A DNA stretch of 64,000 nt from NCBI GenBank assembly GCA_020050835.1, contig JAGVKB010000138.1, positions 1 to 64,000 of the forward strand, given 5' to 3'. The notes beneath the pieces were generated by a model, which was given only the letters and a program-made list of their open reading frames with translations, ran no database searches and had not been told where the DNA came from. This document shows positions 1 through 64,000 of the stretch, one piece after another. The translations under genes and the position numbers were made by a program. The stretch comes from Candidatus Obscuribacterales bacterium (GTDB lineage: Bacteria > Cyanobacteriota > Vampirovibrionia > Obscuribacterales > Obscuribacteraceae). How positions within the stretch are numbered: the first letter of the stretch is position 1; each line of letters opens with the position of its first letter.

Positions 1-1286
1 CTCAGCACCGCTTCAGCCTCATCTTGCTCAAGGCAAGCGATTACTTCATACGAAGATCCTTGTGCACCATCGGCGATATGGCGCGCCACCGGACCGACCG
101 TGATTAATCCGGAGATCTTCTTCTCTTTCAACCATTTCCCAAGTGACCGATGCAGCTCGTTGCACTGCTCTCCTAATTCGGCCAATTCACCGAGCACAAC
201 ATACTTCTTGCTTTGTGGAAACACCCTGTCATCGACGAATGAGAGCACAGACGAACGCACAGAATCAGGATTTCCATTGTACGCTTCGTCGACCACTACC
301 GCTCCGCTGCCGGTACGCAATCTCGTTCCACGGCCGGCAATTGGGCTGTAACTAGATAGTCCGCGAGCGATTGTCTCGTCGTCCAGCCCGCATTCACGGC
401 CCGCCACGATTGCACACCAGGCATCCTGCAGAAGCGACATGCCATGAGCACGAACAGAAAACGTGCTCGTCTTATCCCCTCGTTTGCACTCAAAAACGGT
501 CAGCTCCGGCGTCACTTCAAGCTCACGCAACAACCGGTCTTCAAAAACCAGCGTTTTACCGTTGAACACTGCAGATGCTCTCGCCATCAACTTCTCGGTC
601 GGTTGTCCGATGATCGCCACCGAACGGCGACTGTCTAGCTCCTCCAGCAATTCACATTTTGCAGCAATGATATTTTCGACACTGGCAAGCACACCAAGGT
701 GAGCGACGCCTGCATTGACGATGATGCCTACATTGGGCTGAGCCGTCCTTGCCAGCACGGCGATCTCGCCGCGCGCCCGCATCGCCATTTCGACGATTAA
801 CACCTGGCTGTCATCCGGCATAGACAGGACTGTCTTCGGCACACCAAACTCGTTGTTTTCATTGGCGGCTGATTTATGAGTTCGGAATCCGGCAGAAAAG
901 ACTGCTGCACACATCTCTTTTGTCGTCGTCTTGCCGGATGATCCAGTAATACCGATTACCTTCGGATTAATCCTTTTACGCCAGTTGGTTGCGAGCTCTT
1001 GATAGGCAACCAGTGTGTCAGGCACCGCTATCAAAGGAAAACTATTGGCCGCTATCGCATAGCTGGGACGTTCCGCCACGATCGCCCCCACGGCTCCAGC
1101 AGCAAACGCTTCTCCAAGAAAGTCGTGCCCGTCGAACTTTTCGCCCGAAAGAGCTAGATACCAGTACCCTTCGGACAGCTGTCGCGTGTCGGTAGAGATT
1201 GGGCCAAATCCATCCGGCATCATACCCTGCGCAAGCCTGCCGTGCGCGATCTCAATAATCTCATCAGCCGAAAATTCCGCGGGCAT
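1..1286 (-). CDS. murF: UDP-N-acetylmuramoyl-tripeptide--D-alanyl-D-alanine ligase (partial)
   Basis: The minus strand reads as MurF, the cytoplasmic ATP-dependent ligase that adds D-Ala-D-Ala to UDP-MurNAc-tripeptide in peptidoglycan synthesis. Visible are the N-terminal substrate domain with the STDTRQL segment (about residue 25), the Mur P-loop GITGSSGKTTTKE (about residue 110), the central NAGVAHLG stretch and the C-terminal DEAYNGNPDS motif. The ATG at 1286 has GGAG about 8 bases upstream. About 428 residues are present; the family is usually about 450, so only the last few tens of residues lie outside the window. No other mur gene is visible. Family assignment is firm. Confidence 0.95.
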   Translation of the reverse strand, partial: MPAEFSADEIIEIAHGRLAQGMMPDGFGPISTDTRQLSEGYWYLALSGEKFDGHDFLGEAFAAGAVGAIVAERPSYAIAANSFPLIAVPDTLVAYQELATNWRKRINPKVIGITGSSGKTTTKEMCAAVFSAGFRTHKSAANENNEFGVPKTVLSMPDDSQVLIVEMAMRARGEIAVLARTAQPNVGIIVNAGVAHLGVLASVENIIAAKCELLEELDSRRSVAIIGQPTEKLMARASAVFNGKTLVFEDRLLRELEVTPELTVFECKRGDKTSTFSVRAHGMSLLQDAWCAIVAGRECGLDDETIARGLSSYSPIAGRGTRLRTGSGAVVVDEAYNGNPDSVRSSVLSFVDDRVFPQSKKYVVLGELAELGEQCNELHRSLGKWLKEKKISGLITVGPVARHIADGAQGSSYEVIACLEQDEAEAVL

Positions 1287-1562
1287 ATTCTCTCTCCGGA
1301 AGCCACCAGTCGTAATCCCTGGACATTCTAGCAAAGAGAGTTTCCGGACCATGAGCAATCTACCGGACATTGCCAGTGTTTGATCCGCGCGAACAACCGG
1401 CTACCGAACAGACAAGAAAGCGATTGCCTCGATCGTGCCTTGACGACTGACACTACAATTAGTGGCACACGACAGCCCGGCACCGCCAGCCGGCCTTACA
1501 CCGGACAGATCAGTAACGGATCGGACTTGATGAAAATTGGCAACTAGGCGCGGCCGCTCACT

Positions 1563-1748
1563 TTACTTGTTAGCGATCGCAACCGGCTGCTTCGATGCGG
1601 TCGAGGTGATGGCAAACTTCTCAGCATCGGCCACCGTCAGGTCTGGTTTCTTCATTTCACCGGTTTTCCGCTCTTGAATTGCTTTGTTCAAGAGCCTGCT
1701 CGCAAAATTCCTGGCGGTTCCTGCTTCCGAGTTGTTGTCTCTGGACAT
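1563..1748 (-). CDS. small hypothetical protein, 61 aa
   Basis: Short Lys/Ala-rich soluble protein (starts MSRDNNSEAG, contains RLLNKAIQERKTGEMKKPDLTVADAEKF split over two predicted helices). The ATG at 1748 has GGAGG about 8 bases upstream, which favours it over a more upstream start at 1772. It has no cysteines, signal peptide or membrane segment. It stands alone between murF and the pyr genes, transcribed in the same direction as murF. I do not recognise it; the good ribosome site is the main argument that it is real. Confidence 0.5.
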   Translation of the reverse strand: MSRDNNSEAGTARNFASRLLNKAIQERKTGEMKKPDLTVADAEKFAITSTASKQPVAIANK

Positions 1749-2010
1749 CGATCTATCCTCCGTCCACACCACTTTGTTGCGTGAAGCTATTGAAGCTGGC
1801 GCTCCACGCCAAGATGGTAGCCCAACGAAATCTTGTTGGCAACCCCCAATCTCTCGTACTTAGACGCATTTAAGAGATGGGGTATATCGAGTACACCATC
1901 ATCATGCGGCCAGCACAGGGTTAATACGAGGTAGAACCAGCGCATTGACAGTGATCGTGCAGACTTCGATAATTCCAGAGATCCAAATGAATCTTCAAAT
2001 AAGGGATGAC

Positions 2011-3033
2011 ATGCCTGATCTCTCTATGAGTACTCCTCTCTCCCTGGATGCGCTTTCTTCTAACCTGATGCTGGATACTCCTGGAGTCGATCTCTGGAGA
2101 GCCAGACGCCATCTTCTCGACACTAAAGATCTGACCAAGGTCGAAGTGGAGTGCGCTCTTCGCTTTGCGGCAGTTTGCAAGAAGCTTTGCCAGTTGGAGA
2201 TTGCACCGCTACCTGTCCTCAATTCGAAAGTTGTGGCAAATATCTTTTACGAGAATTCGACCCGCACCAGAAGCAGCTTCGAGCTTGCGGCAAGGAGACT
2301 CGGAGCGACGGTACTCAATCTCGACGTTCAATCCTCGAGCGTGGCAAAGGGCGAAACCTTACTTGATACAGCTCAAACACTAATTGCGATGGGCGTTCAT
2401 GCAATCGTCCAGCGGCACGCGTCTTCCGGAAGCGCACATCGGTTGTCCGAGGCTTTCCACGACAAGGTGCACGTTCTCAATGCCGGTGACGGTTGGAACG
2501 CTCATCCCACCCAGGGTTTACTCGATCTCTTCACAATGCTGGAGGTAATGCCCGATCTCTGCGGCGCAAAGGTTGCCATTGTGGGTGACATCTCGCACAG
2601 CCGAGTAGCACGTTCTAACATCTGGCTGCTAAAGCTGTTTGGCGCCCACATACATCTGGCCGGGCCGCCCACGTTGATGCCGCCTGAAATCTCTAAGCTT
2701 GGCGTGACCGTTCACAATCAACTCGAGCCGGCAATCGAGGACGCTGATTTCGTGATAGCGTTGAGAATTCAGCTGGAGCGACAGAAGAAGGGCGAAATTC
2801 CCAGCCTTTCAGAATATAAGAAACTATATCGGCTGGATCATCACCGCCTGAAACTTGCTAAACCGACCGCCAGGGTGCTGCATCCCGGACCAGTCAATCG
2901 CGGAGTTGAGTTGACCGACCATTTAGCCGACGACCCTGAGCTCTCCTTGATCCGCACACAAGTAGCCAACGGTGTCGCTGTCCGCATGGCAGTGCTCTAT
3001 CTGCTGTTAGCATCCAAGGAGGCCAAATCTTGA
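2011..3033 (+). CDS. pyrB: aspartate carbamoyltransferase catalytic subunit
   Basis: Catalyses carbamoyl phosphate + L-aspartate to N-carbamoyl-aspartate, the first committed step of pyrimidine synthesis. The carbamoyl-phosphate loop FYENSTRTRSSFE lies about residues 79-91, followed by the mobile-loop segment SSSVAKGETLLDT, the HPTQ motif in GWNAHPTQGLLD and the HPGPVNRG motif near the C-terminus. The ATG at 2011 is preceded by AAGGGATGAC and gives 340 residues, near family size. A TTG at 1945 and an ATG at 1987 are in frame but lack a convincing ribosome site. It overlaps pyrC by 4 bases (TTGA), so the two are probably translationally coupled. Confidence 0.95.
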   Translation: MPDLSMSTPLSLDALSSNLMLDTPGVDLWRARRHLLDTKDLTKVEVECALRFAAVCKKLCQLEIAPLPVLNSKVVANIFYENSTRTRSSFELAARRLGATVLNLDVQSSSVAKGETLLDTAQTLIAMGVHAIVQRHASSGSAHRLSEAFHDKVHVLNAGDGWNAHPTQGLLDLFTMLEVMPDLCGAKVAIVGDISHSRVARSNIWLLKLFGAHIHLAGPPTLMPPEISKLGVTVHNQLEPAIEDADFVIALRIQLERQKKGEIPSLSEYKKLYRLDHHRLKLAKPTARVLHPGPVNRGVELTDHLADDPELSLIRTQVANGVAVRMAVLYLLLASKEAKS

Positions 3034-4358
3034 ACCGATCGCTTTTGATCAAGAACGGATTAATTATCGATCCGAGCGAAGATCGTGAGAGTCAAGCCGA
3101 CATTTTAGTTAAGGACGGCGACGTCGTAATGATCGCTCCCCATTTGGAGCCTGAAGACGGCCAAACAGTGCTTGACGGCTCGGGATTGTGGGTGGCACCG
3201 GGATTTGTAGACATTCACACGCATCTTCGTGAAATCGGACAGGCAGACCGCGAAGACATCGGCACCGGCAGCTTGGCCGCCGCCGCCGGTGGTTATACCT
3301 GCGTTGTCACAATGGCCAACACCGAGCCGCCGATCGACAACGCGGCGATACTCTCCGTCTTGCTGTCGAAGATAGAAGAAAAAGCTCACATAGAAGTGCT
3401 TCCAATCGCTTGCGTCACGAAAGGGATGGAAGGCAATGAACTGGTCAATATGGTCGAACTCTCGGGAATGGGCGTGGTTGCCTTCTCCGACGATGGACTG
3501 CCGGTTTCGAATCTGGCAGTTTTGAGGCGCGCGCTTGAATACGCCAAAGTTGCAGACCGAGTAATCATCAGCCATCCAGAAGACAGAGATCTCTCGGCGG
3601 GCGGGGCGGTGCATGAGGGACTGACTGCCACCAGCCTCGGCTTGCCTGGAATCCCGGGCGCATCGGAGGCTGCCGCTATCGCTCGCGAAATCGAAGTGGT
3701 GCGGCAGACCAATGGCAGACTACATTTCGGACATGTTTCGCTTGCCGCCTCGGTGGAGCTGATCCGCACAGCCAAAGCGGCCGGACTGCCGGTGACTGCC
3801 GATGCAACGCCACACCATATCTGCCTGACTGTTGATGATATTAACGGCTTCGACACCGCATACAAGATGAATCCGCCGCTACGCACACAAGCCGATCGCG
3901 CCGCCTTGATCGAAGGTCTCAAGGATGGCACGATTGATGCAATCGCCACCGATCATGCACCGCACACTGCGCTCGATAAACAGAAGCCGTTCGACCAAGC
4001 CCCGTTTGGCATAATCGGACTGGAGACTGCCTTTCCGATCGCACTCGAGCGGTTGACCAACGGTGCCGGGCTTAGCAAACTGTCGCTAATCGCATTATTC
4101 ACCACCAAACCGGCTGCCGTGCTCGATCTGCCTCAACCCGGAATCCGTGCCGGACAACCGGCCAATCTCGTGCTGCTAGACCCGGCGCACAGTTGGATCT
4201 ACGACACGGCGAAGGGATTTTCAAGAAGCCGAAACTCGCCATTCAACGGTCAGCGCCTGACCGGAAAGGTGCTCTTGACGTTTTACCGAGGAAACATTGC
4301 TTACAAGGACGAGGAGCTGATTCAGTCACGGCACAAATCGAGCGTCCTCAAAGGTTGA
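3030..4358 (+). CDS. pyrC: dihydroorotase
   Basis: Zinc amidohydrolase interconverting N-carbamoyl-aspartate and dihydroorotate. Metal-site motifs are in order: DIHTHLRE (about residue 60), VVTMANTEPP, a SHPED segment, HFGHVS, TADATPHH and the late ATDHAPH motif. The 442-residue length fits the class I type, which often partners with PyrB. Translation starts at TTG 3030 inside the pyrB stop, with AAGGAGG 8 bases upstream, a clear coupled start. The C-terminal LVLLDP segment and NSPFNGQ motif are typical of the family. Confidence 0.95.
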   Translation: MNRSLLIKNGLIIDPSEDRESQADILVKDGDVVMIAPHLEPEDGQTVLDGSGLWVAPGFVDIHTHLREIGQADREDIGTGSLAAAAGGYTCVVTMANTEPPIDNAAILSVLLSKIEEKAHIEVLPIACVTKGMEGNELVNMVELSGMGVVAFSDDGLPVSNLAVLRRALEYAKVADRVIISHPEDRDLSAGGAVHEGLTATSLGLPGIPGASEAAAIAREIEVVRQTNGRLHFGHVSLAASVELIRTAKAAGLPVTADATPHHICLTVDDINGFDTAYKMNPPLRTQADRAALIEGLKDGTIDAIATDHAPHTALDKQKPFDQAPFGIIGLETAFPIALERLTNGAGLSKLSLIALFTTKPAAVLDLPQPGIRAGQPANLVLLDPAHSWIYDTAKGFSRSRNSPFNGQRLTGKVLLTFYRGNIAYKDEELIQSRHKSSVLKG

Positions 4359-4361
4359 GCG

Positions 4362-4802
4362 ATGGCTAAGCTCAACAACAGCATGTCACATCGATTCAAA
4401 GATTACGTCTTGATCCTGACCGGGCTAGCCGTCGCATTCTTCATTCACAGCATTCCGTTGCAGCTCTACATGCCGCTCGGCCGGTACCAGCACTATGGGC
4501 TGTCAATTTTTGCTCTGGGCCTGGGCTACGTTCTTCAAATCGTCTGGTCATGGAAAAATCTCAAACTCTGGGCAAGGCTCGGCTACATCGGCACCGGACT
4601 CTATCTGACATCAATTGGAATGGTGCTGTATGCCAATCCCTGGCTTGATTCCCGGGTAGCAATCATGACTGAGGAAAAGGAAGACTGGAAGATTCTGATC
4701 GGCTGGTTCTACACCTTTCTTGCCATGCCGCTGACTTTCATCTACCTCGGCTGGATAAAAGAAGATCACAGAGCGCAAAAGCGCAGAGGTACAGACTCTT
4801 GA
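4362..4802 (+). CDS. four-helix integral membrane protein, unknown function
   Basis: A 146-residue protein with about four hydrophobic segments: YVLILTGLAVAFFIHSI, a GLSIFALGLGYVLQIVW stretch, LGYIGTGLYLTSIGMVLYA and ILIGWFYTFLAMPLTFIYLGW. Its C-terminus is charged. The start at 4362 is three bases after the pyrC stop; an alternative ATG at 4383 would remove seven residues. It is followed by a TTGA overlap with the downstream kinase, so it belongs to the pyr transcription unit. No family recognised. Confidence 0.75.
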   Translation: MAKLNNSMSHRFKDYVLILTGLAVAFFIHSIPLQLYMPLGRYQHYGLSIFALGLGYVLQIVWSWKNLKLWARLGYIGTGLYLTSIGMVLYANPWLDSRVAIMTEEKEDWKILIGWFYTFLAMPLTFIYLGWIKEDHRAQKRRGTDS

Positions 4803-5293
4803 AGAAGCTCATCATTTTAGTCGGCGTGCCGGGATCAGGCAAAACGACTCTGGCCGCCAAGATAACAGCACGCGGCTACCAATGCCTCAATGCGGACTCA
4901 ATTCGGCAAGAGCTCTGGGGCGATGCAGCAGACCAGAGAGAGCCGGAGAAGGTATTTGCAATTTTCTTCAAACAGCTAGAAGAGCTTTTGTCCGAGGGCA
5001 AGGACATCGTAATCGACAACACAAACATCAATCAAAAACAACGCAAACCGATCATTGAGAGAGCCGTTAGCGCCGGTTACACCGACATTCAACTCTGGCT
5101 TTTAGATGTGCCGTTAGAACTTTGTCTGGAGCGCAACCGAAATCGCCCGCGGGCGGTTCCGGACGACATCGTCGCCAACATGTTCATGACTGTGAATCGC
5201 AACGGCAGGCCGCGCCGCGAAGAAGGAAAGCTTGTTCTCATTAGACCGGGTAAGGACAATGAGGACTATCGAATCTTCTATCCTCAGCAATAA
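4799..5293 (+). CDS. AAA_33 / polynucleotide-kinase-like P-loop kinase
   Basis: A 164-residue P-loop protein. The Walker A is GVPGSGKTTLA (residues 9-19), followed by a lid region and the DNTNINQKQR segment typical of the AAA_33 family related to the T4 Pnkp kinase domain and zeta-type kinases. ERNRNRPRAVPDDIVANMF matches the arginine-rich lid of those kinases. The TTG start at 4799 overlaps the previous stop by four bases, with AGAGGT upstream, giving coupled translation. The substrate (nucleic acid end, nucleotide or small molecule) cannot be read from sequence. It is the last gene of the pyr operon. Confidence 0.85.
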   Translation: MKKLIILVGVPGSGKTTLAAKITARGYQCLNADSIRQELWGDAADQREPEKVFAIFFKQLEELLSEGKDIVIDNTNINQKQRKPIIERAVSAGYTDIQLWLLDVPLELCLERNRNRPRAVPDDIVANMFMTVNRNGRPRREEGKLVLIRPGKDNEDYRIFYPQQ

Positions 5294-5686
5294 CCGGCTC
5301 GTCGCATCTCCACAAATTATTAACGCTAGCTCGCGCAGACAGAATTCCAACCCGTGATTCTCGAGACTAGCTTGAATTACACCCCATAACTGCTTACTTT
5401 CCGGCCCTCGGCCAACAGCCTGAAACTCATCGCCCGCGCCGAAAGTGAAAAAAGTTTCGGTCGCTCGGCTTGAGTCAAAACAGTTCGAATCGTAAGGTGT
5501 GGTTCTAGTCACAATCAACAATTACTGATTCAATCACCACCGCTCCCAATCCCTTCGCCGCTCAATTCAACCCTCTCGAGCCCGGCTCGCCACAAAAATG
5601 GTGAGGCGGGTTGTTATCGCTCTTAGTCGGACAGACCGCCTGGTTCTCCGACTGCTGGCTTCAAACAACCACAAAGGAAAACAACT
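5294..5686. other. intergenic region, no gene seen
   Basis: A 393-base gap between the pyr operon and the next gene. I see no open frame with coding character. There is a short imperfect inverted repeat around 5588-5606 (CTCGCCA ... TGGTGAG) that could form a leader hairpin for the downstream gene. No T-rich terminator is obvious for the upstream operon. Confidence 0.4.
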
Positions 5687-6727
5687 ATGAAGAAACTTCC
5701 CATCTCGAGAGAAGATCTCGACCGGGCTGCTGATGACGGGATGATCTCGCCGAAGCAAGCCGATGACCTCTGGAACCGCTTCGCGAAGAGCTTCCAGGAC
5801 AAACCTCAATTCGACCTCGCCCACGTCGCCTACTACTTCGGAACACTCGTCGTTCTGATCGCCCTCGGCTGGTTTATGGGACAGATGTGGGACAGCCTTG
5901 GCGGCATGGGTCTGCTTCTCACCTCGCTCTGTTACTCTCTGGCCTTCGTGCTGGTCGGCAACAACCTGCGCAACAACCAAGAAAACGTTCCCGGAGGGCT
6001 GCTCCACACACTGGCTGTAGCGATGACTCCGATCGCCATCTACAGCATCGAGCGCATGTCCGGGATGTGGGAGGGCAACTCGGCGCTGCAACCCAGTTTG
6101 GCACCATTCTTGATGGCTGCTGGAACAGTCGTAACCGGCTTGATCTCGCTCAAATTGGTGCGATTTCCGTTCCTGACAGCTCCAATCTCCCTGGCCATGT
6201 GGTTTGCCACCATCAGCGGGGCGGAGCTTCTGTTCGGACAGCAGGGCATGACCTTCGACATCTTTCGCTGGATTACGCTCGGCTTCGGAAGCCTGATGAT
6301 CTTAGGCTCCTACCTTCTCGACCGGCGCACCGACGACGACTACTCCTTCTGGGGCTATCTGCTTGGTGCCAGCGCCTTCTGGTTCGCGCTGACCTTCACC
6401 AATCAGGACTCCGAATGGCTGAAGCTGGGCTATTGTGCCGTCAACCTCGGACTGATGTTGATGTCGGTTTTGCTCAACCGCAAGATCTTCGTCATCTACG
6501 GCTCGCTCGGAGTTGTCGGCTACCTCTTCCACCTGGCCTTCTCCGTCTTCGCCAACTCGACGCTCTTTCCGTTCGTCCTGTCTTTGATGGGACTGGGAAT
6601 CATCTTCCTGGGTGTGCAATACGCCCGGAATCGTGAGCGCATCGACGCCGCCGTGATGAACCTGGTGCCGGACGCTATCAAGCCCTGGCTGCCCGGCGCG
6701 CGCGAGAATCGCAAGGCTGCTCGCTAA
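5687..6727 (+). CDS. polytopic membrane protein, unknown function
   Basis: A 346-residue protein with a soluble N-terminus of about 50 residues (KKLPISREDLDRAADDGMISPKQADDLWNRF, helical) followed by about nine hydrophobic segments. The layout of a short helical N-terminal domain plus many helices resembles DUF2157-type proteins, but I cannot assign the family firmly. The ATG has AAAGGA upstream. Codons are strongly C/G-ending, unlike the preceding pyr genes, suggesting high expression. A perfect 17-bp hairpin terminates it. It is a single-gene unit, convergent with a histidine kinase. Confidence 0.8.
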   Translation: MKKLPISREDLDRAADDGMISPKQADDLWNRFAKSFQDKPQFDLAHVAYYFGTLVVLIALGWFMGQMWDSLGGMGLLLTSLCYSLAFVLVGNNLRNNQENVPGGLLHTLAVAMTPIAIYSIERMSGMWEGNSALQPSLAPFLMAAGTVVTGLISLKLVRFPFLTAPISLAMWFATISGAELLFGQQGMTFDIFRWITLGFGSLMILGSYLLDRRTDDDYSFWGYLLGASAFWFALTFTNQDSEWLKLGYCAVNLGLMLMSVLLNRKIFVIYGSLGVVGYLFHLAFSVFANSTLFPFVLSLMGLGIIFLGVQYARNRERIDAAVMNLVPDAIKPWLPGARENRKAAR

Positions 6728-6762
6728 CAGCTACCTGGGCCACGCTGGTACAATTCACCATC

Positions 6763-6802
6763 AGAAGGAAGACCGAAAGATTGCCCTTTCGGTCTTCCTT
6801 CT
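6763..6802. terminator. 17-bp perfect hairpin between convergent genes
   Basis: Arms 6763-6779 (AGAAGGAAGACCGAAAG) and 6786-6802 pair perfectly around a 6-base loop; the right arm runs into T-rich sequence. It lies 36 bases after the stop of the membrane protein and is placed to stop transcription from both sides. Confidence 0.8.
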
Positions 6803-6915
6803 TTCGCTTAGCCTTCTCACTTTAAATCATCGAAGTGATAAGGCTTTTATTTTGGGGTAGTTTCACTATACAGCCCAGTATTTAATTCTTAAGATCCACA
6901 GCTCGGATCCTAAAC

Positions 6916-8379
6916 TCAAGCTCGCTCCACCGGAAGGCGGAACCAGAAAGTGCTGCCCGCTTCGACATTTCTGTCGACCCCGATTGTCCCGCCGTGCTGC
7001 ACAATTATCGACTTACAAATCGACAACCCTAGGCCTGTGCTTCCTTTCATGGCACCACTCGAATCCTCAATCTGTTCAAAGCTCTCAAAAATCTTGTCTT
7101 TAAATTCTGGCGGTACACCCAGTCCCCGATCACTTACTCGCACCTCGACAAACTCGCCCTGCTCCATCGCCGAAAGTCGGATGGTTTCTCTCTGCGGAGA
7201 GAACTTGATTGCATTGGAAAGCAAGTTGACGACCACCTGCACGAGTCTTTCTGGGTCCGCGCAAACTTTTGTGTTTTCAGCGCTGATTTCCACAGTGAGC
7301 TCTTTCTGCTCCAACAGCCCGTGGACTGCTTCGACCGAACGCTCGAAAATCTCGGACAAAGCGGCAGTTTCATTTGTAAGCACAAGCTTTCCTGCCGCCA
7401 TTTTCTCATAATCAAGGAAGTCATTAATCAGCTTGATCAGTCTGCTTGTGTTGCGCTTGGCGCTCGCAATCTCCTCGTCAACAGCCTCGTCAAGTTTCCC
7501 TTTGACGGTCATCAGCACGAAGCTCAAAGATGCTTGCGTGGAAGAAAGCGGTGATCTCAAATCATGACTTACCATTTGCATTACCTCTTTCCGCCGCGCT
7601 GCAGCTTCCACCAGCGCATCCGCCATTTTATGAAACACCTGGTCAAGCTGAGCAATCTCGTCGCTGCCATCAAGCAACGGATTCAGAGGCTTCTCTTCGG
7701 CTAATTTTTTTGTGTTGTCGACGAGAACACCAAGCCTATTGGAGATCTGCTGTCCAAAAAAGACGGCTAAAGCAATGGCAAGAGCGATATTGAACAACAC
7801 GCCAATGCCCAGGCAGGCGATTACGAGCGCTCTTGCACGCTCTTCTGCCTTTGGATCTAGGTTTTCCACTCCCCGCTCAATCTCGAGAAAATTACGTATT
7901 TCCTGAAGCACCTGGTTCGACGCAACCTGCAACTCTAAGCCTTGTCCATACGTGAGCCCTTGCGGTCGCGAAGACAAGTTGATGGTATCACTGGCGGAGC
8001 CAAGACCTTCCAGAGCCCTGTTCAGCATTTTTTCCACTTGCGGGACTGACTCTTTGCTATTCGGATCTTCTGCCGCCAGCCTTTTGAGAAGTTGTCCTTG
8101 CTCCTTTATCTCTTCAATCGATTGCTCGTACTTTTCCCGGAATGTTGAGCTTCTGAATACCCCATAAGACAAGAGCTGCTGCACGGCGCCGTTGACCAGA
8201 ACCATGAGAGTTCCTGACTCCGTAACGAGCACGCGTGCGTGCGCCTCCCGCCAAGCTTCGTAGTCGGCCTTCTGTAAAAGTACGGCAAGCGCAATCACGA
8301 AGATGAGCTCGAAAATTAGAGGAACTGAGATAAGCACCAGTCCCTTTTGAGATATGGTCAGCTTGGACTGAGCAATCAA
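6916..8379 (-). CDS. membrane sensor histidine kinase (HAMP-HisKA-HATPase)
   Basis: Two membrane segments (about residues 14-35 and 185-209) bracket an extracytoplasmic domain of about 150 residues. A HAMP linker, dimerisation helix with phospho-acceptor H272 (MVSHDLRSPL), N box NLLSNAIKFSP, G1 box DRGLGVP and G2 box GSTGLGLSIC follow. The TTG at 8379 has GAGGGG about 8 bases upstream, just after the stop of the upstream TPR gene; a TTG at 8424 is possible but would overlap that gene. The N-terminus (SQKGLVLISVPLIFELIFV) closely matches that of the kinase at 23.1 kb. No cognate regulator is adjacent. The TPR gene upstream may supply signal input. Confidence 0.92.
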   Translation of the reverse strand: MIAQSKLTISQKGLVLISVPLIFELIFVIALAVLLQKADYEAWREAHARVLVTESGTLMVLVNGAVQQLLSYGVFRSSTFREKYEQSIEEIKEQGQLLKRLAAEDPNSKESVPQVEKMLNRALEGLGSASDTINLSSRPQGLTYGQGLELQVASNQVLQEIRNFLEIERGVENLDPKAEERARALVIACLGIGVLFNIALAIALAVFFGQQISNRLGVLVDNTKKLAEEKPLNPLLDGSDEIAQLDQVFHKMADALVEAAARRKEVMQMVSHDLRSPLSSTQASLSFVLMTVKGKLDEAVDEEIASAKRNTSRLIKLINDFLDYEKMAAGKLVLTNETAALSEIFERSVEAVHGLLEQKELTVEISAENTKVCADPERLVQVVVNLLSNAIKFSPQRETIRLSAMEQGEFVEVRVSDRGLGVPPEFKDKIFESFEQIEDSSGAMKGSTGLGLSICKSIIVQHGGTIGVDRNVEAGSTFWFRLPVERA

Positions 8380-8392
8380 TGCGGTCACCCCT

Positions 8393-10132
8393 CTACTTAG
8401 CTTCTTGGGCAGGAGCAGGACCAAGTTTAGTCATCAGCTCGCGCGCTTCCGCCGCTCGCCCTAACTGATTGAGCATCTTCGCATAATCTGCGGCAAACAT
8501 GATTGCACTTTGCTCTAGGGTATGATTCTTGCTCCCCAATTCGAAGACTCTCTGATAATATTCCGCAGCTTCCTTATATCTGCCTTCGCTGCGCAATAGA
8601 TTGGCCGTGAAACCAAGGGTAAGTATCAGTTCTCCGGGGTGAGCTTGTCCGCAATTTCTCTGCACAATCGGTAGCGCACGCCTAAAGAGACGCTCGGCAG
8701 CTTGCGCCTTATCCTTGTCCTTATATGCAACGAAGTCCATTGTGTACATTAGAGCCAGCCTCTGCATCTCCACTCCCAAATTGCATGACTCCGGATAACT
8801 CTCAAGAATTGGGATGGTCTTTTTCAATATCCACTCTCCTTCCGAGCGATTAAAAGCCCTCGCCCAATCCGACATCTCACATGCTGCGCAGGCAATTTCA
8901 AATTCGCCGGCTGCACCGTTTTTGTTCAATGACTCAAATTTGCGGTGAAGTAAGTCCGATGCGATTTTGTATTCATGCTTCCGGAGCATGAATATGTACA
9001 CTTGGGCAAAAATATTACCGCTTAACTCATCGAGGTCTGTAGTCTTCAGGATGGTTACTGCCCGCCTGAAAGTGTCATTGGCAGCTTGCCATCTTTTCAA
9101 ACCTCCATATGCTTTGCTGAGGTTAAGCAACGGATTGATTAGGTAAGGATCTCGCGGTCCGAGCGCTGATTCCAGCACGACGACCAACCGCCGACAGCAT
9201 TGTCCTGCTTTTGCATAATTCTCCATACGGAGATACAAATCCACCAATTGACTGAGAGATTCGGCCAATCGTATTTGACTGACACCGGGTTTGTCGGCTT
9301 CCCGAAGCGCCTGTAACAACAGACGCTCTGCATAAGGATAGGCCCGGTCATTCTTAGCCGTTGTGCCGTCCCGGATGAGTTGCAACCAGGCTATCGTCCG
9401 ACATCTCCTGGAGTATGGATTGATCTCACCTGCCCCATTTGTCACCTGTAGATACGATCGCCAGAGCGCCTCTGAGCTTTGTTCTGTCCCAGAGGCTTCG
9501 GCATTCACGCGCAAGGCACATTTATACAGCCCTGCAGCTTGCTCAACATCTCCGTTCTTTTGCACGAGATATGCGTAAATGGACAAGGCTTTGGCAAATT
9601 GCTGGCCGGTTATCTTATCGCCGGCGGCGTTCCAGAACAAATCAAAGAGGGAAATGGCTTTATTAGCACATTGTTTGGCTTTATCGAACTCCCCGAGCAG
9701 CAAGTAATTGCTTGCTAAACGAGTCAGCGTCTCAGCCTCTTCTTCCGCAGCCAAACTTCTGATAGTTTCGTCTTTGCCATCTTTCGATAAAACGCTCCAG
9801 ATCTGTCTTTCCTTCTCCAAAATTGTCGCAACCTCTTTGGTTTTATTCTGGTGGCGCAAGCAGTTAGCCAGGAAGTCAAGACTAATGGACTGCCTGCGAT
9901 TGAACGGACCAAAATGCTCAGCCTCGAGCGCAGTCGAGAGAAAGCGTTCCTGCGCCTTAGCGTAATTGCCATCCCTGTACTCCGCATTGCCGTGAAAGAG
10001 CTCGTTTTCCCAGAGACGGCGAGAATAATTGTCGTCAAAAGCGGAAGAACCGGCACAAGACTGGAGCGCAGCTACTCCTGTCGCACAGCCAATCAAGAGC
10101 TTTAGAAATCGGAAATCGTTCGGAATTTGCAA
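8393..10132 (-). CDS. TPR-repeat exported protein
   Basis: A 579-residue protein with an N-terminal hydrophobic segment (LLIGCATGVAALQSCAG) that could be a signal peptide. LQSC is an imperfect lipobox, so a lipoprotein is possible. The rest is helical repeats of TPR type (for example YLLLGEFDKAKQCANKAISLF, and AAEYYQRVFELGSK near the end) typical of protein-interaction scaffolds. It lies directly upstream of the histidine kinase with a 13-base gap and probably shares its transcript. Its function is unknown; sensing with the kinase is inferred from position only. Confidence 0.85.
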   Translation of the reverse strand: MQIPNDFRFLKLLIGCATGVAALQSCAGSSAFDDNYSRRLWENELFHGNAEYRDGNYAKAQERFLSTALEAEHFGPFNRRQSISLDFLANCLRHQNKTKEVATILEKERQIWSVLSKDGKDETIRSLAAEEEAETLTRLASNYLLLGEFDKAKQCANKAISLFDLFWNAAGDKITGQQFAKALSIYAYLVQKNGDVEQAAGLYKCALRVNAEASGTEQSSEALWRSYLQVTNGAGEINPYSRRCRTIAWLQLIRDGTTAKNDRAYPYAERLLLQALREADKPGVSQIRLAESLSQLVDLYLRMENYAKAGQCCRRLVVVLESALGPRDPYLINPLLNLSKAYGGLKRWQAANDTFRRAVTILKTTDLDELSGNIFAQVYIFMLRKHEYKIASDLLHRKFESLNKNGAAGEFEIACAACEMSDWARAFNRSEGEWILKKTIPILESYPESCNLGVEMQRLALMYTMDFVAYKDKDKAQAAERLFRRALPIVQRNCGQAHPGELILTLGFTANLLRSEGRYKEAAEYYQRVFELGSKNHTLEQSAIMFAADYAKMLNQLGRAAEARELMTKLGPAPAQEAK

Positions 10133-10396
10133 CCCGTTAAATTCCTGGACATCACATGCATTCGGTCAACTTGAGTTTGTCCGGACTCTTTAGACTTAGA
10201 CAGAAGTTCTCAATCGGCTACTTGGCTTGCGCCTGCTCCTGCATATCTACCCAGCCTGGGGAATCGGCAAACGAGACCTGTAGTCAAAAGAGACTCAAGG
10301 TAAGTTGGACAATATGCGTTTACACTGTACGCTCTGTTGATAAGATAATTCATGAGCTTTAGCTTGGGTCCACAAGTCAGGAGAATGGGTGGCAAC

Positions 10397-11086
10397 ATGA
10401 GAAGGATCAATTACGCTGTTGTCAACCGCACTAATAGACCGAGACTTGGACAGGCACTCGTGGAAGGCGTTGTTGCCTTAGTCTTGATTGTTGCTGTAAC
10501 TGTTGCTGCTATTTCGCTCTTAGTAAATGTCGCACTGATAATGTACAACAAGCAACAACTTGGCGCTATTTGCAATCAAGTTGCCTCATTCGCATCCCTT
10601 ACAGTCAATCGGTACGACCCGAAAGACTTGCTTCCAGTTGCGAGATCTCTTGCCGAAGGAACGCCTCTGACGATTCCCAACGACGGAATAGAATTAACTG
10701 AATTCAGTGTTAAGTTGTCGAATGAAGTAACGCTTCCTGGCATTCGAGTAAATATGAAAGCGCAGGCTCCACTGCTGTTTGGCTCCTTCGGGCCGAGCAC
10801 GACCATCAACTCGACCGGAAGTTCGATGGCCGCCCTCAGTCAAGTTAACACTTACAACACAGTCATTGAGTTTCCCGATATGGGCAACCACGTTGGCTAT
10901 TATGTGCCAGCGTGGCACGTTCCTGACGGTGCTCGTTTTTCTGATTGGAACTTTCCCCTGGCTTTCAACAGACGCACCGGTTGTTGTAAACAAGTCGCCG
11001 TACCACCCGGAGCTAATGCTGGTGGACTGAGCCCTCTCAGCCCTCAAATACATCCTGGTCCCGCCTATTACAACAGTCCATATTGA
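10397..11086 (+). CDS. TadE-like pseudopilin / pilus assembly protein
   Basis: A 229-residue protein with the TadE signature GQALVEGVV at the start of a single hydrophobic helix (about residues 15-40: VVALVLIVAVTVAAISLLVNVALI), the pattern of Flp-type minor pseudopilins. The C-terminal half is exported, with an Asn/Ser/Pro-rich tail and a CC pair. The start at 10397 was chosen for GGTGG about 7 bases upstream; ATGs at 10352 and 10385 are in frame. No tad operon is next to it, so it is an orphan. Confidence 0.75.
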   Translation: MRRINYAVVNRTNRPRLGQALVEGVVALVLIVAVTVAAISLLVNVALIMYNKQQLGAICNQVASFASLTVNRYDPKDLLPVARSLAEGTPLTIPNDGIELTEFSVKLSNEVTLPGIRVNMKAQAPLLFGSFGPSTTINSTGSSMAALSQVNTYNTVIEFPDMGNHVGYYVPAWHVPDGARFSDWNFPLAFNRRTGCCKQVAVPPGANAGGLSPLSPQIHPGPAYYNSPY

Positions 11087-11151
11087 CAAAGCCGCGTAGG
11101 GCACAGGAACAACAAGAATCCCCGGTTTGTAGAATTCTCAAGCCGAAAAAC

Positions 11152-12474
11152 TTAGAAGATCTTGCGCACGCGAGTCCAGATCGACCTGTCGTTCAGCGTT
11201 GCCAGCAGACGGGCCAGCTCATTATTCAACTCGCGTACGGTTTGGTATCGCCGGGCAGGATCTTTCTCCATTGCTTTTGCTAACAAAAGCTCCAGAGTCG
11301 GAGGGTACTTAACCTCTGGTCGGACCTGGGCGAAAGATAGTGGTGGCTCCTCGATGTGTTTGAATGCGATCTCCACTGGATCTTCCCCAGTAAATGGCAG
11401 GCAACCTGTCACAACTTCGAATAAAAGACATCCCAACGAGTATATGTCCGACCTCTCGTCCAATTGCTTTCCTCGAACCTGTTCCGGACTCATGTACGGC
11501 GGGCTGCCAATGAATTGTTGAGCCTGGGTATGTATGGCGGCCTTATGTGCGCAAATTGACAATAGTTTTGCCAGTCCGAAGTCGAGTATTTTGGGAACAA
11601 CCTGCTGACTGGAGACCTGCTTAAGCATGATGTTGCCTGGTTTTATATCACGGTGCAGAATTCCTCGCTCATGTGCATAAGCCAGCCCATCTCCAATCGA
11701 TATCACTATTGGTAAAGCTTCCTTGAGAGGCAGATAACCCTTGCTTTCGACATAGTTGTGAAGGCTTGGTCCGTCGATCAGTTCCATCACCATATATGGT
11801 TGCTTGCGCTCAGTCACTCCGAAGTCATGAACAATCAAGATGTTTTGATGCTCGAGGTTGCTGATGACGCGGGCTTCCTGCTCGAAGCGAGCAATTGCCT
11901 CTTCTGAAAACTCCGATTCAATGAGCATTTTAATTGCAACAAGCTTACTCAGTTGAGGATGCCTGCATTTGAAGACCATTGCAGAGCCACCCTCTGCGAT
12001 CAAATCTAAAAACTCGAAACGGGCAGCAAGAGCGGTGCCTGCAAGATCAGCTCTTTTCAGTACCGCTTCATTGTTTGTGCCCAACGATTTAGGCGGTGGT
12101 GGAGCAGCAGCTTTACAAGCTCTCAGAGCTGCGTTTATACGAGCAGCCAGCTCCTCTATCTCAAACGGCTTGGTCATATAGTCGTTGGCACCCGACTGCA
12201 GACCATGCACTCTATCATTAAGTGCTGAACGTCCCGTCATCATAATCACCGGAGTGTTGATATCACCAGATCGCAAGAGCTTCAGTAACTCGATGCCATT
12301 GAGATCAGGCATCTCCCAATCAAGGATTACAAGATCATATTGATTCGACTTGATGCTGTTCCAGCCTTCAAGCCCAGTGTTTGCGATGGTAACAGTGTGA
12401 TCCATGCACGACAGATTTCTGCCGACAGAGCGAGCGAGATCGCAGTCATCGTCAACATAGAGAATCTTTGCCAT
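11152..12474 (-). CDS. response-regulator receiver fused to Hanks-type Ser/Thr kinase
   Basis: A 440-residue hybrid. Residues 1-118 form a receiver domain: acidic DDD at 8-10, phospho-acceptor D52 in VILDWEMPD, and the TKPF lysine at about 102. A proline-rich linker AAAPPPP leads to a eukaryotic-like kinase from about 150: glycine loop IAEGGSAMVFKC, K182 in VAIK, catalytic HRDIKPGN with D276, DFG at 298-300, and SPPYMSPEQ. The C-terminus is not a membrane anchor. The ATG at 12474 has AAGGA about 9 bases upstream; a longer frame to 12798 exists but the receiver start fits MAKILYVDDD. This protein would join His-Asp phosphorelay to Ser/Thr phosphorylation. It is divergent from the next gene. 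Confidence 0.93.
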   Translation of the reverse strand: MAKILYVDDDCDLARSVGRNLSCMDHTVTIANTGLEGWNSIKSNQYDLVILDWEMPDLNGIELLKLLRSGDINTPVIMMTGRSALNDRVHGLQSGANDYMTKPFEIEELAARINAALRACKAAAPPPPKSLGTNNEAVLKRADLAGTALAARFEFLDLIAEGGSAMVFKCRHPQLSKLVAIKMLIESEFSEEAIARFEQEARVISNLEHQNILIVHDFGVTERKQPYMVMELIDGPSLHNYVESKGYLPLKEALPIVISIGDGLAYAHERGILHRDIKPGNIMLKQVSSQQVVPKILDFGLAKLLSICAHKAAIHTQAQQFIGSPPYMSPEQVRGKQLDERSDIYSLGCLLFEVVTGCLPFTGEDPVEIAFKHIEEPPLSFAQVRPEVKYPPTLELLLAKAMEKDPARRYQTVRELNNELARLLATLNDRSIWTRVRKIF

Positions 12475-12640
12475 GACAGCGGTCCTTTTACCAGCATCCA
12501 GCTTATCTACCCGTTCGCATTGATCCACAAACGTAATTGCTGAGAGGCAGATGATCGAAATCCTATCAGTGTCGGGTATGCTAGACTGGGCTATAGTTTC
12601 AAACAGTAGGCTTAGCGACTGGTCGAAAGGAGAACTCGTC

Positions 12641-13717
12641 ATGCCAGAAGGGGAAGCGGGGGGATCTGACCCTGGTAAATCCGCCGACAAAAATCTAGCA
12701 TCGACCGGCTCAACTTCAGCGCAACCCGACTTCATGCCGCCCTCACCTCCTCGGCGTGTAGCCAAAACAATTCGCGAAAGCCTGAATGAGATGCTCAAGA
12801 AGAAGGATTCTGTCCGTCTAAAAACCCTTCTTGATCCGGAAGCATGTCAAAAAATAGCCAGGGAAGTACTCGGAAAGCAGGAGGTGAAGCTGCAAGAGTT
12901 AACCGTAAGGTTCGCACCGGGCGAATTGTCACAGACTCGGTGCTCGGTCGAGAATTACAGAGCAACCACGCCATGCCAAGCACAATGGGAAAGCATGTCA
13001 GGGACTGATGCATTCAGGATCTGTCACAAGTGCAAGTTACACGTTTATGACTTTACGAATTTGGATCAGACTGCGGCTGAAGAATTAGTACATCAGCGGG
13101 AAGGGAAGAAAAGATCCTCCTTTTATCGCCGTAAAGACGGCAAGTTTCTCACTTCGAACTGCCCAATTGGCTTTCAGCAAAGGTTACTCAAAAGTAGCGC
13201 GGCCGCTGCCTTTGTTTTCGTATCGGCGGTAGCGATAATTGCCGGTTTAAATGCGCCGCCGACTGAAGTCCCAGTTCGATCGACAGACACTGCGTATCCT
13301 GACGCTGCTGGATCGCCGCGGCAACGACGACGAACTGGCCCCATATCGGAAGCAGTCGGAGCAATCGAATCACCGGTATCGACAAATAGGGCAGCAACCG
13401 GGCCTACAGTAATGGGGTACAGCCAGGCTACCACAGCGACATCTAGCATGAGTGATCCGATTTTTGCTGAAGCGACCCATACCGTAACACCAGCAAGTGA
13501 GAATTCAGCCGGGTCTACCGGAGCCATACCGTACAATCCAGCCTCATCGGCATCTAGTATGAGTGATCCGATTTTTGATGAGGCGATCAAGTCTGCAGCG
13601 TCGACAAGCATGACTTCGCCCGGATCCAGCGGAGCCATACCGTACAAACCGAGCACATCGTCATCCGGCATGAGTGATCCGGTTTTTGAACAATCGATGA
13701 AGTCTGAAGCACGCTAA
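12641..13717 (+). CDS. Cys-rich cytoplasmic domain, one membrane helix, C-terminal MSDPxF repeats
   Basis: A 358-residue protein. The N-terminal half carries a domain of the pattern C-x2-W-x2-M-xG-x5-ICHKCKxxVYDF ... SFYRRKDGKFLTSNCPIG, which I know from Planctomycetes, Bacteroidetes and other phyla as a small Cys-containing domain of unknown role. A membrane helix follows (AAAAFVFVSAVAIIAGL), then a Ser/Thr/Pro-rich exported tail with three repeats of about 38 residues, each containing MSDPIF or MSDPVF. Repeats 1 and 2 are followed by GAIPYxP. The ATG at 12641 has GAAAGGAG 8 bases upstream, favoured over 12551. It is divergent from the receiver-kinase, which may regulate it. Confidence 0.8.
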   Translation: MPEGEAGGSDPGKSADKNLASTGSTSAQPDFMPPSPPRRVAKTIRESLNEMLKKKDSVRLKTLLDPEACQKIAREVLGKQEVKLQELTVRFAPGELSQTRCSVENYRATTPCQAQWESMSGTDAFRICHKCKLHVYDFTNLDQTAAEELVHQREGKKRSSFYRRKDGKFLTSNCPIGFQQRLLKSSAAAAFVFVSAVAIIAGLNAPPTEVPVRSTDTAYPDAAGSPRQRRRTGPISEAVGAIESPVSTNRAATGPTVMGYSQATTATSSMSDPIFAEATHTVTPASENSAGSTGAIPYNPASSASSMSDPIFDEAIKSAASTSMTSPGSSGAIPYKPSTSSSGMSDPVFEQSMKSEAR

Positions 13718-14083
13718 GGTCAGCGACTGAGCGGGCCAGCCAGCTAATCATCTATGCTTCAAAGACCCCCAGAGTTTGCCGGACAGCAATGTTAAATCGT
13801 GCCGATCTCAAGCGCTCAGCACGCATTGCTCAGTCAGCGCTAAACGCGCGCGAAAGCTTAAAGTGTAGTGGTCTACTTTGCTTCACCAGATGACATTTCA
13901 GCGCTGGTGAGTTCTTGCGGTGCAGGTCATTGACTATACCTGTCGTGCGCACCTAAGGTGGTGGCAACTATTCGTCAATGACTGACCCGGCAGGAATGTT
14001 CCACGCAACAAAGCCAAAGCCTAATCTACACAGACCGAAGCGCGAACATTCTGCATGGAGCTGCAGTCGGAAAGGAGTCTGGC
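13718..14083 (+). promoter_or_regulatory. leader region A, shared elements with the 54.7-55.1 kb leader
   Basis: A 366-base gap without a gene. It contains TTAAATCGTGCCG (about 13793), GCACCTAAGGTGGTGGCA (about 13951, with the palindrome CACCT-A-AGGTG) and GTCGGAAAGGAG just before the ATG at 14084. The same three blocks in the same order, at similar spacing, lie before the gene at 55151. This suggests a common promoter and leader for the two small-protein clusters. Confidence 0.55.
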
Positions 14084-14290
14084 ATGCTCGAAGAAGGACT
14101 GTACATGGTGGAGAACAGTTACCTCGCAGTCTTCCATCTGGTCCTACACTTCAAGAAGTGTGAGATTGAGCTGGAGATGATCGCTGGCGCAAGCTACTTC
14201 CGGGTCTGGCTCAGTGAGAAGCAAGCGAACTACATGCGGAATCGACGTTTCGCCATCGCCCCGGTCAGCAACAACTGCCTGCTGTCCTAA
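14084..14290 (+). CDS. small protein, family shared with the gene at 56000
   Basis: A 68-residue soluble protein. Its last about 36 residues (IAGASYFRVWLSEKQAN..., ending IAPVSNNCLLS) align with the product of 56000-56182 (IAGANYSRILLTEEQAE..., ending LAPVGENCFVC). Conserved are IAGAxYxRxxLxExQA and APVxxNC. The ATG has AAAGGAG 7 bases upstream. It is the first gene of the 14-19 kb cluster. Function unknown; the conserved pattern and two copies argue that it is a real family. Confidence 0.75.
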   Translation: MLEEGLYMVENSYLAVFHLVLHFKKCEIELEMIAGASYFRVWLSEKQANYMRNRRFAIAPVSNNCLLS

Positions 14291-14362
14291 GCGACGCCGA
14301 CAAGCCCAACCGGAGACGGACCTCAACTGAGTGCCGCCTCCGGATCAAGATTGGAGTGGATC

Positions 14363-14614
14363 ATGGCCAAACCCATGAATCGAGACAAGCTCCGGCAGAA
14401 AGCGTTCTCATTGATCGGGGATTCGATCAAATACGAACGTCGCTTGTCATTCGCCAAAGCTCAGCGCTGTTTGGAGAAGGCTCTGGCTCTCTACAGAGAA
14501 GCTGACGGCGATCGATCGGCGCCCGTGTCCGAATGCCGATTTCGCTTGAATGCGCTGGCGGTCCGCCAACGCCGACACCTCAAACGAGTCCCAAGCAAGG
14601 GCTCCCAATCCTGA
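14363..14614 (+). CDS. small TPR-like helical protein, 83 aa
   Basis: A basic helical protein with the segment LSFAKAQRCLEKALALYREADG, which resembles one TPR helix pair. The ATG at 14363 has GGAG about 9 bases upstream; one at 14351 is also in frame. It sits 72 bases after the previous small gene and 28 bases before the acyltransferase, so all three probably share a transcript. No specific function can be assigned. Confidence 0.6.
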   Translation: MAKPMNRDKLRQKAFSLIGDSIKYERRLSFAKAQRCLEKALALYREADGDRSAPVSECRFRLNALAVRQRRHLKRVPSKGSQS

Positions 14615-14642
14615 ATCCTTCACAAAGAAGGTGAGCGAGACA

Positions 14643-15458
14643 ATGACTCTGTTCTATTGGCTCTCAGCGCTGGCACTTGCCGGCTGGATTCTCAAGCGCA
14701 GTGCCGAACTCTTCAAGCGACTGAGAAGCTACATCGAGAAGGTGACTGTCTGCGGATACGTTGCACCAACGCCCACGCGCGGATGGCGCCGCTTCTTCAA
14801 GTGTTTCACCGGGACTCTGACCTTCTACCAGGTGGGCAAAGTCCAGACAGTGGGCGAAGAGAACATTCCGCCAGAAGGAACAGTGCTGGTGGTCGTCAAC
14901 CACACGCACTATGCCGACACAGCGGTGCTCTTCGAGACGCTCAACCGGCCTTTGCGATATCTTGCAGCTCAGCACGTGTACCGCTTCGCCTGGGGGATTC
15001 CGGCTCTGATCGCGTCCAACTGCGGATTCGTTCCGGTGGACCTCAGAAAAGGACAAGGCGGACGTGCACGTGAAGCTGCAGTCAACATACTGGCGACCGG
15101 GCAAGCCGAGACGCTGGTGATTCACCCTGAAGCTTGCGCGTACGTGGACGGCATACCCGGTCCGTTCATGAACGGAGCAGCCAGAATCGCCAAGGAAACC
15201 GCCAAACGGCTGGGTAAACCGGTCACGATTCTGCCGATCAACATCACCTACAATCGCTACCCGGGCAGCTGGCTACGCAGGTGGCCAGCCGCGCTGCAAC
15301 ACCTCTGGATCTTCTTCAACGCATGGAGATACAGGCGTGGAGCGATCGAGGTAATCGGCAAGCCGTTTACCTCAGACAAGCTTCCCGCCAACGACTACGA
15401 AGCGACCAAGTTCATCGAGGAAGCGGTGCTCAGCCTGAGATTAGCGAAAACCTGCTAG
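14643..15458 (+). CDS. PlsC-family 1-acylglycerol-phosphate acyltransferase-like protein
   Basis: A 271-residue membrane-associated acyltransferase. A hydrophobic N-terminal anchor (LFYWLSALALAGWIL) precedes the catalytic H-x4-D box in VVNHTHYADTAV (about residues 84-95). A second block ETLVIHPEACAYVDG occupies the place of the usual PEG motif, with PEA instead of PEG, and GAARIAKETA follows. Family members acylate lysophosphatidate or related lipids. The ATG at 14643 follows AAGGTGAG. A second PlsC-like gene lies 573 bases downstream. The substrate is not predictable. Confidence 0.85.
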   Translation: MTLFYWLSALALAGWILKRSAELFKRLRSYIEKVTVCGYVAPTPTRGWRRFFKCFTGTLTFYQVGKVQTVGEENIPPEGTVLVVVNHTHYADTAVLFETLNRPLRYLAAQHVYRFAWGIPALIASNCGFVPVDLRKGQGGRAREAAVNILATGQAETLVIHPEACAYVDGIPGPFMNGAARIAKETAKRLGKPVTILPINITYNRYPGSWLRRWPAALQHLWIFFNAWRYRRGAIEVIGKPFTSDKLPANDYEATKFIEEAVLSLRLAKTC

Positions 15459-15522
15459 CGCGCCATTTCGGCGCGTTTGGCAATGCTGCAAAAGCAGCCC
15501 AACAATCAATTCACAAGGAGTA

Positions 15523-15930
15523 GTGAACACACCTATGTTCAAGTCCATCACTGTTCTGGCAGCCGCTCTGGCGCTCTTCACGACCACCGGCAGCACACCG
15601 GCCGAGGCCCGTATCCGCGGCAGCATCGGTCTCTTCTCGAGCAACGGCATCGGCGTCGTGATCCCGCTCGGCAGGCAGGGTTGCCACAACCCGAACAACT
15701 ACTCGCGCTACACCTACCCGGGCAACTACGGCTATCCCGGCTACGGCAGTTACCCGGGTTACGGCAACTACCCCGGCTACGGCAACTACCCGGGCTATGG
15801 CAACTACGGCAACCAGAACTACCGCGATCGCAACCGCAACCAGTTCCGTGGTCACAATCGCCGCCGCGACTGCCGCCCGCCGCGTCCCCACATCCACAGC
15901 CGGCACTGCCGGCGGCACGGCTGCCGGTAG
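15523..15930 (+). CDS. secreted Tyr/Pro/Gly-repeat protein
   Basis: About 131-135 residues. A signal peptide (FKSITVLAAALALFTTTGSTPAEA) is followed by a short conserved-looking region and then hexapeptide repeats of the type YPGYGN/YPGYGS (about six, residues 68-92). The tail is rich in Arg, His and Asn and ends HCRRHGCR. The start is ambiguous: GTG 15523 is 2 bases from AAGGAG, ATG 15535 is 14 bases away. The composition fits a cell-surface or matrix protein. It lies between two acyltransferases. Confidence 0.75.
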   Translation: MNTPMFKSITVLAAALALFTTTGSTPAEARIRGSIGLFSSNGIGVVIPLGRQGCHNPNNYSRYTYPGNYGYPGYGSYPGYGNYPGYGNYPGYGNYGNQNYRDRNRNQFRGHNRRRDCRPPRPHIHSRHCRRHGCR

Positions 15931-15953
15931 CTCGCGGTACTAGACAAGATTCC

Positions 15954-15984
15954 GCGGTCCGGGTCAGCCCATAGCCCGGACCGC
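15954..15984 (+). terminator. GC-rich hairpin, 10-bp perfect stem
   Basis: Arms 15954-15963 (GCGGTCCGGG) and 15975-15984 pair perfectly around an 11-base loop, 24 bases after the stop of the repeat protein. There is no T-run, so it may be a transcript-stabilising or attenuating hairpin. Confidence 0.55.
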
Positions 15985-16030
15985 CCTTCGGTAACAATCG
16001 CGTCTGCCCGCTTGGGCAGGAGGATCTGGA

Positions 16031-17053
16031 ATGAACTTTCTGTTGTGTGCAGCAGTAATCATCCTGATGATCGCCTACACGATCTCGCGCATCCGGTTCT
16101 GGCAGTCGGAGGGAGCGAAGCTCCACCAGAGCGGCTACGTTCCCCCCCAGTCGTTCTTCGGTCACTTCCTGGTCAATCTGGCCAGCCGCATCGTCTGCTG
16201 GTGGGTGGCTGGCCCGATGCACGTGATCGACCGAGAGCGGCTCTACACGAGCGGTCGCATCCTGATGGTGGCCGGTAATCACCAGGACGAGACCGACTTC
16301 GCGCTCCCGCAGCTCATCTTCAGCTTCATCAATCGGTACTTGATGGCCGAGAACCAGCTCTACGGCTATCGCGAACCGCTGGCCGCGCTGGCCGGCGTGA
16401 TCGCCGTCAAGTACGAGCAGAGAGATGGGCAGGAGGTCGTGAGCAACGGCGGAATCCTGGTGAAGACTCAGTCAGATCTGCTCATCCAGGACCCCGACGC
16501 TTGCCTCGGCATCTTCCCGGAGGGCGAGATGAACCGGAAGAACGATGCGCGGGTATTCAAGACCGGCACTGTCAGAATGTTCCGCAAGGTCGTGCGCGCC
16601 ACCGGAGACAACACCGCGGTCATCCAGACGGTCGGGATTCACTTCCTGCGCCATCCCAACCAGGCCACCTGGTTCCACAAGCTCGTGCTGCGCTATTCGC
16701 AGTGCCCGCAAGGAGCAGGAGCGCTTCAGCTGCTGCTCCACAAGTTCGTGCGCGCCACCCGGCTGCACCTCTTCCGCAGCACCTTCGGGCACACCAACTA
16801 TGGTGTGATCGTGGCGATCGGCGACGCGATTCCTTACACGCAGATTCCGGACAACGGGGCAACCGACGACAAGGAGTTCGACGCCAAGCCTGGTACGGAG
16901 ATCCTGCGTCAGACCGTAAAAGACGCGCTCGTCAGAGCTCAGGCCGAAGACGAGTACCTCGCCCAGTGGACGACGACCGGTCGACCGGAGATTCCATCGA
17001 TCTCACCGCTGTCCCAGCCCGACCAGACGCCGACTGCGCTGAAGCTCGGCTGA
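16031..17053 (+). CDS. PlsC-like acyltransferase, second copy, divergent
   Basis: A 340-residue protein with an N-terminal membrane helix (FLLCAAVIILMIAYTIS). The acyltransferase H-x4-D box lies in AGNHQDETDF and a canonical FPEGEMNRK motif lies about residue 162. It is longer than and only distantly similar to the acyltransferase at 14643. The ATG has AGGAGG 8 bases upstream. Codons are strongly C/G-ending. The C-terminal about 100 residues have no obvious domain and end in a Pro/Ser-rich tail. Probably modifies a membrane lipid or lipoprotein; the substrate is unknown. Confidence 0.85.
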   Translation: MNFLLCAAVIILMIAYTISRIRFWQSEGAKLHQSGYVPPQSFFGHFLVNLASRIVCWWVAGPMHVIDRERLYTSGRILMVAGNHQDETDFALPQLIFSFINRYLMAENQLYGYREPLAALAGVIAVKYEQRDGQEVVSNGGILVKTQSDLLIQDPDACLGIFPEGEMNRKNDARVFKTGTVRMFRKVVRATGDNTAVIQTVGIHFLRHPNQATWFHKLVLRYSQCPQGAGALQLLLHKFVRATRLHLFRSTFGHTNYGVIVAIGDAIPYTQIPDNGATDDKEFDAKPGTEILRQTVKDALVRAQAEDEYLAQWTTTGRPEIPSISPLSQPDQTPTALKLG

Positions 17054-17074
17054 CCGCGAATCGCATTCCTGCAA

Positions 17075-17104
17075 GCCGGCGCACGGAAAGGTCCGTGCGC
17101 CGGC
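17075..17104 (+). terminator. GC-rich hairpin, 13-bp perfect stem
   Basis: Arms 17075-17087 (GCCGGCGCACGGA) and 17092-17104 with a 4-base AAGG loop, starting 22 bases after the acyltransferase stop. There is no T-run downstream. Confidence 0.65.
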
Positions 17105-17308
17105 AGCTGACTCATACCAGCGAATCGGGTCTGGTTGGAAAACAGAAATATCGTTGACGTGTCACAAAGCGGCCGGCAAGTCGATCGCGTGAAACTGGTA
17201 AAGACAATAGTTTCGCCATTCGGTCAAATGCGAACCAATAGCGCCGGTGCTGAATTGGCTGCAGAAACACGGCTAATACAACAGCCTAGCTGGCTAGGAG
17301 GAGCACTG

Positions 17309-17623
17309 ATGTGCGTACTAATGCTGTTCTTTGTGATCTCCGGTGTCTTCGCCCTGGAATGTCTTTCGGCTCCCAAGACCGAAGACAAGCAGCGCCAGCT
17401 GCCTAGACGACCAGCCAAAGAGAGCGATTGCAAGTTCGAGCAGCTGGTCGAAGCAGGCGGGCGCTGCCCGGTTTGCTCAGTCCGCGACAGCCAGCTCAAA
17501 GTCTACTGCCAAGTTTGCCACACTCCCCACCACCACGATTGCTGGAACTACAACGATCGTCATTGCGGAATGTTCGGCTGCGCCGGCAAAGTCTGGTCGA
17601 ACCATCAGCGAAGCTGCAACTGA
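17309..17623 (+). CDS. membrane-anchored prokaryotic RING-like zinc protein
   Basis: The C-terminal half has CPVCSVRDSQ then VYCQVCHTPHHHDCW, YNDRHCGMFGC: eight Cys/His in a cross-brace-like order resembling bacterial RING-finger (Prok-RING) domains. It is preceded by a single hydrophobic helix (VLMLFFVISGVFALECL). The ATG at 17309 has AGGAGGAG 6-7 bases upstream and would make the helix an N-terminal anchor (104 aa). An in-frame TTG at 17135 would add 58 residues. Bacterial RING-like domains are known in ubiquitin-like and other contexts, but no such partner is visible here. Confidence 0.75.
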   Translation: MCVLMLFFVISGVFALECLSAPKTEDKQRQLPRRPAKESDCKFEQLVEAGGRCPVCSVRDSQLKVYCQVCHTPHHHDCWNYNDRHCGMFGCAGKVWSNHQRSCN

Positions 17624-17835
17624 ATACACGCGTCAACTGTCTACCGGCATCACCCGGGTCTAGCTACGGTTCTCTGGAATCTAACCAAGATTCACGGCGA
17701 GCGCGGTCAAGTACCGTAGTATCAACACCTGCGCAAACGTGCGCAGACGATCTGGGAACGTGATGGACTGCCACCGGAAACCGCATAAAGAGCCGTCCGA
17801 CAAGGACAGTTCAAAACCAGAGAGGAGACCTTCTC

Positions 17836-18099
17836 GTGAAACAGACCAAAATGAAGCTTCGGAAGCGAATGTGGAAGTTGGAACGTGAACTGGCCGAAAC
17901 GATCGCCCTTGCAGACAGCATCGGCGTCGGTCGCAGTGATTCCATTCGAGCGCTGCTTTTCATCGCCCGCGCCATCAACCTGAGCAATCTGGCTAACCTC
18001 GAGCGTGACGCACCCACGGAGAAGACTACGGGAAGTCGTGCCAGCCAGACCGACCTGCCGACACCGAGCAAGGGTTTCACGACCGACCCCTCGCACTGA
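17836..18099 (+). CDS. small basic helical protein, 87 aa
   Basis: It starts at GTG 17836 with GAGAGGAG upstream. The first about 55 residues are strongly helical and basic (KLRKRMWKLERELAETIALAD ... ALLFIARAINLSNLANLE), followed by a polar Ser/Thr/Pro tail. No signal peptide or cysteines. It lies 45 bases before the next small gene. No family recognised. Confidence 0.6.
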   Translation: MKQTKMKLRKRMWKLERELAETIALADSIGVGRSDSIRALLFIARAINLSNLANLERDAPTEKTTGSRASQTDLPTPSKGFTTDPSH

Positions 18100-18144
18100 A
18101 TCGTGTTCGACCGACTGCAACTTTCAAAATCGATTGGAGTAACC

Positions 18145-18312
18145 ATGCAACGCGAACCGAGAGTTCTTATCCTGTCCGTGAGTGCTGGAGCTGGTCACGT
18201 GATGGCAGCCAAAGCCGTCGACCAGGCGCTCGCCCGCCCGCGATCGGCTCTCGACCTGGTGGCGAAGGTGAAGGGCCTGGCCGCAGACAACAAGCTCATC
18301 TCGGCCGCCTGA
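18145..18312 (+). pseudogene. 55-aa remnant resembling the N-terminus of MGDG-synthase-type glycosyltransferases
   Basis: The product begins REPRVLILSVSAGAGHVMAAKAVDQAL, matching the nucleotide-sugar glycosyltransferase family of monogalactosyl-diacylglycerol synthases, where VLILSxSxGAGHxxAAxAL is the N-terminal glycine-rich motif. After about 30 residues the similarity stops and the frame ends at a stop codon, so the catalytic domain is missing. The ATG at 18145 has TTGGAG upstream and codon use is good, so a functional microprotein is possible. A decayed gene copy is the other reading. Confidence 0.5.
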
Positions 18313-18375
18313 AACCCGGTCACGACCGGAATGTTCATGAGACCGGCGGCCAAGGCCGCCAAGGAAGTGAGAAAC

Positions 18376-18954
18376 ATGCGCAAACTGAGATTGCTGCTCT
18401 CCGCTGCTTTCGTGCTGGCGCTGCCGTTCATGCCCAACTTCTGCACCATGCACCGCCCTCCGCCACCCGCCTGCAGCACCCCGCCCCAGACCGAACCGGA
18501 TCTGCATCTGATCACTGCGGTAACAGATGCCAACTTCGAAAAGGAGGTGAAATCCATCTGGGTCGACAAGCCGGTATTGATCTGGCTGGTTCGTCCGGAA
18601 CGCGCCGCTGTCTTCGCCAATGACGCCAAAGTCTTCGAGCAGATGGCCGAGTGCTGGAGCGGCTACGTCAAGTTCGTCCGGGTGGATGTCACCAAGGTCA
18701 GGCCTGGCTCCGCTCTCGACGAGCTGCTCGGCATCTCGCGCCGGCAGTCCACAACCTTCACGATCATGCAGTGCGTCTGCGATGAAGACCTCCATCATCA
18801 CGACGCCTATCTCCACTGGCCGGACAATCAGCCCGCGACGCTCAGCCACGTGCAGTCGGTTCTCCTCGATTTCAAACCGGACTGCCCGCGCTCGCGGTGC
18901 GACAACTGCGCCGGCAAAATTCGTCTCGGTCGCCGACCGCTGGCCTGGCGCTAA
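18376..18954 (+). CDS. exported thioredoxin-fold protein lacking CxxC
   Basis: A 192-residue protein with a signal peptide or anchor (LRLLLSAAFVLALPFMPNFC). The central part has the thioredoxin-like pattern FEKEVKSIWVDKPVLIWLV-RPERA ... YVKFVRVDVTK ... LLGISRRQSTTFTIM. The active-site position has RPER instead of CxxC, so it is not a standard disulfide oxidoreductase. The C-terminus has several Cys (CPRSRCDNCAG). The ATG at 18376 follows GGAAGTGAG. The frame continues in phase after the stop (see next entry). Confidence 0.75.
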   Translation: MRKLRLLLSAAFVLALPFMPNFCTMHRPPPPACSTPPQTEPDLHLITAVTDANFEKEVKSIWVDKPVLIWLVRPERAAVFANDAKVFEQMAECWSGYVKFVRVDVTKVRPGSALDELLGISRRQSTTFTIMQCVCDEDLHHHDAYLHWPDNQPATLSHVQSVLLDFKPDCPRSRCDNCAGKIRLGRRPLAWR

Positions 18955-19050
18955 CCTGAGCGCTGGCTGATCGCCGGGGCTAACGCCCTGCCGGCAGTGT
19001 TCATGGTGCTCGTCGCCATCTTCGTCTACATCTTCTCGCCGGGCTACTGA
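18955..19050 (+). other. in-frame membrane segment after a stop codon
   Basis: Directly after the TAA at 18952-18954, the same frame reads 31 codons without a stop: PERWLIAGANALPAVF then MVLVAIFVYIFSPGY, a convincing transmembrane helix with C/G-ending codons. It could be a C-terminal anchor separated by a nonsense mutation, a readthrough extension, or a separate small protein starting at the ATG 19003 or the nearby GTG. No strong ribosome site is visible. Confidence 0.4.
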
Positions 19051-19079
19051 TCCTGCCCACTACCGCTACCTGCACTCGA

Positions 19080-19119
19080 GCCGGGCTAATGGATCATCGG
19101 TACTTTCCATTAGTCCGGC
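19080..19119 (+). terminator. 14-bp hairpin terminator of the 14-19 kb cluster
   Basis: Arms 19080-19093 (GCCGGGCTAATGGA) and 19106-19119 pair with one G-T wobble around a 12-base loop, closing the cluster of small genes. Confidence 0.7.
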
Positions 19120-19377
19120 TGTCTGGCTACATACCAAGCTGAATTTGGCTATCTCCGACCAGTGCTGACTGCACGCTTTCCCAAAAGCGCGCCACTACTA
19201 CCAGTTATAATGATTATTTTTTTGCCGACCGGACAACAAGTCAATCTTAGCTTTGGCACCCTGGCGTAGCTCACAGACGACGCCGGCAGCGACTCCAGAT
19301 CGAAGCAATTCGAGTCTTACTTCGCTGTTACAGCGGTGTTACTAAAGGCACTCATCATGATGTTTGCGGAGGTGCGT

Positions 19378-19980
19378 ATGAGAAACCACAATTATGACTA
19401 CCAATACACTGATTTACTGCAAGATTCACCGGACCAAGAAATGTCCATATTGCTTCAGCAAGAATGGCTCAAGGAGGCAGCCGTTAGCAACCGTCTCCCG
19501 CGGAATGGCGATTCCCGGCCTGGCATCGCTCAAACCATGCTCCAAATCGATTTCAATCCTCTTCCATTGGCTAACTTCGACCCAGCCGCTGAAAGGATAA
19601 TCGAAATCTCGGAGGTAGACAAACTGATCGGCACCTGGCAAAAGGAGCAGTACGAATCACTCGGGGTAAGGCGCCTAAAACTTACGCCAGATGGAGTGTG
19701 CTTCGAGTTGAAAGAGGCGAAGACTCAAGGCATTAGTTGGGCATCAACATTGGCCTTCGAGGAAACATTTTCCTTCAAGTTTAGCGGCGACGAAAAGAGT
19801 TGGACGCTGCACAGCATCTCCGGTCTCAAACTCAATGGTTCAACCGTCACTAGGTTGCAAGCTGATTCAGACAAGCTGACATTCTGGATGGGCGACGAAT
19901 CTTCAGAGTTCGGACCGGCACAGGCCGACTACATAAAAGCGCTGATCGATCCACTCCTGAAAGCAGATCTTCGCAAGTAG
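19378..19980 (+). CDS. hypothetical soluble protein, 200 aa
   Basis: The ATG at 19378 has GGAGG about 7 bases upstream. No signal peptide or membrane segment. The second half (LIGTWQKEQYESLGVRRLKLTPDGVCFELKEA ... LTFWMGDESSEFGP) looks like a beta-rich lipocalin- or calycin-like fold in which a GTW motif opens the barrel; this is inference. The N-terminal about 90 residues are polar. It stands alone before the tandem paralogue cluster. Confidence 0.7.
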   Translation: MRNHNYDYQYTDLLQDSPDQEMSILLQQEWLKEAAVSNRLPRNGDSRPGIAQTMLQIDFNPLPLANFDPAAERIIEISEVDKLIGTWQKEQYESLGVRRLKLTPDGVCFELKEAKTQGISWASTLAFEETFSFKFSGDEKSWTLHSISGLKLNGSTVTRLQADSDKLTFWMGDESSEFGPAQADYIKALIDPLLKADLRK

Positions 19981-20155
19981 GCTGGAGCATATCAAACTAA
20001 TAGATTGACGCTAGAAAGATTTTGTCAGTTCACAAAAATTCCACGAATTACTCACGTTCTAATCACAAATGCTCCCTAAACTCTCAATTGTAAGGTTCAA
20101 CGAAACACGCCGCCAAGCAGGATAACAGCCATCATCCTTAACGAATTTTACCCGC

Positions 20156-20220
20156 CGCGCACATTCATCGAGGTCATAGACATGGGGGGGCCCGGTTTGT
20201 GGCCTTGATGAACGTGCGCG
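20156..20220. terminator. long imperfect hairpin H1
   Basis: CGCGCAC-TTCATC-AGG on the left (20156-20173) pairs with 20203-20220 on the right, with a few G-T wobbles and one mismatch; the loop is G/C-rich. It lies downstream of 19980 and upstream of the first paralogue. Similar hairpins follow each of the three paralogues. Confidence 0.5.
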
Positions 20221-20330
20221 AGAGTAATTAGTCTCACAAAACCGGAGGAACATTTGCCCACCCAAGACCAAACTGAATTTCGATCGGTCAAAGGCCGGTC
20301 CAGCCGCACATAAGGAATTAGTGTCACGAA

Positions 20331-20376
20331 ACTTTCACAAGCGTGACAAATCAATGTCACAAACCGTGCGTAAAGT
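20331..20376 (+). promoter_or_regulatory. promoter 1 of the paralogue cluster with palindromic operator
   Basis: GTGACA (20343-20348), 6-base spacer, TGTCAC (20355-20360), 10 bases, then a -10-like TAAAGT (20371-20376). A further GTGTCAC half-site starts at 20331. The same geometry recurs before the next two genes, so regulation by one palindrome-binding protein is likely. Confidence 0.7.
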
Positions 20377-20423
20377 ACGGTTTGTTAAGGCGGCAGGCGA
20401 AAATTCGGCGAGGGCTACGTAAC

Positions 20424-20789
20424 ATGGCAGTCAAAGCAGTTAATCAAGACCCCGACATGATGTTGTTCAACTTTTACAACGGTCGTTCGATGCAAGATCG
20501 CGACACGCAGCGCATCACGTCTCAAGAAATTGCTGCTCTCAAGCAAGCTGACAAAAAGGGACAGCATGCCCTGACCACCCCGGCAGCTGCTCTCTCTTCA
20601 TTCTTCCGCGGTGTGGCCGGCAGCGTGATGGACGCCCTCGTGCCCCCGGTCAAAAAGCACGCCATGTGCGACAACTACGGTCACATCGCCGACCTGGCCA
20701 GCTGGACCGACCACCTTCCAAAATGCTCGGATTGCGGCAAGACAATCACCTCCCGCAATGAGCTCCGAGGCTCGGTTCCAGTCAGATAA
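20424..20789 (+). CDS. zinc-ribbon-like paralogue 1, 121 aa
   Basis: The first of three tandem homologues. It has a polar N-terminus (LFNFYNGRS ... RITSQEIAALKQADKKGQ), a weakly hydrophobic middle (SSFFRGVAGSVMDALV) and a highly conserved C-terminal module MCDNYGHIADL-WTDHLPKCSDCGKTITSRNELR. The Cys/His spacing (C-x4-H ... C-x2-C) suggests a single zinc ribbon. The ATG at 20424 was chosen by alignment with the paralogues; an in-frame start at 20343 falls in the operator. I do not recognise the family. It has its own promoter and terminator. Confidence 0.85.
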   Translation: MAVKAVNQDPDMMLFNFYNGRSMQDRDTQRITSQEIAALKQADKKGQHALTTPAAALSSFFRGVAGSVMDALVPPVKKHAMCDNYGHIADLASWTDHLPKCSDCGKTITSRNELRGSVPVR

Positions 20790-20809
20790 GTTTTTCCGAC
20801 GCGCACACG

Positions 20810-20858
20810 CACTGAGGTCATAAGCGAGGACTCGTCCCGTTTATGACCTTAGTGTTTT
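20810..20858 (+). terminator. hairpin H2 with T-run, after paralogue 1
   Basis: Arms 20810-20823 (CACTGAGGTCATAA) and 20841-20854 with one G-T wobble, followed by TTTT: a Rho-independent terminator shape. Confidence 0.8.
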
Positions 20859-20920
20859 CAGCGCTGAGATGGCCAGCGAGGCCAGAACAAAGATCTTTCC
20901 GCCACGAACATTTCACAACT

Positions 20921-20954
20921 CTGACAAATCTCTGTCACAACAAATGACTAAAGT
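20921..20954 (+). promoter_or_regulatory. promoter 2 of the paralogue cluster
   Basis: CTGACA (20921-20926), 6 bases, TGTCAC (20933-20938), 10 bases, TAAAGT (20949-20954): same spacing as promoter 1. Confidence 0.7.
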
Positions 20955-21002
20955 AATTGCTGTTGAGGCGAAACGAACGGACCGATTGAAGAGGTAATAG
21001 CG

Positions 21003-21368
21003 ATGGCTGCTCAGCATCTTGAACAGGACAGCGACATGCTGATATTCAGTTTCTACAACGCTCGCAGCCGCGATCAACGTGAAACACAACGCATCACCTC
21101 GGATCAAATCGCCGCTCTCAAGCACGCAGACAAGAAGGGCCAACGCGCCGCTACCAGTGGCTCCGCGCTCATCTATGCCGTGTTACGTGGACTAGCTGAA
21201 TCAATCGGCGGCATGCTGCATACCACCAGCAAGAAGTACGCCATGTGCGACAACTATGGGCACATCGCCGATCTCTCGAGCTGGACCGATCACCTTCCCA
21301 AATGTTCCGACTGTGGCAAAGTGATCACTTCACGTCACGAGCTTCGCAGCTCGGTTCCCCTCAAATAG
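21003..21368 (+). CDS. zinc-ribbon-like paralogue 2, 121 aa
   Basis: The closest relative of paralogue 1, same length. Shared blocks are FxFYNxRSxxQR-TQRITSxxIAALKxADKKGQ and the C-terminal MCDNYGHIADLSSWTDHLPKCSDCGK with RHELRSSVP. The middle segment (LIYAVLRGLAESIGGML) differs most. The ATG at 21003 follows GAAGAGGTAATAGCG. No signal peptide, so probably cytoplasmic or membrane-peripheral. Function unknown. Confidence 0.85.
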   Translation: MAAQHLEQDSDMLIFSFYNARSRDQRETQRITSDQIAALKHADKKGQRAATSGSALIYAVLRGLAESIGGMLHTTSKKYAMCDNYGHIADLSSWTDHLPKCSDCGKVITSRHELRSSVPLK

Positions 21369-21384
21369 GTTTTCCTCGCCGCGC

Positions 21385-21433
21385 AAACATCGAGACCATG
21401 GACGAGCGGGGGCTCTCCATGGTCTCAATGTTT
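21385..21433 (+). terminator. hairpin H3 after paralogue 2
   Basis: Arms 21385-21402 (AAACATCGAGACCATGGA) and 21416-21433 form an 18-bp stem with one mismatch. It starts 17 bases after the stop and ends in TTT. Confidence 0.75.
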
Positions 21434-21465
21434 CATAGCCAGAATTCGGTTGCTTGAATGGGTCT

Positions 21466-21519
21466 GTCACGAATTTGTCAGATTCGTGACAAGTGCTTGT
21501 CACAAATCGAACTTACACT
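21466..21519 (+). promoter_or_regulatory. promoter 3 of the paralogue cluster
   Basis: GTGACA (21486-21491), 6 bases, TGTCAC (21498-21503), 10 bases, TACACT (21514-21519). An additional perfect 9-bp inverted repeat GTCACGAAT / ATTCGTGAC (21466-21474 and 21482-21490) overlaps the left half-site. Confidence 0.7.
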
Positions 21520-21563
21520 CAGCTTCCACCTTAGATCGAAATACTGGAGCTGTAGAAATACTG

Positions 21564-21923
21564 ATGAGAACCGAAGAGACCCGCCAAGTGTTCGATCCAA
21601 TCCTCAATGCCTGGGCAAGATCGGAGGAGGAGCGTTACGCCAACCGGATCACTTCCGACGAAATAGCCGCTCTGAAACACGCAGATCATCGGGCTCGCAT
21701 TCTGGCGACTACGCTTCCGGTACTGTGCACGGCCATGATTAGAGATCTGATCGCGGCAATCCAGCATCTCTTCTACGTTCCACCCAGACGGCGTCCAATG
21801 TGCGACAACTATGGTCACATCGCCGACCTGGCAAAATGGACGGATCATCTTCCCAGTTGCTCCGACTGCGGCGCAAAAATAACCGCTCGCAACCAACTGC
21901 GCAAAGCAGTGCCGCACAAATAG
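21564..21923 (+). CDS. zinc-ribbon-like paralogue 3, 119 aa
   Basis: The most divergent of the three. The RITSDEIAALKHAD block and the C-terminal MCDNYGHIADLAKWTDHLPSCSDCG with ARNQLRKAVPHK are kept. The N-terminus (RTEETRQVFDPILNAWARSEEERYA) is unlike the others. The ATG at 21564 was chosen because it lies downstream of the promoter; an in-frame codon at 21450 lies upstream of it. Confidence 0.8.
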   Translation: MRTEETRQVFDPILNAWARSEEERYANRITSDEIAALKHADHRARILATTLPVLCTAMIRDLIAAIQHLFYVPPRRRPMCDNYGHIADLAKWTDHLPSCSDCGAKITARNQLRKAVPHK

Positions 21924-21940
21924 CCTTCGCGCAAACGATA

Positions 21941-21990
21941 GGGCAAACATGGTCATACGAAACGGCAGCGAAGTATGACCATGTTTGCCC
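21941..21990 (+). terminator. hairpin H4, 18-bp perfect stem, after paralogue 3
   Basis: Arms 21941-21958 (GGGCAAACATGGTCATAC) and 21973-21990 pair perfectly around a 14-base loop. It starts 18 bases after the stop. No T-run. Confidence 0.75.
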
Positions 21991-22056
21991 GCGTTCGTCC
22001 CTAGTCGAACCGCAACAATTCCGCAGTAGAACTGCTTTTGGCCGTTTCACGGTTTT

Positions 22057-22077
22057 TCCACAAAACACGGTTAGACT
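22057..22077 (+). promoter_or_regulatory. promoter 4, degenerate half-site
   Basis: TCCAC (22057-22061), 10 bases, TAGACT (22072-22077): the half-site to -10 spacing equals that of promoters 1-3, but the left palindrome arm is missing. Confidence 0.4.
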
Positions 22078-22133
22078 GCCTTTCGAAAACAGGGCATGGC
22101 ATTCATTTGGCGACGAACGAGGAATTACCAATC

Positions 22134-22349
22134 ATGGCAGTAAGAGAATCTGACTTAAGATACGACGTTCAACTGGCTCTAATTGAGCCGGCAGAGGAAG
22201 AGCGCGACGCTGCTTCCGCTTTCGTATCTAACTTGTCGATTGTAACTCCCGTCATCAAGGCGATCGGAACCGCATTCGTAGCTGCCTTGAGCAGCTGGGT
22301 CATGATGTTTACGGAACGTCCAGCTTATAGCCAACTCCATGAACAGTAA
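22134..22349 (+). CDS. small protein of the paralogue cluster, 71 aa
   Basis: The ATG at 22134 has GAGGA about 10 bases upstream. The protein has a polar N-terminus and a hydrophobic segment (IVTPVIKAIGTAFVAALSSWVMMF) placed like the middle segment of the three paralogues, but the Cys-containing module is absent. Its 3' end overlaps the convergent response-regulator gene by 41 bases. It could be a truncated family member. Confidence 0.6.
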   Translation: MAVRESDLRYDVQLALIEPAEEERDAASAFVSNLSIVTPVIKAIGTAFVAALSSWVMMFTERPAYSQLHEQ

Positions 22350-22986
22350 CGATCACCGGCCGTAACTCGTCAGAGTCGATCTTCTGCCTGAGCCGCTTGA
22401 TATTAGTGCGCACCGTATCCGGCGAAGCATCCGATTCGGTCGACCAGACTCTGTCGATCAAGGCATCGGCGCTGAAGACGACATTCGGGTGTCTCATCAA
22501 GAATTCCAGGAGAGCGAACTCCTTTGGCAAAAGACGCACCTCTTTGCCGGCCCTGGTCACTCTGTAAGTGCTCGGCTCGAGCAGCAAATCGCCCGCCTTC
22601 AGCTCATTAGTCGCGCTTACTGGCGCCGGCCTGCGCAACAGTGCTCGCACGCGCGCAGACAGTTCGTCAGGGTGAAACGGCTTGGTCAGATAATCGTCGG
22701 CTCCAGCATCAAGCCCAATCGTTTTGTCCTTGATCTCGCCTTTACCAGTCAGCATCAAGATCGGCGTCTGGCCTCCCCGGCTGCGGAAATTCCTGCATAC
22801 GTCAACGCCAGGCATTCCAGGCAGATCCCAGTCGAGCACAATCAAATCGAACGCATAATGCCTCAAGAGTTGATCTGCTTCCGCACCGTTGTGAACGGCA
22901 TCTACAACATGATGCTCGGAAACCAGCCAGTCCTGTAGAACGCCAGCAAGCTCTTTATCGTCTTCAACGATGATAATTTTTGCCAT
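22309..22986 (-). CDS. OmpR/PhoB-family response regulator
   Basis: A 225-residue two-domain regulator. The receiver has acidic VEDD at 7-10, phospho-acceptor D52 in LIVLDWDLPG, and the conserved LTKPF lysine about 101. The winged-helix DNA-binding domain has LLPKEFALLEFLMRHPNVVFS and the DTVRTNIKRLRQKI recognition region. It is divergent from the histidine kinase at 23128 across 141 bases, so the pair is probably a two-component system with a shared promoter region. Confidence 0.95.
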   Translation of the reverse strand: MAKIIIVEDDKELAGVLQDWLVSEHHVVDAVHNGAEADQLLRHYAFDLIVLDWDLPGMPGVDVCRNFRSRGGQTPILMLTGKGEIKDKTIGLDAGADDYLTKPFHPDELSARVRALLRRPAPVSATNELKAGDLLLEPSTYRVTRAGKEVRLLPKEFALLEFLMRHPNVVFSADALIDRVWSTESDASPDTVRTNIKRLRQKIDSDELRPVIVTVHGVGYKLDVP

Positions 22987-23127
22987 TCCCGGAAGTTCCC
23001 CGACCTGACTGCTGCAAGTTCAGTGAACATAGTAGCAGCTCGGCTGACCACTGATTTCAAGAGGCGATGTTAGAGATCTGCCAGCGGGAACAATAGGAGC
23101 GCCGGAAGATCAAGGAGCTAACGTCAA

Positions 23128-24936
23128 ATGAAGCTCGACCTCAAACTTTCGCAAAAGGGGTGGATTCTCGTATCTGTTCCGCTTGCCTTCGAGCTCATTT
23201 TCGTCATCACGCTCGCCTTTCTGGTCCGGCAGGCCGAGGACTTAGCGGCGCGTGAGAAGCACTCGAAAGCGATTATAGACAGGGCAAACGATCTGGCGAT
23301 GACTTACTACGAGTTGATTCAAGGAATAGCTGTCTACACAATCACCGGCAAGAAAGAGCGCGGTCAGCAGTATGAAGATATGAAGAGCGCTCTTTTGACC
23401 GAGTACAAATCGCTGACACTGATGGTTCGCAACAATCCGACCCAGGCGGCCGAAGTCCAGCAGATGTCTGAGCTGGCATTCAAAATTTTGAGCCGCATGG
23501 ATCAAGTCAAAAAAGCGGTCGATGAGCGTGGAAAGAGCGCTGCTTTGCTAGTCTTAGCGCAAACCAGGGCTCAGATGGAGAAAGCCGGAGCGATACTCGT
23601 CGGGCAGTTGAGACAATTTAGCGCCAAAGAGCAAAATTCGATGGTGACTCCGGAAGCTGGCATTAGATCCACCTTCCTGGTCAAGCTTTGTCTGTGCATC
23701 GGCGTCGTTTTCAACATACTGGTCGCCGCCGCGCTGGCCTTGTACTTCAATCGCGGAACTGCTCAGCGGCTCGGCATCCTAATGGACAACACCAATCGCC
23801 TGGCCCGCAACGAAGCGCTGCACGCACCAATTCCGGGCAGTGACGAGATTGCCCACCTCGACCGCACCTTTCGCGATATGGTTGCCGCACTCGCGGAAGC
23901 CCGCCGCAAGGAGACTGCTGTAATCGATCATGCCGTTGACGTCATCTGCTCGATCGATGCGACCGGACGATTTGCAGCTGTTAATCCGGCATCGCTCAAG
24001 ACGCTTGGTTATGAGCCCCAGGAGCTGATCGGGCGGTTGTACATGGAGCTGATTTATCCGGAAGATAGACAAAACACCTTTCGCCAGATCGAAGAGATCA
24101 AAACCGGCAACGGCACCAGCTCTTTCGAAAATCGCATCAACCGCAAGGACGGCCAAATCGTCGATGTCGAATGGTCCTGTCACTGGTCGGAATCCGAGAG
24201 CTCGATGTTCAGCGTGGTACATGACATCACCGAACGAAAGGAGGTGGAACGGCTCAAACAGGAGTTTGTAGCGATGGTAAGCCACGACCTGCGCACTCCA
24301 TTGACTTCGCTTCAGGGAACGCTCGCTCTTATCCGCAAAGGCACTTATGGCTCATTGAGCGAGCAAGGACAGGCAAGAGTGATCAACGCCGAGAAGAATG
24401 TGCTGCGCTTGATCAACTTAATCAACGAGCTCCTGGAGCTGGAAAAACTGGAGGCCGGCAAACTGACCATGCAATTCGGAAATTGCCAGATCGCCTCGGT
24501 GATCACGCGCTCGTTGGACTCAGTGCAATCATTTGCCGAGCAAGCCGAGATAGAGCTAGAAGCTGCTCAATGCAAAGCGGTAGTCTACGCCGACGAAGAT
24601 AAGCTCATTCAAGTGCTCGTTAATCTGTTGTCCAATGCCGTTAAATTCTCACCCCCGGGAGGCAAAGTAGCAATTACTGTCACTGAGGACGAAAGGTCGG
24701 TCGAGTTGAGCGTCACCGACCACGGACGCGGAATACCAGCCAAATTCAAAGACGCGGTGTTTCAAAAATTCAAACAGGTGGAGCTATCAGACGAGCGCAA
24801 GAAGGGGGGCACCGGTCTGGGTTTGGCTATCTGCAAGGCAATTGTGGAACAGCACGGCGGTACAATCGGTGTGGAAAGTGAAGAAGGAAAAGGAAGCACT
24901 TTCTGGTTTCGACTTCCCAAAGGCAAGACTGCATGA
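23128..24936 (+). CDS. membrane PAS-histidine kinase
   Basis: A 602-residue protein. The N-terminal anchor is nearly the same as in the kinase at 6.9 kb (LSQKGWILVSVPLAFELIFV). An extracytoplasmic helical domain of about 150 residues, second helix (LVKLCLCIGVVFNILVAAALALYF), HAMP, a PAS domain (about 261-375, ending VVHDITERKE), phospho-acceptor H386 in AMVSHDLRTPL, N box NLLSNAVKFSP, and G boxes DHGRGIP and GGTGLGLAIC follow. The probable partner is the divergent OmpR-type regulator. Its last 4 bases overlap the thioredoxin gene (ATGA). Confidence 0.95.
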   Translation: MKLDLKLSQKGWILVSVPLAFELIFVITLAFLVRQAEDLAAREKHSKAIIDRANDLAMTYYELIQGIAVYTITGKKERGQQYEDMKSALLTEYKSLTLMVRNNPTQAAEVQQMSELAFKILSRMDQVKKAVDERGKSAALLVLAQTRAQMEKAGAILVGQLRQFSAKEQNSMVTPEAGIRSTFLVKLCLCIGVVFNILVAAALALYFNRGTAQRLGILMDNTNRLARNEALHAPIPGSDEIAHLDRTFRDMVAALAEARRKETAVIDHAVDVICSIDATGRFAAVNPASLKTLGYEPQELIGRLYMELIYPEDRQNTFRQIEEIKTGNGTSSFENRINRKDGQIVDVEWSCHWSESESSMFSVVHDITERKEVERLKQEFVAMVSHDLRTPLTSLQGTLALIRKGTYGSLSEQGQARVINAEKNVLRLINLINELLELEKLEAGKLTMQFGNCQIASVITRSLDSVQSFAEQAEIELEAAQCKAVVYADEDKLIQVLVNLLSNAVKFSPPGGKVAITVTEDERSVELSVTDHGRGIPAKFKDAVFQKFKQVELSDERKKGGTGLGLAICKAIVEQHGGTIGVESEEGKGSTFWFRLPKGKTA

Positions 24937-25373
24937 ACAAAAGGCTAACGATCACCGGCTTCATTCTTGCCATGAGCGTCCTCTATTTAGTGTTCCTTTT
25001 AACGCTCGCCAAACCGCCGGAACCAACCAGGCGCCTGATTGTTAAATCGGATATCTTTACGGAAGGAGGCTATCTCAAGAGCCCAATCCCAGTTGCGTTG
25101 CACTTCTATGCAGACTGGTGCCGGTCTTGCCGCGAAGAAGCTCCGGCTGTCGATGCCGCCACGAGAGAGTGGGACGGCAAGCTGAAGTTCATAAAAGTCA
25201 ATGTAGACCTCGATGATTGGTCGCTCGCAGGCGCATTCGGTATCCACAGCATTCCGTCGATCGTCATGCTCAATCCTTATTCCAAAGCGATCGTCGTTCA
25301 TAGGGGACTGCTGGACGCGTATGAACTGCATGAGTTCATCGTTAACTCGCTCAATCTGCCTGCAACAGAGTAA
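24933..25373 (+). CDS. membrane-anchored thioredoxin-like protein (WCRSC)
   Basis: A 146-residue protein with an N-terminal helix (ITGFILAMSVLYLVFLLTLA) and an exported thioredoxin fold: HFYADWCRSCREEAP active site (CxxC), KFIKVNVDLDDW, and the cis-Pro region GIHSIPSIVML. It is a likely periplasm-side disulfide reductase or isomerase. It overlaps the histidine kinase by four bases, so it is coupled with it and may act on the same signal. Confidence 0.88.
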   Translation: MNKRLTITGFILAMSVLYLVFLLTLAKPPEPTRRLIVKSDIFTEGGYLKSPIPVALHFYADWCRSCREEAPAVDAATREWDGKLKFIKVNVDLDDWSLAGAFGIHSIPSIVMLNPYSKAIVVHRGLLDAYELHEFIVNSLNLPATE

Positions 25374-25714
25374 CAACCGTTTCGCTAGTTGCGCAAACCG
25401 ACTCTGGCAATCTTGCCTTGCTCAATTCGAGTTAGCAAAGCGGCGCCAGCCGCCCCACTATTGCACCGAGCGCTATTCAGGCGCCGCTTAAGATCTCTTC
25501 CATCAGCGACCGTGAGCCGTTGTAATTTCGTCAACATTGCTTGTGATCGCCACCGCGGTCGAAGTAAGGTCTGGATACATTTCGCAGTTCCCATACTTGG
25601 AGTCCAGCTACTCTCTCATAACTCTTGAACTGACCAAGATTGCAGGAAAACTCTCAAGCGCCGTTGCGCCACGGGTGGTTTTACTGCCGGTCAGCCGAGG
25701 AGAAAGGATGTCCT
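25374..25714. other. intergenic region, no gene seen
   Basis: A 341-base gap. The inverted repeat AAGCGGCGCC / GGCGCCGCTT (about 25438-25447 and 25480-25489, loop of 32 bases) could end the kinase-thioredoxin unit. The 3' part is the leader of the EF-hand gene. No open frame with coding character. Confidence 0.4.
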
Positions 25715-26284
25715 ATGAGCGATCCCATCTTCGTAGTGCTGGTCGCCGCAATCGGTGGCCTCTTCGGCAGCTGTCTGCATCTGTCGCTTGGCTGGCGGTC
25801 AGGTTTCTTGATCAGCTGCGGCAGCATCGCCTTCATCGCCGGCCTCGCCAGCAAAATGGCTGAAGTCAACGCATTGCCCGCCGCTACAGGCGTCGTCCTG
25901 GCTTGTGTCGTCGTGCTGGTGCACGGCGTGCAATACAAGCATACTTTTGCCATGACCGTGGCTTACGCTCCCCAGTTGAGCCGGTACGGTCTGGACAATT
26001 TCGACCGGCTCGATGTCGACAAGGACGGCATCATCACTCTCTTCGACTTGTGGGACGCGGCCGAGTCGCCCTGGAACAGTCGAGAAGATCTGATCATGAT
26101 CCGCCTGCTGGAACGCCAGCTCGCCAGGATCGGTCATGTGATCGACACTTCGATCGTAGTGTCACCCATGTCAACCGGCGTTGTTACAGTCGATCACCAC
26201 GGAATGAGTGTGAGCGATCTCGAAAACTACCCGGACAAGATTCGCTCCCTGTACGAACAACAGTTCGGCGAGAAGCTCTCCTAG
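25715..26284 (+). CDS. membrane protein with EF-hand loop
   Basis: A 189-residue protein. About three hydrophobic segments lie in the first 85 residues (FVVLVAAIGGLFGSCLHL, FLISCGSIAFIAGLA, GVVLACVVVLVHGV). A canonical calcium-binding loop DVDKDGIITLFD follows at about residue 107, with acidic or oxygen ligands at positions 1, 3, 5 and 9; position 12 is Asp rather than Glu. The ATG at 25715 has AAAGGA 8 bases upstream. A single EF-hand suggests dimer formation or a structural site. No family recognised. Confidence 0.75.
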   Translation: MSDPIFVVLVAAIGGLFGSCLHLSLGWRSGFLISCGSIAFIAGLASKMAEVNALPAATGVVLACVVVLVHGVQYKHTFAMTVAYAPQLSRYGLDNFDRLDVDKDGIITLFDLWDAAESPWNSREDLIMIRLLERQLARIGHVIDTSIVVSPMSTGVVTVDHHGMSVSDLENYPDKIRSLYEQQFGEKLS

Positions 26285-26333
26285 CTGCTCGGACGCTCCC
26301 AGACAAGCGCGGGCTTGTCAGCCAACCAGGCAC

Positions 26334-26388
26334 GAGAAAACGGAAGATAGCCGCTGTTTCAATCAGCTGTCCTTCTTCCGTTCTCTTT
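26334..26388 (+). terminator. hairpin terminator after the EF-hand gene
   Basis: GAGAAAACGGAAG (26334-26346) pairs with CTTCTTCCGTTCTC (26372-26385) with two bulged A, followed by TTT. A smaller GACAAGC/GCTTGTC hairpin (26302-26319) precedes it. Confidence 0.65.
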
Positions 26389-26525
26389 AGATTTAGATAC
26401 TATATCCATTAGTTTCAGCTTTTTCTAAAAATAAGTTCCGGACAGCCGGATTGGAGGCTTGCAACTATCGTCCCTAAGCGGTCATGCCGCTTAGTTGAGT
26501 AGCGAATTGCAGTTGAGTAATCTGT

Positions 26526-27317
26526 CTACTTCGCCGCAACATAGACCGAGGCTGGAAAAATGATGCGAACCTTCTGACCGTCCGCATAACCATCAACCAT
26601 AACCTGCATCTCAGCCCTATCTGCCGACGAAATCTTCTTGCCGTACCAATAATCCAGGGCAAAGTCGAAGGCATCGTAGGCCGTCTCCTTGCTCCCAAAG
26701 AAGTAAGCAAACGGTACGTCTGGAATTTTTTCGACTTTACTTACTCCAAACACCTCAGCAAGCGGCTCTTCATAACAGGCAATCGGGTCAATTCGCGGAA
26801 CTCCTGGTACGAATCGGTCAATTATCCGGTCATAATCAGCATCTGAGAGCAATCCGATGACAACAATCATTCCGCCCGGTCTGAGGGCACGATAAGCCTC
26901 TCTTACAGCCGCGCCGGGATCGCTCACCATTTGAAGTACCCAGGGGAATAAGACGAAATCAACAGACTCGTCCGCCAGCTCGAGCCGGCACGCATCCATC
27001 ACCTTCAACTCGACATTTGTCAGGCCGGACTCCGCAATCCTTTGTTTGCCTATCTCAATAAAGCGCGGCTCCAGGTCGACACCAAGGATACGTTCACAGT
27101 AGGGAGCGAGCATGGTCGTGATCCGTCCGTCACCGCAACCAACCTCCAACACACTCTTTCCCTGGAGCTGGCAAAGACGCTGGATGGTTTCAACATCTAA
27201 GTTATCCCAATTTCTGTGCCACAATTGCCAGTAATGGACATAGTCCCAGTCTTTCTGCTGCTCGGACACCGGCGCGGAAATGACACTACCGGCGGTCTCA
27301 TTTCTCTCTAGCAACAA
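26526..27317 (-). CDS. class I SAM-dependent methyltransferase
   Basis: A 263-residue protein with motif I VLEVGCGDGRITTML (about residue 55), acidic motif II VDLEPRFIEI, motif III MDACRLELADESVDFVLFPWVLQ and GGMIVVIGLL. The acceptor cannot be predicted. Its start overlaps the end of the CsoR-family gene by 10 bases on the same strand, so it is probably co-transcribed with that metal sensor. Confidence 0.88.
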   Translation of the reverse strand: MLLERNETAGSVISAPVSEQQKDWDYVHYWQLWHRNWDNLDVETIQRLCQLQGKSVLEVGCGDGRITTMLAPYCERILGVDLEPRFIEIGKQRIAESGLTNVELKVMDACRLELADESVDFVLFPWVLQMVSDPGAAVREAYRALRPGGMIVVIGLLSDADYDRIIDRFVPGVPRIDPIACYEEPLAEVFGVSKVEKIPDVPFAYFFGSKETAYDAFDFALDYWYGKKISSADRAEMQVMVDGYADGQKVRIIFPASVYVAAK

Positions 27318-27637
27318 CCCTTTCCTCCAGGAGTCGATTCACCCGAGCTCTTCACAGCATCCAGCTCGTCGGATCCTCTTCGGAGAAGCTGCCACAGCTC
27401 TTCCATCACCCTTTCGGAATCGTCTGCTTTCACCGCGTCCACTACGCACGTATTCAAGTGTTGTTTCAGAAGCAGTTGCGCTGTGCGATCTAGCGCCGAC
27501 TGCACCGCTTTGAGTTGATTCAAAATGTCAATGCAGTACTTCTCATCGTCGACCATCTTTTGAACGGCGCTCAGGTGGCCGATCGCCTTTGACAGGCGAG
27601 CGGTAATGATTTTCTTAGTATCTCCGGTTACGGCCAC
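27308..27637 (-). CDS. csoR: CsoR-family copper-sensing repressor
   Basis: A 109-residue all-helical DUF156 protein. The copper-sensing triad C35 (KYCID), H60 and C64 (LLKQHLNTC) matches the C-H-C spacing of mycobacterial CsoR, favouring Cu(I) over Ni or formaldehyde sensing. The C-terminal tail GGKGCC adds two cysteines not found in typical CsoR. It is transcribed away from the copper genes starting at 28.4 kb, which it probably represses together with its own operon. Confidence 0.9.
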   Translation of the reverse strand: MAVTGDTKKIITARLSKAIGHLSAVQKMVDDEKYCIDILNQLKAVQSALDRTAQLLLKQHLNTCVVDAVKADDSERVMEELWQLLRRGSDELDAVKSSGESTPGGKGCC

Positions 27638-28428
27638 TTAAGTCCAATTGCTCCCGAGGCTGGGTCGACGACCGACAGAATGAATAACCGAGAGTCACGA
27701 TCTAACTTGCTTCGAGTGTCTCGTGGAAAACCGGTTAGTAAACCTTCGATTGCTTATACCATGAAACCAAGACTGAGTCGGCAGAAGATCACATTTTGTT
27801 CCAGCGCCAAGACTAACGCAGATTTATCTGCGCCTCGCAACTGAGTCTTCACGAGGAAGCTATCCCGGCTCTGTTAGCTGATTTCAATCAGACTGTGAAA
27901 CGTCAGGAGCGGACGAACAACCCCCACCCCGGGTTGGGTATAAGCGGCTTCGCTAGCCATCAGGCGCAAGTCAAGCGAAAAGTTTTCACTAATTTTTCAG
28001 GCGAGCGCTTAGACAAGGCGCTTGAACACCAGCGCAACAGCGCCCTGAATGCCTTACCAGCCTGCTGGCCTACCGGTAGAAATCGAGCAAATTTGGGGTG
28101 GAAAAAGTCAACAGCAATCGGCAAGACTAATAACGTTAATTAGTTTTCTGTATCAGAGCCGGAGTTAAGGCACTTAAAAGTTCCACTGTTCTTGAAGTTA
28201 GCAGCTGCAACCGGAGATTCGCACCGCTGGTAGTAGCACAGACTCAAGCACAAAGTCGCACGAAGCAGCAGCTCTAGCCTCGAGGTAGGAACTGTCCGCT
28301 CGGCTCGCACACCAGAACAAACACGACCACTGACCGCCGCCTTCCGGCAAAGCGGTCTCACTGCGCTTCACAGCTTGCCCAGGCTGTATTGCGCGCTCTC
28401 ACAATTCGACCTGGAAAAGGAGAAAGTC
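27638..28428. other. intergenic region before the copper genes
   Basis: A 791-base gap. One open frame (27895-28143, GTG start) lacks a good ribosome site and coding character and is not accepted. The notable feature is the candidate CsoR operator at 27919-27944. The 28145-28428 part is a long leader without a recognised riboswitch. Confidence 0.4.
27919..27944 (+). promoter_or_regulatory. candidate CsoR operator and -10 box
   Basis: The region reads CCCCCACCCCGGGTTGGGTA then TAAG: C-rich and G-rich blocks in an imperfect inverted arrangement flanked by AT, as in known CsoR operators. TATAAG at 27939-27944 can serve as a -10 box. It is 285 bases from the csoR start and upstream of the copper genes. 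Confidence 0.45.
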
Positions 28429-29388
28429 ATGCACAACATGCATCATGCCGACCATTTTATGGCACCGGCCTGGCTGATCTACACGCTCGGCGCGCTGTTC
28501 GCCGCCGGCGCACTCGTCTATCTCTACCGCCTCTTCAACGTCTCGGCGGTCAAGAAAGTCTACGGCTATCACGACTGGGAGAACGAGATCGGGCACGGTC
28601 TCTGCATGGCATCGATGGCTGCCATGCTCGCACCAGCGGCTCTTCAGCTGCCCGCCATCTTCTGGACCGTGACGCTGTCGGCCGGCGCCGTCTGGTTTTT
28701 CGCTCGCGCGCTCACCTGGGGACGCAAGCTGGCTCACAACAAGGTCTGGTGGTGGGACTGGGCCCACGTCGGCATGCTGTCCGGCATGGCGCTAATGTTT
28801 CACCCGCTCGACCTGGGCGCCTGGTTCGTCGGGCTTCAGGTAGCCTTCTGGCTCTGGTTCTCCAGCTACTACGCCTACGAGACCTACCACGAGTTGAAGG
28901 AGCCCAAGCTCCTCTACGTCCAGTCCAACCTGTCGCACCTTCTGATGGGCGTAGTCATGCTGATCATGACTCTCTGGCCGATGGCTTTGATGCCCTCGCA
29001 CCACAACATGAGCGCCATGAGCAGCAAGCCCAACCCAGCCGTCCCAGCCCCCCAGGTTGCTCCAACCGTCGCGAAAGCCGACGACAAAAACTTCAACGCC
29101 GAGGTTTTCGGAGCCACTCAGCCGGTGGTCGTGCTGGTTTATGGCGGCTGCGAGAAGTGCGCCACCGAGGTGCCGATCTTCAACAAGCTCTCCGCGCAGT
29201 ACCACGGACGGGTCAAATTCGTGGTGGTGCACAAGGACGAATCACCGGCGGTTTGCAAGCAGCTCAAGGTTGACCAGTGTCCGGCCGTGCTCATGGTGAA
29301 GGATGGAAAGCTCTGCGCCGACCGCCTGGACACCCTGGTCACACAGGACGAGCTCAGCGTCTTCATCGACAAGATGTTGAAAAACTGA
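28429..29388 (+). CDS. His-rich multi-helix membrane protein fused to a thioredoxin domain
   Basis: A 319-residue protein. The N-terminal about 190 residues have six hydrophobic segments with His/Met-rich ends ([56 protein letters not shown]), resembling DUF5134-type membrane proteins. After a Pro/Ala linker comes a thioredoxin fold with [11 protein letters not shown] as active site, [10 protein letters not shown] and the cis-Pro region QCPAVLMV. The ATG at 28429 has AAAAGGAG upstream. Placed between CsoR and the P-type ATPase, it probably works in copper handling outside the membrane. Confidence 0.8.
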
Positions 29389-29440
29389 CAAAGAGCGCCC
29401 GGACGGCAGCACCAGCTGCCAAAGCTTCTGTCCCACCATG

Positions 29441-29488
29441 CGAGAGAGAGAGCACAGCTCCAGCTGTTTGCTCTCTCTCTCTCGTTTT
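29441..29488 (+). terminator. GA/CT-repeat hairpin with T-run
   Basis: CGAGAGAGAGAGCA (29441-29454) pairs with TGCTCTCTCTCTCTCG (29469-29484) with a two-base bulge, followed by TTTT. It separates the membrane-thioredoxin gene from copA, so read-through would be regulated or copA has its own promoter. Confidence 0.8.
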
Positions 29489-29549
29489 CAACCTCACGAT
29501 TCTGTCCAAAAAACGGTCCCGCTTCAAAAAGCCAGACAAAGGAGATCAA

Positions 29550-32105
29550 ATGCCACACGAATCTTCAGGCAAGAAGCACGGTTGCGGCTGCGGCAAACAC
29601 CAAGCCAAGCCGCCTTCCGAGCACAAGGATCCGGTCTGCGGGATGACGGTCTCTCCCGCTTCCGCTGCTGCTTCCTGCGAGTACAAGGGCATGAAGTATT
29701 ACTTCTGCTGCCCGGGCTGTCTCAAGAAGTTCAGCGGCAACGAGGAGCGCTACTTGACCCCGGCCGTCAAGCCGCCTGCCATCGAGCTGCCCATCGTCAT
29801 TCCGCCCGCTGCTTCGGCGGTGGACCCGGTCTGCCACATGACGGTCGACCCGGCCTCCGCTGCTTCTTCCTGCGAGTACAAGGGCACGAAGTATTACTTC
29901 TGCTGCCCGGGCTGTCTCAAGAAGTTCAGCGGCAACGAGGAGCGCTACTTGCATCCGGACGACAGTGTAAGCCCGCCCAGCAAGCCGGCACCGGCCGGAG
30001 CCGAGTTCTTCTGCCCGATGGACCCGGAGGTTATCCAAGATAGTCCAGGTGATTGCCCGAAATGCGGAATGGCGCTCGAACCTCGCGCCGGTTCCAGCGC
30101 AACCGGCGACGAAGAGATGAAGGATATGCTCCACCGGCTGCGTGTCGGAGCTTTCCTCGCCGTTCCAGCGATTGTGCTCGGCATGCTCGAGCATACCCTC
30201 GGTCACAAACTGCACGAGTCCATTCCGAGTGATTTCCTGCACTGGATGCTCATGCTACTCACGGCGCCGGTGATCTTCCTGTCCGGCTCCATCTTCTTCC
30301 AGCGAGCTTACAAGTCGCTGGTCAACCGCAGCCCGAACATGTTCACCTTGATCGGGCTGGGAGTCGGCGTCGCCTTTGGATACAGCGCATTTGCCACCAT
30401 CTTTCCGGCGGCAGTACCGGCAGCATTCCTCTTGCATGAGGGCGCTCCGGTTGTCTACTTCGAAGCGGCCGCCGCAATCACGATTCTGGCTCTGCTCGGG
30501 CAAGTGCTCGAGTTGAGAGCACGGGCCAAGACCACCAGCGCGATTCGAGCGTTAGTCTCACTTGCTCCGAAGCAGGCGCGGCTGGTACACGCCGACGGTC
30601 GGGAAGAAGACGTGGCGATCGAGCTTGTGAAAGTGGGCAACACTTTGCGAGTTCGCCCCGGCGAAAGCATCCCGGCAGACGGCGCAGTGCTCGTGGGGAC
30701 CAGCTCGGTCGATCAATCGATCATGACCGGCGAGCCACTGCCGGTGGTGAAGAGCAGCGGCGACAAGGTGATCGGCGGAACAGTAAACGGCACCGGCAGC
30801 TTTACCATGAAAGCGGAGAAAGTCGGCAAGGACACTCTCCTTTCGCAGGTGGTCGAGCTTGCCAGAGCCGCTCAGCTCAGCCGTGTTCCGATCCAGTCGC
30901 TCGTAGACAGGGTGGCGGCGTACTTCGTGCCGGGCGTGCTGCTGACGGCGCTTTTGACGTTTGCCGCCTGGGCGGTTTTCGGAGCGAGCCTGTCGCAAGC
31001 TCTGCTCTGCGCCATCTCGGTCTTGATTATCGCCTGCCCTTGCGCTCTCGGTCTGGCCACCCCGATGTCGATTACCGTCGCAATCGGACGCGGCGCTCAA
31101 GCAGGCGTGTTGGTCAAGGACGCCGGCGCGCTCCAGGCGCTCGAAACAGTAGACACGCTGGTTGTCGACAAGACCGGCACGCTCACCGAGGGCAAGCCGA
31201 CGGTCGACACAGTGATCGCAGGCGCCGGCTACGACGAGCACACCATTCTGGCGCTGGCCGCCGCTGTCGAGAACCAGAGCGAGCACCCGCTGGCCTCGGC
31301 GCTCCTGGCTGCCGCGCGAAAGCGTGGGCTCTCACTAGCCACCGTCTCGGACTTCGCTTCAATACCAGGCAAGGGAGTGGTAGCCACGGTTGGCGGTCGT
31401 CAGGTAGCGGTCGGCAACTTAAAGCTGCTCAATGACCTCTCCATTACGGCGGTCGGTTTCATGGCCAGGGCCGACGAGCTGCGCAGGCAAGGCCATTCGA
31501 CCTTCTATGTCGCCGTTGACGGTTGGACAGCCGGCTTGGTTTCAGTGGTCGACCCGGTCAAAGCTTCCGCCAAAGATGCGGTTGCTCAACTCCAGAAGCA
31601 AGGCATGCGCGTAGTCATGCTGACCGGCGACGGTCAGAGCACCGCCGAAGCCGTTGCCAAACAGCTCGGCATCAAAGAAGTGATCGCCGACGTTCTACCG
31701 ACCGAAAAGGCGGCAGTCGTCAAACAGCTCCAGCTCGAAGGCCGGCGCGTCGCAATGGCTGGCGACGGTGTCAACGACTCACCGGCCCTCGCGCAAGCCA
31801 ATGTCGGCATCGCGATGGGCACCGGCACCGATATCGCCATTCAACACGCTGACATCGTCCTGGTGCAAGGCGACCTGCGCGGGATCGTGAAGGCTCTCAA
31901 CTTGAGCCGCGCCATGATGAGCAACATCAAGCAAAACCTCGTTCTCGCTTTCGGCTACAACCTTTTGGCGGTGCCGTTAGCAGCCGGTCTGCTTTTCCCT
32001 GTCTTCGGACTGCTGTTAAGTCCGATGATCGCCAGCGCGGCGATGAGCCTGAGCTCCGTATCGGTGATCGCCAATTCGCTGCGCCTGCGCAACTCCAAGT
32101 TGTAG
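29550..32105 (+). CDS. copA: copper-type P1B-ATPase with tandem YHS domains
   Basis: An 851-residue cation pump. The N-terminus has CGCGKH, two near-identical YHS domains (DPVCGMTV ... CCPGCLKKF and DPVCHMTV ... CCPGCLKKF), then a heavy-metal-binding domain FFCPMDPEV ... [10 protein letters not shown]. The ATPase core has TGEPLPV, membrane CPCALG at 496-501 (Cu(I) type), phosphorylation site D540 in DKTGTLT, HPLASAL, and hinge [20 protein letters not shown]. It exports copper to the periplasm. The ATG at 29550 has AAAGGAG upstream; an upstream in-frame codon at 29277 lies inside the previous gene. Probably under CsoR control. Confidence 0.96.
29628..29951 (+). repeat. 195-base-period duplication of the YHS domain
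   Basis: 29628-29756 and 29823-29951 are direct repeats. The last about 85 bases of each unit differ at very few positions, so the domain was duplicated recently or is kept uniform by conversion. Confidence 0.9.
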
Positions 32106-32164
32106 CAAGACAGCGATCACCATGATGGTTGCTCGAGCTCCCACTGTCCGCTTGCGATCACATT

Positions 32165-32205
32165 CCATCAGGCGAGCAGGGAGGAAACTTCCTGCTCGCT
32201 GATGG
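32165..32205 (+). terminator. hairpin after copA
   Basis: CCATCAGGCGAGCAGG (32165-32180) and CCTGCTCGCTGATGG (32191-32205) form a stem with one bulge around a 10-base loop. No T-run. It lies 48 bases before the next gene. Confidence 0.65.
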
Positions 32206-32252
32206 CACAGCTCCGACCGGCTATCCATGAACTCTTTAAGGAGAGATGACAC

Positions 32253-33794
32253 ATGTCAGTACAAAGTTCATCGTCCGGCGCAAGCGAACAGCCTCAGAAA
32301 GCTCCACTCGTTTTGCGCCCGGCTATCGATCCATCGGTGGCAGCCTTTCTCAACGACAAGGCTCAGCTCGGACAGCTCGTCACCGCGTTAGGCAGCCCGC
32401 TCAACCTGCTGTTTCCCGGACTGCTCAAGCAGAACATCGACGCCTACCAGGCTGTTTTGACCAAACACAGCCTGCCTGGTCGCGTCTTCTTCGCGCACAA
32501 GGTGACGATGGCCGACTGCCTGATTCGGCAGTTGGCTGTCGAGCCGGTCAGCCTCGACGTCGCTTCGTTGAACGAGCTCAGGCACGGGCTATCAGCCGGA
32601 TTCACCGGAGACCGCATGGAAGCGACCGGACCCAAGAACGCCGAGTTTCTTTCGCTCTGCATGCTGCAGGGTGTCACCATCAACGTCGACAGCGTGGCCG
32701 AGCTCGCGCAGCTGGTGCGGCTTAAGAAGCTTCTGCCGCCCGGCAAGAAGACCAAACTGCTGCTCCGCCTCTCCGGCTTCGCCAGCAGCACGGCCCAGAA
32801 TCTGGTCAAATCGAGCCGCTTCGGTGTACCGCTGGCGGAAGTCGACTCCGCCTTCCGGATTCTTCAGGAGCACGAACAGGACTTCAGCCTCCTCGGATTC
32901 GCCTTCCACCTCGATACGGTCACGGTCCACGAACGCCTGACTGCCATCGAGCAGTGTCTCGACCTGCACGAAAAGGCGGTCGCTCTCGGCTTCGAACCCA
33001 ACGTGCTGAACATCGGAGGCGGCTTCCGGGTTAACTACCTGGAAAACCAGCAGGACTGGGCCAACTATGTCTCAGCCTTGAAGGAATCGGTGCTCGGCAC
33101 CGGCGCGCCGCTGACCTGGCAGAAATCAGGTTTCGGCATGTCAGTCGACAACGGCAAGCTGAAGGGCAGCTTCAACACCTACGGTTACTTCGAGCCGACT
33201 CCGGGCGCGAAGTTTCTCGACGAGATTCTCAACAGCCAGCTTACGGCTCGCGAGGACAAGACCGTGGCCACCATCATGCGAAGTAACATGATCGAGCTTT
33301 GGATCGAGCCGGGGCGATCATTGGTCGACCAGTGCGGAGTCACAGTCGCTCGCGTCAACTCCTTGCGCAAAGCCAGCACCGGCGAACAGCTGGTCAGCCT
33401 GAACATGAAGCGCCAGGATGTCGCCTTCCTGGACCAGGAATTTTTCGTGGACCCGGTAGTTCTCTACCGCTCGCCTCCTGCCGGTGATGCACCGTCGGCA
33501 GTGCCCGTCTTCTTCGCCGGAGACCTCTGCCTGGAAAGCGACCTGATCTGCCGCCACCTCACCTTCCTGAAAAGGCTGCCGGAAGAAGGAGATTTAGTGG
33601 CCTTCATCAACACCGCCGGCTATTACATGGACTTCAGCGCGTCGCAGGCGATCATGCAGCCGGTCGCCCGCAAAGTCGCCATCGTGAAGCAAGAAGCAAA
33701 GTTCTCCTGGGTAGCCGACGAGCAGTTCTCGGTTGCCTGGCACTTTTACAACGGCGAGTCCGACGGCACCCAGCCGAACGGCAATTTGAGCTGA
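32253..33794 (+). CDS. Y4yA-family PLP-dependent decarboxylase-like enzyme, copy 1
   Basis: A 513-residue fold-III PLP enzyme (alanine racemase/ornithine-DAP decarboxylase superfamily). The PLP lysine is K83 in FFAHKV. Further motifs are HLDT (SLLGFAFHLDT), the phosphate-binding LNIGGGF, EPGRSLVDQ and, late, AGDLCLESD and NTAGYYMDFSAS, where Cys and Tyr of the active site are expected. It resembles the rhizobial Y4yA group more than LysA. The ATG has AAGGAG upstream. It heads the first three-gene module; codons are strongly biased. The substrate is unknown, possibly an amino acid or amino-acid conjugate. Confidence 0.85.
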   Translation: MSVQSSSSGASEQPQKAPLVLRPAIDPSVAAFLNDKAQLGQLVTALGSPLNLLFPGLLKQNIDAYQAVLTKHSLPGRVFFAHKVTMADCLIRQLAVEPVSLDVASLNELRHGLSAGFTGDRMEATGPKNAEFLSLCMLQGVTINVDSVAELAQLVRLKKLLPPGKKTKLLLRLSGFASSTAQNLVKSSRFGVPLAEVDSAFRILQEHEQDFSLLGFAFHLDTVTVHERLTAIEQCLDLHEKAVALGFEPNVLNIGGGFRVNYLENQQDWANYVSALKESVLGTGAPLTWQKSGFGMSVDNGKLKGSFNTYGYFEPTPGAKFLDEILNSQLTAREDKTVATIMRSNMIELWIEPGRSLVDQCGVTVARVNSLRKASTGEQLVSLNMKRQDVAFLDQEFFVDPVVLYRSPPAGDAPSAVPVFFAGDLCLESDLICRHLTFLKRLPEEGDLVAFINTAGYYMDFSASQAIMQPVARKVAIVKQEAKFSWVADEQFSVAWHFYNGESDGTQPNGNLS

Positions 33795-33824
33795 CTTCAA
33801 CTGACTGTTAGTGACTACCCACCG

Positions 33825-33861
33825 CCGGGCGGCGGATTGCATCTGCAATCCGCCCTCCGGC
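33825..33861 (+). repeat. intra-module hairpin
   Basis: The perfect inverted repeat GGCGGATTGCA-TC-TGCAATCCGCC (33831-33854) is extended outward by GCCGG-type pairing. It lies in the gap between the decarboxylase and cysteine synthase genes. It may stabilise or partly terminate the transcript. Confidence 0.65.
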
Positions 33862-33882
33862 GCTCAACAAAGGAGCAATGAG

Positions 33883-35229
33883 ATGCTTATCAAGCACATC
33901 ACCGAAGCTGTCGGGAATACGCCTCTGCTGGAGATCGACCCGGCCATTCACGGTCTCAAGAACATCACCCTCTATGCCAAACTGGAGCATTTGAATCCGT
34001 TTGGATCGCTCAAGGACAGGCCGGCGCTGTCTCTGCTCAAGGACGACCTGGCCAAGCTGAAGGCCGGCGGCAAGACGGCGATCGAATCATCCAGCGGCAA
34101 CATGGCCAAAGCGATGACTTTGATCTGCTCCACTCACGGCGTGCCGTTTCGGATCGTCACCAACCGCATTCACTTGCGCGAGGTCAAGCAGATCCTCCAG
34201 CTCGTCGGCGCGCAGATCGACGAGTTTCCCGGCATGTCTTCCTGTCCCGACCCGAGCGACCCCAACAATCCGCTGGCTTACATCGAGCGCGCGATGGCGG
34301 CCGAGCCCGACAAGTTCTTCCACGGCTCGCAGTACACCAATGAGAAGAACCCGGACGCGCACTACCAGACGACCGGCCCGGAAATCTTCGCCGACGCCGG
34401 CAAAATTGACTACCTCATCACCGGACTCGGCACCACCGGCTCGTCCGGTGGCGTCGGCAGATTCCTTAAGGAGAAGAATCCCGACCTGAAAATGGTCGGC
34501 GTGGTAGCTCCGAAGGGACAAGTCATTCCCGGTATCCGCAGCGCCGACGAGATGTACGAGGTCGGTCTCTTCAAGAAAGACCTCTATAACAAAGTGGTGG
34601 AGGTCAACACCGACGAAGCTGTCGACGGCATGCTCACACTGATCCGCAAGGCCGGCGTCTTGGGTGGACCGACGGCCGGTGCAGGCTTGGCGGCCGCTTT
34701 GAAGTATCTCAGGGAGATTGACGCGACGCTGACCACCAAGGCCAGCGCCGTCTTCCTCATCTGCGACCGCGCCGAATGGTATCTCTCCTACCTGCAGAAG
34801 CATCGCCCGCAGCTCTTCGGACTGGCGGCTCGCAAGGAATCGGTGCGAACCGTTACCCAGCAGGATGCCGATGCGTCCGTGCAGTTTTCCGTCGAGCAGG
34901 CCCTTCAGTGGACCGAGCAGCCGGCCGGACTGGTAGTGGTGGATATGCGGGGCAGCATCGCCTTCAAGGCGAGCCACATCCCGGGCTCCATCAACATGCC
35001 GCAGGAGATGCTGGAAGACATGTCCGAGTGGGGCGTGCCGTTCTCCAACGGAGCCCGCGTGCTCTTCGTCTGCCCGACCGGCGATCAGTCCAAAAAATGC
35101 GCGGCGTTTTTCAAGGCGCGCGGCATCGACTGCGCCAGCCTCAAGGGCGGCTTCATCGCCTGGCGCGATGCCGGCAAGCCAACCGAAAAGGCAGCCGGAG
35201 CCGCTGCGAAACCAGCCAAACAGGGCTAG
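33883..35229 (+). CDS. cysteine synthase-like PLP enzyme fused to rhodanese, copy 1
   Basis: A 448-residue protein. Residues 1-320 are a fold-II beta-replacement enzyme: VGNTPLLEI, PLP lysine K44 in GSLKDR, substrate loop SSSGNMAKA and the phosphate-binding GTTGSSGG. Residues about 345-435 are a rhodanese with the active-site loop C397-PTGDQS. Fusion of beta-substitution and sulfur-transfer domains suggests the sulfur donor is enzyme-bound persulfide, or that the product is not plain cysteine. Similar stand-alone enzymes include SbnA, which uses O-phosphoserine. The ATG at 33883 has AAAGGAG upstream. Confidence 0.88.
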   Translation: MLIKHITEAVGNTPLLEIDPAIHGLKNITLYAKLEHLNPFGSLKDRPALSLLKDDLAKLKAGGKTAIESSSGNMAKAMTLICSTHGVPFRIVTNRIHLREVKQILQLVGAQIDEFPGMSSCPDPSDPNNPLAYIERAMAAEPDKFFHGSQYTNEKNPDAHYQTTGPEIFADAGKIDYLITGLGTTGSSGGVGRFLKEKNPDLKMVGVVAPKGQVIPGIRSADEMYEVGLFKKDLYNKVVEVNTDEAVDGMLTLIRKAGVLGGPTAGAGLAAALKYLREIDATLTTKASAVFLICDRAEWYLSYLQKHRPQLFGLAARKESVRTVTQQDADASVQFSVEQALQWTEQPAGLVVVDMRGSIAFKASHIPGSINMPQEMLEDMSEWGVPFSNGARVLFVCPTGDQSKKCAAFFKARGIDCASLKGGFIAWRDAGKPTEKAAGAAAKPAKQG

Positions 35230-35238
35230 GAGGATGCT

Positions 35239-36522
35239 ATGTCCGAACCACATTGTGATGGTGACATCTGCTCGCTCGGAGCTCCGGCTGCCGACGAGCA
35301 GACCTTTCCGGATGTGCGCAAGGAGTTCCCGATCTTCGCCAATCATCCGGAGATTACTTTCTTCGACAACGCTTCCACCTCGCAGAAGCCGGCTTCGGTC
35401 ATCCAGACGATCACCGACTTCTACACCCACTCCTGCGCGAACGCCGGCAGGGCTTCCTACAGCCTCTCAACGAAAGCAGCCCAGGAGATTGAGCAGACGC
35501 GCAATCGAATCGCTCGATTTCTCAACGCCGACAGCTCGGAGATTGTCTTCACGTCAGGCTCCACCGAGAGCCTGAACATGGTGGCACAGTGCTGGGGGCT
35601 GGCCAATCTGAAGAGCGGCGATGAAGTGATGGTCTGTTTCGAAGACCACAAATCGACCGTTCTTCCCTGGCTGAATCTCAAAGACCTGCTTGCGCGTTTC
35701 GGCGTAAGCATCAAGATCGTGCCGGTCAACATTCACGCCGAAGGCGATTACGAACTGAAGAGCATTCGCGAGCAATTGACTGCGCGCACCCGCCTGCTGG
35801 CGATCACGCATGTGCACCACCTCTACGGGCTGGACATGGAGGTCAAGGCGATTCGCGCGATCGTGGGCGAGAACGTCTTGATCTCGCTCGATGCCAGCCA
35901 GAGCGTTGGGCACCGGCCGGTAGACGTAAAGGACCTGACGGTCGACTTCCTTTCGTTTTCCGGTCACAAGATGTTCGCCGCCAACGGCGTCGGTGTGCTC
36001 TGGGTGGCAACCAAGCTCCACGGTCAGCTGATTCAACACAAACCTGGTGGCAGTACGCCAGGCCAGCTGACTAACGACTCCTTCACTCTCGCCAACCGCT
36101 CGCTACCGGCATTGCTGGAAGCCGGCACGCAGAACATTCCGGCCATCCTCTCTCTCAAGTCTGCTGTCGAATTGATCGAAAGAGTCGGAATCAACCGGAT
36201 CGAGAAGCACGTCTCGGAGCTCACCCATCGCCTCTACGACGGGTTGAAACTCCTGCCGGGAATCGAGTTCTCGCCCGGGTTCGGACGCTGCGGTTGCCAT
36301 ACGATTACCGGCTACGGCATCTTGTCTTTCCGCTTCGAGCAAACGGCCACCAGCGATCTGGCCTTCCTGCTCGACAGCGAGAAAGTCCTGGTGCGCACCG
36401 GCGATCACTGTCTCACCAACCGCCAGCAAGGGGACGACTATGTGCGAGTCAGCCTGCACATCTACAACACCGAGGCGGAGATCGACCGCCTGTTGGCTGT
36501 GCTCACGGCCAACCTGGCCTAA
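35239..36522 (+). CDS. class V aminotransferase, SufS/CsdA-type cysteine desulfurase-like, copy 1
   Basis: A 427-residue fold-I PLP enzyme. FFDNASTSQKP at the N-terminus, the PLP aspartate region SLDASQSVGH, PLP lysine K244 in SFSGHKMFAANG and the C-terminal RTGDHCL, where Cys is at the place of the catalytic persulfide Cys of group II desulfurases (RxGHHC). It would strip sulfur from cysteine to give a persulfide for the rhodanese domain next door. The N-terminal MSEPHCDGDICS adds two Cys. The ATG has AGGAGG upstream, 9 bases after the previous stop. Confidence 0.88.
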   Translation: MSEPHCDGDICSLGAPAADEQTFPDVRKEFPIFANHPEITFFDNASTSQKPASVIQTITDFYTHSCANAGRASYSLSTKAAQEIEQTRNRIARFLNADSSEIVFTSGSTESLNMVAQCWGLANLKSGDEVMVCFEDHKSTVLPWLNLKDLLARFGVSIKIVPVNIHAEGDYELKSIREQLTARTRLLAITHVHHLYGLDMEVKAIRAIVGENVLISLDASQSVGHRPVDVKDLTVDFLSFSGHKMFAANGVGVLWVATKLHGQLIQHKPGGSTPGQLTNDSFTLANRSLPALLEAGTQNIPAILSLKSAVELIERVGINRIEKHVSELTHRLYDGLKLLPGIEFSPGFGRCGCHTITGYGILSFRFEQTATSDLAFLLDSEKVLVRTGDHCLTNRQQGDDYVRVSLHIYNTEAEIDRLLAVLTANLA

Positions 36523-36544
36523 AAACTGGCACGGCAATCAACCG

Positions 36545-36585
36545 ATGGGCAGGAGCGCTCCAATTATCGGGACGCTCCTGCCCAT
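36545..36585 (+). terminator. GC-rich hairpin after module 1
   Basis: ATGGGCAGGAGCG (36545-36557) pairs perfectly with 36573-36585 around a 15-base loop. Confidence 0.7.
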
Positions 36586-36602
36586 CACTTTGCTCTCTGC
36601 TA

Positions 36603-36636
36603 CCGGAGTTGCCAGCTGACGGCAACTCCGGTTTTT
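36603..36636 (+). terminator. Rho-independent terminator of module 1
   Basis: CCGGAGTTGCC (36603-36613), 7-base loop, GGCAACTCCGG (36621-36631), then TTTTT: a textbook terminator ending the first three-gene module. Confidence 0.9.
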
Positions 36637-36803
36637 CAATCGCATTTCTTACTACCCTCCTTAGTATCCCAAGCGAATCACAGTCAATCGAGGCCTCCCC
36701 GCTCCTGAACCACAGCAACTCCTAAGTCCTGTATCATCTACCGAGCAAGGGCACCAATTCCTCAGAGCTTCTCCGAAAGCCGTTTCCTACCATTTAAACG
36801 AAA

Positions 36804-37931
36804 ATGAAATTGAATCGATCTCTGGTCCAATCAGTTTGTCTGTTACTTTTGGTCGCGCTCCTTCTACCGGCCGCTTGCCGAGCGGCCAAGCCGTCAGTGG
36901 CGGAGGGAAATGTTGCACCGCTCAAAGTAGGCTTCATTACGGTCGGACCGCTTGATGATTGGGGTTACAACTACTCGCACAATCAAGGACGGCTGTTTCT
37001 CGAAGCCACTCTGGGCAAGCAGGTCGAGACGATGATCGTCGACAGAGTGCCTGAATCTCCCGCTGTCAGCCAGGTCATGGAAAAAATGATCGCTGCCGGC
37101 GTAAAGCTCATTTTCTCAACATCCTACGGATATATGGAGCAGGCTCTGCTGGTCGCGGCCAAGCATCCCGATGTCCTGATTGAGCAATGTTCGCGATTAG
37201 GACCACCGGGAGTCAGGAACGTAGCTACTTACTTCGGCAAACAATATGAATCGGTATATATATCCGGGGTGGTGGCAGGACGGATGACTAAATCCAATAA
37301 GATCGGGTTTGTTGCTTCCATTCCACTTCCCTATGTCATTCAAAACATCAACGCATTTACATTGGGTGCCCGTTCGGCAAATCCGAAGGCGACCGTCAAG
37401 GTACGCTGGATTTACGGCTGGACGGACCCAGCGGCAGAGGCGGAAACAACCAACCAGCTCATCAAGGATGGAGCCGATATCCTCGCAATGAGCCTGGACA
37501 GCCCAGTGACGGTTGCTAAATCAGCAGAGAAAGCGGGGGTGATGACAGTTGGCTATCAAACCGATGTCAGCCGGTTTGCGCCAAAAGGCTGGTTGACCGG
37601 TCAGATGTGGAATTGGGGTCCGCTTTACGTCAAGATCGCCAGAGAAGTAATTGAGAAGCGCTGGGCTCCGGACTTTTATCGCTACGGACTCAAAGATGGA
37701 TGCACCACGCTCTCTCCTTTCGGAAAGTCAGTGCCAAAAGTAGTGAGGGACGAGGCGCTTGCTCTCAAGGAAAAGATCATCAACGGTCAAGTTGCGGTCT
37801 TTCAAGGACCCTTAAGCGATCGTTCCGGGCAGGAGCGCCTGGAGACCGGCAAGACACCCGATGAGAAGCTGCTGGACAAGATGAAATGGTTCGTTCCGGG
37901 GGTAGAAGGCAACATTCCGCGTCCTTACTGA
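36804..37931 (+). CDS. BMP/PnrA-family substrate-binding lipoprotein
   Basis: A 375-residue exported protein with a lipoprotein signal (LLLLVALLLPAACRA, lipobox PAAC). The body shows the Bmp/Med fold: KVGFITVGPLDDWGYNYSHNQG at the N-terminus, IFSTSYGYM, the EQCSRLG segment, VGFVASIPLPYVIQNINAF and WTDPAAEAE with DGADILAMSLDSP. Family members bind nucleosides for ABC import, or act in signalling. No permease or ATPase gene is adjacent, so its transporter, if any, is elsewhere. The ribosome site is weak. Confidence 0.9.
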   Translation: MKLNRSLVQSVCLLLLVALLLPAACRAAKPSVAEGNVAPLKVGFITVGPLDDWGYNYSHNQGRLFLEATLGKQVETMIVDRVPESPAVSQVMEKMIAAGVKLIFSTSYGYMEQALLVAAKHPDVLIEQCSRLGPPGVRNVATYFGKQYESVYISGVVAGRMTKSNKIGFVASIPLPYVIQNINAFTLGARSANPKATVKVRWIYGWTDPAAEAETTNQLIKDGADILAMSLDSPVTVAKSAEKAGVMTVGYQTDVSRFAPKGWLTGQMWNWGPLYVKIAREVIEKRWAPDFYRYGLKDGCTTLSPFGKSVPKVVRDEALALKEKIINGQVAVFQGPLSDRSGQERLETGKTPDEKLLDKMKWFVPGVEGNIPRPY

Positions 37932-38055
37932 GATTGCAGTACGCTCAATGTTTAACCAGTTGCCGTGCTCGCCAATGTCAAGCGCTCATTCTTCAGGCAT
38001 AATGGTTCAGATGCTTGACCGTTTGGAAAGATTTCAGGTCAAGAGAGGATAGACC

Positions 38056-38787
38056 ATGGAATTGATCGACGTCCGGTTATTGGCTCCGCTAGCAACATTA
38101 TGCGGGATCATCGTCACCGTCTCGCTCTGGAATTTGAACAAACAAAGGAAGGCTGTTTCCTACAAAATACTTGAATGCATCGATCTGATGAGCGTGCGAG
38201 GACCGGCTAGAAAGCGAATTGAACTTACATTCGATGGAACACAGGTCGAAGATGCGCAGCTAGTTTCAGTAATGATCGTCAATTCCGGTCATCTACCGAT
38301 CAATCTCGGTGATTATCAATCACCGTTGACGATTGTAGTGAATCCCGGCGCCGAAATTGTTTCAGCAGACATTACCGAAACAGAGCCGGCGGATCTCGAT
38401 GAAAGGCTTTCCGGCAGCAAAGAGCCTAAGCAGTTTATCGATCGAGTAGAGAAGGAGCGCGTCGTGCTTACACCACTAGTGCTGAACGCCGAGGACGCGA
38501 TGGTAATACAGCTACTCGTTCGCAAACTGAAAGGAAAGGTAGCGGTGCGCGGTCATTTGCTGGGCATCAGCAAGATAAGAGAGCATGTCCGAGCAAAACT
38601 CGTGCAAAATGCCCTGATTTATTTTGGTGCCTTTATAATGGCAGTCTCAATTTTCTGTGTGGAGCCGCCCACAGTTTTGTTGGAATACGGCTTCGACAAT
38701 GCGCTTCCCTGGACATTTCTCTTCTTTTTCGGTTATGTATTTCTCTGGGCCGGTCTTAAGCAGCTCAAGAGTGCAAATAGTCGATAG
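38056..38787 (+). CDS. membrane protein with soluble beta-rich domain
   Basis: A 243-residue protein. An N-terminal helix (LLAPLATLCGIIVTVSLWNL) is followed by a hydrophilic domain of about 150 residues with beta-strand character (VSVMIVNSGHLPINLGDY, LTIVVNPGAEIVSADI). Two C-terminal helices follow (LIYFGAFIMAVSIFCV, WTFLFFFGYVFLWAGL). It is 48 bases before the chemoreceptor-like gene and may be co-transcribed. No family recognised. Confidence 0.75.
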   Translation: MELIDVRLLAPLATLCGIIVTVSLWNLNKQRKAVSYKILECIDLMSVRGPARKRIELTFDGTQVEDAQLVSVMIVNSGHLPINLGDYQSPLTIVVNPGAEIVSADITETEPADLDERLSGSKEPKQFIDRVEKERVVLTPLVLNAEDAMVIQLLVRKLKGKVAVRGHLLGISKIREHVRAKLVQNALIYFGAFIMAVSIFCVEPPTVLLEYGFDNALPWTFLFFFGYVFLWAGLKQLKSANSR

Positions 38788-38835
38788 CCACCCCGCACGT
38801 TACATGGATTGAGAGCACCATCAGGAGAATCGTCG

Positions 38836-40344
38836 ATGAGAGTTGGAACGAAACTGGCTGTTATGACCGGCACCACCATTCTGGTGCTCGGCATCGTCGG
38901 TGTCAGCTCCTATTTCAGCATTCAGGATCTTGTGAGCAGCAACAGACTCGTCGTTCATACGATGCAGGTGATTGACAAACTGCAGGCTGTCTCCGCAGGC
39001 ATGGCGCATACAGCCAGCGCACAACGCACATACATCATCACCGGCAACTATCAGTATCTCGCCAGTTACCAATCTTACGTGCAGGACACGCAGGAAGCCG
39101 TGGCCGATCTCAAACAGCTGATCAAGGACAATATCGAACAGGCGAAACGAGCGGAACGACTGGAAGCACAGGTAAAAGATCGACTCGACAGCCTCGAAAT
39201 AACTCTCAATGCCTTTCAGACGAAAGGACAAGATGCGGCATTTGATTTCATCAAGCGTGGCAAAGGACAGTTGTACATCATTCACGTGCTCGAGCTGATC
39301 AGCGAGATGAGAGAGCACGAGCAAGACCTGCTCGCGCACCGAACCGAAGACATGCTTCGCAGTGCGGACAACGCCAAGTTAATCATCCTGACCGGCTCGC
39401 TTCTGGTGATGGCTATTCTCTCATTCTTCAACTACTTCTTCGGGCAAAGTGTACTCAGCTGCGTGAAGATACTTCGCAGAACCGCCGCCAACATTGAGCG
39501 TGGGCGATACGACACGGCCGCAAGCATCGATTCACAAGACGAGTTTCACGACATTGCAGAAGCATTCAACACTTTGGGAATGCTTCTGGAGGCGAAAGTT
39601 GATGAGCTCAAGCAAGAGCAGGTCGCCCTCGACAGCATCGAGGTCGGTCTAAGTGAACTTCGCAAGAAGCTTGACGACACAGGGCTCGCAATGGAAGCCT
39701 GCAATCAACAGGCATCTGCATCGCTCAAGGCAATTGAGAACATCGGGCGTTCTGCCGCGCGCTCCTGTGCAGATCTGATGGCCGGTTTGGAGAGCGTCGT
39801 GCAACGCGAAACACGCACTAACCAGAACAGCTCTCAGCTCTGCGACCAGATGGAGGAGTTGTATCGAGTATCAGCTACGCTCGAGACGCTCACAACGGAG
39901 TTGAGCGTGGTTGCGCTCGCCATCTCGATGGAAGCTTCCAAAGAGAAGGAACCGAATCGCGCGATGATTCCGGTGGCCGAGAAGCTCACCAAATTATCGC
40001 AAGGATCGCGAGAAGAGACTATCAATGTCGAAAAATCAGTCACCGGCTTAATGAACATCGCCACCCGCGTAAAAACGGCAAATGAAGAATCGCTGGCAGC
40101 CGTGCGCACCTCTCAGCATGTATTGACGAGACTTACCGAAGAGCTTTACTCCGCCAATGAGAATCTCGCTCAAACGAAAGTGCACACAGACGAGCTGCTG
40201 ACACTTTCCAGCAACTTTGCGCATGGTCTGTCCACCAGCAGAACCCAATTAAACGAGCTCACCGCCCAAGCGCTCAAACGCAAGCAGGAGATGGCCGGCA
40301 TGGTTGACAATGCGCTCCAGCCTTTGATTGAAGAAAAAGCTTAG
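38836..40344 (+). CDS. divergent chemoreceptor-like (MCP/HAMP) protein
   Basis: A 502-residue protein with N-terminal helix, CHASE3-like helical sensor (QRTYIITGNYQYLASYQSY, typical RxYLLTG pattern), second helix (LIILTGSLLVMAILSFF), HAMP (DEFHDIAEAFNTLG), and a long coiled-coil signalling region. The usual receptor tip (QTNLLALNAAIEAARAGE) is replaced by ELSVVALAISMEASKEKEP, so coupling to CheA/CheW may be altered or lost. The ATG at 38836 has AGGAG about 10 bases upstream. No che genes are nearby. Confidence 0.8.
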   Translation: MRVGTKLAVMTGTTILVLGIVGVSSYFSIQDLVSSNRLVVHTMQVIDKLQAVSAGMAHTASAQRTYIITGNYQYLASYQSYVQDTQEAVADLKQLIKDNIEQAKRAERLEAQVKDRLDSLEITLNAFQTKGQDAAFDFIKRGKGQLYIIHVLELISEMREHEQDLLAHRTEDMLRSADNAKLIILTGSLLVMAILSFFNYFFGQSVLSCVKILRRTAANIERGRYDTAASIDSQDEFHDIAEAFNTLGMLLEAKVDELKQEQVALDSIEVGLSELRKKLDDTGLAMEACNQQASASLKAIENIGRSAARSCADLMAGLESVVQRETRTNQNSSQLCDQMEELYRVSATLETLTTELSVVALAISMEASKEKEPNRAMIPVAEKLTKLSQGSREETINVEKSVTGLMNIATRVKTANEESLAAVRTSQHVLTRLTEELYSANENLAQTKVHTDELLTLSSNFAHGLSTSRTQLNELTAQALKRKQEMAGMVDNALQPLIEEKA

Positions 40345-40456
40345 ACGCGACTTAAGTTTTGCAAACAGCTCTTGACCACAAAATATGGCAAACTGGCAGC
40401 GACTTTGCACCGGTTGCAAAGTTTGTCTCCCAGTAATTCCTTTCTAATTTGATGAG

Positions 40457-40480
40457 AATGGAAACGGTTTCCATTATAAT
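40457..40480 (+). promoter_or_regulatory. putative Fur/Zur operator overlapping the -10 box
   Basis: A perfect 19-bp palindrome AATGGAAAC-G-GTTTCCATT (40457-40475) whose last base is the first T of TATAAT (40475-40480). A repressor bound here would block RNA polymerase. The controlled operon ends in a Fur/Zur-family gene, and a near-identical box lies at 49470. Confidence 0.75.
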
Positions 40481-40519
40481 CATTCACCTTGAGATCAGAA
40501 AAATTCGCTCGAAAGTAAC

Positions 40520-42058
40520 ATGAGACGCCTGCCTAACAGCTCCGGGAGAGAATTGACCCATGTCGGTCGCAACCGCAGCTGGACTATCTCTGACCCACAC
40601 GCTCAGCATTACCTGAAAAGGAAAGGAATCGAGCTGCACCGGCGAGCAGCCAACAGCGTCGCAGCGACACAGAGCGGCGCCGGTTTACTTTCGGACCAAC
40701 TACTTGGAAGACTAAAGTGGGACTCTCTTTCCATTCGTCGCTGGTCGCATCTATTCGGACCACGGATGCAAGCATCCCTTAATCGCCTCGCCGGTCAGCC
40801 TCCCATGCTCTTTCCAGGACTGCCGCTGACGCTCGATCTGTTCAAAGAGAGCGCTGACAAAGCCGACCTCGCCAGCGAGCTTTTCATCGACTTGTTCAGA
40901 CGAATCTCTTCCCTGCAATTAGGCAACGGTCCGGCTCGGCAGCCGGCAGGCAAACAGCCGCACAAAACTCTAGGCAAGGCAGACTGGTTTTGGTGGTTCA
41001 TCGAGCGACCCGCCCTTTCACAGATAGTGTTAGACAACGATTCACAAAGGCTTGAAACCTCCCCTGACACCGATCTGTTTCCCAAAATTCGGCAGCTCAC
41101 CGAACGAGCGATCTGCCGGCCATTCAAAGATCAGCGGCTGGCCGAGCTGCGCCGCATCCTCGAATCGATCCATACCTCCTGGTCCGAAGCTGGAGCTCCG
41201 GACTACAGTGAGTCCTCTCTGCTGGTGGCCGAAGAGATAGTCACTCGTGAGCTCAAGAGCAACCGCAAGATCGATCTCATTCCGCTTCTGTTCGAGCTCG
41301 AAAGCTTCGCTACAACTGAAACTATCTTTAAGCGAATGAACCCGCTGGCATCCGGCATGTACGGCGGCGTTTGGTTGGAGATCGGCACGATGCCACTACA
41401 TTCGGTGATCGGTACGGAACTATGCCAGTCTGCTCGGCTCTACGATGAGCTAATCAGCCTTGCTAGCGGTCACACCGCCCCCTTGATAGTAAATGAATTC
41501 GGTTGCCTGGCCGACGGCAACCACCGGCTTACCGCAACTTGGATCTGGAACATCTTGGCCGCCTGCCAGAATGAGAGCTGGTCGCTCGATGATTCGAGGT
41601 TCCAGCAGTCAGTATCGGGTTTCATTTCGAGTTCAGCGGAAGCAGTCAGCTCTGTTTCCCTGCACGAAGCGCTGCATCACCTCGCCGTCTTTCTTTCGGA
41701 CGAAGAGCTCAGAGCCGCCTTAATCGAGAACCTGCAGAAAAAGCACGCTATGCAGCCGATCTCCGAGCTGCCAGTCATACCGCTGCTTGAATACAGCTCG
41801 TTGGCTGTTGTTGGAGAAACCTACGCCGACTCAAAAAACTGCGTTCGCTTCGAGCCCAACACATACGAACTGTTCACCAAACAGAATAATGTAGTCCTGC
41901 CTGCACGCGCCTGTTATCACTTTGCAGATCGTGTTCCGCTGCCCTGGTTTTCGATCGCAACAACCAGTTCAAGACCGGGACTTCCGCGCAACAAACATCA
42001 CCACTGGCAATCAAGACATGCCGGCGACGCCTCGGACATCACCCAAGCAGGAGCTTGA
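40520..42058 (+). CDS. unknown protein with ADGNHR motif (possible ParB/sulfiredoxin-fold enzyme)
   Basis: A 512-residue soluble protein, first gene of the operon. The only motif I recognise is CLADGNHRLTATWIWN (about residue 331), which resembles the DGxHR motif of ParB/sulfiredoxin-fold proteins; some of these (SbnI, SerK) are free-serine kinases. The preceding segment (LHSVIGTELCQSARLYDELIS ... APLIVNEFG) fits the helix-strand order of that fold. The N-terminal 300 residues are unlike anything I know. If it makes O-phosphoserine it could feed the cysteine-synthase-like enzyme. Four bases separate it from the next gene. Confidence 0.7.
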   Translation: MRRLPNSSGRELTHVGRNRSWTISDPHAQHYLKRKGIELHRRAANSVAATQSGAGLLSDQLLGRLKWDSLSIRRWSHLFGPRMQASLNRLAGQPPMLFPGLPLTLDLFKESADKADLASELFIDLFRRISSLQLGNGPARQPAGKQPHKTLGKADWFWWFIERPALSQIVLDNDSQRLETSPDTDLFPKIRQLTERAICRPFKDQRLAELRRILESIHTSWSEAGAPDYSESSLLVAEEIVTRELKSNRKIDLIPLLFELESFATTETIFKRMNPLASGMYGGVWLEIGTMPLHSVIGTELCQSARLYDELISLASGHTAPLIVNEFGCLADGNHRLTATWIWNILAACQNESWSLDDSRFQQSVSGFISSSAEAVSSVSLHEALHHLAVFLSDEELRAALIENLQKKHAMQPISELPVIPLLEYSSLAVVGETYADSKNCVRFEPNTYELFTKQNNVVLPARACYHFADRVPLPWFSIATTSSRPGLPRNKHHHWQSRHAGDASDITQAGA

Positions 42059-42062
42059 AACT

Positions 42063-43613
42063 ATGTCAGCTACGAAATCAGAAGATCGACAGATCACCGC
42101 CACTGCTGAAGCGAAACGAGGATTGCAGCCGACCGCTGTCTCTTCTGTCCGAGAGACGCTAACACTCACACCCGCAGTCCATCCAATTATTCAGGAGTTT
42201 CTAGCGGCCGGAGAATTGCTCGATGAGCTTACGGCAGCGCTGGGGAGCCCCTTGAACATCCTCTTTCCACAAATTGCCGGCAGCAATGTCGATGGTTTTC
42301 ACGACAAGCTCGACAAGCTGAGCCTGCGCGGACGTGTTTACTTCGCACACAAAGCCAATCGCTCCGATTCGATTACAAGACAACTATCCTTCGAGCACTG
42401 CTACATCGACGTCTCGTCTACCAACGAGCTGCGCCATGCGCTTGGCAGCGGTTTCAACGCGCGCCGGATTCAAGCGACCGGCCCAAAGAACACCGCATTC
42501 CTCACGCTTGCTTTACAGCACGGCATCGTGATCAGCATAGACAGCAACTGGGAGTTGCGCGAACTTCTCTCCTTGAAGAAGAGCTTGCAAACCGAACAGA
42601 AAGTCCCACTACTGCTGCGTGTATCAGGCTTTCGAAGCGCCCATTCACAGTACCGCAGCAAAGCCAGCCGCTTCGGCATTCCGTTGGCAGAGATCGCTCA
42701 GACGTTTGCGCTTCTCGAACCTGCCGAGGATGACATACACCTGCTCGGATTCAGCTTTCACCTAGACACCACAAGCATCCCGGAAAAGGGCCAGGCGATC
42801 GAGAACTGTCTGGAATTGTTCGAGCGAGCTATTTCGCTTGGATTCGATCCCACCGTGCTCAACATCGGCGGCGGCTTCAAAACCAATTACCTGGCCAGCG
42901 AGCAGGATTGGCATCGCTATACCACAGCGATTCGTGATGCCGCCCTTGGTGCCAGACCGCCGCTTACCTGGCAAAGCAATACCTTCGGATTGCTGCCTGA
43001 CAAAGGCGCACTAAGAGGAAGCTTCAATAGCTATAGTTACTACGATCCGCTTACAGGTCCGGGATTTCTCGAAGAATTGCTGGCTCATCAATTGCCCGAT
43101 CAAGGCGATACGACAGCCGGCGCTATGCTGCGCGACAACGGCATCGAGCTGTGGATTGAGCCCGGCCGGTCATTGCTAGATCAATGCGGAATCACCGTCG
43201 GCAGAGTAAACTCGGTGCGAAACTCCAGTCAGGGGGACTTGCTGGTTTGCCTTAACATGAAACGACAAGACATCTGCTTTCTCGACCAGGAGATATTTGT
43301 CGATCCGATTGTTATCTACAAAGATCAGCCTGATACAGAGAATCCCCCCAGCGCTGTTTACTTCGCTGGCAACCTCTGCCTGGAAAGCGACCTTATCTAC
43401 AGGCATCAGACCTTCCTGCCGGCCGTCCCCCAGCCGGGAGATCTCGTGGTGTTCGCCAATACCGCTGGTTATTTCATGGACTTCAGCGCCAGCCAGGCGA
43501 TCATGCAGCCGACCGCCGCCAAAATAGCCGTGTACAAGCAAAACAACAGATTTGCCTGGTCGCTCGACGATCAGTATCAGCCGCGCCGCTTCAGCCGCCA
43601 GGAGAACTCATGA
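42063..43613 (+). CDS. Y4yA-family PLP-dependent decarboxylase-like enzyme, copy 2
   Basis: A 516-residue paralogue of the gene at 32253, about half identical by eye. PLP lysine K97 in YFAHKAN, LLGFSFHLDTTS, LNIGGGFKTNYL, EPGRSLLDQ, AGNLCLESD and NTAGYFMDFSAS are conserved. The ATG at 42063 has CAGGAG upstream and avoids the longer in-frame extension that would overlap the previous gene. Its GC content is lower than copy 1. The stop overlaps the next start (ATGA), so translation is coupled. Confidence 0.87.
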   Translation: MSATKSEDRQITATAEAKRGLQPTAVSSVRETLTLTPAVHPIIQEFLAAGELLDELTAALGSPLNILFPQIAGSNVDGFHDKLDKLSLRGRVYFAHKANRSDSITRQLSFEHCYIDVSSTNELRHALGSGFNARRIQATGPKNTAFLTLALQHGIVISIDSNWELRELLSLKKSLQTEQKVPLLLRVSGFRSAHSQYRSKASRFGIPLAEIAQTFALLEPAEDDIHLLGFSFHLDTTSIPEKGQAIENCLELFERAISLGFDPTVLNIGGGFKTNYLASEQDWHRYTTAIRDAALGARPPLTWQSNTFGLLPDKGALRGSFNSYSYYDPLTGPGFLEELLAHQLPDQGDTTAGAMLRDNGIELWIEPGRSLLDQCGITVGRVNSVRNSSQGDLLVCLNMKRQDICFLDQEIFVDPIVIYKDQPDTENPPSAVYFAGNLCLESDLIYRHQTFLPAVPQPGDLVVFANTAGYFMDFSASQAIMQPTAAKIAVYKQNNRFAWSLDDQYQPRRFSRQENS

Positions 43614-44959
43614 TAGTCAAACAGATGACCGATTTAATTGGCAACACGCCGCTGCTCGAGATAAACCAAGCAGTTCACGGCCTGCGCAATATAAATCTCT
43701 ATGCCAAGCTGGAGCTTTTTAGTCCGTTTGGATCCGTTAAAGACAAAACAGCCTGGAGCATGCTGCGCCACGATCTCGATCAAATCAAACAAAAGTCTCA
43801 GACAGTAATCGAATCGTCCAGCGGCAATACGGCCAAAGCGATTCAGATGATCTGCTCGATGCACGACATCCCCTTCAAGATAGTGACGAATCGCGTGCGA
43901 GTGCGCGAGGTCAAGCAGATCCTGCAGCTGCTCGGCACAGAGATCGAGGAATTGCCGGGGAAATCGCAATGTCTGGACCCGACAGATCCCAACGATCCGC
44001 TCTTTATCGTAGAGAAGATCATGAGCAGCGAGCCCGGGAAGTACTTCCACACCTCGCAGTATACAAATGAAAGAAACACCGAAGCGCACTTCGAGATGAC
44101 CGGCGCGGAGATCGCCAAAGATCTCGGAAGCGTCGATTATTTCATCGGCGGATTAGGAACCACCGGCTCTACCCGTGGTACCGGCGAATTCCTGAAGCGG
44201 ACTAACCAGTCCCTCAAGAACATCGGCATCGTGAGCTCGAAGAACGGTTTCATTCCTGGCATTAGAAATTCAGACGAGATGCACGAGGTAGGCTTGTTCG
44301 ATCGCAATTTCTATGATGAAATCATCGAGGTAACGGTCGACGAATCGCTTGATGCGATGCTCAGACTGGTTCGCTCCTGCGGGGTACTGTCCGGTCCCAC
44401 CGGCGGGGCCAGCTTCGCCGGCGCTCTGCGCTTTTTAAGATCGATTGATGCCGAGCTTACAGAGTCGAGAAATGCCGTCTTTCTAGTCTGCGACCGCACC
44501 GAATGGTACCTTTCATACATTCAGAAGTATCGGCCGCAACTGTTCGGACTGACCCGCAAGGCTGAATCGGTTCGGACTCTGTCCGATGCCGAGTTGGCAG
44601 GCGCTCCGGAATTGGGGCTGGAACAAGCCGAGCATTGGCTCGCTTCGGATCCTAAGCCGCTGGTAGTCGATCTGCGAGGGAGTTTGGCCTTCAAAGGTTC
44701 ACACATTAAACACTCAATCAATATTCCAGCAGAGACGCTCGAAGAGATGTCTGAAACGGGTCTCCCTTTTTCGGCAGATCAGAAAGTCTTGTTCGTCTGT
44801 CCGGTCGGAGACCAGTCACGCAAGTTCGCGGCCTTCTTCAAAGCTCGAGGGATCGATTGCCTCAGCCTGGCCGGCGGCTTTGTCGCCTGGCGCGACGCCG
44901 GCAAACCCACCCAGCGGCCGTCAGCCAGAAAAACCGGCGGGCTGGCAACGGTAAAGTAA
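43610..44959 (+). CDS. cysteine synthase-like PLP enzyme fused to rhodanese, copy 2
   Basis: A 449-residue paralogue of the gene at 33883 with the same architecture and spacing: K44 in GSVKDK, SSSGNTAKA, GTTGSTRG, rhodanese loop C397-PVGDQS. Copy 1 has GNM in the substrate loop where this copy has the more usual GNT. The conserved CDRxEWYLSY linker before the rhodanese is present in both. It overlaps the decarboxylase by four bases. Confidence 0.88.
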   Translation: MIVKQMTDLIGNTPLLEINQAVHGLRNINLYAKLELFSPFGSVKDKTAWSMLRHDLDQIKQKSQTVIESSSGNTAKAIQMICSMHDIPFKIVTNRVRVREVKQILQLLGTEIEELPGKSQCLDPTDPNDPLFIVEKIMSSEPGKYFHTSQYTNERNTEAHFEMTGAEIAKDLGSVDYFIGGLGTTGSTRGTGEFLKRTNQSLKNIGIVSSKNGFIPGIRNSDEMHEVGLFDRNFYDEIIEVTVDESLDAMLRLVRSCGVLSGPTGGASFAGALRFLRSIDAELTESRNAVFLVCDRTEWYLSYIQKYRPQLFGLTRKAESVRTLSDAELAGAPELGLEQAEHWLASDPKPLVVDLRGSLAFKGSHIKHSINIPAETLEEMSETGLPFSADQKVLFVCPVGDQSRKFAAFFKARGIDCLSLAGGFVAWRDAGKPTQRPSARKTGGLATVK

Positions 44960-44984
44960 GCAGCAAGGAGCAAAGAACATTTCG

Positions 44985-46295
44985 GTGTTGACAAACACGC
45001 TAACGACTCCGGCAATATCGGCCAATGCATTGGCCTGTTGCCCGACCGGCTCGTCCTCTAAAGACCCGCTGCATGTCCTCAATCCAGCCACCATACGGCA
45101 ACAGTTTCCGGCGCTCAGGAAAAATCCAGACGTACTGTTTTTTGACAATGCTGCCACCACTCAAAAGCCGGCGGAAGTAATCGAAACCGTCACAAATTTC
45201 TACCGGGAGCAGTGCGCCAACTCCGGCAGAGCAGCATACTCCTGGTCGACGAAACTGTCCGCCAGAGTCGAACAAGCTCGGACGGAGCTAGCCCGGTTTA
45301 TCAAAGCTTCAGTCGACGATGTTGCATTCACAAGCGGAGCCACTGACAGTTTAAATCTGGTGGCAACCATGTGGGGGCTAAACAACCTGCAGGACGGAGA
45401 CGAAGTAATGGTCTGCCTGGAAGACCACCAGTCAGCCACGCTGCCCTGGTTCAATCTCCAGCAGATCCTCGAGCGACAGGGCAAGAGTATTACTGTCGTG
45501 CCGTTCAAAATGCATTCCAGCGGAACATACGATCGCGAAAGCATCGCTGAAACTCTGAGTGCACGCACGCGCATCATCGCCCTCTCACACGTGCACCACC
45601 TTTACGGAATGGAGATGGACCTGCCCGAGCTGCGCCGCTTGATACCGGATAACGTCTTGATCTCGCTCGATGCCAGCCAGAGCATCGGCCACACCGCAAT
45701 CGATGTAACGCGACTGGGCGCGCATTTCCTCTCCTTCTCCGGACATAAGATGTTTGCCGCTAACGGCACCGGCGTACTCTGGGTTAAGCCGGAGTTGCGT
45801 GTTCAACTCTGGCCGGTTCGCGTTGGCGCTAAGAGCGCAGCTGAGATCACTCCCGATGGTTTGATGATCGATCGCACCACGCTCTCGGGATTGGTCGAAG
45901 CTGGCACAGTCAATTTGCCGGCAATCTTGTCTTTCCTGCCAGCGATTCAATTCATTGAATCAATCGGTATCGAGCAGATCGAGCACCACCTGTCCTTCCT
46001 TACCCACCGCCTGTATGAATCACTAAAAGCGCTGCCGCAAGTGGAATTCGCACCAGGGATCGGAGCCTGCAATTGCACAAAAGGATATGGAATTTTGAGC
46101 TTCCAGTTGAGCGGATTCGATTCAGCTGACCTGGCAGCCTATTTAGACAGCATGGGAATTTTTGTTCGGACAGGAGACCACTGCCTGGCCTCGCGCAAAG
46201 GCCAGGATGCCTTTGCCAGGGTGAGCCTGCACGTCTATAACACATTGGAAGAAATAGAGCGATTCGTGGAGGTTTTGAGCGATGCCACTGGCTAA
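44985..46295 (+). CDS. class V cysteine desulfurase-like enzyme, copy 2
   Basis: A 436-residue paralogue of the gene at 35239. FFDNAATTQKP, SLDASQSIGH, PLP lysine K255 in SFSGHKMFAANG and RTGDHCLASR with the persulfide-type Cys are kept. The start is GTG 44985, with AAGGAG 14 bases upstream, rather far. The N-terminal about 35 residues differ from copy 1 and contain a CC pair (NALACCPTG). The next gene starts 14 bases before its stop. Confidence 0.87.
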   Translation: MLTNTLTTPAISANALACCPTGSSSKDPLHVLNPATIRQQFPALRKNPDVLFFDNAATTQKPAEVIETVTNFYREQCANSGRAAYSWSTKLSARVEQARTELARFIKASVDDVAFTSGATDSLNLVATMWGLNNLQDGDEVMVCLEDHQSATLPWFNLQQILERQGKSITVVPFKMHSSGTYDRESIAETLSARTRIIALSHVHHLYGMEMDLPELRRLIPDNVLISLDASQSIGHTAIDVTRLGAHFLSFSGHKMFAANGTGVLWVKPELRVQLWPVRVGAKSAAEITPDGLMIDRTTLSGLVEAGTVNLPAILSFLPAIQFIESIGIEQIEHHLSFLTHRLYESLKALPQVEFAPGIGACNCTKGYGILSFQLSGFDSADLAAYLDSMGIFVRTGDHCLASRKGQDAFARVSLHVYNTLEEIERFVEVLSDATG

Positions 46296-47508
46296 GATGA
46301 CTAAAGTAGCTGACGAGCGGGAATCCGATGCTACCGAGCGGCAATGCTCGTTTAGGCTAGCGACGGCCCAAGATGCCCCGGGAATCGTAGCTGCATATGA
46401 ACGGGTTTTCGGTGTGGGCGGCGTGAAAGCACCAGGGCACGAAGCCTATCCGGCTCCCGATGTCTTTTCAGTCGAAGGGGTAGAGCGCATTCTGGCGAAT
46501 CCTTCCAAACGCTTCGTCATTGCCCTGGTCGGCGACAAGATTGCCGGAGGCATGATCATTCATTACCTGAGCCGCTACAATTGCGAATTCGCTTGCGTCT
46601 CGGTGGACCTCGCCTTCCGAGGGCTGGGCATCAGCCCAAAGATGTTGGCGTTCGCGCGGCAGATCGCTGAGCACTCGTGCTTGACTATTAATGCGACCGA
46701 GATAGTGACTCATAGCATTCACAGCCAGACCGCCCACAGTCGGGCCGGCTACAACAAGGTAATCGGCTTCGGCTTTTGTCAGTATCCGCGCGTTTTCTTC
46801 TCTAATCATCCGGAATCATGCCTTTGGATTGGCGAGATTCAAGGACGGGTAGCGCGCGCGCTCCAATCCGAAAAGCCCGAGCATCTCAAATCCGGCAAGT
46901 CGCCAGACGAGCCTGCGTTAACAGCCGAAGAGCGAGAGCTCTTGGACGGCTTGAGAGTATCCCGGCAAGTTTATGTGCCGGAAAACTATGCAAGCATCGT
47001 GTCGGCAGTGCTCGCACAGTTTGCAGACACGCTGGACTATCGAATCCTGAACCCGAATGCTACTGATTCCGCCAGCGCCGAGAAAGCGCAGATCGACTGG
47101 GCCGACGATGAACCATTTTCCTTTTTGAAATTACCAGCCGGGCTCTATTCCGCCTGGCAAGAAGACGTTGAGAAGGCGGTCGAATCGATCCAGGCGAAGG
47201 GTAAACGCTTTATTCAAGCGCAGATTCCGGCGAACCAGCCCAGCGCGATTCAGTACGCCGAGCACTTGCAAAAGCTGGGTTTTGCCTTTTTGGGATTCCT
47301 GCCGCTCTATAACTTCCGGCTAAACGAGCTTGGCAAGCCGCATTTCGATGATTTGCTGGTGCTTCAATGGCTGGCACCGGAGATAGTAGCCACCAATCCG
47401 CTACCGGGAGAAACCGATTCAGTAGTCAAACTATACGGTTACCCGGCAAATCTGAGCGGAAAGGTGCTCAAAGTGATCCGGCGTGAGCTGACTAGCAACA
47501 ACAATTAG
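46282..47508 (+). CDS. two-domain GNAT-family acetyltransferase-like protein
   Basis: A 408-residue protein. The N-terminal GNAT domain has FRLATAQDAPGIVAAYERVFG, central strand KIAGGMIIHYL, and acetyl-CoA loop SVDLAFRGLGISPKML (RGxG). The C-terminal half (YVPENYASIVSAVL ... AIQYAEHLQKLGFAFLGFLPLYNF) looks like a second, degenerate GNAT-type unit. Present only in the second module. It might acylate the amine made by the upstream enzymes or act as a resistance or self-protection step. It overlaps the desulfurase-like gene by 14 bases. Confidence 0.8.
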   Translation: MPLAKMTKVADERESDATERQCSFRLATAQDAPGIVAAYERVFGVGGVKAPGHEAYPAPDVFSVEGVERILANPSKRFVIALVGDKIAGGMIIHYLSRYNCEFACVSVDLAFRGLGISPKMLAFARQIAEHSCLTINATEIVTHSIHSQTAHSRAGYNKVIGFGFCQYPRVFFSNHPESCLWIGEIQGRVARALQSEKPEHLKSGKSPDEPALTAEERELLDGLRVSRQVYVPENYASIVSAVLAQFADTLDYRILNPNATDSASAEKAQIDWADDEPFSFLKLPAGLYSAWQEDVEKAVESIQAKGKRFIQAQIPANQPSAIQYAEHLQKLGFAFLGFLPLYNFRLNELGKPHFDDLLVLQWLAPEIVATNPLPGETDSVVKLYGYPANLSGKVLKVIRRELTSNNN

Positions 47509-47528
47509 TCCATATCGAGCCAAAAACC

Positions 47529-47966
47529 ATGATGATACAAAGCACCTTAAATCAGCAAAGATTGAACAAAGGCTCTTACACAGTGCTGAGAGCATTGAAA
47601 GAGATCGGCAAATTGAGCAGCGCTCAAGATATCCATCTCTGGTTCCGCTTGAATGAGACAGCTGATGCGCCAGCCTTGACCACCATCTACCGAGCGCTAG
47701 ATTCGCTGCTCAAGATGAATCTGCTTCAAGCGGTGGACATCGGCGACGGCGAACGGCGCTACGAGATAGTCGAGCCGGGCGAGCATCATCACCACCTGAT
47801 CTGCACAGACTGCCTGGAAAGTATTCATTTGGAAAAGTGTTTTCTAGAGGCGTTCGCCTCGAGCGTCGAGCAACGGCACGGCTTCGTCGTTCGTTCGCAT
47901 GTGCTGGAGATCTTTGGAATCTGCAGAAAATGCTCGTCGAAGAAACCTAAGGCTCCTTCCGTCTAA
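47529..47966 (+). CDS. Fur/Zur-family metal-dependent repressor
   Basis: A 145-residue protein with the Fur fold: winged helix with PALTTIYRALDSLLKMNLLQ as the recognition region, GERRYEI, regulatory-site HHHHLICTDC (H91-H94, CxxC) and a second CRKC near the C-terminus forming the structural Cys4 zinc site. The Cys4 site and His cluster fit Zur better than PerR, but the metal cannot be proved. It is the last gene of the six-gene operon, 20 bases after the GNAT gene, and probably represses it through the 40457 palindrome. Confidence 0.87.
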   Translation: MMIQSTLNQQRLNKGSYTVLRALKEIGKLSSAQDIHLWFRLNETADAPALTTIYRALDSLLKMNLLQAVDIGDGERRYEIVEPGEHHHHLICTDCLESIHLEKCFLEAFASSVEQRHGFVVRSHVLEIFGICRKCSSKKPKAPSV

Positions 47967-48182
47967 GCTCTGAGAAACGCCTTAGCAGGTGCCAATTTGC
48001 CCCGGTGCGAATTGCTGGATGGCACCGTTCTGGCTGTCCCACTCTGGTCAATCGGCAATTAAAGGCCAAAAAGAGCAAAAAAAGAGCCAAAAAGGACAAA
48101 AAATGACCGAAACAAGTCATGTTTTGTACCTTCTTGCAGTTATCGCTCGGCCTGGATGAAAGGCAGTCAGAATGCCTGCAAT

Positions 48183-48220
48183 CGAGAGGGAGCCGGTTAG
48201 GTTACACCAGCTCCCTCTCG
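48183..48220. terminator. hairpin between the operon and the VanX-like gene
   Basis: CGAGAGGGAGC (48183-48193) and GCTCCCTCTCG (48210-48220) pair perfectly around a 16-base loop. It lies between convergent genes. The 284-base gap (47967-48250) also holds an A-rich tract of repeated GCCAAAAAGA-like units at 48060-48105 but no gene. Confidence 0.7.
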
Positions 48221-48250
48221 CTCTTTCAGCATGCCTGAGCAGGCGTCTGC

Positions 48251-49078
48251 CTAGCGCTCCGCCGGCACTTTACCTTCGTTGGCCAGTCCATAGCGGGCGA
48301 CCACTCCGGACGGGAAGCCTTGATTCATCACCCAAGCTTGGGTGAGAAAGTCAAAGTGCCACCATTCGAACGGATAGCTCACGAAGCCGACGCTTGTCAT
48401 CGCGCCATATAAGAGTCGCCGGTTTCGCTGTGCTTCCTGATCACTTTTGGCGGTGACCAGCGCGTCTTGCTCGAAGTATCTGGTCGAGCTCACTTCGCTG
48501 GGATCGAGGTAGATGCCACCCATGAAGAGCGGTTTACCGGATTCAATCTCGCAAAGAGTGACATCGAGCGCGCCGCCGGTCGCATGAGTCGGCCAGGTTC
48601 CCGAATCCTCTGGATTGAAACGGGCCGGGTTCGAGCAATAACGAAGAGCGTAGCGGCTGCATTCATCAGCGGTCGGATTGGTAAGCATCCGGCCCGCTTC
48701 CTCGACAAACCAGCTCCACAACTCCTTCTGCACCGGCACTGAGCGATAGCCATCAAGGACCAAGAGCTCGACTCCATAGCTCGACAAAAGGCGATTGACC
48801 TGCTGGAGCTTCAAGGCAATTCCCAGGCGAGCGTAGACAGTCTTCACGGCATGGCGAAACGGCTTGCACAGCGGCGCATTGCCTCCATCCTCGCGAGCGA
48901 AAAAGCTTTCAGTAGCGATGCCGAATTCGCTCAAATCAACCAGAGGCTCCTTGAATTCATCGGCGGCGCTATCGACGGGAACGTTTTGGTATTCATCGGT
49001 GTCAACCGACGAAAGGCTGGCGGGAATTGCATTTTCCCTGAAGTCTTCCCCTGCCGGAGCGGGGTCTTGTCTGTTCAT
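48251..49078 (-). CDS. VanX/DdpX-type D-Ala-D-Ala dipeptidase
   Basis: A 275-residue M15D zinc peptidase. VLDGYRSVPVQKELW, the zinc motif THATGGALDVTL (SxHxxGxAxD type) and the late catalytic FEWWHFDF motif are all present. Such enzymes cleave D-alanyl-D-alanine for recycling or, in vanHAX clusters, glycopeptide resistance; no vanHA genes are here, so recycling is more likely. The ATG at 49078 has AGGAG 7 bases upstream, favoured over 49135. The N-terminal 50 residues are polar and not part of the domain. Confidence 0.9.
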   Translation of the reverse strand: MNRQDPAPAGEDFRENAIPASLSSVDTDEYQNVPVDSAADEFKEPLVDLSEFGIATESFFAREDGGNAPLCKPFRHAVKTVYARLGIALKLQQVNRLLSSYGVELLVLDGYRSVPVQKELWSWFVEEAGRMLTNPTADECSRYALRYCSNPARFNPEDSGTWPTHATGGALDVTLCEIESGKPLFMGGIYLDPSEVSSTRYFEQDALVTAKSDQEAQRNRRLLYGAMTSVGFVSYPFEWWHFDFLTQAWVMNQGFPSGVVARYGLANEGKVPAER

Positions 49079-49469
49079 ATGACACTCCTGACTGAAAGAT
49101 TGCTCTCCGTAAGCGGAAAGCGGCGCAAGCGCCAATCAAAATCAAAGGTCTATCGATTCACGATTCCAGAACTCCGCAAAGCAAGAACGACGCAAGATTC
49201 AGCAACAAGTCAGCCACAATCTCCGGTCGAAACCGTTGGGCTTGCTTGTTTGAAAATAGCGTTCTGTCTGTTTCGAGCGGAGCTTTTTCCGAATCGGCTG
49301 GTTCTATCTGTTGGTCGTCTCTACCTTAGACGCAAGCGCTATCGAGGAACAATCTCATTTCACTAAAAAGACACAAAATCTGAATAAGCTTGATGTCTTC
49401 AAGAACGCTTCCTCAATTATTTTGGGGTAGTGAGCTGTTTGCCCTTTTACCGTTTCCCACAACTTGCAA

Positions 49470-49488
49470 AACGGAAACGATTTCCATT
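49470..49488 (+). promoter_or_regulatory. second Fur/Zur-type box
   Basis: AACGGAAACGATTTCCATT matches the perfect palindrome at 40457 at 17 of 19 positions. It lies 240 bases upstream of the His-rich metal-binding gene. Confidence 0.65.
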
Positions 49489-49559
49489 TCACCTGCATCG
49501 CTTTATCTGTTGAATAGTTTGCAAGCTGCGCGAGGTCCATTCGATTGACAACGAACTGA

Positions 49560-49578
49560 AATGGTAACGGTTCTTGAT
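49560..49578 (+). promoter_or_regulatory. third, degenerate Fur/Zur-type box
   Basis: AATGGTAACGGTTCTTGAT keeps the left half of the 40457 palindrome (one mismatch) while the right half is degenerate; 13 of 19 positions match. Weak by itself, but 72 bases from the second box. Confidence 0.35.
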
Positions 49579-49727
49579 ACCTTCAAGTTTCTTAGCTTCG
49601 TATAACCAACTGTTGGCTGATTCAAGCAAACGCTTGCCAAGGAGATGTTGATTTCGATTGACATGCAGTCAAACCGTCGGTAAGTAAGTATTTGGAGTAG
49701 GACAAAGGTCCTGAAGAGGAGGAACGA

Positions 49728-50072
49728 ATGAACTGTCAGACACATGGGTCTCACGATCACAAGCACGGCAGCGGTTGCGGGCACCAGGCAATCCAGCATG
49801 ACGGTCACATCGACTATCTGCACGAAGGTCATCTGCATCACGTCCACGACGAACATGTCGATGAGCATTTCTTGGGCGACTCTGACTCAAACAAGAGCGC
49901 ATGCACGCCCGAACACGCCTGCGGAAGCCATGAAACATCTCACCAGCACGGGCCCAGCTGTGGACACGATGCGATTCCACATGGAGACCATGTCGATTAT
50001 TTGGTATCAGGCCATCTCCACAAACCATGCGGCGATCACTGCGATCACCACGGTCAAGTCTCGCTCTCCTAA
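49728..50072 (+). CDS. His-rich metal-binding protein with two GHxxIxH...HxDYLxxGHLH units
   Basis: A 114-residue soluble protein with about 25% His. Two homologous units are present: GHQAIQHDGHIDYLHEGHLH and, after a linker, GHDAIPHGDHVDYLVSGHLH. Each is preceded by GSGCGH or GPSCGH and followed by more His/Cys/Asp (HVHDEHVDEH; CGDHCDHH). It probably binds several zinc (or other) ions as a buffer or chaperone. The ATG has GAGGAGG upstream. The Zur-type boxes upstream suggest induction on metal limitation. It abuts the convergent class V gene by one base. Confidence 0.85.
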   Translation: MNCQTHGSHDHKHGSGCGHQAIQHDGHIDYLHEGHLHHVHDEHVDEHFLGDSDSNKSACTPEHACGSHETSHQHGPSCGHDAIPHGDHVDYLVSGHLHKPCGDHCDHHGQVSLS

Positions 50073-50073
50073 A

Positions 50074-51285
50074 TCAGTGAGCTGCGCTGGCCGAGGAAGT
50101 TAGCTGGTCGGCGAGAATCTTGTCGACCAGCAGGCAGAACCTGTCTACTTCCTGCTCAGTGTTGTAGTAGTGCACCGAGGCTCTAATCGCTTCGGCTATA
50201 GATCGCGACTCGAGGCCGAGTCGATTTGATTCAGCCCGACAGAGATGAACGTTGACTCGGCTCTCCAGCAGGCGGTTCTTCAGTCTTGCCAGATCGAAAC
50301 CTTTCGCTGCGAAGGTAACGATTCCGCAGCGCTCGACTCCTTGATCTACGACAGTCACACCGCCTAGCTCGGACAAACCGCTCCTCAGCCTGTCCGCCAA
50401 CAGAGTTACACGCGCTTGGATCGCTTCAATGCCCCAGTCCAAGGCGTATCTAATCGCCACCGCCAGGCCAATCTTGCAAGCGTAGTTAGTCTCCCAGTTC
50501 TCAAATCGCCTGGCATCCGGCCGCACATCGTAGCTGTCCTTTGATGTCCAATCAGCTGCATGTATGTCTAGAAACGGCGGTTCCAGCAGATCCAGCCGTT
50601 CTTTATTGACGTAGAGAAAGCCTGTACCGCGTGGTCCGCGCAGGTACTTCCTGCCAGTCGAGGAGAGGAAGTCGCAGCCAATCGCCTTTACGTCTACCGG
50701 CCGCTGCCCAATGGACTGACAGGCATCGAGCAGATAGGGAATCTGTGCTCGGCGCGCCAGCTGGCCAATCTCCGCGGCCGGATTGACAAGACCACCTGCT
50801 GATGGCACGTGCGTAATCGAGATCAACTTCACTCTCTCGTCGATCAGTTTCTCCAAAGCCTTAATGCAGACCTGGCCATGTTCATCATCAGGAATAACTT
50901 CTACCTGGACGCCACATCTGTTTTTCACCTGCAGATAAGCAATGTAATTGCTGCAGTACTCCGAAGCAGCGGTGAGGATGCGGTCGCCTGGCTTAAACGG
51001 CAAGGAGTAGAAAATCATGTCCCATGCTCTAGTAGCATTCTCCACAACTGCGATCTCATCTCGATGGCAATTAAGCAGTTTCGCTGCACCGCTATAAACA
51101 TGATCGATCTCGTCTTGCTTTAAATTGGCCGCTTCATAACCACCAATTTTTGCTTCCAGCTGCAGATGAGATACAACAGAATCTAAGACTAATTGAGGCA
51201 TGAGCGCGGCTCCAGCATTGTTGAAGTGCAGAGTTTCCTCTGCGCCTGGAGTCTCTCTTCGCGCTTTCGCAACATCAAAATTCAT
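50074..51285 (-). CDS. class V aminotransferase (EgtE/isopenicillin-epimerase-like)
   Basis: A 403-residue fold-I PLP enzyme. LHFNNAGAALMP at the N-terminus, DACQSIGQRPVD and PLP lysine in SSTGRKYLRGPRGTGFLYV, the RGPRGxGFLYV type of EgtE and isopenicillin N epimerase-like proteins. The GHHC-type persulfide loop of the two desulfurase-like enzymes is absent (NVHLCRAES), so its chemistry probably differs, for example C-S lyase or beta-elimination. The ATG at 51285 has GAGGAC upstream; 51318 is an alternative. It is convergent with the His-rich gene. Confidence 0.88.
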   Translation of the reverse strand: MNFDVAKARRETPGAEETLHFNNAGAALMPQLVLDSVVSHLQLEAKIGGYEAANLKQDEIDHVYSGAAKLLNCHRDEIAVVENATRAWDMIFYSLPFKPGDRILTAASEYCSNYIAYLQVKNRCGVQVEVIPDDEHGQVCIKALEKLIDERVKLISITHVPSAGGLVNPAAEIGQLARRAQIPYLLDACQSIGQRPVDVKAIGCDFLSSTGRKYLRGPRGTGFLYVNKERLDLLEPPFLDIHAADWTSKDSYDVRPDARRFENWETNYACKIGLAVAIRYALDWGIEAIQARVTLLADRLRSGLSELGGVTVVDQGVERCGIVTFAAKGFDLARLKNRLLESRVNVHLCRAESNRLGLESRSIAEAIRASVHYYNTEQEVDRFCLLVDKILADQLTSSASAAH

Positions 51286-51611
51286 CTTGTTGTCCTCACC
51301 ATGAGTTCTCATCGGCAATCACCCGAATCAGGACACAGAATAAGACAAGGCAGACCCTGACTGCTTTAGCCTAAGATCATAATCAATTCTTGTAATCCTG
51401 TGCCGTTGCTATTTTGCTTGCGCCCGATTGAGAAGTCTGATTTCATGCTGCGTTTGCCCTGCACAATCGCCGGGGCAAGCAGCACACTTTTAGCTGTTCG
51501 TTTCAGCCATGTCACCGGTGAGTCACTGACCGCGGATAAACTGCCAACGTCACAGAAATTTGTGGCTAGGCAATTTCAGCCGCTCAATATTCCCGGCCCT
51601 CGGTGCTAACG
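51286..51611. other. divergent promoter region
   Basis: A 326-base gap between the class V gene (leftward) and the MocR pair (rightward). An open frame (51400-51609) is present but has no ribosome site or recognisable product. No 19-bp metal box was found here. Confidence 0.4.
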
Positions 51612-53138
51612 ATGAGCAAAGCTCTTTCCATCCCTCTGGATCCAGCAATTTCAGCGCCTCTCCACTTCCAGCTGACACGTGAACTCAAACGCTCACTCCT
51701 GGCCGGACAGCTCTCGCCCGGCGATTCATTACCTTCGGTACGCCGTCTATCCGAAATCACCAGTGTTTCCCAGGCAACGGTACGGCAGGCGATCTCCGAG
51801 TTAGCCGGTCAAGGCTGGCTGGTGCTGAGACGGGGAAAGACCGCTCGCGTAGCTGAACAGAACACTATCCACTCCGAAATTGAATCTACTATGCAACCGA
51901 ATGAAAGTCTCAACCGGAAGCTCCGGCTCGAGTACGACTCAAATGAAGACCTGCCCGGCGAAGCTCAACTGAGCACACTCGCTCAACAAACCGCTCGGCT
52001 CTTCGACGACACCGCATTCTTTGCACGTTATGACGAGCCGGTCGAACTCGACTTTCGAGCTGGCGGCTCGGTCAGCGGTCTGCTTAGTGGATCGAAATGG
52101 ACTGAAGCGATCAAGCGCTGGACGAAAGCCTGCGCAAACCTCCCGGAAGATTGCCCGGACCCAGCCGGCAACCACGAGCTGCGCAAACATATAGCCAATT
52201 GGCTGCGCCAGCAACGCGGCATCGAGTGCACGTGGGAGGACATCGTCGTGGTGAGCGGAGCACAACAGGCTCGCCATTTGATCGCTCGCTTACTGGTGCG
52301 GCGCGACACTTGCCTTGCCGCCGAAGACCCAGGTAGCATCTTTTCACGTTTGATGTTTCAAGCATACGGCGCTCGCATTGTACCCGTGCCGCTGGATGAG
52401 TCAGGCTTGCTAGTCAGCGAGCTTCAAAATGCAAAAGACGTTTCACTCCTGTACGTGACGCCATCCGCTCAGTTTCCAACCGGAGCGGTTCTGTCGCAAG
52501 CCAGACGCAGACAGATTGCCGCCTGGGCAGAAGAAAGTCAGTCCTTCATCATCGAAGATGACAACAATTGCGAGTTTACTTATGAAAGCCGAATCAATCC
52601 AGCGATCAGATCTTACGACGGCAATGACCGAACCATCTACATCGGCACACTCTCGCAACTGCTGGCGCCGGCATGGCGAGTCGGTTTCATGTTGATTCCC
52701 AAAGTGCTGCAAGAACCATTGCTTCGCTTGAAGTGGCTAGCCGACCGTTCGACTTCGCCGATTGCCCAGCAGCTCGTTCTGGAGCTGTTCGCCTCCGGTT
52801 ACATCAAGCGACATGCGAAGAAAGCCCTACGCGCTGCCGACAATAACCGGGCAGCTCTTTTGAGAGCGCTCGAAATCTGGCCCTCGGAGCTGGCGAAGTA
52901 CACTCCGGTGAAAGGCGGTCTTTGCCAAACTATCTGGCTGCCAGCGCAAATGGATGACAGCCAGGTGTTTGATCGATGCTTCGAAGCTGGTGTCGGCGTC
53001 TTGCCGCTCTCTCCTCACTTCCTCACCAACCCGTCACCACCAGGGCTAATTCTCAATTTCGGCTCTCTTAACCCCGAGCAGATTGCTCAAGGCGTTATCC
53101 GAATCAGAAAGGTATTGATAGATCTTTATGGCATATAA
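51612..53138 (+). CDS. GntR/MocR-type regulator 1, PLP lysine replaced by Gln
   Basis: A 508-residue protein. The N-terminal winged helix is GntR type (PLHFQLTRELKRSLLAGQL, LPSVRRLSE, SQATVRQAISEL). The C-terminal part is a fold-I aminotransferase-like domain with YVTPSAQFPTGAVLS and IIEDDNNCEF (canonical EDDYDSEF). At the site of the Schiff-base lysine (SxSKxLxPxxRxG) it reads GTLSQLLAPAWRVG, with Gln at about residue 349. It therefore cannot form an internal aldimine. An in-frame GTG at 51603 is an alternative start. It overlaps the next gene by 11 bases. Confidence 0.88.
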   Translation: MSKALSIPLDPAISAPLHFQLTRELKRSLLAGQLSPGDSLPSVRRLSEITSVSQATVRQAISELAGQGWLVLRRGKTARVAEQNTIHSEIESTMQPNESLNRKLRLEYDSNEDLPGEAQLSTLAQQTARLFDDTAFFARYDEPVELDFRAGGSVSGLLSGSKWTEAIKRWTKACANLPEDCPDPAGNHELRKHIANWLRQQRGIECTWEDIVVVSGAQQARHLIARLLVRRDTCLAAEDPGSIFSRLMFQAYGARIVPVPLDESGLLVSELQNAKDVSLLYVTPSAQFPTGAVLSQARRRQIAAWAEESQSFIIEDDNNCEFTYESRINPAIRSYDGNDRTIYIGTLSQLLAPAWRVGFMLIPKVLQEPLLRLKWLADRSTSPIAQQLVLELFASGYIKRHAKKALRAADNNRAALLRALEIWPSELAKYTPVKGGLCQTIWLPAQMDDSQVFDRCFEAGVGVLPLSPHFLTNPSPPGLILNFGSLNPEQIAQGVIRIRKVLIDLYGI

Positions 53139-54669
53139 ACTTGCAGTTAGCCTCGATGTTTTCTCCCAAGTACCGCTTTATCTTCAGCTCGCCGCGCAGA
53201 TAAAATTAGCGATTGAAAACGGGCGGCTAGCGCCCGGAGAGCGGCTGCCTTCCATTCGAGACCTGGCCAAGCAGCTTCAGCTCTCGCAATGCACCATTCG
53301 AGAAGCATTTGACAAACTTGTCAGCTGGGAGCTCGTAATTGCCAGACCCGGCTCCGGCAACTATGTCGCCGGTAAACGTCGCGCCTTTGCACAACCAGAA
53401 AATGGCGTTCAAACAAGAACGGCGCGCTGTCCAAATCCGGCAGCGGCAGGTGAATTCGAACCGCTGGCACGCGCAGTCAGGTGGAGCGTCGAGACTTACA
53501 ATTTGAGCGAGTCCCGCGAACTAAACCCGCTCAACACAATTTCCGAAATCTCCGCCGAATTCGATTTCAGGCCAGGCGCTCCATCGAGCAATCTCCTTAA
53601 AGGGACCCGCTGGGACCGCTTGATCTCTAACTGGGCACGCGACTGCGCGAGCAACTCGCCTGGATACTCCGATGCGCGTGGACTGTTGGAACTGCGCGTG
53701 GAGCTCGCCGACTGGCTTCGTTGCACCAGAGGCATCAATTGCTCGGCCGACGACTTAATAGTCACCTCCGGAGCGCAACAAGCACGCGATCTGGTAGCCC
53801 GCCTGTTTGTCAGCCCAGGCACTGAAGTTCTTGTCGAGGAGCCCGTTTGCACGGAGAACCTGCTTGCTTACGCAGCCCAGGGCGCCCGCTTCAAGCTCCT
53901 GCCAAAGTCAGTTAATGATTTGAGCACGAGCAATCTCGACCGACTCGCGCCGGTGAAGGTTGCTCATTTGGCCACTACCGCCAATCTCATCTCAGGCACA
54001 TCATTGTCGCAGGCCAGCCGTCAAACGATCCTCGATTGGGCGGCTGCTCATCAAGTTTTCATCGTCGAAGAATCGCAAGGCGCAGGCATGCACTATGCAC
54101 CAATCACGCCGACTATTTTCCAATTGGCAAAAGCGCAAGGCAGAGAAGATTTAATCGTCTATCACGGCTCGCTGTCAGAGCTGCTCATGCCCTCGATTAG
54201 GCTCGGGTTCGCAATCGTTCCCAGCTGGTTGCAGAAGAGCTACTTTCGCGCCAAATGGTTGAGCGAGCGACACCCGTCGATACTCTCGCAGCAACTTTTG
54301 CTTGCTCTGCTCAAAGACGGCTTTCTAGACGACCATCTGCGCAAACTGGCGCGCTCTGCAAGTATCCGTCGTGATTCATTGCTAGCTGCGCTTCGAAAAT
54401 GGCCGGAAGAGCTGATTGAGCTTTCCCCAACGCAAGCGGGAATGCGGCAAGCGGTCTGGCTCAAGGACAACCTGGACGACAGCCTGGTATGCAGCCGCGC
54501 GTTAACGCGCGGTGTTGGCGTGATGCCTGTATCCCCCTGCTTCATTCAAGGTGGCAAGCGCTCCGGATTGTCACTTGCCTTTGCACGACTGCCTGAACAG
54601 CAGATCACCCAGGGCATGACTAAATTACTGTCCGTCGTGCTAGACTGCCGCAGTCAAACCGCACTCTGA
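53128..54669 (+). CDS. GntR/MocR-type regulator 2, PLP lysine replaced by Glu
   Basis: A 513-residue protein. A GntR winged helix (PLYLQLAAQIKLAIENGRLAP, LPSIRDLAKQLQLS, CTIREAFDKL) and a degenerate fold-I domain. The lysine site reads GSLSELLMPSIRLG with E351, the acidic PLP-nitrogen ligand region reads FIVEESQGAG instead of IIEDDYDSEF, and the TPxxQxPTG motif is changed (LATTANLISGTS). It is more degenerate than its upstream partner. Coupled translation suggests a heterodimer of two catalytically dead MocR proteins that sense a ligand other than PLP aldimine. Confidence 0.88.
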   Translation: MAYKLAVSLDVFSQVPLYLQLAAQIKLAIENGRLAPGERLPSIRDLAKQLQLSQCTIREAFDKLVSWELVIARPGSGNYVAGKRRAFAQPENGVQTRTARCPNPAAAGEFEPLARAVRWSVETYNLSESRELNPLNTISEISAEFDFRPGAPSSNLLKGTRWDRLISNWARDCASNSPGYSDARGLLELRVELADWLRCTRGINCSADDLIVTSGAQQARDLVARLFVSPGTEVLVEEPVCTENLLAYAAQGARFKLLPKSVNDLSTSNLDRLAPVKVAHLATTANLISGTSLSQASRQTILDWAAAHQVFIVEESQGAGMHYAPITPTIFQLAKAQGREDLIVYHGSLSELLMPSIRLGFAIVPSWLQKSYFRAKWLSERHPSILSQQLLLALLKDGFLDDHLRKLARSASIRRDSLLAALRKWPEELIELSPTQAGMRQAVWLKDNLDDSLVCSRALTRGVGVMPVSPCFIQGGKRSGLSLAFARLPEQQITQGMTKLLSVVLDCRSQTAL

Positions 54670-55150
54670 CCTCACGTTCTACCTGGATCGAACGACTTTC
54701 ACCGAACAGCAAGATTAGACTGCGCTGTCTCTTTAGACTGACGGAGCTCCGGTCAGCTCACGCAGCAACAACTTTCGTCCCAAATCAGGATTAGATCGTG
54801 CTGCTTGCAAAAAGTTGGTCAACACCGGACGCTGTGGCTACAATCGAAATTCGAGATTAAATCGTGCCGTTGCCACCATATTCGCGCAACTGGTCGAGAC
54901 GCTATAACAACCCTCTTCAAAGCGGCACAACATGAGATTGTGCCGGAGCGCTGCGCTCGACCAAACGTAATCTGAATTTGCTTTCAGACATCTCTTTCAA
55001 ACTGCTTGATCGCGACCGTCAGTCGCACCTATGGTGGTGGCACGTAAGTATTGACTCCACACACGCAAGTGGTGCCTGGCTCAAACAGTAACCGAAACAA
55101 CTACCGCAGAAACTTTTTCCACTTCGATGCGGTCGGAAAGGAGCGGGTTT
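54670..55150 (+). promoter_or_regulatory. leader region B with degenerate repeats
   Basis: A 481-base gap without a gene. Four degenerate copies of GATTAGATCGTGC-like sequence start near 54713, 54789, 54855 and 54936 (spacing 66-81). GCACCTATGGTGGTGGCA lies near 55028 and GTCGGAAAGGAG just before the start at 55151. The blocks TTAAATCGTGCCG, CACCTAnGGTGGTGGCA and GTCGGAAAGGAG are shared in order with 13718-14083. Confidence 0.55.
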
Positions 55151-55942
55151 ATGCAGTACGAACAGGCAAACTGTAAGTTCGCGTGCACCAGCGCCGGTCG
55201 GCCTTGTAGTAAGTGCAAGCAGCAAAGGGTCGCCTCTTTCACCATCGAGATGCAGCCCGCGGCAAATCCATATGCACCGGAAGGCACGCCGGTCGAGGCC
55301 AGCAACTTTCGGCGGCATCTGCTTGAACTTCCGGATCGGCGCCTGGTGCACAGGCTCAGAATCAAGCTGACACGCCATCCAGACAACTGGGCGCAAAATC
55401 AACCCGACGGCGGAAGCCTCGTTCTGGCGACGGCTTGCATCGATGGAGTGATTACGTTCTACAAGCCGCTGCTGAACCGAGACAACCGGGTAATCCTCTT
55501 CCATGAATGGGCTCACCTCCTGAAGTATTCGATGCGTCTGGCCTCGAAACTATTTAACACCGCAGCCATTCTGGAGGAGGACGGCTACTTCTTCAGGAGG
55601 TATGCCCTCACCAATCACGAGGAAAACTGGGCAGTACACTTGGGAGAAGTGATTCTCGCTCCCAAGCCAGAACCGTTTCTGGAGTTTTGCCAAGAAGCTC
55701 CGCTCCGGGCGATGATCCTCGCACTGGCGCTAACTCGCGCACTCCATGCGGTTCCCGCCAGCAAAGCCAGCCCCTACCACCGAGATTGGCTCGCCCGTTG
55801 CCGGTACATTCGCGAGCACTGCACTCGTCCGGCAGTAGCCGAGCTGAAGAGCCTTGCTCGTGGAGAGTGCTGCGGAAGCGGGCGGTCCTGTTCGAATCTG
55901 GCCCGCACTATCTTCGGCGGGCTGCCGGCGCTGGGTTTCTAG
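55151..55942 (+). CDS. HExxH zinc-metallopeptidase-like protein
   Basis: A 263-residue protein. LFHEWAHLL gives an HExxH site (H118, E119, H122), followed by EEDGYFFRRYALTNHEENWAVHLGE, where a downstream Glu or His could be the third ligand. The N-terminus has a Cys cluster (NCKFACTSAGRPCSKCKQQ) and the C-terminus another (ECCGSGRSC). There is no signal peptide. It does not match a peptidase family I can name; the position of HExxH after a strand (NRVILFHEWAH) is typical of gluzincins. The ATG has AAAGGAG upstream in the shared leader. Confidence 0.75.
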   Translation: MQYEQANCKFACTSAGRPCSKCKQQRVASFTIEMQPAANPYAPEGTPVEASNFRRHLLELPDRRLVHRLRIKLTRHPDNWAQNQPDGGSLVLATACIDGVITFYKPLLNRDNRVILFHEWAHLLKYSMRLASKLFNTAAILEEDGYFFRRYALTNHEENWAVHLGEVILAPKPEPFLEFCQEAPLRAMILALALTRALHAVPASKASPYHRDWLARCRYIREHCTRPAVAELKSLARGECCGSGRSCSNLARTIFGGLPALGF

Positions 55943-55999
55943 AGCTCTATCCGGCGGCCTTTGATTCCATCAACTTCTGACCGACAAAGGAAGTGCATC

Positions 56000-56182
56000 A
56001 TGTTCTACATGGTCGATCGCTCCGCGCTGTCCACCGTCTACGCCGAGGTCGAAAACGCGCAGTGCGAACAGATCGCCGGCGCCAACTACAGCCGTATCTT
56101 GCTGACCGAGGAGCAGGCCGAGCGCCTTTCCGGACGCGGAGTCAAGCTGGCGCCGGTGGGCGAGAACTGCTTCGTCTGCTGA
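56000..56182 (+). CDS. small protein, family shared with the gene at 14084
   Basis: A 60-residue protein: YMVDRSALSTVYAEVENAQCEQ then IAGANYSRILLTEEQAERL and a C-terminal LAPVGENCFVC. It aligns with the 68-residue protein at 14084 over the IAGAxYxRxxLxExQA and APVxxNC segments. The ATG at 56000 has AAAGGAAG 6-7 bases upstream. It is second in the cluster, as the homologue is first in the other cluster. Confidence 0.75.
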   Translation: MFYMVDRSALSTVYAEVENAQCEQIAGANYSRILLTEEQAERLSGRGVKLAPVGENCFVC

Positions 56183-56359
56183 GAGGGCATCTTCACCAAA
56201 CAGTCGATTACCGGGCACCGATCCTGGTGCCCGAGCTGAGACCAACGCCGCTCAACGGGCTTAGTTCATTGCTTCATCGAACGCCGCTTTGATCAGGCGG
56301 CGCTACCAACTTCAATCAAACAATCACGGTTCCTGAAAACGAAAGGAAGCGACACCACC

Positions 56360-57349
56360 ATGACGCTCGAAACAGTTCCTGCCGGTGAAGAGCAGGACAT
56401 CAAGACGATTCTGGCTTCGCTCAAGCAGACCGCCGAAAATGGTGAGCCGACCGGCTCGATGGGCCATCTCGTGCACAGAAAGGCGCACGGGCTGCTGGAG
56501 GCGACCCTGACTATCGACGGCGGGCCGGAGCATCTCCGCTTCGGGCTGTTCGAGAGACCCGGAACGTACCAGTGCTTGATCCGCTTCTCGAACGGCTCCG
56601 GCAAGGTGCAGAAGGACTCGGCGCCGGACGTCCGAGGAGTCGCCATCAAAGTGAAGCTCAACGACCGGGACTGGTCGGACGTGCTCTACGAGAACGAGAC
56701 CGGCAACACTCAGGACATCCTGATGTCCAACGGCAAGGTCTTCTTCGTACGCGACGTCGCCGACTACGTCGAGTTCACCCGGCAGAACGCCAACGGCACC
56801 CCGCTCAAGTTCTTCTTCGGCGGGTACAACCCGTTCCGCTGGCGGTTCCACGAGGCGATGTGCCTGGCCGGGAGCATCTTCGAGGCGGTGTCGAATCTGC
56901 TTACGATTCGCTACGGCAGCCAGACCGCGTTCCAGATCGGACCGTACGCGGGCAAGTTCCTGCTGGTGCCTTCCGGTCAGCCCGCGCCACAGTTCAAGCG
57001 CAACACCTCACCCAACTTCCTGCGCGAAACGATGGCCAATCACCTGATGATCCAGCCGGCCTCCTTCGACCTGCTGATCCAGGTGCAGTCTCTACCCGAC
57101 AAGATGCCGGTCGAAGACCCGACTGTCGAGTGGGACGAAAAGCTGTCGCCGTTCTACAAGGTCGGCACGCTGCACCTGCCGGTGCAGCAGTTCGACAACG
57201 CCCGCTGCGACAAGTTGGCCGAGTCGCTCTCTTTCACGCCCGGGCACACGGTTCACCACCGGCCGCTGGGCGGGATCAACCGCGTTCGGATGGCCGTTTA
57301 CAGCGCGCTCTCCGCGCTGCGCCGGCGACGCAACGGCGTGCTCAAGTAG
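56360..57349 (+). CDS. catalase-like heme protein
   Basis: A 329-residue protein of the catalase-related superfamily (small group without the full catalase C-terminus). HRKAHGLLEATLTI carries the distal His, and LIRFSNGSGKVQKDSAPDVRGVAIKV matches the catalase RFSN ... D.RG.A.K core. Near the C-terminus VHHRPLGGINRVRMAVYSALSALRR matches the HRPLGGINRxRxxVY segment with the proximal heme Tyr. It may act as a peroxidase or peroxygenase rather than a true catalase. Strong codon bias; GAAAGGAAG upstream. Confidence 0.85.
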   Translation: MTLETVPAGEEQDIKTILASLKQTAENGEPTGSMGHLVHRKAHGLLEATLTIDGGPEHLRFGLFERPGTYQCLIRFSNGSGKVQKDSAPDVRGVAIKVKLNDRDWSDVLYENETGNTQDILMSNGKVFFVRDVADYVEFTRQNANGTPLKFFFGGYNPFRWRFHEAMCLAGSIFEAVSNLLTIRYGSQTAFQIGPYAGKFLLVPSGQPAPQFKRNTSPNFLRETMANHLMIQPASFDLLIQVQSLPDKMPVEDPTVEWDEKLSPFYKVGTLHLPVQQFDNARCDKLAESLSFTPGHTVHHRPLGGINRVRMAVYSALSALRRRRNGVLK

Positions 57350-57375
57350 TTTTCCTGGGCGGCCCTCCGGGTGTG

Positions 57376-57513
57376 ATGGCCGCCACGTGCGCGTCAGCAA
57401 AGACAAAGGAAGGTCGTCCCGATGAACCGAATTCATATGATGTGCTGGTGGCGCGCGGCTTCCTGGAGAAGAACGCCCTGCCCCAGTTCATCGCCGCCGG
57501 CTTGAAACGGTAG
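57376..57513 (+). CDS. possible 45-aa protein
   Basis: The last about 25 codons (YDVLVARGFLEKNALPQFIAAGLKR in two segments: YDVLVARGFLEK, NALPQFIAAGLKR) have the C/G-ending codon bias of the neighbouring genes, so this frame looks coding. The start is uncertain: the ATG at 57376 has only a weak ribosome site. A competing frame starts at 57422 after GGAAGG but gives an Arg/Trp/Ser/Pro-rich product without coding character. Confidence 0.35.
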   Translation: MAATCASAKTKEGRPDEPNSYDVLVARGFLEKNALPQFIAAGLKR

Positions 57514-57628
57514 TGCCGGTACCTGGCAACACTCGGCTAGATGCCGGCGTTTCGCTGGGCATCCGGCCGGTCGTCCTGGTGCAAGTAAAGCAAACCACTG
57601 AACATTCGGACACGAAAGGACAGTTGCG

Positions 57629-58180
57629 ATGGAAGACAAGTACCTTTTGGCTCTGCAATCCGCTCTCTCGATGCTGCATCACAAGTTCACCGAACTGCTC
57701 GCCAGCGCTGGCGAGCAGGCGGCCGCCGAGCGCGCGCGCGAGCTGATCGCCATCCTCAACGAGGTCCGCCTGTCTGCGCTCCGCGAAAGGCGGTTCGACT
57801 GCCTGACCCGCTTGTACCACCAATACATCAACCAGCTCGAGCTGGCGCTCGGTCACAAGCACCCGCTGCTGGTGCCGCTCTATTACGACCTGGCATCGGT
57901 CTACGAAGCCTGCCACGACTGCGACGAGGCTGAGAACATCTACCTGCGAGCGCTCAGCATCCGCGAGCAGCACCCCGGCGACGGCAATCAGGATCTGATC
58001 CTGGGGTTAAGCAAGCTGGCCTTCCACTGCTACTTCCACCACGACCACACACGCGCCGCTGAGCTCTGCGAGCGCGTCGCGCAGCTCATCAAGGAGAGCG
58101 GCACGCCCCTTACCGAGCCGGCCGCAAACGCCGTCGGCAGGCTCCAGCTCTTCACAAGCGAACTCGGTGTGACGCTCTAG
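57629..58180 (+). CDS. TPR-repeat protein, 183 aa
   Basis: A soluble helical protein. A coiled N-terminal region is followed by TPR units such as LVPLYYDLASVYEACHDCDEAENIYLRALSIRE and a second unit ending DHTRAAELCERVAQLI. It is a likely protein-interaction adaptor. GAAAGGA lies upstream of the ATG. It has the same bias and spacing as its neighbours in the 55-61 kb cluster. Confidence 0.8.
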   Translation: MEDKYLLALQSALSMLHHKFTELLASAGEQAAAERARELIAILNEVRLSALRERRFDCLTRLYHQYINQLELALGHKHPLLVPLYYDLASVYEACHDCDEAENIYLRALSIREQHPGDGNQDLILGLSKLAFHCYFHHDHTRAAELCERVAQLIKESGTPLTEPAANAVGRLQLFTSELGVTL

Positions 58181-58209
58181 ACGGTCCGAACCAAACGAAG
58201 GAGAACAAA

Positions 58210-58998
58210 GTGAAGTCAACCCAGCTCTCTTCCATCCTGCTTCTGCTCCTCTCTTTCGCCTGGGCGGCGGCCTCACCCGGCTGGGCTCGCAAGCTGGACA
58301 ACTCCGAACTGCCGGGCGATGCCATCCGGGCGGAGCATCCGCTCGACCGCGACCGACTGTCGGCCGTCTGGATCGACAGTAACAAGCGCGCCAACCAGCC
58401 GCTGACAGCCGCGGTCAGCACCGACGGCGGTATCAACTGGGAGACTCAGTCGCTCGCCTATCCGGTCAACGTCGATGCCATCGAATCTCTGGCGGCGGCG
58501 ATCGATCTCGAAGGTCGGACGCACATCTGCCTGTCCGGCACCGGCCCGGACGACGACGACGGCGGCATCTATACCTACAGCACTGAAAAGGACGGCGTCA
58601 CTTTCCGCAAGCCGCTCCGCTGGTTTGTCAACAACCGCAACGGTCTGGCTTCGGACCCGAAGCTGGTTATCAACACAGACCAGAACAACCACGGCTACAA
58701 GAATCACATCTACGTCTGCTGGCGCGTTCGTAGCCGCGCCGGGCAGCTGCCTTACTCCGAGGTGCTGGTTTCCAACTCGGTCAACGGCGGCTACTCCTTT
58801 CTCTTCCCATCAGTCCGGCTCAACACCGCCAACGACCGCAACGTGACTGCACCCGAGATGACGATCGACACACAGGGCTTCCTCGAAGTTACCTGGGACG
58901 AAGATCGGCAAGGCACCACCTCGCGAGCATCCAGCCGCTTCCGCGACGAACAGCTCGCCATCATCAGGAAGGCGATCCTAGGCTGCGATCAGCACTGA
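58210..58998 (+). CDS. secreted BNR/Asp-box repeat protein
   Basis: A 262-residue exported protein. The signal peptide is LSSILLLLLSFAWAAASPGWA. The Asp-box STDGGINWETQSL (SxDGGxxW) and related strands (GIYTYSTEKDGVTFRKPL; SVNGGYSFLFPSVRL) indicate a partial beta-propeller as in sialidase-like proteins. It is too short for a complete six-bladed sialidase and the catalytic Arg triad cannot be placed. Start GTG 58210 with GAAGGAG upstream, 29 bases after the TPR gene. Confidence 0.78.
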   Translation: MKSTQLSSILLLLLSFAWAAASPGWARKLDNSELPGDAIRAEHPLDRDRLSAVWIDSNKRANQPLTAAVSTDGGINWETQSLAYPVNVDAIESLAAAIDLEGRTHICLSGTGPDDDDGGIYTYSTEKDGVTFRKPLRWFVNNRNGLASDPKLVINTDQNNHGYKNHIYVCWRVRSRAGQLPYSEVLVSNSVNGGYSFLFPSVRLNTANDRNVTAPEMTIDTQGFLEVTWDEDRQGTTSRASSRFRDEQLAIIRKAILGCDQH

Positions 58999-59047
58999 CG
59001 TCTCGCCCAATCCTTAACACAATTCAAAAACGAAAGGGGGTCGTGCG

Positions 59048-59587
59048 ATGAGATCGGTGAGTCGATCATGCTTCCTGGTGATCGCTTTGACGCTGCTGCT
59101 GCCAGCCGGCTCGCAAGCTCAACAAGACTGGGCGGAAGTGGACAGGCAGATCGACATTTTGCAAAGCAGCGCCCGGGAGGGCAGCCGTCTGGCAGCCGCT
59201 TCCTGGCTCAGCAAGGAGCTGCGAAGAGCGAATACCGATCAACTGAGAAAGCTGTCCCAAGTGCTGCGCAGCGCCGGCAGCGAGCGCGTCCGCTGTGCCG
59301 CCGCCGGCATCTTCGCCTCGCTGGGCACCCAGAGCCGCTTTCACACCGGCTCCAGGCGTCCGCTTGCCGACGAGTCAGCGATCCTCAACAGCCTGAGACA
59401 GGCGTTGATTTACGAAGACAAGCCGGCTGTGCGCTGTTGCATTATCGCTGCCGGAGCGGAATTCGACAGCAGCGAAGCGCAGGCGCTGATCGACCGGGGC
59501 AAATCCGACCTGTCCCCGGCCGTCCGAGCTACTTCTCAAGCTGCTGAATACAGGCGTCGAAACAGGCTGACCGCGCTTGGGCTCTAA
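59048..59587 (+). CDS. secreted HEAT-like helical protein, 179 aa
   Basis: The signal peptide (SCFLVIALTLLLPAGSQAQ) ends at an AQA site. The mature protein has helical repeats of HEAT/ARM character (RLAAASWLSKELRRANTDQLRKLSQVL ... ERVRCAAAGIFASLG ... PAVRCCIIAAGAEF ... PAVRATSQAAEYR). It probably mediates interactions outside the membrane. AAGGGGG lies upstream of the ATG. No enzyme motif. Confidence 0.75.
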   Translation: MRSVSRSCFLVIALTLLLPAGSQAQQDWAEVDRQIDILQSSAREGSRLAAASWLSKELRRANTDQLRKLSQVLRSAGSERVRCAAAGIFASLGTQSRFHTGSRRPLADESAILNSLRQALIYEDKPAVRCCIIAAGAEFDSSEAQALIDRGKSDLSPAVRATSQAAEYRRRNRLTALGL

Positions 59588-59659
59588 GAACGAGCCGGCA
59601 GCCGAATTCTTCCGACCGCCAGCAAGCGGCAGGACTAAAACTCAAAGGAGCGTACACTG

Positions 59660-59962
59660 ATGAACGATGTCGAATTCCTCGATTCGAGCGGCAGCGCACC
59701 GGCACAGGAAGAAAACCTCCCGGTGCCGGGCAGGCGCTACTACATCACCGTCTCCAAGGAAGGCAAGCAGGAGCTGGTGCCCTACAATCCCGGCGAATTC
59801 GAGCCGCTGCGGGCAGTCGAGCTGCTCATGTCGGGAGTCTATATCGGTCTGGCGCTCGAGGCCTTCGGCCGCGGACAGCCTGGCCTGGCAGCGTTCATGC
59901 TGGCGGTCTCGCTGCTCGAGTTCTACTGCGGAATGAGGCGTTGGCCGGCAGAGAAGAAGTAA
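59660..59962 (+). CDS. small membrane protein, 100 aa
   Basis: A soluble N-terminus of about 45 residues (PVPGRRYYITVSKEGKQELVPYNPGEFEPL) is followed by one or two helices (AVELLMSGVYIGLALEAF; GLAAFMLAVSLLEFYCGM) and a basic end (RRWPAEKK). AAAGGAG lies upstream. No family recognised; it belongs to the small-gene cluster. Confidence 0.7.
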   Translation: MNDVEFLDSSGSAPAQEENLPVPGRRYYITVSKEGKQELVPYNPGEFEPLRAVELLMSGVYIGLALEAFGRGQPGLAAFMLAVSLLEFYCGMRRWPAEKK

Positions 59963-60061
59963 ACATAACCGGGATCACGATCAGATCATCCAGCAGAACG
60001 GCCCCTCCCTGGTGCCGCTCTGTCCAAACGTACGCCATCGCTCGTGGTGGCAGGAGGCATT

Positions 60062-60295
60062 ATGTCAAGCAACAGCAACAGCCAGGGCTGCACCAAGGGC
60101 ACCAAGCAGACCACCGGTCCGGCCGGCGGAACGGAGATCAAGCACTGCCCGAAGTGCAAGAGCGAGCTCAGGAGCGGACCGAAGCACGAAGACATCTGCG
60201 TCAAGTGCGAGCCGGTCTACCTGCAGAACAAGTGCCCGGGCTGCACTCGCATCCTGCTCGACTGCATCTGCGTGCGCCCGAGCACCTGGGAGTAG
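60062..60295 (+). CDS. small zinc-ribbon protein, 77 aa
   Basis: After a polar Ser/Asn/Thr-rich start come HCPKCKSELRSG, ICVKCEPVYLQ, KCPGCTRILLDCICV: at least four CxxC-type pairs, enough for two zinc sites. The ATG at 60062 has AGGAGG 6 bases upstream. Function unknown; it could bind nucleic acid or another protein. Confidence 0.75.
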   Translation: MSSNSNSQGCTKGTKQTTGPAGGTEIKHCPKCKSELRSGPKHEDICVKCEPVYLQNKCPGCTRILLDCICVRPSTWE

Positions 60296-60341
60296 CAGAT
60301 TAGAGCTCCCGGAGCTGCAACTTCGGGAGCAAGGAGTAGAC

Positions 60342-60710
60342 ATGAAACGAACAACCAAGGGTAAGCTCACGGTCCACCTGCTCAAGCCGATCTGGGAATT
60401 GAGCCTGGTGATCGAAAAGCTGCCGGAAAGCATGCCGAGCGACATGAAGCGCCGGCTACTGGCCGGAGCCGCGCTGACGGTCTGCTCGACCGTCCTCTGG
60501 TCCGGATTTTTTTTCGTGAATCTGGGCTTCCTGACCTGGACTCACCTCTGGCTGATCCTGCAGACCCAGCTCTTGGCCGGCGCCATCATTCCTCTGATCG
60601 GCGCCGCTCAGGGTCTTCGCAAAGCTTCGAAACAAGCCGCTCTCGAAGCAGGCAGCTGGAGACGCGAACAACTTGGAGACAGACAGGACGAAGTGCCCAG
60701 GCTCGAGTAA
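60342..60710 (+). CDS. two-helix membrane protein, 122 aa
   Basis: It begins with a basic, amphipathic segment (LTVHLLKPIWELSLVIEKLPE), followed by two hydrophobic helices (LAGAALTVCSTVLWSGFFFVNL; LWLILQTQLLAGAIIPLIGAA) and a charged tail. AAGGAG lies 6 bases upstream of ATG 60342. A longer in-frame extension to 60012 overlaps the zinc-ribbon gene and is rejected. Confidence 0.7.
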   Translation: MKRTTKGKLTVHLLKPIWELSLVIEKLPESMPSDMKRRLLAGAALTVCSTVLWSGFFFVNLGFLTWTHLWLILQTQLLAGAIIPLIGAAQGLRKASKQAALEAGSWRREQLGDRQDEVPRLE

Positions 60711-60791
60711 CCGTCGCGTCATCTTCGCAGTGAATGCCGCCGGGTCTACCGACCCGGCGGTCCTGATCCCCAGGCGGGAAAGGCAGAAAGC

Positions 60792-60998
60792 ATGACCAAC
60801 TTCTGCGGACTGACCACCACCGATGCGGTCCAGCTCGATGGACAGTTCCACCTGGTGAAATCCGTCGACCAGAGCTGTCAGACCGAATGCTTTTTGCAGT
60901 TTCGCGTGTACGATCAGTACACCAAGCTGCCAGTCTACCGGGTGTCACCAGTCGAGATCTGTCAGACCTGCGTGCGCCAGCGGCAGCGCGCCGGCTGA
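60792..60998 (+). CDS. small Cys-containing protein, 68 aa
   Basis: A soluble protein with Cys at CGL, SCQTEC and ICQTCVRQ. The two C-x3-C / C-x2-C pairs could hold one zinc ion. GGAAAGGCAG lies upstream of the ATG. It is the last gene of the cluster before the 19-bp terminator hairpin. No family recognised. Confidence 0.7.
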   Translation: MTNFCGLTTTDAVQLDGQFHLVKSVDQSCQTECFLQFRVYDQYTKLPVYRVSPVEICQTCVRQRQRAG

Positions 60999-61025
60999 TT
61001 GGGAGTAAGCACCACCAGCGGTGCG

Positions 61026-61066
61026 CAGCTTACTGGGGCAGCCAGCGTGGCTGCCCCAGTAAGCTG
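61026..61066 (+). terminator. 19-bp perfect hairpin ending the 55-61 kb cluster
   Basis: CAGCTTACTGGGGCAGCCA (61026-61044), loop GCG, and the exact complement 61048-61066. It starts 28 bases after the last stop. The stem is very strong but no long T-run follows. Confidence 0.8.
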
Positions 61067-61299
61067 ACTACTCAATGACTCGAAAACCGGCTCGCTTAAA
61101 GGTCAAAAACTCCCCCACCACATCCTGTCTCTGCCAAATTTCGCAGCTATCAGCAGTTATACTATATTCATGAATAGAGTCGGTCGACGAAAAAACATTC
61201 AGACCATCGGCTCAATGAAACAACCAGTAACCGTCCGCCCCCTGAAACCGAATTAGATCTGAATTACAAGTGGACCGAATACTTTCGCAGAGATCGGCA

Positions 61300-61998
61300 C
61301 TACCACTTAGCAGCATCTCTCCACCGGCGCTCGGCCTCTCTTCTGCATGCCGCAGCGCGTACCGATAGACGGCGCGCCTCTTGGTTCATACCGAGGCGCT
61401 GCAGTAGCTCAGAGAAGTTCTCGAACAGGCAAATTGCACTGCGAGACAGATCTCGCTCGCCGACCAGCATCAGGCAGTTGCGGAAGTGACTCTCGGCTTC
61501 TTCATAGTCGCTTCTCCGCTTGCCACCTTTTCGTCTGTCACCGCGCAACATAAGGATCCGTCCGAGATTTAAGTAGGTTTGTACCAGCTCCATGGCATCC
61601 GGACTGGACACTCGCACTCGAATGCCGGAAGACCGGCGAGCAAGTCCTAACGCTTCGCAAAGCTTGCCCTGCTCGATCAGGTTTTCAACGAGCCTGTCAA
61701 GCTCGTGAGCCGCACAGTTACTGTCAGAGCCAAAGTTGTTCTCCATATGCGCCAACAAACGACGCCTCACCGGCTCCGCCTCAACAAATCGCTTTGCCGC
61801 TTCCAGCGTATAGCCGAGCTCATTGAGAGCCTCTCGGAGCTGGATATGATCGGTGCCGTAAACAAGCTCGATCAGTTTCACTTCTTCTTCGAAAGCAGCC
61901 TGCGCTTCCCGAAAACGGTCTTGACAGAACAAAAAAAGTCCGCGTTGATGAAGATCATCAGCTTTTGCAAGCAGTTGATCGTGATGCTTACCAAGCAT
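61300..61998 (-). CDS. TPR-repeat protein, 232 aa
   Basis: A soluble helical protein with TPR units (ADDLHQRGLFLFCQDRFREAQAAFEEEV; LREALNELGYTLEAAKRFVEAEPVRRRLL; VQTYLNLGRILMLRGDRR) of the kind that accompanies tetratrico-type signalling proteins in this genome. No signal peptide. It lies 15 bases after a small secreted-protein gene on the same strand, so both may be co-transcribed. Confidence 0.8.
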   Translation of the reverse strand: MLGKHHDQLLAKADDLHQRGLFLFCQDRFREAQAAFEEEVKLIELVYGTDHIQLREALNELGYTLEAAKRFVEAEPVRRRLLAHMENNFGSDSNCAAHELDRLVENLIEQGKLCEALGLARRSSGIRVRVSSPDAMELVQTYLNLGRILMLRGDRRKGGKRRSDYEEAESHFRNCLMLVGERDLSRSAICLFENFSELLQRLGMNQEARRLSVRAAACRREAERRWRDAAKW

Positions 61999-62013
61999 GC
62001 TCTTGCCCTTCTA

Positions 62014-62205
62014 TTAGGAAGATGGTGGCAACAAAAAAGACAAACTACCGGCAGTCCCGGCGAAATCCGCCACCGGCAGCTTTGGAAAGTTCGTATCCGC
62101 GCTGCCTAACACTGTGTTGAGCGGTGAAAAGGAGGCCAGCAGCTCGACGGAAACAACCGAAAGAACCTCTAGTAGAATGCAGATTACTCCTTTCTTGATT
62201 TTCAT
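62014..62205 (-). CDS. possible small exported protein, 63 aa
   Basis: It starts MKIKKGVICILLEVLSVVSV, a signal-peptide-like sequence, followed by a short mature part with no cysteines ending SFLLPPSS. The ATG at 62205 has only a weak ribosome site (GGGTGATTTGAGC). Position directly upstream of the TPR gene supports it mildly. Confidence 0.4.
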   Translation of the reverse strand: MKIKKGVICILLEVLSVVSVELLASFSPLNTVLGSADTNFPKLPVADFAGTAGSLSFLLPPSS

Positions 62206-62227
62206 GCTCAAATCACCCGTTAGTCCA

Positions 62228-62259
62228 AGGGGCGCTTCCCTGATTCGGGAAGCGCCCCT
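62228..62259 (-). terminator. 13-bp hairpin after the debranching-enzyme gene
   Basis: AGGGGCGCTTCCC (62228-62240) pairs perfectly with 62247-62259 around a 6-base loop. On the minus strand it follows the stop at 62295 by 35 bases. Confidence 0.8.
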
Positions 62260-62294
62260 GTTTCGTTAGTAGAGCAGCGATCTGCCGACAGCGC

Positions 62295-64000
62295 TTAGAG
62301 TTGATACTCGCTAAATACGCGCAGCAACTCCGCTACGGACCAGGCTTGCGCGACACAACCGCGGGCGGTGTGCGGCGCATCACCGTCGAAGATCTCCGAG
62401 ACGCTGCCCAGCCCATCTGCAGCAAGCATATGCTGCTTGATGCCGGCCAGCTGGCTGGCGATGAACTGCTTGTTCTCATCGCTTAGTCCGTGCACCTTGA
62501 TACGCGCGTCTACCCACGGACCGAACAACCAGGGCCAGACAGTACCCTGATGATAGGTGATGTCTCGGTCGTATTGGGTAGCGACATCCTTGCCACCACC
62601 GTAGCGAGGCGTGTAGGACGGATCCTTAGGAGACAGGGTTCTCAGTCCGTAAGGCGTCAACAACTCCCGTTCAACCACGGCCAAGATGGACTTGGCTTGC
62701 TCGTTAGAGACGAGTTGATAAGGCAGGCTGATCGCCAGAAGTTGATTGGGCCGAATGCTGGCATCCTTCGAGCCGTCTTCGCGAATGACGTCGAAGAGGC
62801 AGCCGGTATCCGGATTCCAGAAGGCTTCGAACCCCTTCTTCGCCTGCTCGGCATGCGCACCAAGCAGCGCGCCATATACCGCATAGTCACCACCGACAGC
62901 CTGGTGAAGCGATTCGAGAATTTTCAGAAAATTGAACCAGAGCGCGTTGATCTCCACCGGCTTACCGCTGCGTGGCGTCACCACCATATCGCCCACTTTG
63001 GCATCCATCCAGGTGAGCTGAACACCAGGCTCTCCACCTAAGATCAAGCCATCGGACTGGTCGACGTGCAGCTTGTAGCGAGTGCCCTTCTGGTGCCAGA
63101 CGACGACACTATCCAAAAGCGGAAGCTGGCCGGTCACGAAAGCGAGATCGCCGGTTGCCTGGAAGTACTTGTGAATCGCCCAGGCCCACCAGAAAGTCGC
63201 ATCGGCCGTATTGTAATGCGGCGTCTGACCGGAGTCTGGAAAGTTGTTCGGCAACATTCCGTCGCTCAAGTAATGGCCGAAAGTCGTGAGAATCCCGGCG
63301 GCGATCTCATACCGGCCGGTTGACAGAGCCAGACCGGTCAGGCTGATCATCGAATCGCGCCCCCAGTCACCGAACCAGTGGTAGCCAGCGATAATAGAGT
63401 CGCTTTGAGTCGAGCGGCGCTGAACGATGAACTGATCGGCAGCGACAACCAGCCGCTTCGCATTCGGCGATACCGACGCACCCGCTTTCGCAATCAACTC
63501 GCTTTGACGTGCAGCAACTGCACGCACGGCATCTGCGATCGAGCCTGCGCTGAGCGTCGAATCCAGACCTCCGCGAACGGTGACCGCTGCGCCGGGCTCT
63601 AATGAGACCTCCAGCCTGCCGGACAGGAAATTGTCCTCGCGAAAGCCGAGCCCCCGCTCATGCTCGCGCGGCCAATAATATCCCCAGTACCAGTCAGGTT
63701 CCGGACGATAAGCTCCGCGACTGAAGGCAAGCACCAGCTCGGTAGCCGAGGTAAACGCCTTAATCCTCACCCGCTCCGGTTGAACATCTTGTTGAAAGCG
63801 CCAGTCAGCCCAACCCTTCGTCTCCCCATGAAAGTCTCTGTAATTGAGTAGAAATTTCAAGGAGAGCTTGAGCGGCTGGGCGCCCAACCAGGTGTAACCT
63901 ACTACCACTTCCTGCTTACCAGGCGGCATGGCAACTTGCTTGATCAGATGCCCACCCGGCAGTTCGAACACCCAGGTCGGCACAGGATAGATAGTGAAAG
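62295..64000 (-). CDS. glycogen debranching enzyme (amylo-alpha-1,6-glucosidase), partial
   Basis: The C-terminal about 568 residues of a GH133-type debranching enzyme; the reading frame runs off the window edge without a start, and a GTG at 63983 is internal. The (alpha/alpha)6 barrel is visible: SIIAGYHWFGDWGRDSMISLTGL (catalytic-domain signature), GMLPNNFPD, YNTADATFWWAWAIHKY, LTWMDAKVGDMVVTPRSGKPVEINALW, and QGTVWPWLFGPW near the end, with GSVSEIFDGDAPHTARGCVAQAWSVAELLR. It hydrolyses alpha-1,6 branches of glycogen, so the organism stores glycogen. Confidence 0.93.
   Translation of the reverse strand, partial: FTIYPVPTWVFELPGGHLIKQVAMPPGKQEVVVGYTWLGAQPLKLSLKFLLNYRDFHGETKGWADWRFQQDVQPERVRIKAFTSATELVLAFSRGAYRPEPDWYWGYYWPREHERGLGFREDNFLSGRLEVSLEPGAAVTVRGGLDSTLSAGSIADAVRAVAARQSELIAKAGASVSPNAKRLVVAADQFIVQRRSTQSDSIIAGYHWFGDWGRDSMISLTGLALSTGRYEIAAGILTTFGHYLSDGMLPNNFPDSGQTPHYNTADATFWWAWAIHKYFQATGDLAFVTGQLPLLDSVVVWHQKGTRYKLHVDQSDGLILGGEPGVQLTWMDAKVGDMVVTPRSGKPVEINALWFNFLKILESLHQAVGGDYAVYGALLGAHAEQAKKGFEAFWNPDTGCLFDVIREDGSKDASIRPNQLLAISLPYQLVSNEQAKSILAVVERELLTPYGLRTLSPKDPSYTPRYGGGKDVATQYDRDITYHQGTVWPWLFGPWVDARIKVHGLSDENKQFIASQLAGIKQHMLAADGLGSVSEIFDGDAPHTARGCVAQAWSVAELLRVFSEYQL

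Follow-up and report, generated by a model that had tools for sequence, protein, structure and literature searches.

Pho-box-type promoters before tandem paralogous genes in an Obscuribacterales genome and their probable OmpR/PhoB-family regulator

Three paralogous genes in the analysed 64-kb window (contig C47:1-64000 of a 7.0-Mb draft genome) are each preceded by four head-to-tail TGTCA-like half-sites with an 11-bp period, one per helical turn, the last of which ends 10 bp 5′ of a TANNNT -10 box. A fourth, smaller gene follows a two-half-site version of the same arrangement. The host belongs to a deep branch of the cyanobacterial phylum that does not photosynthesise. Judging from sequence comparison, we have high confidence that promoters 1-4 are real, conserved and functional-looking, and equally in their architecture and class. 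We consider them to be Pho-box-type, activator-dependent promoters that are read by an OmpR/PhoB-family regulator, most likely the one encoded at 22309-22986 under the adjacent kinase, and assign a probability of about 0.65 to this reading. The mechanism is already known; the host, the target family and the regulator clan are new. The Pho-box promoter architecture thus reaches into this deep branch, and its targets now include a family without known function.

The motif TGTCAC-N10-TANANT occurs three times without mismatch in the window, every time at this locus (20355-20376, 20933-20954, 21498-21519), and an earlier note on this DNA had given coordinates and spacing of promoters 1-3 correctly. 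Allowing up to one mismatch raises the number of matches in the window to 7 (1.49 expected), a count that none of 100 shuffles reached. A consensus -35/-10 pair was not found on the forward strand of the locus. When written in 11-bp steps, promoter 1 reads TGTCACGAAAC-TTTCACAAGCG-TGACAAATCAA-TGTCAC-N10-TAAAGT, promoter 2 reads CGCCACGAACA-TTTCACAACTC-TGACAAATCTC-TGTCAC-N10-TAAAGT and promoter 3 reads TGTCACGAATT-TGTCAGATTCG-TGACAAGTGCT-TGTCAC-N10-TACACT. For gene 4, a half-site with the same spacing had been proposed. The N10 spacing is present, but instead of a lone TGTCAC the site is a pair of half-sites 11 bp apart (TTTCACGGTTT-TTCCAC-N10-TAGACT, with TTCCAC-N10-TAGACT at 22056-22077 and TTTCAC at 22045). 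All features are listed in Table 1.

Table 1. Promoters, genes and neighbouring regulatory genes at the locus (window positions).
Feature	Position	Strand	Description
Tentative fifth, degenerate array	20028..20082	+	GTTCAC, TTCCAC, ACTCAC, AATCAC; N10; TAAACT; no clear gene after it
Promoter 1 (gene 1)	20322..20376	+	half-sites TGTCAC, TTTCAC, TGACAA, TGTCAC; N10; -10 box TAAAGT (20371-20376)
Gene 1	20424..20789	+	121 aa, putative zinc-binding paralogue: MCDNYGHIADLASWTDHLPKCSDCG
Promoter 2 (gene 2)	20900..20954	+	half-sites CGCCAC, TTTCAC, TGACAA, TGTCAC; N10; -10 box TAAAGT
Gene 2	21003..21368	+	121 aa, paralogue, 63% identical to gene 1
Promoter 3 (gene 3)	21465..21519	+	half-sites TGTCAC, TGTCAG, TGACAA, TGTCAC; N10; -10 box TACACT
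Gene 3	21564..21923	+	119 aa, paralogue, 48% identical to gene 2
Promoter 4 (gene 4)	22045..22077	+	two half-sites TTTCAC, TTCCAC; N10; -10 box TAGACT; the genome-wide two-half-site form
Gene 4	22134..22349	+	71 aa; no zinc motif; C-terminal half hydrophobic; start region like that of gene 1
OmpR/PhoB-type response regulator	22309..22986	-	Response_reg + Trans_reg_C; convergent with gene 4; recognition helix SPDTVRTNIKRLR
Sensor histidine kinase	23128..24936	+	CHASE3-like, weak HAMP, PAS, HisKA, HATPase; divergent neighbour of the regulator

When promoters 1-3 are compared with each other, 20 of 24 columns are invariant within the half-sites versus 5 of 15 in the linkers, and the flanking DNA is just 15-41% identical in pairwise comparison. 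The half-sites are thus under constraint, and we reject the view that the promoters resemble each other only because they were duplicated recently. The arrangement recurs in relatives. Of 48 target homologues in the family, 8 carry a same-strand site upstream with a score of 18 or higher, where dinucleotide shuffles predict 0.03; with the limit lowered to 14, the count is 10 against a predicted 0.35. The number of sites in front of these 48 genes has its maximum exactly at period 11 combined with spacing 10 and declines to either side. Seven promoters from four genomes and three genera could be aligned over 55 bp without a gap. The array geometry was found before homologous genes in five other genomes of the family, where the half-site is often TGCCAA (G016:C156, G015:C262, G041:C13, G026:C132) or TTTCAA (G006:C13); TGTCAC is found at G016:C97.

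The phoA promoter of Escherichia coli (NC_000913.3) reads TGTCATAAAGT-TGTCAC-GGCCGAGACT-TATAGT, that is TGTCAT-N5-TGTCAC-N10-TATAGT. Pho boxes are composed of 11-nt direct repeat units (PMC4415409), the Pho box read by PhoB sits "10 bp upstream of the -10" (PMC1906773), and in a structural model PhoB and the C-terminal domain of sigma jointly occupy the -35 region (PMC3348028). The promoters described here share with the PhoB/phoA system the 11-bp TGTCA-like direct repeats, the distance of 10 bp to the -10 box and the absence of a -35 consensus. They differ in having four half-sites with a degenerate third and in having tandem paralogues of an uncharacterised family as targets; also, the neighbouring regulator scores below the PhoB model cut-off and a Pst system was not detected. 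The SphR boxes of cyanobacteria (CTTAACCT) are tandem 8-bp repeats with 3-bp linkers, occurring at least three times (PMC1906773), which again results in an 11-bp period. The likeness to SphR covers this period and the OmpR/PhoB family of the regulator, but the half-site is a different one and is not tied to phosphate genes.

Because the 11-bp period and the 10-bp spacer are those of E. coli phoA, activation by a response regulator of the OmpR/PhoB family is most likely. Such a regulator very probably sits on the -35 region and brings in RNA polymerase from there. What we infer from the sequence arrangement is that a regulator binds, that it is phosphorylated, that it activates and does not repress, and which regulator it is. 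In its phosphorylated form it would bind the four 11-bp half-sites head to tail, with two dimers per promoter, while a single dimer would occupy the two half-sites before gene 4, and it would recruit RNA polymerase via contact with sigma. With 10 bp between the last half-site and the -10 box, the protein would cover the missing -35 element. Every paralogue would be equipped with a switch of its own, and a single signal would act on all of them together.

The best candidate, which we name with moderate confidence, is the regulator encoded 0.4-2 kb away beside a sensor kinase. Both of its domains score above cut-off (PF00072 with 99.9 bits, PF00486 with 85.4 bits). A receiver domain with the phospho-acceptor D51, which is invariant in the alignment, and the C-terminal winged helix of the Trans_reg_C type make it a member of the OmpR/PhoB family. 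Its closest named relatives come from Candidatus Obscuribacterales and Melainabacteria assemblies, which places the host probably in the family around Obscuribacter. MtrA, RegX3, RppA and PhoB-like regulators are its best full-length matches and have the same domain organisation, but unlike these it belongs to a lineage-specific clan and passes no curated equivalog cut-off. The kinase is its probable partner and would control its activity. Among the papers searched, none joins Obscuribacter and response regulators, and none is relevant for Obscuribacterales or Melainabacteria.

The earlier note had described an inverted repeat, GTGACA-N6-TGTCAC, together with extra half-sites. It is found without mismatch at 20343 and 21486, and with CTGACA as first arm at 20921. 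These letters are there, but palindrome and extra half-sites both belong to one regular 11-bp array; TGACA and TGTCA are reverse complements, and the apparent palindrome therefore consists of half-sites 3 and 4. A dimeric repressor or activator acting on the inverted repeat would explain its perfection in promoters 1 and 3 and the extra dyads in promoter 3, yet the first arm deviates in promoter 2, and relatives have TGATCC or TGCCC in its place without losing the 11-bp direct register. In addition, the dyad centre would fall near -31, and the spacing is unlike that of CRP/FNR sites (GTGA-N6-TCAC). With the dyad absent in relatives, we have rejected the palindromic operator, and control through such a repeat is very improbable. 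What holds from the earlier proposal is that the fixed spacing, a geometry kept in other genera, implies an activator over the -35 region. Slightly less credible still is a true phosphate (Pho/Sph) regulon under a PhoB/SphR-like regulator encoded beside PhoU on contig C88. The promoter geometry is identical to that of E. coli phoA, and a cluster of kinase, regulator and PhoU genes does exist in the genome (L011 7471-9622, C88), but this cluster has no repeat-array box, its regulator reaches 206 bits against a PhoB cut-off of 296, PstS has no match and the best PstB candidate scores 162.8 bits where 343.2 are required. The genes after the motif sites are not recognisable as phosphate genes. The regulator adjoining gene 4 scores 206.6 bits (PhoB cut-off 296.2) and is thus not a PhoB/SphR orthologue by this measure. 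A phosphate regulon is not supported, as PstS and a PstB above cut-off are missing and neither regulator reaches the PhoB cut-off.

A more serious competitor emerges from pattern searches across the genome, in which reversed patterns served as control. The strict motif, for which a genome-wide search had been suggested, is not enriched (9 matches versus 6 in the control). The two-half-site pattern TKTCAC-N5-TKTCAC-N10-TANNNT, however, has 33 matches versus 2 with up to one mismatch and 106 versus 32 with up to two mismatches, and those examined are mostly intergenic, 5′ of a gene on the same strand. As TTTCAC-type motifs occur at dozens of promoters, strict exclusivity of the regulator is unlikely. 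There is probably a global regulator that recognises a similar half-site and may cross-read the promoters of the window; the dedicated regulator suggested in the earlier note may thus share its sites with one or more paralogues. Taken further, a global regulator conserved throughout the family (e.g. C145:13689, helix SPETIRTYIKRLR) would read the arrays as well as the TTTCACGAAAnTTTCACAA promoters genome-wide, and the neighbouring regulator would be incidental. The upstream pair of promoter 1 (TGTCACGAAACTTTCACAA) fits the genome-wide consensus, and loci with a C145-type helix in three other genomes of the family have TTCCACAATTTTGCCACAA-N10-TACACT about 1.7-2 kb away. On the other hand, four-half-site TGTCA arrays of such strength occur only at the window locus within the examined sequence of this genome, several target genes in other genera adjoin a regulator gene of their own, and the half-site differs between modules of one genome. 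We therefore consider this alternative rather unlikely and prefer the neighbouring regulator.

A few of the genome-wide sites deserve mention. At three of them (L001, L077 and L080, at C3:66035, C3:66507 and C8:4495), short and almost identical sequences, GGGATAGCCAATCAGGGCGGATGAAGTCCAGCC-ATCTCCG-CCTGAACTGG, come after the two-half-site promoter, in one case with a T-run behind them; they resemble sibling small RNAs. At five others (L058, L059, L061, L082 and L084, on C17, C34 and C24), the genes after TTTCACGAAA-type promoters encode large, hydrophilic proteins specific to the lineage, in one of which a CAP-like stretch was noticed by eye. These promoters are candidates for a global regulon.

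Relatives of the regulator encoded at 22309-22986 (E < 1e-60) are found in 49 of 50 genomes of the family, its own included, with up to 46 per genome. In the genome of the window (G000), 51 OmpR-type DNA-binding domains were matched in 7.0 Mb. Some 40 of these approximately 50 domains form a single lineage-specific clan with variable recognition helices. An OmpR-type regulator gene lies within 3 kb of 10 of the 31 target genes (8 loci); by our own estimate from the 51 domains in 7.0 Mb, about 1.5 are expected, and some of the loci had been chosen with the knowledge that a regulator is nearby. At G016:C97, the order is regulator gene (65% sequence identity), TGTCAC array, target gene. This genome has two regulator-target modules, one with the helix DAIRTCLKRLR beside TGTCAC and the other with DAVSTCIKRLR beside TGCCAA, and the latter pairing is found again in G015. 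As such pairings come from four loci including the window, we treat them as a hypothesis and not as a rule. Within about 5 kb of the excellent arrays at G041:C13 and G026:C132, no clan regulator is encoded, which counts against the neighbouring regulator being the reader.

Other clan regulators also have boxes of the same geometry nearby, with different half-sites: four copies of GCTCAC (C141), four copies of GGACGC (C18), TGCACA (C128 and C68), TCTCAC (C114) and TGTTAC (C122). Sites scoring at least 18 occur at 12 of 110 regulator loci versus none in 330 shuffled loci, and period 11 with a spacing of 9-11 is prominent over other combinations. Strong boxes are modestly commoner near regulators than elsewhere (7 versus 2 with N10, P 0.07; 12 versus 2 with N9). 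TGCACA is nearly private, with 3 of its 4 genome-wide matches near the regulators on C128 and C68 (control 0), while GGACGC is not private to its regulator locus (1 of 5 matches near, control 3). A Mantel test for covariation of helix and half-site on the full set of automatically chosen sites gave r near 0 (P 0.44-0.50). Apparent matches between helix and box are anecdotal: the GTTCAC-nCAG type occurs twice with C101 and once with C10, and TGCACA with C68 and C128.

It is conceivable, and we put this forward tentatively as somewhat short of an even chance, that the Obscuribacterales represent a natural library of insulated regulator-promoter pairs. An ancestral OmpR/PhoB-type regulator would have expanded to about 40 paralogues per genome, with the geometry staying fixed while the half-sites drifted (TGTCAC, TGCCAA, TGCACA, GCTCAC, GGACGC, TGTTAC and others). 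Signalling pathways would then be kept apart both by their kinases and by their DNA sites. If target genes are indeed read by neighbouring regulators, then the roughly 50 regulators of the OmpR type in this genome, several of which have private half-sites nearby, would make a recognition code and the insulation of paralogues testable from natural variation.

The target family occurs in 32 of the 99 genomes searched, all of them from the host's own family, and a search of named genomes with the target protein gave no match. C82, H87, C101 and C104 (gene 2 numbering) are invariant in the three paralogues and are retained in most of the relatives examined. They are consistent with a zinc site. 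The zinc ribbon of the earlier note is thus plausible by its conserved C-x4-H and C-x2-C motifs, but no Pfam model matches genes 1-3 above cut-off (zf-C2HC5 with 14.5 bits, cut-off 25.8). An AlphaFold model of gene 2, based on a three-sequence alignment, has a pLDDT of 48 and is too poor for fold comparison.

Rfam has no match to 20028-20220 or to any other part of the region 19900-22500. A long hairpin with a stem of about 18-25 bp follows each transcription unit (20156-20220, 20801-20864, 21381-21438 and 21938-21994, forward strand). These hairpins fold 6-8 standard deviations better than shuffled sequences and lack clear T-runs; they are possibly unit terminators or a shared insulating element. 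The first of them follows the degenerate array with TAAACT, and the segment 20028-20220 (forward strand) may be a small RNA unit in front of gene 1. Elsewhere in the window, the forward-strand ORF 15523-15930 has an unusual composition, with YPGYGNYPGYGNYPGYG repeats and a basic tail rich in Arg and His.
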